Origin: Thermoplasmatales archaeon SM1-50
Lineage (GTDB): Archaea > Thermoplasmatota > E2 > DHVEG-1
Assembly (NCBI GenBank): GCA_001595945.1
Contig: LSSI01000075.1
Span: 1-34,885, forward strand
Reading direction: 5' to 3'
DNA: 34,885 nt
The translations under genes were made by a program, and so were the position numbers. The notes under the pieces were generated by a model. It was not told where the DNA came from and did no database searches. It saw nothing but the letters and a program-made list of their open reading frames with translations. Below are positions 1-34,885 of the stretch, in pieces (the first letter of the stretch is position 1; every line of letters starts with the position of its first letter).

Positions 1-2
1 CC

Positions 3-2087
3 TTCAGAGCAACAGACCCCAGCGGACTCTGGGACGAAGACCCCGCAACCTTCACTGTCACCTCAGAAAATGACCCACCAATCGTAAGCGACATCCCCAA
101 CCAAACCATACCCGAAGGAAGCACCTTTACATCCATTAACTTGGATGATTACGTCACCGACCCAGACAACACCGACCCAGAGATGACATGGCTGTATTCT
201 GGTAATATAGAGCTTCTCGTAAGTATCGTTAACCGTATCGCTACAATCACAATTCCAAATCCAGACTGGTATGGTTCTGAGACAATCTTGTTTAGAGCGA
301 CTGATCCGAGTGGACTATGGGATCAAGATTCTGCAACATTTACCGTGACTCCAGTAAATGATCCCCCTGTTGTTTCGAATATTCCTAATCAGACAATTAT
401 CGAAGGTTCGACGTTTACACCAATTATTTTAGATGATTTCGTTATTGACGTCGACAACTTAGATTCTGAGATGAACTGGACCTACACAGGAAACATACAA
501 CTATTGGTGAGTATCGTGAATCGTATTGCAATAATCACAACCCCTAACCCATATTGGTATGGTTCTGAAACCATCACCTTCAGAGCAACAGACCCAGCTG
601 GATTGTGGGATGATGATCCAGCGACATTTACTGTAATAGAAATTAATGATCCACCTATATTTGGAATACCATCTCCGGTGAACGGTTCAACAGACAATCC
701 ATTAAGTTTTATTTGGAGTATTCCTATTAATGATTCTCAAGGAGACATCTTTTCATGGATGATACAATGCAGCAACGGACAAACCAACAGCGGAACAGGA
801 GCAACAAACGGAACAAAAACACTCTCACTCTCAGGACTTGCATACCTAACTTCCTACAAAGTCTGGGTAAACGCTACAGACCCCACCGGAAGTGATCAAT
901 ATACCAGACGATGGTACACCTTCACAACAAAAGCAAACCTCCCTCCAACCTACGGAACACCAACACCTGCAAACAGTTCGACAAACAATCCACAAAACTT
1001 TACTTGGAGTATTCCTATTAACGATCCTGAAGGAAATATCTATTCTTGGACGATACAATGCAACAACGGACAAACCAACAGCGGAACAGGAGCAACAAAC
1101 GGAACAAAAACACTCTCACTCTCAGGACTTACCCCACTAACCTCCTACAAAGTCTGGGTAAACGCCACAGACCCCACCGGCAGCGGCCTCTATACCAGAC
1201 GATGGTACACCTTCACAACAGGAGTGAATCTCGCACCCGTCATTGGAACACCTGACCCCGCAAATGGTTCCATTAACATCAACTTGAGTCTTATTTGGAG
1301 AATTCCTATTAATGATCCCAACGGAGATCCCTTCTCATGGACAATCCAATGCAACAACGGACAAACCAACAGCGGAACAGGAGCAACAAACGGAACAAAA
1401 ATATTATCTCTCTCCGGGCTTGCATATGAAACAACCTATATCGTATGGGTAAATGCAACTGATCCACCAGGCTGTGCTATATACACAAGGGAATGGTATA
1501 CGTTTACGACAAAAGTGAATACGAACGTCCCTCCAAATAAACCGGAAACACCCACAGGACCAACATCAGGTAGGATTAATGTGCTTTATACATACTATTG
1601 CAATGTCACAGATTCGAATGGTGATCAGGTATGGTACTGGTTCGAATGGGGTGATGGCACAAACAGTGGATGGGTTGGACCATACAACTCTAGTACAACA
1701 GGTAGTGCAGAACACTCTTGGTCTCAAAAAGGATCGTATAATATAACGGTGAAAGCAAAGGATATCTACGATGCTGAGAGCGTCTGGTCAGACCCCTTGG
1801 CAATTGCAATGCCTGTTGATGTACATGAACTCCAAGGTGTTGAATTGAACCAAAATACAGCCAACGGGGAATCACAAGAAATTACTTTTTATACTGCGAC
1901 ATCCGATTCAACAGAGATATCGTTAACTGATAAATATAATACTCAATCCACAGATTATAAATCTATGAGCCGTACGACTAGTAGGACTATTTGGGATTTA
2001 ATACGGCTTATTATACAAATAATCCGAGGCAAATATCCATCGATGAATCTCATTGAAATCTTAAGAGTAGAGGGTTGGATTCGGTAG
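3..2087 (+). CDS. Large secreted/surface repeat protein, 5' truncated by window edge (cadherin-like/Ig-like tandem repeats, fibronectin-like 97-aa repeats, C-terminal PKD-like domain)
   Basis: Frame of the 141..2087 ORF stays open back to position 3 (FRATDPSGLWDEDPATFTVT...). Tandem repeats 'NDPPIVSDIPNQTI.EGSTF..I.LDD' and 'CNNGQTNSGTGATNGTKTLSLSGL'; PKD-like 'YYCNVTDSNGDQVWYWFEWGDGTNSGWVGPY'. Confidence 0.9.
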   Translation, partial: FRATDPSGLWDEDPATFTVTSENDPPIVSDIPNQTIPEGSTFTSINLDDYVTDPDNTDPEMTWLYSGNIELLVSIVNRIATITIPNPDWYGSETILFRATDPSGLWDQDSATFTVTPVNDPPVVSNIPNQTIIEGSTFTPIILDDFVIDVDNLDSEMNWTYTGNIQLLVSIVNRIAIITTPNPYWYGSETITFRATDPAGLWDDDPATFTVIEINDPPIFGIPSPVNGSTDNPLSFIWSIPINDSQGDIFSWMIQCSNGQTNSGTGATNGTKTLSLSGLAYLTSYKVWVNATDPTGSDQYTRRWYTFTTKANLPPTYGTPTPANSSTNNPQNFTWSIPINDPEGNIYSWTIQCNNGQTNSGTGATNGTKTLSLSGLTPLTSYKVWVNATDPTGSGLYTRRWYTFTTGVNLAPVIGTPDPANGSININLSLIWRIPINDPNGDPFSWTIQCNNGQTNSGTGATNGTKILSLSGLAYETTYIVWVNATDPPGCAIYTREWYTFTTKVNTNVPPNKPETPTGPTSGRINVLYTYYCNVTDSNGDQVWYWFEWGDGTNSGWVGPYNSSTTGSAEHSWSQKGSYNITVKAKDIYDAESVWSDPLAIAMPVDVHELQGVELNQNTANGESQEITFYTATSDSTEISLTDKYNTQSTDYKSMSRTTSRTIWDLIRLIIQIIRGKYPSMNLIEILRVEGWIR

Positions 2088-2308
2088 AATAGGATTTAAA
2101 GAGACGCCCTTATTTCTTTTTATTATTTAGTTAAAACATGAGAAGAAAAAATGAGTTGAAAAGGTATATGTAGTGATTGACATGTTTCCTATCAACAGTG
2201 AGAGTCATCGTTTTATTGATTGAAATTATCACGGGAATGATAAGTTTTTATATTGAAAAAAATTCTTTTTAACCTTAATCGTATATGATGCTATATCCTA
2301 TTGAAAAT

Positions 2309-2353
2309 TCACGCAGGAGATATCACCATATTATCTTGGTGATTTCTTCGTGA
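2309..2353 (+). other. Imperfect hairpin between surface-protein gene and tRNA
   Basis: TCAC-gca-GGAGA-t-ATCACC(atattatctt)GGTGAT-t-TCTTC-GTGA pairs in three helices (4+5+6 bp), followed by a T-rich tract; function unknown. Confidence 0.4.
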
Positions 2354-2357
2354 TTTC

Positions 2358-2368
2358 TTTAAATTTTA
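2358..2368 (+). promoter_or_regulatory. TATA-box-like element upstream of tRNA
   Basis: TTTAAATTTTA about 40 nt upstream of the mature tRNA 5' end. Confidence 0.35.
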
Positions 2369-2404
2369 AGTAGTAGAAGACCGATAGGGGCTGGAGCTAT
2401 TCTT

Positions 2405-2478
2405 GGGCTCGTAGCTTAGACTGGTGGAGCGACTGGCTCATAACCAGTTGGTCGTCGGTTCAAATCCGGCCGGGCCCA
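2405..2478 (+). tRNA. tRNA with CAT anticodon (tRNA-Met elongator, or Ile2)
   Basis: Acceptor GGGCTCG/CGGGCCC, anticodon stem ACTGG-CTCATAA-CCAGT with anticodon CAT, T-loop GGTTCAAATCC, discriminator A; CCA not encoded; no intron. Confidence 0.93.
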
Positions 2479-2609
2479 TTCCTTTCGAATTCTAGTTATT
2501 TTTCATATATTTTCTCCTATAAAAGCGAGGATATCCTTGTGATAATTGACTTTTAAAGGTATCCCAAATTTTAAAATAAGAGAACTGATTACAGGCACGG
2601 GGCATTTTT

Positions 2610-3860
2610 ATGGTAGTTAATTACGACCGTTTATTTTCAGCACGATCAAAAAACCTGAAATCCTCGGAGATACGAGAGTTATTGAAACTCACCCAAAGTC
2701 CAGGGTTCATCTCTCTTGCAGGGGGGTTGCCCAACCCCGAGGCATTTCCTGTGGAGATCATCCATGAATGCATTGAAAAGGTGTTTAAAACCAATATCCA
2801 TAACGCATTACAATATGGTACAACTGAGGGGTTACCACTTCTGAGAAGCGTTCTTGCCCAGAGAATGAGAGAGCGAAAAGGTATTGATTGTGAGCTGCAT
2901 GATATCTTGATTACCAGTGGTGCTCAACAGGCTCTTTCATTTATTGCATTTAATTTGTTAGATCCAGGTGATACATATATCACGAGTGCACCTACCTATT
3001 TGGGGGCTTTGCAGGCGTTTCATGCCTATCAGGGAAATTGTGAATGCATCCCAATGAACGATGAGGGAATTGATATCGATTCGTTACGAAGAAACCTTAA
3101 ACGTCTGCATCGAACTGGTATCACACCAAAATTTCTGTATGCTGTTGCTACCTTCCAGAACCCCTCAGGTGAAAGCATCTCATTAGATCATCGAAATGAG
3201 CTTCTTGAGATCGCGTCAGAGTATGATTTTATCATCGTTGAGGATGATCCGTATGGTGAGTTGGTTTTTGAAGGGAAACCTATCCCCTCGATCAAATCAC
3301 TTGATAAAAAAGGTAGAGTGATTTATCTTGGTACGTTTTCAAAGGTTCTTGCTCCGGGGTTCCGACTTGCTTGGGTGATTGCTTCCGAGGAGATTATTAA
3401 TAAATTCTCTCTGACCAAACAATCAAGCGACCTGTGTTCAAATATTTTTGTTCAATATGTCGCGTATGAATACATCAAAGGTGGTTATCTGGATATTCAG
3501 ATTAATCATATTAAACAACTTTATCACCATAAACGAGATGTGATGATCCAAGCACTTAAAGAGTATTTCCCAAAAGAGGCGAAATGGACTGTCCCTGGTG
3601 GAGGGATGTTCCTCTGGGTCACCTTACCAAAAAATGTCAATACGCGACTGATGTTTAAGCGAGCGGTCGCAAAGAAGGTTGCCTATGTTGTTGGCGATGC
3701 GTTTTATCCGGACAGCAGTAACTATAATTCAATGCGGCTGAACTTTTCATATTCTGATGATAATGTTATTAAGGAAGGGATCAAGCGTCTAGCTGACGTC
3801 ATTAAAGAAGAGATGACAACGACTCCGTATGATCACGATGCATACGTAAGCGGAGTATAG
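2610..3860 (+). CDS. PLP-dependent aminotransferase, class I/II fold (LysN/2-aminoadipate or aromatic aminotransferase-like)
   Basis: SLAGGLPNPEAFP, ITSGAQQALSF, VEDDPYGEL, and PLP-lysine region GTFSKVLAPGFRLAW. Confidence 0.88.
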   Translation: MVVNYDRLFSARSKNLKSSEIRELLKLTQSPGFISLAGGLPNPEAFPVEIIHECIEKVFKTNIHNALQYGTTEGLPLLRSVLAQRMRERKGIDCELHDILITSGAQQALSFIAFNLLDPGDTYITSAPTYLGALQAFHAYQGNCECIPMNDEGIDIDSLRRNLKRLHRTGITPKFLYAVATFQNPSGESISLDHRNELLEIASEYDFIIVEDDPYGELVFEGKPIPSIKSLDKKGRVIYLGTFSKVLAPGFRLAWVIASEEIINKFSLTKQSSDLCSNIFVQYVAYEYIKGGYLDIQINHIKQLYHHKRDVMIQALKEYFPKEAKWTVPGGGMFLWVTLPKNVNTRLMFKRAVAKKVAYVVGDAFYPDSSNYNSMRLNFSYSDDNVIKEGIKRLADVIKEEMTTTPYDHDAYVSGV

Positions 3861-3938
3861 ATATTACTTCTTTTTTCTTCCTTTCTGTTGTTTAATGAAA
3901 GATAAAGCAGACGATTTCTTCGATAAACTGCTGATTAC

Positions 3939-3968
3939 CATAAAAAAAACTGGTTTTCCTTTTTTATG
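3939..3968 (+). other. AT-rich hairpin downstream of aminotransferase gene
   Basis: CATAAAAAA(aactggttttcc)TTTTTTATG, a perfect 9-bp stem. Confidence 0.35.
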
Positions 3969-4162
3969 AAATCGAGGTATATCACAGTAATGGTATACAA
4001 TGAACAAAGATGTAAAAAATTCGTTATTACATGTTAAGGTTTTATATTAATGTTTACGCCTATGTCATAGATCGATATGGGTATAAATATGGAGGAAAAA
4101 TATTTAAAGCTAGAATCGGCAACATTAAATAACAAAACACTATTCCGGAACTCTATATCTGA

Positions 4163-4393
4163 ATGGTGATTAACCTGGGTAACATAAGACAGACGCACAT
4201 AAAAAATGTCGCAATTGACTTAGTAAAGAAATATCCAGATCAGTTCTCTGGTGATTTTCAGAACAATAAAGCGAAGGTAGACACGCTGACAACAGTTAAT
4301 AGTAAACTATTACGAAATCGAATAGCTGGATATATCACTCGATATGTAATTTCTCGAAGTAAGTCAAAACCAAGTCGACCCATTTCTGAGTAA
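4163..4393 (+). CDS. rps17e: 30S ribosomal protein S17e
   Basis: GNIRQTHIKNVAIDLVKKYPDQFSGDFQNNKAKVDTLTTVNSKLLRNRIAGYITRYV matches S17e; the usual N-terminus (M-G-x-I-R-Q) would place initiation at CTG 4175 rather than ATG 4163 (see findings). Confidence 0.9.
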   Translation: MVINLGNIRQTHIKNVAIDLVKKYPDQFSGDFQNNKAKVDTLTTVNSKLLRNRIAGYITRYVISRSKSKPSRPISE

Positions 4394-4445
4394 CATCCCA
4401 ATATTTATTTTATAGCCTGATCTATTCTTTGACGGTGACGTAACT

Positions 4446-5119
4446 ATTACAATACAAGATGCTATCAAATCACTTCAAAAAGGACGTTTTATTCTTATCT
4501 ATGACAACGACTCTCGAGAAAGCGAAACAGACCTTGTCATGGCCTCTCAATATGTAACCCCAGAAGCGATCAAGCAAATGCGTAAAGACGGGGGTGGACT
4601 TATCTTTCTGATGATATCCTACCCTGCTGCACAGAAACTACAACTTCCGTTTCTTGCCGACATGTTTTCTCAAATAAACACTCAATACCCTGTTCTTAAA
4701 GCACTTACCCCAAATGATATCCCCTATGACACAAAATCATCTTTCTCCCTGTATATCAATCATCGGAAGACATTTACCGGAATCACCGACAATGACCGTA
4801 GTCTAACCATGAAACGATTCGCAAATCTAGTCACAGCGACTAAAAACAACGACAGTACCCTGGCTATTCAAGCCTTTGGAAAAGAATTCAGATCCCCTGG
4901 TCATGTCCCTATTTGCATCGCCTCAGAAAAACTGCTTAACGAGCGAAAAGGTCATACGGAGCTTGTGATTTCATTACTTGAAATAGCTGGTCTTACCCCA
5001 GTTGGAAGCGGCTGTGAAATTATGGGAGAATACGGTAAAGCATTACCAAAAGAAGATGCAAAAAAATACGCTGAAAAAAACAACCTTGTCTTTCTTGAAG
5101 GAAACGACATCATTAAAGC

Positions 5120-5141
<22 letters not shown>
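4446..5141 (+). CDS. ribB: 3,4-dihydroxy-2-butanone 4-phosphate synthase, apparent non-ATG start (ATT 4446 proposed)
   Basis: The tracked ORF (4539) begins mid-domain; in-frame upstream sequence gives TIQDAIKSLQKGRFILIYDNDSRESETDLVMASQYVTPEAI, the conserved RibB N-terminus. Downstream NDIPYDTKSSFSLYINHRKTFTGITDNDRSLT, GKEFRSPGHVPI and KGHTELVISLLEIAGL are typical archaeal RibB. Confidence 0.88.
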
Positions 5142-6051
<910 letters not shown>

Positions 6052-6073
6052 GAAAGGAGGTAAAAGAAAAAAA

Positions 6074-6496
6074 ATGGCGAAAGAAACAATTCGAATCGGA
6101 GCGGTCGTCTCTGATTTCAACTACGACATCACTATGATGATGTTCGAACGGGCAAATGAACACGCGGAGTTTTTAGGGGCGGAGATTACAAAGGTAGTAA
6201 AAGTCCCAGGAGTCTTTGATATGGGCCTTGCTGTCAAGAAATTACTTGAAAGGAAGGATATCGATGGTGTCATCACGATTGGAGCGGTAATTGAAGGGGA
6301 GACCGAGCACGACGATCTGGTCATACAACATGCTGCTAGGAAGATCGCTGATCTTGCGTTACAATACAACAAACCGGTTGGTCTTGGAATCTCCGGACCA
6401 GGAATGACACGACTCCAAGCAGAGGACCGTATCGAACGAGGAAAATCAGCGGTTGAGACAGTCGTCAAGCTGCATCAACGATTACAAAAAATCTAA
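6074..6496 (+). CDS. ribH: 6,7-dimethyl-8-ribityllumazine synthase
   Basis: IRIGAVVSDFNYDITMMM, VPGVFDMGLAVKKLLE, GAVIEGETEHDDLV; strong SD GGAGGT just upstream. Confidence 0.93.
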   Translation: MAKETIRIGAVVSDFNYDITMMMFERANEHAEFLGAEITKVVKVPGVFDMGLAVKKLLERKDIDGVITIGAVIEGETEHDDLVIQHAARKIADLALQYNKPVGLGISGPGMTRLQAEDRIERGKSAVETVVKLHQRLQKI

Positions 6497-6679
6497 CACT
6501 CATGTCGTTAATCACAAGCGACTGCATTATTTATCCATTAATCGACTTGTAAGACCAATTCATCAGGGACGACATGTTCAAGATCATAGGTAGGAAAAAG
6601 TATTTAAGTAGAGTTTTTCATGGCAGGTTGCAATAGAGAATAATGGTTGCAAAGAAAGTGTAAAAAACGAGGGAATGTA

Positions 6680-6928
6680 ATGGTTAAGATTAATGTTACA
6701 ATCGAAGGGGAAAATATCTCAGATATTGTAAATGAACTTTTACATGTCGGAATTGACTTACTTAAGGCAAACAGAAAAGAGCTCCGAGAAGTGTTAAAGA
6801 TTCTTGCCGATGAATCATTAGAACTCCTTAATGAAAAAAAGACACTGGAAAAAGGAGCAGAATTGTACAGGAAAATCAATTCTGAGATTAACTGGACATA
6901 TAAACGAGATAGAGAGAAAGGGGCATAA
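6680..6928 (+). CDS. Small uncharacterised protein (about 82 aa, helical, charged)
   Basis: ORF from ATG 6680 (MVKINVTIEGENISDIVNELLHVGIDLL...), with TATA-like 'gtatttaag' about 80 nt upstream. Confidence 0.5.
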   Translation: MVKINVTIEGENISDIVNELLHVGIDLLKANRKELREVLKILADESLELLNEKKTLEKGAELYRKINSEINWTYKRDREKGA

Positions 6929-6939
6929 AAGGCTGCTAG

Positions 6940-8034
6940 CTAAAGTTCGATAAATGTCCGCTTGCTTTTTGTAAGAACCTTTATCCCATCTTTTTTAATT
7001 AGGATGTCGTCTTCGATTCTAACGCCTCCAAATCCTGGGAGATAAACCCCTGGTTCGACAGTAAGAACCATGTTCTCGTGTAGTTCCATGGTGTTGTCTG
7101 GGGTAAATCCCATACCGTCGTGAACAGCGAGACCAAGGGAATGCCCAGTGGAATGAATAAATGTCCCTCTGAACTTTGTCGAATCGATAAATGCATGTAC
7201 TGACTGATTAACCTCATTAGCTTTGACCCCGGGTCGTATTTTTTCAAACGCGATCTGCTGTGCCTGTAGTACCGTCTCATACATCTCTCGTTGTTGTTCT
7301 GTTGCTTTTCCAAAGGCAAATGTTCGGGTGATATCGGAATTGTATTTTTTGTAGCATGCACCAAAATCACAGACAATAAAAGTACCATTTTTAAGTTTTA
7401 CGTTACCATGCGTGTAGTGTGGTTCCGCTGTGTTTTTCCCAAATGAGGAAATCGTATCAAAAGCTGGTTTTTCTGCTCCTAGGCTCTGCAGTGTATAGTT
7501 GATCTCCGCAGCAAGTTCATTCTCTGTCATTCCTTCAGAGATGATGTCAGGGATGGTTGCCATGGTGTCATCAGCAACAAAGCAAGCATGTTTGATACGG
7601 TCGATTTCTTGTTGATCTTTTATGAGACGGGTTTTTGAGAATCCTGCAGATACATCAACGAACGTTATATGCGGGAACAGTGTTCTGAATTTGTTGAATT
7701 CGTGATATGAAATACCATTTCCATTTACACCGATGGTTTTAAAGGAATTAAAAAGTTCTCTTAAAGCTGTTGATAACTCTTCTCTTGTTCTATAGACGAT
7801 ACGACGTGCTGTCGATTTTCGTGCGATTTCCGCCTCAAGTTCTGAGACCAACACATCACAGGCACCCTCAGGGTAAAGTACCGCACATGATCCTTCGAAA
7901 AGCCCCTGTTCAAGGTTTGTGACGTAGAAGAAGTTATCATCGATAAAGGGAGCGGAAGCATTTTTAAGTAGGATGCAATCCACCGTTTCGCTGCTGTTTC
8001 TAAAAATATTTTTCACTCTATGTATCACTGGCAA
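6940..8034 (-). CDS. M24 family metallopeptidase (Xaa-Pro aminopeptidase/dipeptidase)
   Basis: FIVCDFGACYKKYNSDITRTFAFG, THSTG-like 'FIHSTGHSLGLAVHDG', 'LTVEPGVYLPGFGGVRIEDDILI' are M24 metal-ligand motifs. Confidence 0.92.
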   Translation of the reverse strand: MPVIHRVKNIFRNSSETVDCILLKNASAPFIDDNFFYVTNLEQGLFEGSCAVLYPEGACDVLVSELEAEIARKSTARRIVYRTREELSTALRELFNSFKTIGVNGNGISYHEFNKFRTLFPHITFVDVSAGFSKTRLIKDQQEIDRIKHACFVADDTMATIPDIISEGMTENELAAEINYTLQSLGAEKPAFDTISSFGKNTAEPHYTHGNVKLKNGTFIVCDFGACYKKYNSDITRTFAFGKATEQQREMYETVLQAQQIAFEKIRPGVKANEVNQSVHAFIDSTKFRGTFIHSTGHSLGLAVHDGMGFTPDNTMELHENMVLTVEPGVYLPGFGGVRIEDDILIKKDGIKVLTKSKRTFIEL

Positions 8035-8107
8035 ATCACCTCAAAAGCGTCGCCGTTCTCCCCAGTAAGTAGGTGTAGAATAAGCGGGGAAAATGTGTGT
8101 GATATTT

Positions 8108-8494
8108 TTACTTCTCTATAGAACTAATAAGATTGTGTAGTTGGTCTAGGTCGGCTTTGATGTTCTCTACTTCTTGCATTTTTTCTTTTTCGAAGCTTTT
8201 CAAAATCTCTGGAAGGTCTGCAGTAAGCTTATAGAGATGAACAGGTCTACCTTTCCCTTTTTTCTTTTCATCACGTTTCTTTGCCCAACCTCTTCGCCGG
8301 AGTTCTTGCATCGCGACGCTTACTTCTGGCTGTCGAAGATCAGCTCCTTGTTCAACGTCTGCAGAGCGACATTCATCCACCTGAGAAATGTAGAGTAATG
8401 TCTTGGCAAGATTCTTAGGCATCCCAAGCTCTGAAAACAATTGGACAGCTTTATTTTCATTATCATCCAATACGAAAGACTTTTTCCGTTTCAT
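8108..8494 (-). CDS. wHTH transcriptional regulator (ArsR/TrmB-like)
   Basis: ELGMPKNLAKTLLYISQVDECRSADVEQGADLRQPEVSVAMQELRRRGWAKKR with basic tail; winged-helix pattern. Confidence 0.8.
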   Translation of the reverse strand: MKRKKSFVLDDNENKAVQLFSELGMPKNLAKTLLYISQVDECRSADVEQGADLRQPEVSVAMQELRRRGWAKKRDEKKKGKGRPVHLYKLTADLPEILKSFEKEKMQEVENIKADLDQLHNLISSIEK

Positions 8495-8575
8495 ACATTC
8501 TCCTCGCGGAATAAATGAATTCTGACGTATATATATTTTTCCAATTTTTTCACTTAATTTTTATATCGTGTTCTA

Positions 8576-9022
8576 TTATTTAAATCTTTTTATTTTTAGT
8601 TTGCTTTCCTCCATCATGCATTTTGCCAGGTCGTCAGGATAGTCTCCAGAGTAAATGATTTCCGTAACCCCCGCATTAATCAACATCTTCACACAGACAA
8701 CACAAGGAGTGTCTGTACAATAAAGGACAGAACCTTTAATCGAGACACCAAACACTGCTGCTTGAATGATTGCATTTTGTTCCGCATGCAATCCTCGACA
8801 CAACTCATGACGTTCTCCCGAAGGAATATTCTGATCAGCACGGACACATCCGGTTTCAGTACAATGTTTCATACCCTTAGGAGCTCCATTGTATCCCGTA
8901 CTTAAAATATGTTTTTCCTTTACAAGAATGGCACCAACATTCCGGCGCAAACATGTACTTCGTTTCGCAACAACATGAGCCATTTCCATAAAGTATTCAT
9001 CGTAAGATGGTCGTATTTCCAT
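8576..9022 (-). CDS. Deoxycytidylate (dCMP) deaminase / ComE operon protein 2 family
   Basis: [14 protein letters not shown]...[16 protein letters not shown] zinc deaminase motifs; [25 protein letters not shown]. Confidence 0.92.
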
Positions 9023-9157
9023 AAAAATCCAAACGATGAATCAAAGGCTAGCTTAATAAAATTGTGATATCTAACCAAGAATATGTTACAAAGGAACATG
9101 ATGAAAGAAGAAAAAACACTTACGTATGACTATAAAAACAAAGTATGCAATCGTTGG

Positions 9158-9171
9158 ATATATTTTTAAAG
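9158..9171 (+). promoter_or_regulatory. TATA-box-like element upstream of miniprotein
   Basis: ATATATTTTTAAAG about 45-58 nt upstream of ATG 9216. Confidence 0.35.
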
Positions 9172-9215
9172 AAGAACAAAATACAAGTCATATATTTTAG
9201 AAAGAGACAAAGACT

Positions 9216-9350
9216 ATGGAAAAACAATTCAATCCAAGTTTTTCGAATAAAATGAAAACTTGGTTACGTGATTATAGCGTCACAATTGGCACTATCTTCA
9301 TCTGCGTCTTTATTCTCTGTGTCATATGGATATTGAATAAAATACTGTAG
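9216..9350 (+). CDS. Predicted 44-aa single-pass membrane miniprotein (not in ORF track)
   Basis: ATG..TAG encodes MEKQFNPSFSNKMKTWLRDYSVTIGTIFICVFILCVIWILNKIL; basic/polar N-terminus, then one hydrophobic helix; preceded by TATA-like element. Confidence 0.5.
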   Translation: MEKQFNPSFSNKMKTWLRDYSVTIGTIFICVFILCVIWILNKIL

Positions 9351-9437
9351 AAAAAAATGTAGTGTTTTATTCATGATTCAATCGACTTCTTAAGATATCA
9401 TATTAAAAAAAAAAGAGCAGATTTTACAACGATAATT

Positions 9438-12152
9438 TTACTTGCTCTGCGAATCATGTCGTTGTCCAAAGAATACCTGTTCTCCTAACAAAGCACGCAG
9501 AGCGGTAGTAAAAACAGAGAACCCAAGAATAATCACCCAGACGACAGGATCTATGATAGGCGTTGTGGTAAAAAGGGTGTTTAACCCAGGTAGATAAATG
9601 ATCGCTAGGATCATAAGAAAGGTTATCACAAAAAAAGACTTGAGTAGTACATTGCGCCGTTTGAATTTCTCAATGAGATTTCCTTCCCGTAGTATAAAAA
9701 CATAAATCTGTGGAGATAACAAAGTTATCGCAAACGAAACCGTACCTGCCATCAGCTTTGCTTGAGGTTCTGCATACCCATTACCCATGAGATACTGGAA
9801 CGTAAGGATGTACCCTGCAGCGATAGATAGGCCAAACATAATTCCATCAAGAATCATGATAAACCGTTGTTTTTTTGAAATAATCGGCTCGGACATTTTG
9901 GATGGATTCCGTTTCATGATATCCTTATCAGCCGAATCCGTACTCACCCCGATACTAGGAAATGATTCCATTATGACATTTGACCAAAGTAACTGTAACG
10001 GCATTAGTGGCACCGGGTATCCAAAGAGAGGTGTGATAAGAATGCCAACAACCTTGCCGATGTTATTCGTAATAAGATAACGAATGAGTTTTTTTAGGTT
10101 CTGATACACCCGCCGGCCTTCCTCGACAGCTTTGACAATGACAGCGAAGTTATCATCGGTAAGGATGATATTTGCCGCTTCTTGTGACACCTGCGTTCCT
10201 GCCCGGCCCATCGCTATTCCGACGTCAGCTTTTTTCAAAGCAGGAGCATCATTAACACCATCCCCTGTCATGGCTACAATATGGTTTTTCGATCGTAGTA
10301 TATCAACAATCTTTAATTTATCAAGCGGCGCGACACGAGAATAGACTCGAAGATGCTCTACATGGTCTTCAAACTCATCATCACTCATTTCCTCAAGGTC
10401 TTTTCCCTCAATCGCTTGATTGATATCAGAAGCGATACCAACGCTCTCAGCGATTGAAAAACCAGTTTTTTTACTATCACCAGTAATCATCACGACATTG
10501 ATGTTTGCATCTTTTGTTTCCTGAATCATCTGTTTGACTTCATCCTTTGGCGGATCGTAAATAGCTGCGGTCGCAAGGAGTGTAAGCCCCTTAAGATTTT
10601 TCACATCTATCTTCTTTAGACCATTCACATTGGATTTTTTTATAAATCCAATCAGTCGGAATCCTTTCTCGGATCGTGTGGAAAGCTCCTTAATAATGTG
10701 ATGTCGATGTTGATCACTCAATGGTTTAATCTCTCCATCGATATAGTAAGAATCACAGAATGTAAGGATTTTCTCTGGAGCGCCTTTGATGTAAATGTCC
10801 TGTTTCCCTGAACGGTCCTGTGTAAGAATCGCTGAAAACATAAGTTCAGAGGAAAATGGAACATTGTCAACGATCTTGTAAGAATCAAACTGGCTTGGTT
10901 TAAAGCCATTTAAGATCGATGCTTTGATAAGTGATACTTCTGTTGGATCCCCAAGTTCCTTAATGATATTTCCGTCATGTTCGACAACCTGAGCGGTGGA
11001 GCATTTAACGGAGGTTAAGAAAAGATCATGCAGCAGAGCGGATTTACCTTCTGCGATCATCTTAAACACATCAGCCATCACAAAGAATCTATTGCCAATA
11101 AAAAATTCCTTTACGGTCATGTCATGTTTTGTAATCGTTCCTGTTTTATCGGTACATATATAATCGACGTTGCCGAGGGTTTCTACGGAGGAGAGTTGTT
11201 TAATAATCACTGAGTTTTTCGCAAGTCGCTCCATCGCAAGTGATAGCGCAATGGTCATCGATGCTGGCAACCCCTCAGGAAATACAGCGACGAGTATGCT
11301 GATAGCAAGTAAAATCGAAAACCCAATATCATCACCTCGTACAAGACCCATGATCAACACTAAAACAAGCGAGACAATCGCAAGCCCAACAAGAGCCTTT
11401 ATTTCACGGTCCATTTTCTTCTGAAGAGGCGTCCGTTCAACTTCTGTCGCCTGTATGTTGGCCGCGATTTTTCCAATCTCCGTGCCATTCCCCGTCTTTA
11501 CTACAAGTGCCTTGGCATGACCATTTAGGACTTTACTTCCAGCAAAGATGATGTTCTTCATTTCATAAAGTTTGAGGTTTTTTTCAGGAAGTAGTTGAGT
11601 ATTTTTAAGAATCGGTTCACTTTCACCTGTGAGATGCGCCTCGTCAACCAGTAAATCAGTTACTTCAATGAGCCGTGCATCGCTAGGGATAATATCCCCT
11701 GATTCAAAGACGATAACATCTCCAGGGACTAAAAATTTTGAAGCAATTACATCTATGTTTCCATTTCGCACGACTTTACATTGCGGAGAAAGGATTTTCT
11801 TTAACTCTTCTGCAGCTTTTTCTGCTTTTCCTTCCTGAATTAAGCTAATAATGGTGTTAATAATGACGACAGCGACGATCGCAATCGTCTCAAGAGCATC
11901 TTTGATGATAAAAAATGAAAGGAGCGCTGCGATAATAAGGATTAATGCCATTGGTTCAATAAGCGCTTCAATTATTTTTCTAACCAGGGTTTTCTTTTTT
12001 GCTTGTGCGAATTCATTAGCCCCATATATGCGCAGTCGTTCCTCAGCAGCCTTTTCGGAAAGACCCTGAGGTGATGTCTGAAAAATCGAAAATAATTCTT
12101 CGTTTGTTTTGGAAAAAAAATTTCCTGAGACATCGAGTTTTTCAAGTTTCAT
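9438..12152 (-). CDS. Type II cation-transporting P-type ATPase (SERCA/PMR1-like)
   Basis: CTDKTGTITKHDMTV phosphorylation motif, LTGESEP, MITGDSKKT, MTGDGVNDAPALKKADVGIAMG, PEGLPA in TM4. Confidence 0.93.
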   Translation of the reverse strand: MKLEKLDVSGNFFSKTNEELFSIFQTSPQGLSEKAAEERLRIYGANEFAQAKKKTLVRKIIEALIEPMALILIIAALLSFFIIKDALETIAIVAVVIINTIISLIQEGKAEKAAEELKKILSPQCKVVRNGNIDVIASKFLVPGDVIVFESGDIIPSDARLIEVTDLLVDEAHLTGESEPILKNTQLLPEKNLKLYEMKNIIFAGSKVLNGHAKALVVKTGNGTEIGKIAANIQATEVERTPLQKKMDREIKALVGLAIVSLVLVLIMGLVRGDDIGFSILLAISILVAVFPEGLPASMTIALSLAMERLAKNSVIIKQLSSVETLGNVDYICTDKTGTITKHDMTVKEFFIGNRFFVMADVFKMIAEGKSALLHDLFLTSVKCSTAQVVEHDGNIIKELGDPTEVSLIKASILNGFKPSQFDSYKIVDNVPFSSELMFSAILTQDRSGKQDIYIKGAPEKILTFCDSYYIDGEIKPLSDQHRHHIIKELSTRSEKGFRLIGFIKKSNVNGLKKIDVKNLKGLTLLATAAIYDPPKDEVKQMIQETKDANINVVMITGDSKKTGFSIAESVGIASDINQAIEGKDLEEMSDDEFEDHVEHLRVYSRVAPLDKLKIVDILRSKNHIVAMTGDGVNDAPALKKADVGIAMGRAGTQVSQEAANIILTDDNFAVIVKAVEEGRRVYQNLKKLIRYLITNNIGKVVGILITPLFGYPVPLMPLQLLWSNVIMESFPSIGVSTDSADKDIMKRNPSKMSEPIISKKQRFIMILDGIMFGLSIAAGYILTFQYLMGNGYAEPQAKLMAGTVSFAITLLSPQIYVFILREGNLIEKFKRRNVLLKSFFVITFLMILAIIYLPGLNTLFTTTPIIDPVVWVIILGFSVFTTALRALLGEQVFFGQRHDSQSK

Positions 12153-12307
12153 TGTTTTCTTCCTTCAGTCGCCGACCTGAAATCATGTCGTGTTATATTT
12201 AGTTTTCATTTCTATGAAAAAAGGGATAATCTTCTGATATAAGCCATAAATTATTAAAGAGTTTGAGGATAAAGATTTTCGAAAAAAAAGATAACTGGCG
12301 GGAGCAT

Positions 12308-13354
12308 ATGAAAAAAATTGGTGTCTTAACCGGGGGTGGCGATTGTCCAGGGCTTAATGCAGTAATTCGAGCGGTAGTAAAAAAATCCCTGAAAAATAAA
12401 TGGGAGATCATCGGTATCATCGATGGATGGAAAGGACTTATTGAGGGAACTGTCAAACAGCTTTCCGATCAGGACGTCTCAGGCATTTTACCAAAAGGTG
12501 GAACGATTCTTGGCACCTCCCGGACAAACCCATTCAAAGAACAGAAAAACGTTGATAAACTATTGGCAAATATAAAGAAATTCAAACTTGATGCACTTAT
12601 TGCTATTGGTGGGGAAGACACGCTAGGTGTCGCATTACAGTTGCATAAGATGGGGGTGCCTGTAGTTGGTGTTCCCAAAACCATCGATAATGATATTTCA
12701 GGGACCGATTATACGTTTGGCTTTGATACCGCTGTCTCGATTGTTACTAATGCAATAGACCGGCTTCATACCACCGCAGAGTCCCATCATCGCATAATGG
12801 TACTCGAGGTTATGGGTAGACACGCGGGATGGATAGCGACCATATCGGGGATCGCTGGTGGTGCAGATGAGATACTGATTCCAGAAATTCCTTTTCATAT
12901 CGATGATGTCTGTAAGAACTTACAGGCGCGTCATAAGAGTGAAAAAAAGTTCAGTATCGTGGTCGTCTCTGAAGGAGCAAAACCATGTGATTCTGATCAA
13001 TTTGAGATTTTATGTGAAGAAAAAGACGACTTTGGTCATGTCCGCCTTGGCGGTATCGGGCAGCGTCTTGCAAAGCAAATCGAGAAACGACTGGGTGTTG
13101 AAACACGTTTTACAGTCCTTGGTCATGTTCAGCGCGGTGGATCACCAACCGCCTATGACAGAGTCCTTGCGACACGCTATGGTGTTGCCGCTGTTGAACT
13201 CGTAAAAAGAGGGGAGTTTGGAAATATGGTGGCCCTACGTGGTTATAAGATCCTCCCGGTTCATCTGGATGAGTCAGTGACCAAACTTCGTACCGTTGAC
13301 ATGGATATCTATGAGATTGCAACAACCTTTTTTGCACATCCTCATCATCGATAG
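12308..13354 (+). CDS. 6-phosphofructokinase, PFK-A superfamily with PPi-type residues
   Basis: MKKIGVLTGGGDCPGLNAVIRAV, AIGGEDTLGVA, PKTIDNDISGTDYTFGFDTAV, MGRHAGWIA, GHVQRGGSPTAYDRVLATR; SD GGGAG upstream of ATG 12308. Confidence 0.92.
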   Translation: MKKIGVLTGGGDCPGLNAVIRAVVKKSLKNKWEIIGIIDGWKGLIEGTVKQLSDQDVSGILPKGGTILGTSRTNPFKEQKNVDKLLANIKKFKLDALIAIGGEDTLGVALQLHKMGVPVVGVPKTIDNDISGTDYTFGFDTAVSIVTNAIDRLHTTAESHHRIMVLEVMGRHAGWIATISGIAGGADEILIPEIPFHIDDVCKNLQARHKSEKKFSIVVVSEGAKPCDSDQFEILCEEKDDFGHVRLGGIGQRLAKQIEKRLGVETRFTVLGHVQRGGSPTAYDRVLATRYGVAAVELVKRGEFGNMVALRGYKILPVHLDESVTKLRTVDMDIYEIATTFFAHPHHR

Positions 13355-13374
13355 ATAACATATGCTTATCTATC
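13350..13374 (+). terminator. Hairpin + T-run terminator nested between convergent stop codons
   Basis: GATAGATAA(catatgc)TTATCTATC perfect 9-bp stem followed by TCATTTTTT; overlaps the pfk stop codon and abuts the rnz stop codon. Confidence 0.6.
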
Positions 13375-14316
13375 TCATTTTTTCAGCTTTACTTCAATCT
13401 CCTGGAAGTCCTTTGCGACGTACGAATGGATAAACTCACTACGTGCTTCATCCTCAAGTATACGGAAATCAAGATAACGAGGGCTAATATGCACCAAAAA
13501 CAACTTTTCCACTTTTGCTTTCCTTGCTATCTCCGCTGCTTGCGTCGCAGTGGTATGTCCATATCCCCTAGCGATGTCCTCAAGTTGTGAATCGAAGGTA
13601 GCCTCATGGATTAAAATATCTGCACCCTTTGAAAAAGCGATGATCTGATCACATGGTTTAGTATCGCCAGAAATCACTATCCTTCTGCCTTTCCTTGAAG
13701 GCCCTAGAACCATGTGAGGTGTGATTTTTTTGCCAGTAGATAGGGTAATGGTCTGTCCATTCTGTAGCTTACTAAATAATGGCCCTTCAGGGATTCCTAG
13801 TTTTAAGGCTTTTGCTTTGTTAAATTTCCCTGGTCGTTCATGCTCCTTGAGACAATAGCAAAACGTAGGGACATTATGGTTAACCATTAACGTCGAGATA
13901 CTATAACCCTCGAATTTAACCTCTTGACCATTGATAAGATCATGAGCAATGATTCTATAGGACGGCCGAAAATATCCTAAGCTAAGGATTTGGTTAGTTA
14001 GCTCTTTCATTCCGACAGGTCCATAGATGTGAAGTGGTCTGTCTCTATCATTCAGCTGCATGGTTTGAATCAAACCTGGTAACCCAAGGAAATGGTCGCC
14101 GTGAAAATGACTGATGAAAATCTTTGATATCTGCATATAACTAAGATTGGAGTGTTGGAACTGCCGCTGTGTACCTTCACCGCAGTCAAATAATATGATT
14201 TCGCTGCCTCGTTTTACAGCAACAGATGAGACATTTCGTTTCACAGTTGGCCAGCTTCCGCCAGTGCCCAAGAAGATTATGTGTAATTGTGTCATATAAG
14301 AGACGGATACTTTCAA
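13375..14316 (-). CDS. rnz: Ribonuclease Z (tRNA 3' processing endonuclease); start possibly at 14295
   Basis: FLGTGGSWPTVKRNVSS, DCGEGTQRQ, SHFHGDHFLGLPGL, SGDTKPCDQI, HEATFDSQLEDIARGYGHTTATQAAEIA. Confidence 0.93.
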   Translation of the reverse strand: MKVSVSYMTQLHIIFLGTGGSWPTVKRNVSSVAVKRGSEIILFDCGEGTQRQFQHSNLSYMQISKIFISHFHGDHFLGLPGLIQTMQLNDRDRPLHIYGPVGMKELTNQILSLGYFRPSYRIIAHDLINGQEVKFEGYSISTLMVNHNVPTFCYCLKEHERPGKFNKAKALKLGIPEGPLFSKLQNGQTITLSTGKKITPHMVLGPSRKGRRIVISGDTKPCDQIIAFSKGADILIHEATFDSQLEDIARGYGHTTATQAAEIARKAKVEKLFLVHISPRYLDFRILEDEARSEFIHSYVAKDFQEIEVKLKK

Positions 14317-14400
14317 AGGGTGTAAAAGCGTTTTGGTTTTAACCTAATAAGTATTAAAGAAAAAAAAGAAGGAAAACATATCTCTGCTATACGCGATTTG

Positions 14401-15441
14401 TTAGATCTTAATAAAGAACAAAAGGAGTTTTGCTGTTCTTTTTTCTATAATGGGCTGAGTCTGAGAGTTTTGAAGCGTCACTGTGACTTCTATATCGTTT
14501 AATCCAAGGATTACCCCGGAGGATATCGTACGTTCTTCACCAGCGGGCACTATAGAGAGTTTCCCAGTCGTTTCTTTTCCAACAAGAACAAGACCATTAC
14601 CACTTAATGTGATCTTCCAATCGATGCCTATGGCATCAGCGTCCCCTGAATTGTGTATAACAGTTTTTATTCGGAATAATCCTCCTTTGATACTTTGTAT
14701 TGCGATATTTGGTATGGTTCCTATAGTAAACCACACGAAGAATAGTTTATTTCCCCCATTTGATTCAATGGAGATATAACATTCATAGGTGGTTTCTGGT
14801 TGAAGGCCAGTTGTATTAATTGTGACGTTAATAGGATCGTGTTCACCAGTTGAAACCCCATTTGTTGGGGATACAGCAATCCAACTTTCCGACCAGGATA
14901 ACGTATAGGAGAGCGTGCCTGTGCCGCTATTCCAGATATCAAACTCGGCGCTTTTGGTAATATTTGGTAGTATGATTCCAAAGTAGTGTGATTGTGGATA
15001 GACAGCTAACCATGGCGTATCATGTGAGATGATCGTTACTGTAACGTTAAAAACGCCATCACCGCCTCCATTTGTTGTGATCTGGATGTCACAGCCGTGA
15101 AACCCGGAGTCCAAACCGGTTGTATCAATAGTAACTATGATTTGTATGTGTTCTCCGTTTGTTACGCCACTAGTTGGAAACACAGTGACCCATGGGCAGT
15201 TCCAAGTTAAATCAAAGATGAGTTCACAACATCCCCCACTAGTCCATATTTCAAAAATGGTGCTATTGATCTCTCCCTCAGACATGTTACCAAAATCGTG
15301 TGATCTCGGCTCGTATTCTAGTATTCCACGTGTTTGAGAAGTATGTTCTTGAGGAGCCCCAGTTGTTACTCCGATGATGGATGCGAATAGGAAGAAGACA
15401 ACACTTGCTGCCGTTATTTTTCCTTTTCCACTCTTTTTCAT
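14401..15441 (-). CDS. Secreted BACON-like/ASH-like repeat protein
   Basis: Signal peptide-like N-terminus; two repeats of 'WVTVFPTSGVTNGEHIQIIVTIDTTGLDSG...' / 'WIAVSPTNGVSTGEHDPINVTINTTGLQPETTYECYISIESNGG'. Confidence 0.75.
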   Translation of the reverse strand: MKKSGKGKITAASVVFFLFASIIGVTTGAPQEHTSQTRGILEYEPRSHDFGNMSEGEINSTIFEIWTSGGCCELIFDLTWNCPWVTVFPTSGVTNGEHIQIIVTIDTTGLDSGFHGCDIQITTNGGGDGVFNVTVTIISHDTPWLAVYPQSHYFGIILPNITKSAEFDIWNSGTGTLSYTLSWSESWIAVSPTNGVSTGEHDPINVTINTTGLQPETTYECYISIESNGGNKLFFVWFTIGTIPNIAIQSIKGGLFRIKTVIHNSGDADAIGIDWKITLSGNGLVLVGKETTGKLSIVPAGEERTISSGVILGLNDIEVTVTLQNSQTQPIIEKRTAKLLLFFIKI

Positions 15442-15508
15442 TTTTTTTATTCCCCCTGCGATGATATTTAATCTCCTATTTCATATTTATAGCTATCTAT
15501 CATTATTT

Positions 15509-17359
15509 TTATAAAGGATTGGTGAGCGGAAACCAATCAACGTTTATCCAGAAGAAAGAAAAGTTGTCTATTCTGATTTTCCCAGGGATAACACAAGGAA
15601 GGTACCGTGGTTTATCCCAGTAGTTCTGATACCAGTGATGGCGCCCATGCGTGATGGACGTTCCATAGTAAAACGCGTTTATTTTGAAGCTCTGTAAACT
15701 ATTATACGAAATAGTCACATCTGTGCTGAAAAATATTCGTATGCCATAGACATTATCTTGAAATGAATTCTTTGAAATGGTCAGTAAATCACAACCATTC
15801 TGCACCGAGACACCATGAAGTCCGCTGCCAATGATATTTCCAGTGATAATTGTGTAAGATGAATGGTTAATTAGGATATTGAAATGACCATTATAAATGG
15901 TAAAATTATTGACCGTGACATAATCAGCACAAATAGTTATGATATCCCGTGTTCCATTTCCTTCAAGGATTGTTGTAGTTTTCTCCTCAGCAGTCAAACG
16001 AAGAGGTTTGTTGATGATAACAGTCTCATAATATGTGCCGTTGAATACGTAAATGGTATCGTTTTGTTGCGCATCGTCGATTGCGGCTTGAATGGAACTG
16101 TAGTTATTTGGACCGTTGCCTCCGACATACCGGATTGTGCCATCATTAGTAAGGTATTGTATATTTGTAGAACGAGGAGGATTTCGTAAAGGAGTCCAGT
16201 CAACATTCATCCATGAAAGGGTGATTTTTTCTAGCTTAATGTAACCAAAAATTGGGTAAGGTAGTATTCGCGCTCGTTCCCAATAATTCAACTTCCAGAT
16301 ATTTCGTCGAGTGACAACCGTATGAGCAACAAAGCATCCGTTCATCTTGTAATTCCTAAGATCGTTGTTCTGAATGATGTTCCCTGCCGAATCCTTTAGA
16401 TAAATGCCATTGTCATTGTCCAATATTGTGTTGTTTGTTATTTTGGTATCAAAAGAGGATTCAAGGAATATACCGACATCAATATTGCCCAGGACACTGT
16501 TTTTATTTATGATGCTAAATGTCGTATCTTTCAACCAAAGTCCATACCAGCGGTTCCATGCTATCGTGTTTGCTTCAATAATGATCTCTGAGGAATTGTA
16601 TACGTAGATTCCGTTTGCATTGTTATCTATATCATTCCCCAAGAGAATAAGATCATAGCAATTTTCCATATGGACGCCAAGCCCTTTGTTGACAACGGTG
16701 TTGTTCTGGATTTTGGAAGTAGCCAAACCGATAATATACAATCCCTCTAAGTTGTCATATATGGTATTTGCTATGATAGCAACTTTGGAGAGTTGTCGAA
16801 GACATAGTCCATAGGAATTGTTACAGATGATGTTCGAATCAATCGTCACCTGGGAGGTGCCAGACGACTGAGCAGAAATCCCAAACCAACCATTATCTCT
16901 GATAATGTTCTGGGTGATAACAACATTACTAATAGCATCTATTACTACACCAGCAGAGTGGATATCGTTTTTTGCATGCTGCACGGTGAATCCCTGAAAC
17001 ACCGTATCATGAGCTGAAATTCCGACAACTGTGCCTTCCTCTTTTGCATCAATAATCGTGGTATTTTTGTCCTCACCGGTTAATCGAATTGATGTTCCAA
17101 TATGAATAGTTTCTTCATACAAACCATGAAAGACGAACACGGTGTCTCCGTTTGTTGCGTTATCAATCGCATCCTGGATTCTTGAGTAATTCCCAGGACC
17201 TGAACCTCCTACGTACAGGATAGTATCATTGACTACTGCGGCATAAGACATCTGGGATGGTTTGTTCGTTGCTAATGTAGGAAGACAATACAAAGACGAA
17301 CAGAAAAGACATACCATAGTAAATATTTCTAATCGTGGGAATGATGATTTCATGAACAA
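15509..17359 (-). CDS. NosD/right-handed beta-helix (CASH domain) secreted protein, duplicated architecture; start possibly 17353
   Basis: Signal peptide; two copies of 'YVGGxGPxNYSxIQxAID' plus parallel beta-helix repeats (ITGNIIGSGLHGVSVQNGCDLLTISKNSF). Confidence 0.85.
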   Translation of the reverse strand: MFMKSSFPRLEIFTMVCLFCSSLYCLPTLATNKPSQMSYAAVVNDTILYVGGSGPGNYSRIQDAIDNATNGDTVFVFHGLYEETIHIGTSIRLTGEDKNTTIIDAKEEGTVVGISAHDTVFQGFTVQHAKNDIHSAGVVIDAISNVVITQNIIRDNGWFGISAQSSGTSQVTIDSNIICNNSYGLCLRQLSKVAIIANTIYDNLEGLYIIGLATSKIQNNTVVNKGLGVHMENCYDLILLGNDIDNNANGIYVYNSSEIIIEANTIAWNRWYGLWLKDTTFSIINKNSVLGNIDVGIFLESSFDTKITNNTILDNDNGIYLKDSAGNIIQNNDLRNYKMNGCFVAHTVVTRRNIWKLNYWERARILPYPIFGYIKLEKITLSWMNVDWTPLRNPPRSTNIQYLTNDGTIRYVGGNGPNNYSSIQAAIDDAQQNDTIYVFNGTYYETVIINKPLRLTAEEKTTTILEGNGTRDIITICADYVTVNNFTIYNGHFNILINHSSYTIITGNIIGSGLHGVSVQNGCDLLTISKNSFQDNVYGIRIFFSTDVTISYNSLQSFKINAFYYGTSITHGRHHWYQNYWDKPRYLPCVIPGKIRIDNFSFFWINVDWFPLTNPL

Positions 17360-18531
17360 TCACCTCCCAAGCTAGGAATATCATATGGTTTTACTACAGG
17401 AAACCAATCAAGGTTTATCCATCGAATCACAACCGCTTTATTCCAGGGAACTCTGATTTGCCCCCAGATAATTTTCGGTCCTAACCCATGATGGTCATCC
17501 CAATAATTCCTCTTCCATCGGTTGAAAGAAGAGTTTTCAAAAACAACGTTCTTATTATTGTCTATGAAATTGTTATTCTTGATAAGCGTCCAATTCGCCA
17601 TATTAAGATTTATGCCTTCATTGCTACCTTGAATGTTATTTGACGAGATGATATTACCCCTTGCTTTTGTAATAATGCACCCATACAACGCATTCTGTAT
17701 AAACAGATTATTGTAAATGGAATTATTATTTGCGCTAGGCCAAATTCCCAGTCCGCTATAGGTTTGATTTATTATACTATTGTGTGTAATTTCATTGTCT
17801 GTTGCCCCAGGCCAAAGACTCACCCCAGCGTAGTTATTTTGCATCATATTCTGAATGACGGTATTGTAACTTGATTGTGAAATGACGACTGCACAATGAC
17901 CATTGTGCGTCATTACATTCTCCAGGATAGTCACATTTGTTGATTTCTGAAGAAAAATTCCTTCATTTCCATTTTCTGTGATATAGTTAGCATGAACAAG
18001 GACATTGGATGAACCATTCAGAAGAATCCCTACTCCATACAGGCCGTTCTGAAGAACAACATTCCCCTGAATGACAATCGCATTTGAGCGACATTCGATC
18101 CCTGCATCTACTTTCGGAGTATCTCCGCTGTGCTGAATGGTAAAGGTACTAATTGTGACATCATCTACCATTACTAGGATAACATCGCCATCTCCTTGGC
18201 CGTCAATAACCGTTGTGGTCTGATTTTCCCCAATCAAATTAATTGACTTGTTTACCACGACATTTTCAAAATAGGGAGATGAATGTGCATAGACAAACAC
18301 CGTGTCTCCATCTGTTGAATTGGTGATAGCATCCTGAATCGTTGTGAAATTATTTGGACCAACACCTCCAACATAACGGATAACTCCAGAACAACTCTGT
18401 GATAGTAAAAGACTGTTCGCTATCAGTCCATTTGATGGGGGGAGAGCCATTAACACAGCGAATATTAGTGTACTTACGATTATTGTTTTTTTTATCAGAT
18501 GAATTTCCTCTTTCCATTTATATAGAATCAT
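17350..18531 (-). CDS. NosD/right-handed beta-helix secreted protein
   Basis: RYVGGVGPNNFTTIQDAITNSTDGDTVFVYAHSSPYFENVVVNKSINLIGENQTTTVIDG and repeated NxV..N beta-helix units. Confidence 0.86.
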   Translation of the reverse strand: MILYKWKEEIHLIKKTIIVSTLIFAVLMALPPSNGLIANSLLLSQSCSGVIRYVGGVGPNNFTTIQDAITNSTDGDTVFVYAHSSPYFENVVVNKSINLIGENQTTTVIDGQGDGDVILVMVDDVTISTFTIQHSGDTPKVDAGIECRSNAIVIQGNVVLQNGLYGVGILLNGSSNVLVHANYITENGNEGIFLQKSTNVTILENVMTHNGHCAVVISQSSYNTVIQNMMQNNYAGVSLWPGATDNEITHNSIINQTYSGLGIWPSANNNSIYNNLFIQNALYGCIITKARGNIISSNNIQGSNEGINLNMANWTLIKNNNFIDNNKNVVFENSSFNRWKRNYWDDHHGLGPKIIWGQIRVPWNKAVVIRWINLDWFPVVKPYDIPSLGGDCS

Positions 18532-18664
18532 ATGTTATATAAAATTATTGTCATTTTCATTTTACCAGAGGATGCAAAAGAGTATGAATAACTCTTAGGA
18601 GCAGAGCCCTCATAAGATATTTAATTTGAAAAAGGTAGGTTCTCAGATTAGGTGAATATCTATT

Positions 18665-19681
18665 TTATATTTGTTTATAAACAACAAAATACCGAGTAAG
18701 GCTTTTATGAGATTTCACAGGATACGTTTCAACAACGGAGAGATACCTTCCACCGATAGCACGGATTGCATCATTGGATAGCCCAACTACCGCTCGACCA
18801 TGTTTCATAAGGATGTTTGAAATTGTTTCAAAGGCTCTTTTGTATAGTTGTGTGAGTTGCTCTCCTTTTGTTGTTGTTGCGCGTGCATATGGAAAATCCG
18901 TCACAATCGCATCGACCGAAGGAACATATCTTACGATATCACCAATATCCACACAATATAGCCTATAATTTTTCAGATGATAAAATTCAAGATTTTTCCT
19001 ACATCCATTTATCATCTTCTTTTCGATATCACTTCCGATAACAGGGATTCCAATTAATGCTGCCTCAAGCAAAATCCCCCCGGTTCCACAGAAGGGATCA
19101 AGTAAAATACCTTGTTTTTTCACAATAGAAAGATTCACTAGTGCACGTGCAATTTTCGGATGAAGGGTAACTGGTGCAAGGAATGGGCGCAAATGTCCTC
19201 TTCGTTGTTGAAAATGACTCGTGTCAATAGCTGCTTTCTTCACCCCAACATAGACAATCGTCTGTGTCAGCACTGCCCGTAGTTCAATATCGGGGTATTT
19301 CAAATTGACAACCCGATCTTTTGTATAGACTTCACCTAAATGATCAATAAGTGTTTGTGAGGGGATTGCTGACGATCGATTGTTACATCTGATTGCTATC
19401 GAGCCATCGGTTGTAAGAGGATGTTGTTTGGCATTTTGTACGATGTCATCAAGTGATGCAGGGCAAAAGAACAATAGTTCATCAATGAAAAACGAAAATG
19501 CAAGTCGCTGTGCAAGTTTCTGAATGATGTCTTTATTATGTTTGATGTCGACCACAAGGACATCCTCATTGGAAGCAATGATAGAACAGAACGTCTCCTC
19601 AGCCCTAAGGGATGAAAGGATTTCAGCACGAGGAAGTGTGTTATGTTCTTTGGAAAGTTCAAAGATCAGCTTCATTGGCAA
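18665..19681 (-). CDS. tRNA (guanine(10)-N2)-methyltransferase (TrmG10/Trm11 family)
   Basis: THUMP-like N-terminus; 'LDPFCGTGGILLEAALIGIPVIGSDIEKKMINGC' SAM motif; 'VTDFPYARATTTKGEQLTQLYKRAFE' catalytic (D/N)PPY-like motif. Confidence 0.88.
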   Translation of the reverse strand: MPMKLIFELSKEHNTLPRAEILSSLRAEETFCSIIASNEDVLVVDIKHNKDIIQKLAQRLAFSFFIDELLFFCPASLDDIVQNAKQHPLTTDGSIAIRCNNRSSAIPSQTLIDHLGEVYTKDRVVNLKYPDIELRAVLTQTIVYVGVKKAAIDTSHFQQRRGHLRPFLAPVTLHPKIARALVNLSIVKKQGILLDPFCGTGGILLEAALIGIPVIGSDIEKKMINGCRKNLEFYHLKNYRLYCVDIGDIVRYVPSVDAIVTDFPYARATTTKGEQLTQLYKRAFETISNILMKHGRAVVGLSNDAIRAIGGRYLSVVETYPVKSHKSLTRYFVVYKQI

Positions 19682-19766
19682 TCAAGCGACCTACAGGTTC
19701 TAAATACGGTCTAGATAATAAAACAATAGGTTACAAGCAAGAAGAGTACGTCTTGATAAAATTATT

Positions 19767-21032
19767 TTAATTATTATTTTCATCAGATTTTTTCTTTTTT
19801 ACATTCTTTTTTAATGCCTCATCGACTTTATGTTTAGTGTCGTGTTGCCCTTCAAACCATTTTCCATCTGTCTGTTGATCGATAATGCCAGTAAGTTCAT
19901 CTAACTTATATCGCATATAATCCTGCCCTTTGAACCATTCATCCTCGTGAAGCTTGTCATCTTCCGGACGCTGCGTATCTTCTTTTTGCTCAGATAGATA
20001 GGTGGTCTCCTTCTTTTTTGCTTGTACAGGGATTCGTATCTCCTCAACCCTTGATTCGCTGTTTGATAAAGTAATCTCATTTTTTTCCATTTGAGAAAAT
20101 CTCAATTGCTTATTTCTACCGGGTTGTTTCTCTACTGGATAGGAAAGTTGTTCATTAGGTACGTTTTTTGGTTTCCTATCCATTGGTGTCTTTGGAGTCC
20201 TGTTTTGCTTAATAAGAACGTAGATAATTGAGAAAATAACCACAAGCAATGCAAGGAGAATAGGAAGAATTTGGAGAAACTGAGCTTCTGTAAAATCGAA
20301 AAAGAATCCTTTTACAGCTTCAATATGAATCGTCGTTGAACCAGGCAAATAGCCACTTTTTATGACTTGAATCGTCGTAGTACTAAATATATCAATTTCA
20401 GGAGCAAGAACAACAACTCTACCGTATTGATCAGTCAATAGTGGTGTGGCATCTTCTGCCACAAAAACAAAAGCACCTTCCACGGGATTTCCGTCTTGGT
20501 CAGTGACTACGACTTCAAACTCTTCTTTTTCTTCTACCATGACTCGGTCAGTAACAACCAATAATTCACCTTTCAGGACAGCAAGCTCCAATGTTGCGTT
20601 TTGATATCCTTTTTTTGTGGCAATAATGATAAGAGAGTCTGACTTGTCAAATCTAGGGGCGCTTATTGTTATATACGGCTCGGAGAGACTTGTAACGTAG
20701 GTTGTTCCTAACATGGTGATATTTACATCAAGAACCACAGATTCATTTTCCGAGCTTACAACCACATCATAGGTTCTTCCCTCAAATATGATACTATCTA
20801 TATGATCATTCCAATCGTTTGAATTATAAAGATCAACGATGAGGAATGGTTCATCCTGCGCAACGATTGAAGGGGTGATTCCTGAGACTATTATCAACGA
20901 TATGATACTAAGACTTAGAAAACCCATTAGAGATTTTTGATACACAATAATCCTCATCAACGAGCTTTGAACGCTACATGCAAAGATGCGGTAATGTATA
21001 TTTATGTTTTTTGAGAACGATGACAGAGGCAA
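19767..21032 (-). CDS. Membrane-anchored protein with extracellular carboxypeptidase-regulatory-like domain, one TM helix and charged cytoplasmic tail carrying a duplicated WFxGQ motif
   Basis: Signal 'GFLSLSIISLIIVSGITPSIVAQ', 'VVVTDQDGNPVEGAFVFVAEDATPLLTDQYGRVVV', TM 'ILPILLALLVVIFSIIYVLI', tail 'WFKGQDYMRYKLDEL...WFEGQHDTKHKVDEAL'. Confidence 0.75.
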   Translation of the reverse strand: MPLSSFSKNINIHYRIFACSVQSSLMRIIVYQKSLMGFLSLSIISLIIVSGITPSIVAQDEPFLIVDLYNSNDWNDHIDSIIFEGRTYDVVVSSENESVVLDVNITMLGTTYVTSLSEPYITISAPRFDKSDSLIIIATKKGYQNATLELAVLKGELLVVTDRVMVEEKEEFEVVVTDQDGNPVEGAFVFVAEDATPLLTDQYGRVVVLAPEIDIFSTTTIQVIKSGYLPGSTTIHIEAVKGFFFDFTEAQFLQILPILLALLVVIFSIIYVLIKQNRTPKTPMDRKPKNVPNEQLSYPVEKQPGRNKQLRFSQMEKNEITLSNSESRVEEIRIPVQAKKKETTYLSEQKEDTQRPEDDKLHEDEWFKGQDYMRYKLDELTGIIDQQTDGKWFEGQHDTKHKVDEALKKNVKKKKSDENNN

Positions 21033-21041
21033 CTTAGAGGT

Positions 21042-22103
21042 TTATTTTTCCGCAAGGCGTTTCTTTAATTCGGTGATGATTTCAACAGGGCTTGGATCAA
21101 TCTCTCGTAATACCGCAAGATAACAGCTTGTAAAATCCCCCAAGCACATAAGATACATCATCTTTGCCAGCTGGCTTTTTCCTTTTGGTGAGACCTCAAG
21201 AACCGCACCTGCGGTGTTCTGGAAGAGGGCACGCATGAAATTCAACCGGGTCGTCATATCTATGGTTTCTTCATCCTTATCCCGGAATAAGACACAGGAA
21301 AACTGCTTTGACACCTCAGGGTTCGCAGACCAACCCACAAGATCATTATGGTTACAATCTGGTACAAGGTCCGTTCGTGCAATCACCTTACTGTTTTCGT
21401 TGAGTTGATGTCGCCATCGTATCGCGATGGGAGTATACACGCCCCATCCGTATATCTGTGGAATTGTGGTAAAGAATTTTTTTGCCAGCTGCTTTGCCTG
21501 ATTGGTTTCTTCAGATACCGTTTTGTTGTTCATAGCAACAAAGTCATGGGTCACCGAGATAGTCTCCTGAATATCTGCGTCGATTGTGGTTTTCAGCAAA
21601 CCAGTTTTTTTCAAAAATAAAATAGAAGGGAATAACAAATATGCGGTTGCTGCACGTGGTTGTAATCCTGCAGGAATCTTCACAAAAGGAACCTGGCGCT
21701 TTTCCGCATACTCCTGAAGTTTTCCCCCTGTTGAGATGCATATGATCTTGCATTTTTTTTGATACGCTAACTTAAACGAGCTAAGAGTCTCATCTGTATT
21801 ACCAGAATAACTAATGCAAATCATAAGCGTATCTTTATTGACCCATTTTGGGAGATCGTATTCCCGGTTTACAACCAGGGGAACATCAAGTTTATCACGA
21901 AAGAGGCTTGCCATGATATCCCCAGAAATAGCAGAAGCACCCATTCCTGCGACTACAACATTATCTATTTTGATAAAGTTTAAGCGTTCTGTGGCTTCAG
22001 CAATCACCAAAGCCTCTTTAATTTGTTCTGGAAACCTGGCAAGTCCATCAAGCATGTTTGCTCTATCTATCATGGTAATCCTTTCGATATCATTCGCAAC
22101 CAT
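21042..22103 (-). CDS. Bifunctional phosphoglucose/phosphomannose isomerase (SIS domain)
   Basis: VVAGMGASAISGDIMASL, ICISYSGNTDETLSSF, PAGLQPRAATAYLLFPSI, LVPDCNHNDLVGW. Confidence 0.9.
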   Translation of the reverse strand: MVANDIERITMIDRANMLDGLARFPEQIKEALVIAEATERLNFIKIDNVVVAGMGASAISGDIMASLFRDKLDVPLVVNREYDLPKWVNKDTLMICISYSGNTDETLSSFKLAYQKKCKIICISTGGKLQEYAEKRQVPFVKIPAGLQPRAATAYLLFPSILFLKKTGLLKTTIDADIQETISVTHDFVAMNNKTVSEETNQAKQLAKKFFTTIPQIYGWGVYTPIAIRWRHQLNENSKVIARTDLVPDCNHNDLVGWSANPEVSKQFSCVLFRDKDEETIDMTTRLNFMRALFQNTAGAVLEVSPKGKSQLAKMMYLMCLGDFTSCYLAVLREIDPSPVEIITELKKRLAEK

Positions 22104-22260
22104 TTTGTATCATCTCATCTCTCTTCTTTTAGAATATAGGGTGCAACAAAGAGATTAACCGAAATCAGAAGGCGTATTCAAAAATATTTCTATTTTCTAT
22201 CTTACACCATTCGGTATATTAAAAAAGAGTTAAAAACCACAGCTTCTTACACTAGAATAT

Positions 22261-23271
22261 ATGAAATACTTTCAGGGTGAAATCTTAACCAGGGAAGGAT
22301 TCATCACGGGGTATCTCGCATACGACCAAGAACATGTATCAAGCGAGATATGCAAAGGCATTCCACCTGAAAAACCAATTGCCCAAGGGTTGATTCTCCC
22401 AACATGCATCAATGCACATACCCATCTTGGTGATTCATTCATTCGGTTCAAACAACTTAAACTACCACACAACGTAAAGGATCTAGTAGCCCCCCCAAAC
22501 GGGTTGAAACATAAATTATTAAAAGAGGCTACAGAACAAGAGATCCTAGAGGGGATACAAACATCTCTCTCCGAGATGATATCTACAGGTACTTCATGTT
22601 TTTGTGATTTTCGAGAAGGAGGACTCATCGGTATTTATCAACTAAAAAAAGGAATGAAAAATTACAGTATTGATTCTCTAGTACTTTCCAGACCATCACA
22701 GATGAAGTATGAAAAAGAAGAGCTTGATAGACTGTTGCAGAATTCTGACGGAATCGGTTTAAGCAGCATCTCCGATTGGGACTTCTCTGAGATTGAAAAG
22801 ATAGCACGACATGTGCGAAAAAAGAAAAAACTATTTGCCTTGCATGCAAGCGAAGTAATACGCGAGGATATTGATCATATACTTGATCTACACCCACATC
22901 TTCTAGTGCATATGATAGCAGCGACACAGGCAGACCTCCAGAGAGTCACCGATGCTGCTATCCCTATTGTAATCTGTCCTCGATCATATCTGTTTTTCCG
23001 TTTGAGACACAACCTAAAAGATATGAAAAAAACAGGGGTATCACTTCTGCTTGGCACAGATAATGCGATGATAAATACCCCTGATGTTTTGGAGGAGGTG
23101 CGGATATTACAGAAAACCGGCATCTTTTCTCTTAAGGAATTGTTGACAAATGTTACATATACTCCAAGGAAAGCTTTAAATTTAGATGACTGCATTCAGG
23201 GTCGCGACCTATCAAAAAAAGTTATTGTTTTAGAGAGAGACTCTTTAAAACTCTTATATGTCTCAACATAG
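22261..23271 (+). CDS. Amidohydrolase-superfamily metal-dependent hydrolase
   Basis: PTCINAHTHLGDSFIRF (HxH), FALHASEV, CPRSYLFFRL, LLGTDNAMINTPDVLEEVRIL. Confidence 0.85.
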   Translation: MKYFQGEILTREGFITGYLAYDQEHVSSEICKGIPPEKPIAQGLILPTCINAHTHLGDSFIRFKQLKLPHNVKDLVAPPNGLKHKLLKEATEQEILEGIQTSLSEMISTGTSCFCDFREGGLIGIYQLKKGMKNYSIDSLVLSRPSQMKYEKEELDRLLQNSDGIGLSSISDWDFSEIEKIARHVRKKKKLFALHASEVIREDIDHILDLHPHLLVHMIAATQADLQRVTDAAIPIVICPRSYLFFRLRHNLKDMKKTGVSLLLGTDNAMINTPDVLEEVRILQKTGIFSLKELLTNVTYTPRKALNLDDCIQGRDLSKKVIVLERDSLKLLYVST

Positions 23272-23292
23272 GTAGGAACGAGAGGGATAACA

Positions 23293-24147
23293 ATGATGAA
23301 AGTAGAAAACACGATGTCTAAAGAATTGATTGTTGGATACGTACCAGGTACCATCCGAGAAGCACTAAAGACCCTTGCAAAGCACAATGTGTCTGGAATG
23401 CCAATCCTTAAAAAAGACACAAAGAAAGTCGCTGGTGTTCTAACTCGTTCTGACATTTTCAAAAATCCCGATGAAGAGCAAATCGCGTTGATTATGAGCA
23501 CAAAGCCATACACAGTGATGAAAGACGAAAACCTGTCAACAGCGGCAAAGCTTTTCTACGAACATCGCATCCATGGTCTTCCCGTGATTGACAAGAGGAA
23601 AAACCTGATTGGCATAATCAGTCCTACCGACATCCTAACAACATTGGACGATTCCTACAATGATATCGTAGATAATTATTTCACAAGAAACCTTGTACCC
23701 GTATATGAAGAGACACCAATCACGATTATCATGGAGATCATCAACGTAACCAGTGAAACCGCACTACCGATCCTAAACCGAGAATGCATGCTCGGTGGGA
23801 TGGTCAGCGAGGGGGACCTATTCAAACTTAGCCATATCAAAGAAAGCGTATCGCAAACCAATCTTGGTATGGGCGGCGATGAGGATGACTGGACCTGGGA
23901 AGGAATCAGGGACACGATTAGGTTATATTACTCGACAACAAAGGTCGATCTCCCTTCAGTTCCGGTCAAAGAGATTATGATTACGAACGTCATCAAAGCG
24001 TATAAGAACGACCCGATTTCTGAAATCGCACATAAGATGATAAAAAACAAGATCAGTCATGTTCCAGTGGTCAACTCTGAGAACAAACTACTGGGGATGG
24101 TTACCGATATCGATCTGATGGCATGCATGTTTAAATCCTCCAAATGA
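23293..24147 (+). CDS. CBS-domain protein (four CBS motifs)
   Basis: Repeated 'VSGMPILKKDTKKVAGVLTRSDI', 'IHGLPVIDKRKNLIGIISPTDIL', 'TALPILNRECMLGGMVSEGDL', 'ISHVPVVNSENKLLGMVTDIDLM'. Confidence 0.92.
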   Translation: MMKVENTMSKELIVGYVPGTIREALKTLAKHNVSGMPILKKDTKKVAGVLTRSDIFKNPDEEQIALIMSTKPYTVMKDENLSTAAKLFYEHRIHGLPVIDKRKNLIGIISPTDILTTLDDSYNDIVDNYFTRNLVPVYEETPITIIMEIINVTSETALPILNRECMLGGMVSEGDLFKLSHIKESVSQTNLGMGGDEDDWTWEGIRDTIRLYYSTTKVDLPSVPVKEIMITNVIKAYKNDPISEIAHKMIKNKISHVPVVNSENKLLGMVTDIDLMACMFKSSK

Positions 24148-24177
24148 ATTTCCTTTTTCTAGCGTAGGAGATTTCCC

Positions 24178-25833
24178 TTGATGCCACAAGATATCTACGA
24201 TAAAATCATGATGGTCGCAAAAAGGAGGGGGTTTATTTACCCATCCTTTGAGATTTATGGAGGTATCGCAGGATTCTATGATTACGGACCACTTGGCTCT
24301 CAGCTAAAAAACAATGTCGAAAACCTTTGGAGAACGTTTTTTCTTCTAAAGGATCATTGTCTTGAAATAAATACACCGACGATCACCTTATATGAGGTGC
24401 TGAAAGCATCCGGACATGTGGAGGAGTTCACCGACCTTACTGTTGATTGTAGCCGCTGTAAACGATCCTATAAGGTCGAGGATATCATAGACAAGGAAGT
24501 CTCAGTTGACCAGGCAATTCGGGAGGATAACATCACTTGCCCCACCTGCAAATCTAAGTTATCTAATTTCCATCCGGTGAACCTGATGTTTTCCACGACC
24601 ATTGGCATTGGAGAGGGACGTAAAGCATTCCTACGTCCGGAGACGGCTCAAGGGATTTTTACAAACTTCCATCTTCTCTATCAGCACAGTCGGAAGAAAC
24701 TACCATTTGGGGTCGTTCAAATAGGAAAAGGTTACCGCAATGAAATATCCCCACGACAAGGAACACTACGACAACGGGAGTTTTCCATGGCAGAGGCAGA
24801 GGTGTTCTTCGACCCAAAAAATAAGACCCATCCTTATTTTGATATGATAAAGGACAAAGAGCTGTTCCTTTTCGATAATGAAAAAGAATGGAACATCTCA
24901 GTTGCCGAAGCAGTGAAACATAAAATCATCAACAACCAAGCTTTAGCGTATTATATATATCTCACTCAGGAATTTCTCTTCACCGCAGGAGTGAACCAGA
25001 AAAAATTCCGTTTTAGGAAACATGCTGCTGATGAGCTTGCACATTACGCAACCGAATGCTGGGATGCAGAGCTTCTTAGTGAACGGTTTGGATGGGTGGA
25101 ATGTGTCGGGATCGCTGACCGATCCGCATATGATCTCAACGCACATATTATCTCCTCTGGTGTCGACATGTATACATTACGGAAGTTTGACGAGCCTCGA
25201 GGGATAGTGATAAAAAAAATAGTTCCAAAGATGAACATCCTTGGACCACGGTTCGTAGGTAAAGCAAGGAAAATCAAGGAACAGCTTGAGCTGATAGATC
25301 CTGCATCAGTGAAGAGGATCACAGTGATAATCGACGGTGAATCCATTGATATCCCAAAGGAGTGTTATGACATCGTAGAGATAGAAGAAAAACAGATTGG
25401 GGAGAAATTTATACCTCATGTCATCGAACCGTCGTATGGAATCGACAGGGTGATTTATTTCCTCCTTGAGCATAACTATGTCGAGGGAAAGAAAAATGAG
25501 GAGGATTATACGGTTTTGAAATTGAATCCTTTAGTGGCACCCATCAAGGTCGGTATCTTTCCGCTGATTGGTGATGATAAGCTTATTGACATTGCAAAAA
25601 ACATAGATGTGATTTTGAGGAGCGAGGGGATTGCAACTTACTATGACGAAAATGGGACGATTGGGCGCCGGTACGCGCGTATGGATGAGATAGGGACGCC
25701 GTTTTGTATTACGGTCGATCATGAATCACTGACGGATCATAAGGTCACATTACGGGACCGGGACACCACTAAACAAGAACGACAGAAAATACAGGATATC
25801 GCAGGTTATCTAAAGAAGAAGATGACCATCTAA
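24178..25833 (+). CDS. glyS: Glycyl-tRNA synthetase, archaeal/eukaryotic type
   Basis: KRRGFIYPSFEIYGGIAGFYDYGPLG, LRPETAQGIFTNF, RNEISPRQGTLRQREFSMAEAEVFF, anticodon-binding C-terminus. Confidence 0.96.
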   Translation: MMPQDIYDKIMMVAKRRGFIYPSFEIYGGIAGFYDYGPLGSQLKNNVENLWRTFFLLKDHCLEINTPTITLYEVLKASGHVEEFTDLTVDCSRCKRSYKVEDIIDKEVSVDQAIREDNITCPTCKSKLSNFHPVNLMFSTTIGIGEGRKAFLRPETAQGIFTNFHLLYQHSRKKLPFGVVQIGKGYRNEISPRQGTLRQREFSMAEAEVFFDPKNKTHPYFDMIKDKELFLFDNEKEWNISVAEAVKHKIINNQALAYYIYLTQEFLFTAGVNQKKFRFRKHAADELAHYATECWDAELLSERFGWVECVGIADRSAYDLNAHIISSGVDMYTLRKFDEPRGIVIKKIVPKMNILGPRFVGKARKIKEQLELIDPASVKRITVIIDGESIDIPKECYDIVEIEEKQIGEKFIPHVIEPSYGIDRVIYFLLEHNYVEGKKNEEDYTVLKLNPLVAPIKVGIFPLIGDDKLIDIAKNIDVILRSEGIATYYDENGTIGRRYARMDEIGTPFCITVDHESLTDHKVTLRDRDTTKQERQKIQDIAGYLKKKMTI

Positions 25834-25837
25834 TCCG

Positions 25838-27154
25838 TTAGAACGCATTCACTGTTTTTTCAACGATTACTAACGCTTCGTCGATTTCTTCAGAGGTGAT
25901 ATTTAACGGTGGTCGGAATCGTATCGTGATAGAGCCACAGGTCAGAACAAGAAGTCCATTGGCGTATAGCTTCTCCCGAAGCTCGTCTCTTTTTTTTGGT
26001 GTTGGCAGGTCAAAGGCACACATCAAACCCCGTCCACGTGCATTAGAAATCTTCTGCGGGTAGTCCTTCTCGATTGTCTCTAATCCCTCAAGCAGTCGTT
26101 TTCCTTGGACTTCCGCGTTTTTCACTAACTGTTCTTCTTTAATAATCTCAAGGTATTTCTGACAGCGGACCATGTCGACAAGGTTTCCACCCCAGGTGGA
26201 ATTTAACCTGCTTGGGATAACAAAGACGTTGTCCTTTACTTCATCAACTCGGTTACTAACTATGATACCACAGACCTGTGTCTTCTTCCCAAATGCAATA
26301 ATGTCCGGTTCGAAATCAAAATGTTGGTACGCCCACATTCTCCCAGTCAATCCGACACCGCTTTGTACCTCATCGACAATGAACATCATCTCATAATCAT
26401 CACAAAGCTTGCGAAGTTTTTGGAAAAACTCCTTACGGAAATGGTTATCACCACCTTCACCCTGGATCGGTTCTATAATGAGAGCAGCGATATCATCTGG
26501 GTTTTGTGCCACTGCATCCTCTATCTGAGAAACCGCACGTTTTTCCCGCTCCTTTACATCCTTTAGGTTTCCATCCGTAAGTGGAAAGTGGATCTTCGGG
26601 TTGTCAATACGTGGCCAGTTGAATTTTGTGAAATATTTTATCTTATTCTGATTAAAAGTGTTAGTCATGGAAAGTGTATACCCGGTTCTACCGTGAAAAG
26701 CATCTTTGAAATGGATTACCTGCCTACCTTTCTTTCCTTTTCCTTGCTCTATGTTTTTTCGTATCTTCCAATCAAATGCGGTCTTAACACCGTTTTCTAT
26801 CGCAAGAGCTCCTCCCGCGACGAAGAAGAGATGGTGAAAATGTTTGGGCATCGCATGTTTGGCAAAAGCATCGACAAACTCAGCCATCTCAATAGTGTAG
26901 ACATCAGAGTTTGTTGGGTTGTTAATAGCGATTTCCCCTATTTTTTTTATAAAATCAGGAGTCGTCATTGCTGGATGGTTGCATCCGAGCGGCGCGGTTG
27001 CGAAAAACGAGAAACCATCAAGCAGATATCGCCCTATCCTGGAGTCATAAATTCTACATCCTTTGCTTTTCTTAAGGTCCAAGACAAGATCAAAGCCGTC
27101 TGCAAGCATGTATCTTCCAAGTGTTGTATGGACTTCTGTTGGTTTCATCGTCAT
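25838..27154 (-). CDS. lat: L-lysine 6-aminotransferase (LAT), class III PLP enzyme
   Basis: VHTTLGRYMLADGFDLVLDL, FFVAGGALAIENGVKTAFDWK, FHGRTGYTLSMTNT, IEPIQGEGGDNHFRKEFF, FGKKTQVCG, SRLNSTWGGNLVDMVR: close resemblance to mycobacterial-type LAT. Confidence 0.92.
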   Translation of the reverse strand: MTMKPTEVHTTLGRYMLADGFDLVLDLKKSKGCRIYDSRIGRYLLDGFSFFATAPLGCNHPAMTTPDFIKKIGEIAINNPTNSDVYTIEMAEFVDAFAKHAMPKHFHHLFFVAGGALAIENGVKTAFDWKIRKNIEQGKGKKGRQVIHFKDAFHGRTGYTLSMTNTFNQNKIKYFTKFNWPRIDNPKIHFPLTDGNLKDVKEREKRAVSQIEDAVAQNPDDIAALIIEPIQGEGGDNHFRKEFFQKLRKLCDDYEMMFIVDEVQSGVGLTGRMWAYQHFDFEPDIIAFGKKTQVCGIIVSNRVDEVKDNVFVIPSRLNSTWGGNLVDMVRCQKYLEIIKEEQLVKNAEVQGKRLLEGLETIEKDYPQKISNARGRGLMCAFDLPTPKKRDELREKLYANGLLVLTCGSITIRFRPPLNITSEEIDEALVIVEKTVNAF

Positions 27155-27253
27155 ACGATCAACTCACTTATAAAATCGGATTATTCTCTGTTTGAGCGGT
27201 ATATTTCTTTGTTATAAAATGATATCGGTAGTCTACTGCGCAATACAAAATTA

Positions 27254-28579
27254 CTATACTAAGGGTGTGGTTTTCTCCGTAAATATGATACCAAAGTCCT
27301 TAAGTTCATCTAAAATGGGATTATAGATCTCTGGGATGACTGGGATATGAACACCGGTTAGGGTGATTTGCTTGTTTAGTATCATTTTTACTGCTATAGC
27401 AGAAGGAAGTGCAACAGTACGAGCCACTGAAGTATCCCCATTAGGTATGCCATAATCAACCAATGTTGAGGTGACATATTCCTTTTTTGTGGAATACTCG
27501 GCAATGAACTCATGATGCATGACGATCATATCCCGTTCTTGTTTACCCATAGACATCTTCTGCAGGGTTAATACGTTGAGGTAATCTAATGGTGTATTCT
27601 TTTCTTTTGGAAGCGGTTCATCACCAAAAAGACCAAGCCATTCAAACCGCTTGATGACTGCAGCATACGGTTTAAGACCAAGATGTTTTGCCGTTATTTG
27701 TGGAAGAGAATCCAACGATTTCGTACCGATGAAATATCTGGTGAGATCTCCATAGGTTTTTCCTGTAAAACCCTTAGGCAGTTCCTCGCTAAGCCAGCCA
27801 AGGGTAGCAATCGTACGAAGGGTCTCACACCACCCGGTCATCCGAAAGGTTCCACGGTATACAGTTCTGGCGTGTTCCAGACCATAGATGTCTTTGTAAG
27901 GTAATGAATTACGGTTTGGGTAGTTCTCAAATGTCCCGACACCAGTGATATCCTGTAAATAGTAATTCTCAAATAATTGTTCACCAGGAATAGAGATTTC
28001 TTTTCCATTTTCAAGCCATTTTGCTGCATTTCGGGACGCGAGAAGAACACCACGGGGTGACCAGGAGAACTTATACCCGAACGGATTATTGTTCGCTTCA
28101 TGGGCGGGAAGCGCACCAGTGGTTGACTTAAAGCTGATGATTCTTCCTTTATTCTTTTTGATATCATGGATGATCCGCATCGCTGACATATGGTCAATGC
28201 CAGGGTCTAGACCACATTCATTCAGAATTAGAATCCCCGCATCCCTTGCTTTCTTGTCTAGCGTGTGCATCGCGTCACTGACATAGGACGTGGTGACCAT
28301 ATGTTTCTTATACGAAATGCACATCTCCGCGACCTTCACATGATAGGTATACGGTAAAAGACTGACGACAATATCTGCCTTGGAGATAAAATCCTCTACT
28401 TTTTTATCATCGGTGACATCTAATGAATACGCCTCTCCATGTGCATCCCCATCGATTATCTGTTCTGCTTTCCTGACGGTTCTGCTTGCCATTATCACTT
28501 GAAAATCGGGATGATTCAAAAGGTAGCGAATCATTGGTCGCGACACCATGCCTGCACCAAGAACAAGTATTTTCTTCAT
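27254..28579 (-). CDS. Saccharopine dehydrogenase (L-glutamate-forming, SDH domain)
   Basis: KKILVLGAGMVSRPMIRYLLNHPDFQVIMASRTVRKAEQI, LLPYTYHVKVAEMCISYKKHMVTTSYVS, NECGLDPGIDHMSAMRIIHDI. Confidence 0.93.
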   Translation of the reverse strand: MKKILVLGAGMVSRPMIRYLLNHPDFQVIMASRTVRKAEQIIDGDAHGEAYSLDVTDDKKVEDFISKADIVVSLLPYTYHVKVAEMCISYKKHMVTTSYVSDAMHTLDKKARDAGILILNECGLDPGIDHMSAMRIIHDIKKNKGRIISFKSTTGALPAHEANNNPFGYKFSWSPRGVLLASRNAAKWLENGKEISIPGEQLFENYYLQDITGVGTFENYPNRNSLPYKDIYGLEHARTVYRGTFRMTGWCETLRTIATLGWLSEELPKGFTGKTYGDLTRYFIGTKSLDSLPQITAKHLGLKPYAAVIKRFEWLGLFGDEPLPKEKNTPLDYLNVLTLQKMSMGKQERDMIVMHHEFIAEYSTKKEYVTSTLVDYGIPNGDTSVARTVALPSAIAVKMILNKQITLTGVHIPVIPEIYNPILDELKDFGIIFTEKTTPLV

Positions 28580-28637
28580 GATGGTACCTTCAATTATATC
28601 AAAGTTTTGAGCATTTTAAGCAGCGAATCAGATGTCC

Positions 28638-29945
28638 TTATAAATATTTGTTGATATACTGATACTGAGGGGTGAGTTTTCCTTGATAGAGGATAACCGC
28701 TTTTTTAATCTCATCTGGCAAAGCAACCATATTGAAATCATCGACCGTGAAATCAGCCTTCATAATCTGTGGGATAAACCGCAGAAGGGTTCTACTAAAC
28801 GATTCTGAGGACTCTTTGGGTAGTTCACAAGGGAGATTATCCACCGCCATGACGACCACGCCGTCTCCTTCATAACCATCCGTAATTGTATCAGTGACAG
28901 GGTTATATACAAAAACAGGGGCATCAGGGGATGTGATTTTCTCAGTGAATTCGATTGCACCGTTGACATCAGCACTGATATCACCTATCATCTTCAGACG
29001 AGGTTTTTCTAATTTGAGAAAAGATTTTTTCATATAATCTTTGGTAAGAAGGCGAGGATATCGATTGCTCCAGAAAATACAGTTCATTAGAATAGTAAGA
29101 TAAGGGACATAGCGATCAAATATAGAACGATATGCCTCAGGGTTGTTATAATAGTCCTGCAAATCAAATGTTTTACCCTTTGTAACTGGCTCAACCATAT
29201 GTTGTTCTTTGAATACAACCTTATAAAGGGTTCTGTTTGAGGCGGTCTTATATATGGATGCAAGATCTCCTGGCTGTATCTCCTTTACCTGTAGCGTATC
29301 AAGAATCTCCTGTGCACCATTGGAAACATTACCATACCCAGAGAAACCGATGATCAATGGTGTCAACGATGAGGGCAATCCATTGGTTTTTATATCCATA
29401 CCAATCGCGGTGAAATGATCTCGTATCTCATCAAGATCCTTATACTGAGTCGTCTGTTTGATCGCATTTATCGGAGAATCAAGATTCTCCCAGTTTAACC
29501 GACGTCCCAACATCCATAAGCTATCAACCATACCGGCAAGGCCAGCGAATCTGCCGAAAAACACAAGCCGTCTTCCTTTTTCATCGACGATGCGTTCATA
29601 ATCAATCAATGTGCAACCCATGTCCATCATTTTTTTTAACATCGGCATATTCTGCTTCTGTCCTTTGATAGTATGGGAGAAAAACACATAGGTCTTTCCT
29701 TTCTCAAAGATGTGAGTGGGGATTTCCTTTACCCCGAACACTACAGAACTTGGTGATAAACTATCCTGGACCTGGGCACCGATTATCCGATACAAATCAT
29801 CAGAGAAGATACGGATGACCGATGGTTGAATCACCGTCTTAATCCTATGTTTTTTTTGTAGCTCAACTATATGATCTGGGGTAAGCGGCACTCTTTTTTC
29901 CCAGCGGTTTTTATCCTCTCGTCTTATACCTATTGTTGCAGTCAT
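28638..29945 (-). CDS. Lysine-ketoglutarate reductase-type saccharopine dehydrogenase (LKR domain of alpha-aminoadipic semialdehyde synthase)
   Basis: IGIRREDKNRWEKRVPLTPDHI, YVFFSHTIKGQKQNMPMLKKMMDMGCTLIDYERIVDEKGRRLVFFGRFAGLAGMVD, IGDISADVNGAIEFTEK, VVMAVDNLPCELPKESSESF. Confidence 0.92.
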   Translation of the reverse strand: MTATIGIRREDKNRWEKRVPLTPDHIVELQKKHRIKTVIQPSVIRIFSDDLYRIIGAQVQDSLSPSSVVFGVKEIPTHIFEKGKTYVFFSHTIKGQKQNMPMLKKMMDMGCTLIDYERIVDEKGRRLVFFGRFAGLAGMVDSLWMLGRRLNWENLDSPINAIKQTTQYKDLDEIRDHFTAIGMDIKTNGLPSSLTPLIIGFSGYGNVSNGAQEILDTLQVKEIQPGDLASIYKTASNRTLYKVVFKEQHMVEPVTKGKTFDLQDYYNNPEAYRSIFDRYVPYLTILMNCIFWSNRYPRLLTKDYMKKSFLKLEKPRLKMIGDISADVNGAIEFTEKITSPDAPVFVYNPVTDTITDGYEGDGVVVMAVDNLPCELPKESSESFSRTLLRFIPQIMKADFTVDDFNMVALPDEIKKAVILYQGKLTPQYQYINKYL

Positions 29946-30059
29946 GGAAGACCCTTATAATCCCTCATCAGTTGTTATTTAATAGGTTTTCCTGATAATT
30001 TAAAGCAGAAATATCAAAAAATATTCTTCTGATTAATCATAAAAAGAAAAAAAAGTGAA

Positions 30060-30112
30060 GAGAGAGGGAAGATGAGAGGAGAAGGAGGAAGAAATAAAAA
30101 TTTCCCTCTCTC
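30060..30112 (-). terminator. Long hairpin followed by T-run, terminator of the beta-propeller gene (minus strand)
   Basis: GAGAGAGGGAA (30060-30070) pairs with TTCCCTCTCTC (30102-30112); on the minus strand followed by TTCACTTTTTTTTC. Confidence 0.5.
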
Positions 30113-30131
30113 ACCGGTCTGTGAGTATGAA

Positions 30132-32114
30132 CTACGAGAAACTGATATTTGTGATTTCGCTAAGATCTTGAAGGTCGTTCATCTTTACCATCGAATCTGA
30201 AAACGTGTACAGGACATTACCAATATACAACGTCCTGGTAATGTCCGTATTGGACATTCCCCAATACCAATAATAGTTCTCTGGGTGTTGCATCTGCTCC
30301 GGTGTCTGATGGGTTATCCTGCCCCTGAACTCAAAACCAGTCTCAAGGCTAAGTTGGTAGACGTACGCACCCTGGAAGGTGAATTCACCATAAAGGGGTT
30401 CCATCCCCTGGCTTGCGACGTATCGATCCTTGACCTCCTGCGTAATCTCGTAGAGGCTGACAGGGATAATAAGCAGTTCCTTTTCCCTGTCGAAGAGGAA
30501 TGCCTTATGATCATAGAGCGCTGGGCTGTCTGTCCCACGGTCGCCAATGACGATCTTGGCCATTTCTTTTGGGTTTTTGAAGTCACTAACGTCAAACAAC
30601 GCAATTTTAAGCCCCTGGATTGCGGCAAACGTCCCAACCGATGTATCAACTTCCTTTCCGATTCCAATGATATGGTCCTCATCATAGGGATGCAGGTAAT
30701 CCGAGTATCCAGGGATCTTTAACTCCCCAAGGATTTGTGGGTTGTAGGGGTCTGATAAATCAATGGTGAAGAGCGGGTCAACCCGGACGAAAGTGACAAG
30801 ATACGCGCGATTCCCAAGGAAACGGGCTGCGTAGATTGATTCACCAGGTGCTATGTTCTCTATCTTAGAAATTTGTTTGAGGTTTTCATCAAGGATGTAA
30901 ATGTTGTTGCTGGTCTGAGAGCCCTCCATCCAGTTATTTCCCGCAGTAGTAGCAATCCTGAAGAAACTATTGAACTCGTCCATCGAGAACTGGTTTAAGA
31001 TATGACCTGACACCTTTCCCTGCGCAATATAGTCGATTTCTCCAGCATCAATAGAGATTTTATGCAGAATAGTGATTTCCTCAGTGCTTGTTGATGAGGT
31101 GCTCTCTCCTCCAAATAAAAGAGGATAATAGGGGAAATGAACAGATGCGAGGAAAATACTATGCTTTGACACATACATGGTCTGCGAACTGCCAAGCATG
31201 AAACTTTTCTGTATAACGTCATTAGTGTCAAGGTTTAGTGAAATTACATGGGTCATGGTATCGGAAAGCTCAGGGACATCAACATAGTAGATGTCGCCAG
31301 AAGAGATGTTTTCAGTGACATTATCTATGCAGATCTGAGGTATGGAAAGGGTATAGTTCTTTTCATCAACAGCATAGAAGATTTGATAGGTGTATTCAGT
31401 TGCAACCACGTAGACATAATCATCAATCAAACGAGCATCATAGTATCCACCATCAATCCTTATTTCCTTAACCAGAGTTGGGTTTGTCCGTTCACTAATG
31501 TCATAGACATTAATCACGGTCTGTTGGATGTCATCCCACCACATACCAAGTCGTCCTGAATCCCCTTTTAAACCATCTTCTAGGATAGGATAGCCATAAA
31601 AATCACCAGAGTTTCCAAACACTACCAGGAGGTCGTCACGGATGAAGATGTTGCTAATGCTGACATTTGTTATGCGAAACTGAGCAAGAACCGCTGCTTC
31701 GAACACAGGGTACGCTTTGATGATATAGATTGTCTGATTTGCGACCACGTAGACGTAGGTTCCATCGGTTTTCACAATATCAGGTTCATCAACACCAACG
31801 ACCTGCACGTTAGTCGTTGAATAAGAAGGAGGCGCCTCACCACCTAACGATCCATCATTTGCTTCCCCTGATTCAGATTTGGCAAACACAATATTCATCG
31901 AGTCGTAATAGCGTCCTTGGTTTGCTGCTGATTCAAATCGTTTTTTTAAGAAAGAAAGTAGGTCCTCATATGATTCGAATGTATCGACTTTATACGTATA
32001 GGCGCCCTGGTCAAGTGGAGAAAAAACAACAATGGCTACAAGACTTGCGCACACTAGCAGGCTTACCAATAAGATTCCTGTTAATTGTTTTGTTTTCTTT
32101 TCCATACCAATCAC
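30132..32114 (-). CDS. Secreted beta-propeller domain protein
   Basis: N-terminal signal/TM 'GILLVSLLVCASLVAIVVFS', 'TNVQVVGVDEPDIVKTDGTYVYVVANQTIYIIKAYP' typical of the archaeal Beta_propel family. Confidence 0.85.
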   Translation of the reverse strand: MIGMEKKTKQLTGILLVSLLVCASLVAIVVFSPLDQGAYTYKVDTFESYEDLLSFLKKRFESAANQGRYYDSMNIVFAKSESGEANDGSLGGEAPPSYSTTNVQVVGVDEPDIVKTDGTYVYVVANQTIYIIKAYPVFEAAVLAQFRITNVSISNIFIRDDLLVVFGNSGDFYGYPILEDGLKGDSGRLGMWWDDIQQTVINVYDISERTNPTLVKEIRIDGGYYDARLIDDYVYVVATEYTYQIFYAVDEKNYTLSIPQICIDNVTENISSGDIYYVDVPELSDTMTHVISLNLDTNDVIQKSFMLGSSQTMYVSKHSIFLASVHFPYYPLLFGGESTSSTSTEEITILHKISIDAGEIDYIAQGKVSGHILNQFSMDEFNSFFRIATTAGNNWMEGSQTSNNIYILDENLKQISKIENIAPGESIYAARFLGNRAYLVTFVRVDPLFTIDLSDPYNPQILGELKIPGYSDYLHPYDEDHIIGIGKEVDTSVGTFAAIQGLKIALFDVSDFKNPKEMAKIVIGDRGTDSPALYDHKAFLFDREKELLIIPVSLYEITQEVKDRYVASQGMEPLYGEFTFQGAYVYQLSLETGFEFRGRITHQTPEQMQHPENYYWYWGMSNTDITRTLYIGNVLYTFSDSMVKMNDLQDLSEITNISFS

Positions 32115-32192
32115 ATCTTTTTCTAAGATTATATTCCTGTTATATTTGTTGAAGTTTATATAGTGTCTGAAAACGTTTGGGAAAAACCAAAT

Positions 32193-32206
32193 AACACCTT
32201 GGTGTT
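32193..32206. promoter_or_regulatory. Perfect inverted repeat (candidate operator) in divergent intergenic region
   Basis: AACACC-TT-GGTGTT; adjacent second inverted repeat TTTGG-gaaaaa-CCAAA just upstream. Confidence 0.35.
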
Positions 32207-32260
32207 GTTTCGGTCATCCCCCATGTAGCTATAAATAGAGCTGTATCATCAAGTAAATCG

Positions 32261-32533
32261 ATGGAAAAATTAAAAAATTACAGCAAGTCGGATGTGTTAA
32301 GCGCGTCTGAAATCGGTCAGTATACATACTGTTCATATGCTTGGTTATTGCAGCGCTATGGTTATAAAGCGGAATCGCCATTTCTGGAATCAGGAAAACG
32401 AACGCATATCGCATTAGGGAACAAAATCGAGGGTTTCGAAGCAAGGATGCAGGATGCACGATGGTATGCAATCCTTGGTTTTCTGGCATTGTGTCTTGCG
32501 TTTCTTTTATTTTCCTTTGGGGTGGTCTTATAA
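32261..32533 (+). CDS. N-terminal part of Cas4-like PD-(D/E)XK nuclease, ends after TM helix 1
   Basis: LSASEIGQYTYCSYAWLLQRYGYKAESPFLESGKRTHIALG (Cas4-like N-terminal Cys and H regions) plus TM 'WYAILGFLALCLAFLLFSFGVVL'. Confidence 0.7.
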   Translation: MEKLKNYSKSDVLSASEIGQYTYCSYAWLLQRYGYKAESPFLESGKRTHIALGNKIEGFEARMQDARWYAILGFLALCLAFLLFSFGVVL

Positions 32534-33066
32534 ATATTTTCGTTGTCGGTCTTATTTTAGTTTTTATTGCAATCGTTTTTTTTGTACATGCAGTACATTT
32601 ACAATTCAATGTACGAAAAGGAAAAAAATCATTTGGGATGCCTGAAGGGATACTCCTGTATTCGGATCTGAATGTCCCTGCTACTCCGTTATTCTCCAAA
32701 CGTCTTCAGCTTTCGGGAAAACCTGACTGTATCGTGAAAAAAGAAAACCACTATCTTCCAGTGGAGGTGAAATCAGGAAGAGGCGCCCGTCCACATTTTA
32801 GTCAAATACTTCAGCTTGCTGCATATTGTCAAATCCTTGAGGATACGTCCGGCGTATTCGTGCCCGAGGGTATTTTGATATATAATAATTTACCATATAC
32901 TATTCCGTTTAACCCGAAATTACGCTACGAGCTTGAGTCGGTAATGAAAACCATGCGAGCCTCTTTACGAAGTGGGACAGTGAGAAGGAATCATAATGAT
33001 CCAAGGCGTTGCCGGCATTGTTCAATGAAACATTATTGCACTGAGGTGGTGCAGGAAGTAGGGTAA
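32461..33066 (+). CDS. C-terminal part of the same Cas4-like nuclease in another frame (TM helix 2, PD-(D/E)XK core, C-terminal Cys cluster)
   Basis: TM 'INIFVVGLILVFIAIVFFVHAVHL', 'LSGKPDCIVKKENHYLPVEVKSGRG' (D..ExK), 'QILQLAAYCQIL' (QxxxY), 'CRHCSMKHYC'. Frame offset relative to 32261..32533. Confidence 0.75.
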   Translation: MVCNPWFSGIVSCVSFIFLWGGLINIFVVGLILVFIAIVFFVHAVHLQFNVRKGKKSFGMPEGILLYSDLNVPATPLFSKRLQLSGKPDCIVKKENHYLPVEVKSGRGARPHFSQILQLAAYCQILEDTSGVFVPEGILIYNNLPYTIPFNPKLRYELESVMKTMRASLRSGTVRRNHNDPRRCRHCSMKHYCTEVVQEVG

Positions 33067-33133
33067 TTCCATAAAAATAATATACTTATCTTGTATTGTA
33101 ACTCATCCATCTATGAACGCTATGGGATAGTGT

Positions 33134-34087
33134 ATGAAGAAAGGTCATGGCATTGGTTTCGGAAAGGCTATTTTGTTTAATGAACACTTTGTGGTGTATG
33201 GGATTCCATCGATTGTCTCTGCGATTGGAAGCTATACGGTCGCTAAAGTCGAACCATATGAGCAGGCAGGGTTCCTCCTTACAGACAAGCGACCAGCAAC
33301 ACCTAAATATAAGGAAGATAAGCTTGCGCAGCAGAAGGAATCCTTTGAATTGATGTTTAGGAAAATGGGTCTAAATCTCTCTAAGGAAGGAGTCAGTATC
33401 ACCCTTGAGGGAAATCTTTACGCCGCAAGTGGTATTGGTGCCTCCGCTGCTTCTTGTGTCGCAGTTGCACGTGCGCTTGCTGAATACTATGAAATGAGTT
33501 TATCTGATGATGAAATCAATGAGGTCGCCTATGAAGGTGAGAAAGGATATCATGGGAACCCGTCTGGTGTGGATAACACAGCATCGACATATGGAGGGTT
33601 AATCTGGTTCCAGAAAGGGGAAAAGAATGTTATCGATCGGATCACGTTGACAAATCCTGTTGAGATTGTCATTGGTAACACTGGGAAAGTGACAGATACG
33701 AAACTCGCTGTGGAAGGAGTTAAGCAGCGTAAGGAGAACAACCCGAAGAAATATGAGGAGGTTTTCGATCGTGCAGAGAACATTGCGTATCTTGCGAAAC
33801 GAGCGATTCATGATGGATCGTTGCAGGAGGTTGGTAAATTGATGAACGAAAACCATAAGCTGCTGCAGCAGATAGAGGTCTCCTCGCGCGAATTAGATTT
33901 CCTTGTCAGTGTCGCCCGTGAATCTGGTGCGTTTGGTGCGAAGCTGACCGGTGGTGGTCTAGGGGGCAACATGATTGCACTAACACCAGGAAAAGAATTG
34001 CAAAATAAGGTTGCAACCGCGATTGAAAAGGAAGGGTTTCAGACCGTGAAAACCGTCATTGGGGCGTCACGTGAGAGTGTGGAGTAG
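33134..34087 (+). CDS. mvk: Mevalonate kinase (GHMP kinase family)
   Basis: KAILFNEHFVVYGIPSIVSAI, LYAASGIGASAASCVAVARAL, GNPSGVDNTASTYGGLIWF, GAKLTGGGLGGNMIAL. Confidence 0.93.
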   Translation: MKKGHGIGFGKAILFNEHFVVYGIPSIVSAIGSYTVAKVEPYEQAGFLLTDKRPATPKYKEDKLAQQKESFELMFRKMGLNLSKEGVSITLEGNLYAASGIGASAASCVAVARALAEYYEMSLSDDEINEVAYEGEKGYHGNPSGVDNTASTYGGLIWFQKGEKNVIDRITLTNPVEIVIGNTGKVTDTKLAVEGVKQRKENNPKKYEEVFDRAENIAYLAKRAIHDGSLQEVGKLMNENHKLLQQIEVSSRELDFLVSVARESGAFGAKLTGGGLGGNMIALTPGKELQNKVATAIEKEGFQTVKTVIGASRESVE

Positions 34088-34089
34088 GT

Positions 34090-34885
34090 ATGCATCTTCG
34101 ACCATTTTTAAAATTTCTGGAAGAGCAGGAGAAGCTTGTTCGTATCAAAAAAGAAGTTACTGCGGATTATGAGATTGCTAATATTATGTATACACTTAAT
34201 GAGAGACCAATGGTTTTTGAGCATGTGAAAGGATATCCATTCCCTGTTTTTGGGGGAATCACTTCCGATCGTGATATTATCGCGCAGGGGCTTGGAACAA
34301 CAAAGGAACGGTTGCTTTATAAACTGGTAGAAGCGCTGCGTTATCCAACAGTCCCTGAGGTTGTTGATAAGGGTCCGTGTCAGGAGGTTGTAGTGAAGAA
34401 CCCTGATCTTGGGAAACTACCGCTTTTATCTCATTTGCCTGGTGATGGTGGGCGGTATGCGACTGCGACTGTTGCGACTATTAAAGACCCGCAGACCGGT
34501 CGGAACGTATCATATCATCGATTGATGGAGCGAGGACTAAATCGATTCACTGCTCGTTTGATCAAAGGCCGACAGACACGTACAACCTATGATAAGTTCA
34601 CAGGTGATCTTGAGATGGCGGTGTGCATTGGTAATTCCGTATCAGTCATGATTGCTGCATCACTTGGTCCACCGTCTGGTGTTGATGAGTTTTCCATAGC
34701 AAATTCTCTTTTTCCTATGAAGATGGTGAAATGTAAGACTAAGGACCTTGAGGTTCCAGCGGATTCCGAGTTTGTCATCGAAGGGCGATTGACAAAGGAC
34801 GTAGACCAGGAGGGACCGTTCGTAGACCTGACCGAGACTCGTGATTTCGAACGTAAGGAGCCAGTGTTTGTTGTTGATTGTATCA
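34090..34885 (+). CDS. UbiD-family decarboxylase, 3' truncated by window end
   Basis: Open frame from ATG 34090: MHLRPFLKFLEEQEKLVRIKKEVTADYEIANIMY...PVFGGITSDRDIIAQGLG...LLSHLPGDGGRYATATVATIKDPQTGRNVSYHRLM; typical UbiD N-terminal region. Absent from ORF track because no stop in window. Confidence 0.88.
   Translation, partial: MHLRPFLKFLEEQEKLVRIKKEVTADYEIANIMYTLNERPMVFEHVKGYPFPVFGGITSDRDIIAQGLGTTKERLLYKLVEALRYPTVPEVVDKGPCQEVVVKNPDLGKLPLLSHLPGDGGRYATATVATIKDPQTGRNVSYHRLMERGLNRFTARLIKGRQTRTTYDKFTGDLEMAVCIGNSVSVMIAASLGPPSGVDEFSIANSLFPMKMVKCKTKDLEVPADSEFVIEGRLTKDVDQEGPFVDLTETRDFERKEPVFVVDCI

Follow-up and report, generated by a model that had tools for sequence, protein, structure and literature searches.

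Comparative evidence for initiation at AUU in an archaeal ribB gene and at CUG in the adjoining rps17e gene

The window, that is, the whole stretch of 34,885 nucleotides analyzed here, is contig C75 of a 2.09-Mb MAG consisting of 94 contigs (genome G000), which its nearest named relatives place in the class Thermoplasmata. It contains the gene rps17e, followed by ribB and the other genes of a riboflavin cluster (Table 1). The ribB frame is open from 4416 to 5141 (241 codons) and is closed by TAA. Its product is a full-length match to DHBP_synthase (PF00926; E 2.5e-53, 180.9 bits against a curated cut-off of 26.4), and among solved enzymes the nearest is the one from Methanocaldococcus jannaschii (1pvw; E 6e-72, 223 residues aligned). 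The original prediction for this locus held that ribB has no canonical start codon and proposed ATT 4446 as a candidate for initiation. Its codon-by-codon reading was correct: none of the in-frame codons from 4416 to 4538 is ATG, GTG or TTG. The alignment with 1pvw also bears out that a start at the first ATG would remove the acidic metal-binding motif, since DNDSRESETD, which aligns with DSDEREGETD, is retained only for starts before 4503. The motif includes the Glu that aligns with M. jannaschii Glu26, a metal ligand. Residue 13 of the RibB frame aligns with residue 4 of 1pvw, so that the ATT (residue 11) falls opposite 1pvw residue 2, in agreement with the usual RibB N-terminal length that had been claimed for this start.

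Table 1. Features of the rps17e-ribB region and the downstream riboflavin genes, with positions in the window.
Feature	Position	Strand	Basis
rps17e Shine-Dalgarno GGTGA, 5 nt before CTG	4165–4169	+	Sequence; 4–5 nt before CTG in 43/44 family loci
rps17e, encoding ribosomal protein eS17, with probable CTG start 4175–4177	4175–4393	+	PF00833 match; CTG in family
Conserved A/T-rich TATA-like element, putative promoter	4400–4412	+	Column conservation, 37 loci; about 22–34 nt before GGTGA
In-frame TAG bounding the ribB frame	4413–4415	+	Sequence
ribB Shine-Dalgarno GGTGA	4434–4438	+	In 37/44 family loci; complementary to the 16S terminus GGATCACCTCCT in congener G009 and in G031
ribB initiation codon ATT, inferred	4446–4448	+	ATT/ATA position kept in genus, ATA in most of family; matches 1pvw N-terminus
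ribB, encoding a DHBP synthase of 231 aa	4446–5141	+	Pfam match and 1pvw alignment
RibB Glu codon aligned with M. jannaschii Glu26	4518–4520	+	1pvw alignment; lost with start at 4539
First in-frame ribB ATG, within catalytic domain	4539–4541	+	Sequence
Cytidylyltransferase-like gene, probably ribL (FAD synthetase)	5129–5590	+	PF01467; ATG 5129 or GTG 5120
DMRL_synthase-family gene, probably riboflavin synthase ribC	5587–6051	+	PF00885; conserved ATG
6,7-dimethyl-8-ribityllumazine synthase ribH	6074–6496	+	PF00885; conserved ATG

The GTG-x-x-ATG arrangement at the start of the probable ribL gene is kept in relatives. Directly 3' of the riboflavin genes lies a small ORF (6644–6928) without a Pfam match, which is kept in 8 of the 8 congeners compared. 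Elsewhere in the window (15509–18534), two adjacent long ORFs on the minus strand carry repeated GGxGPNNYxxIQxAIxxAxxxDT segments. These ORFs resemble right-handed beta-helix surface proteins, with a strong match in one congener only.

Whole-genome searches identified ribB in 57 of 60 relatives and in all ten genomes of the genus, and the rps17e-ribB pair is common to the whole family. Each ribB locus was oriented, and the codons in frame with the RibB core were read up to its first invariant Asp; the family set comprised 44 loci from 43 genomes, all compared genomes being MAGs from uncultured archaea. Each of the ten species in the genus carries GGTGA and, 4–7 nt behind it, ATT (nine species) or ATA (one species) in the ribB frame, and a canonical codon between the eS17 stop and the RibB core is absent in six of the ten. 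Across the family, where the counts are not probabilities since the loci of one genus are not independent, GGTGA precedes ribB at 37 of the 44 loci, and the in-frame codon after it, at a spacing of 4–7 nt, is ATA (24 loci), ATT (10), ATC (1), ATG (1) or none (1). No in-frame ATG, GTG or TTG is present from the eS17 stop to the first invariant Asp at 11 of the 44 loci, and at 7 further loci the sole canonical codons are located at most 13 codons before this residue. The GGTGA is altered or absent at 7 of the 44 loci, some of which have ATG starts (L017, L020, L022 and L114).

The lack of an NTG codon over 41 codons would by itself be only mildly unlikely; it is significant because it recurs together with GGTGA and AT(T/A) in independently assembled relatives. 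Since Ile is frequently encoded by ATT (39%) and ATA (36%) in these genes, the nature of the ribB codon says less than does the CTG at rps17e. The original prediction had also considered that close relatives might have a canonical codon at or near 4446. At the position itself this is not the case, as the codon is ATT or ATA, but canonical codons do occur nearby: GTG or ATG is found two codons downstream in congeners L002, L003 and L008 (ATG in two of the genus), and ATG is found seven codons upstream in L009, so that canonical ribB starts have arisen here and there.

It is quite improbable that ribB is initiated in the window at a different non-canonical codon, for example ATA 4452 or GTA 4440. 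ATA 4452, which encodes Ile, follows two codons after the ATT, at which distance two congeners have ATG. However, the two candidates lie 13 nt and 1 nt from GGTGA, respectively, and the 4–7 nt of the relatives is found for ATT 4446 only. The spacer between GGTGA and this ATT is exactly the 7 nt originally reported (CGTAACT), which exceeds the usual 4 nt and counts against this start.

The GGTGA behaves as a Shine-Dalgarno sequence and not as code, since its frame shifts relative to ribB and the preceding triplet is unconstrained. Depending on the locus, 68, 69, 70 or 71 nt separate it from the core; its own frame is thus not kept, whereas every AT(T/A) is in the frame of ribB. Directly before the GGTGA stands TTG, ATG, GTG, CTG, TAG, ACG, GCG, CTA, TTA, TCA, GCA, ACA, ACC, GCT or GAC. 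At congener loci such as L002, L004, L006, L007 and L010, an in-frame TGA stop is present at or within the GGTGA or just before the ribB start codon. The 16S rRNA gene was not found in the MAG of the window, and the anti-Shine-Dalgarno sequence was hence read in congener G009 and in G031, where the 16S ends in GGATCACCTCCT, which is complementary to AGGAGGTGATCC. In genera g7 and g12 (L012, L015, L031, L032 and L035) an in-frame TAG directly precedes the ribB GGTGA, and TTG or ATG does so in other genera.

As judged from its sequence, the TATA-like element would start the ribB transcript near the GGTGA, and the leader may be very short. An element at about 22–34 nt before the GGTGA would set the transcript 5' end where leaderless initiation requires it, with the triplet directly before the GGTGA as the start and the GGTGA as codons 2–3 (Gly-Glu). 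This triplet is ATG, GTG or TTG at 16 of the 44 loci, and in those species it could serve as a leaderless ribB start. For the window we consider leaderless initiation quite improbable, because the triplet is GAC here and TAG, ACG, GCG, CTA or TCA in other species, because the GGTGA is out of the ribB frame in several congeners, and because the supposed Glu codon varies (GAA, GAG, GAC, GAT), so that Glu is not conserved.

Within the genus, the share of synonymous substitutions is 0.06 upstream of the ribB start, 0.50 downstream of it up to the core and 0.65 beyond the core. The upstream frame thus changes almost only non-synonymously, whereas the downstream frame is under coding constraint. A RibB made as a fusion, by readthrough or frameshift from rps17e, is highly improbable. 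Although the two genes are adjacent and the ribB frame is open back into eS17 in three congeners, TAA 4391 and TAG 4413 separate them in the window, the upstream frame is without coding constraint, and the stop positions differ freely among species. A sequencing or assembly error or a defective gene, which the original prediction had kept as alternatives and which the fragmentation of the MAG into 94 contigs might favor, can practically be dismissed from the ten independent MAGs, in which canonical starts are likewise missing, the intact full-length frame, the synonymous pattern downstream of the start and the intact riboflavin cluster. Thus, with ATT or ATA in the sister genomes, the comparative data favor the reading originally proposed, in which ribB is initiated at ATT behind the GGTGA.

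Two further observations were not part of the original prediction, namely a CTG at rps17e throughout the family and an unusual initiator tRNA. The eS17 match (PF00833) covers 4178–4387 and begins at profile position 2, adjoining the proposed CTG. The pattern is stricter here than at ribB: this CTG is the first codon of (M)GNI(R/K) eS17 at all 44 family loci, and two additional genomes (L237 and L238) agree, giving 46. At seven loci (L013, L018, L019, L036, L119, L121 and L123) the open eS17 frame contains no ATG, GTG or TTG anywhere. At the remaining Leu positions of these genes CTG makes up only 7.4% of the codons, and each of two further conserved Leu residues of eS17 is encoded by six different codons. 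In sister families the start position is mostly TTG, with GTG in two and ATG in f4, f6 and f8. ATG 4163 and GTG 4166 are in frame before CTG 4175 in the window; they overlap the GGTGA and are without counterpart in most other genera. Several family genomes have extra rps17e paralogues away from ribB (L220–L228 and L208), which start at ATG or TTG, and at CTG in two.

Ordinary starts were observed in the other genes. Those of the window that could be aligned with relatives have a conserved ATG, occasionally GTG or TTG, in essentially all cases. ATG is likewise the start of approximately 25 conserved genes from the S10-spc region, read in six family genomes, with GTG or TTG in rare cases; a clear start column shared by the genomes was lacking for two or three short frames. 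With ordinary starts in approximately 45 other conserved genes, the unusual start is tied to ribB and rps17e and is not a genome-wide habit. No excess of ATA, ATT or CTG behind GGTGA was found in a 316 kb sample plus the window, where GGTGA-led starts are a minority. A self-regulated non-AUG aIF1 gene was ruled out by the conserved ATG start of the family aIF1.

The standard archaeal initiator tRNA motif GGGCTCATAACCC was not found in six family genomes, because position 33 is C. The initiator tRNA of the window genome (L248; G000:C34:4746-4821) reads CGGGCCCATAACCCG, with C33 instead of U33. When 217 genomes from the phylum were scanned, a sample that contained no family f3, the matches listed showed the C33 initiator tRNA in every matched genome of f1, the family of the window (32), and in two genomes of the sister family f2, and T33 in tRNA-like matches of other families. 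The C33 loci are L248, L246, L247 and L253–L259 (families f1 and f2). Analysis by ARAGORN confirmed tRNA-Met(CAT) in examples from f1, f2, f4, f6, f7 and f8. Matches to GGGCCCATAACCC in G147, G131, G106 and G236, which belong to other families, were rejected as tRNA genes by ARAGORN. U33 is retained in the elongator tRNA-Met of the genus. In family f2, C33 is present, yet the rps17e start is TTG (GTG in one), and C33 alone can thus not explain the codons; it is at most permissive.

Based on these comparisons, we consider it likely that ribB is intact, selected and translated from AUU 4446 by Shine-Dalgarno-driven initiation with Met-tRNAi. The GGUGA would pair with the 3' end of the 16S rRNA (GAUCACCUCCU) and place the 30S subunit with the AUU in or near the P site, where Met-tRNAi would initiate in spite of a mismatch at the third base. 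At rps17e, just upstream, an identical arrangement would operate with CUG. The AUU would be read as Met and would support only weak initiation, and C33 may help in the acceptance of near-cognate codons. The non-canonical starts have been kept over many genera beside ATG genes, which suggests that weak initiation is useful, as in infC and sigR. Selection may keep AUU initiation weak, with an output that is low or dependent on start-codon fidelity, as for the AUU of infC and the GTC of sigR. More tentatively, and with considerable doubt, the change from U33 to C33 in the initiator tRNA and the fixed near-cognate starts (CUG in rps17e, AUA/AUU in ribB) might together constitute a heritable device for expression control, in which tRNA structure and start-codon choice have co-evolved.

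The sequence data point to a long-kept, unconventional initiation of RibB and eS17 in the family. Among 36 triplets of close prokaryotic relatives whose genomes were surveyed, no more than a handful of changes to CUG or AUU came to light (PMC5622118). Starts other than AUG, GUG and UUG are usually single oddities, whereas here CUG is kept family-wide and AUA/AUU in most of the family. A report of archaeal AUU, AUA or CUG starts matching this pattern was not found in the open-access literature. Gene finders that accept only ATG, GTG and TTG must, in many of these genomes, misplace the RibB and eS17 starts. Because C33 coincides with these starts, a link between the anticodon loop of the initiator tRNA and start-codon stringency becomes testable in archaea.

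C33 occurs in vertebrate initiator tRNAs. Like these, the archaeal tRNA has the anticodon loop CCCAUAA between three G-C pairs, but the C33 tRNA described here is archaeal and confined, among the matches listed, to f1 and f2. The start codons can be compared with those of E. coli infC (IF3), which starts at AUU and has ATC in Streptomyces (PMC5472188). Both cases involve a conserved non-canonical AUN start codon, used in infC for weak, fidelity-dependent initiation. However, infC is bacterial and its product is a fidelity factor that represses its own synthesis, whereas the genes concerned here encode an archaeal vitamin enzyme and eS17. In archaea, discrimination against non-canonical start codons is exerted by aIF1 (PMC6237735, PMC7531240), and the gene for this counterpart in fidelity starts at ATG in the family. 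Streptomyces sigR has a GTC start that is repressed by IF3, as experimentally proven (PMC5472188). It resembles the present genes in retaining a rare start codon without itself encoding the fidelity factor, and in that annotation usually shifts the start to a canonical codon close by; it differs in being bacterial, with a proven GTC, whereas AUU/AUA and CUG are here deduced from comparison. Finally, the aEF1A mRNA of P. abyssi (GGAGGUGAUUUAAAUG) has the arrangement GGUGA-UUUAA-AUG (PMC6237735), in which GGUGA is likewise located 4–5 nt before the initiation codon; that codon is AUG in P. abyssi and CUG, AUU or AUA in the archaea analyzed here.
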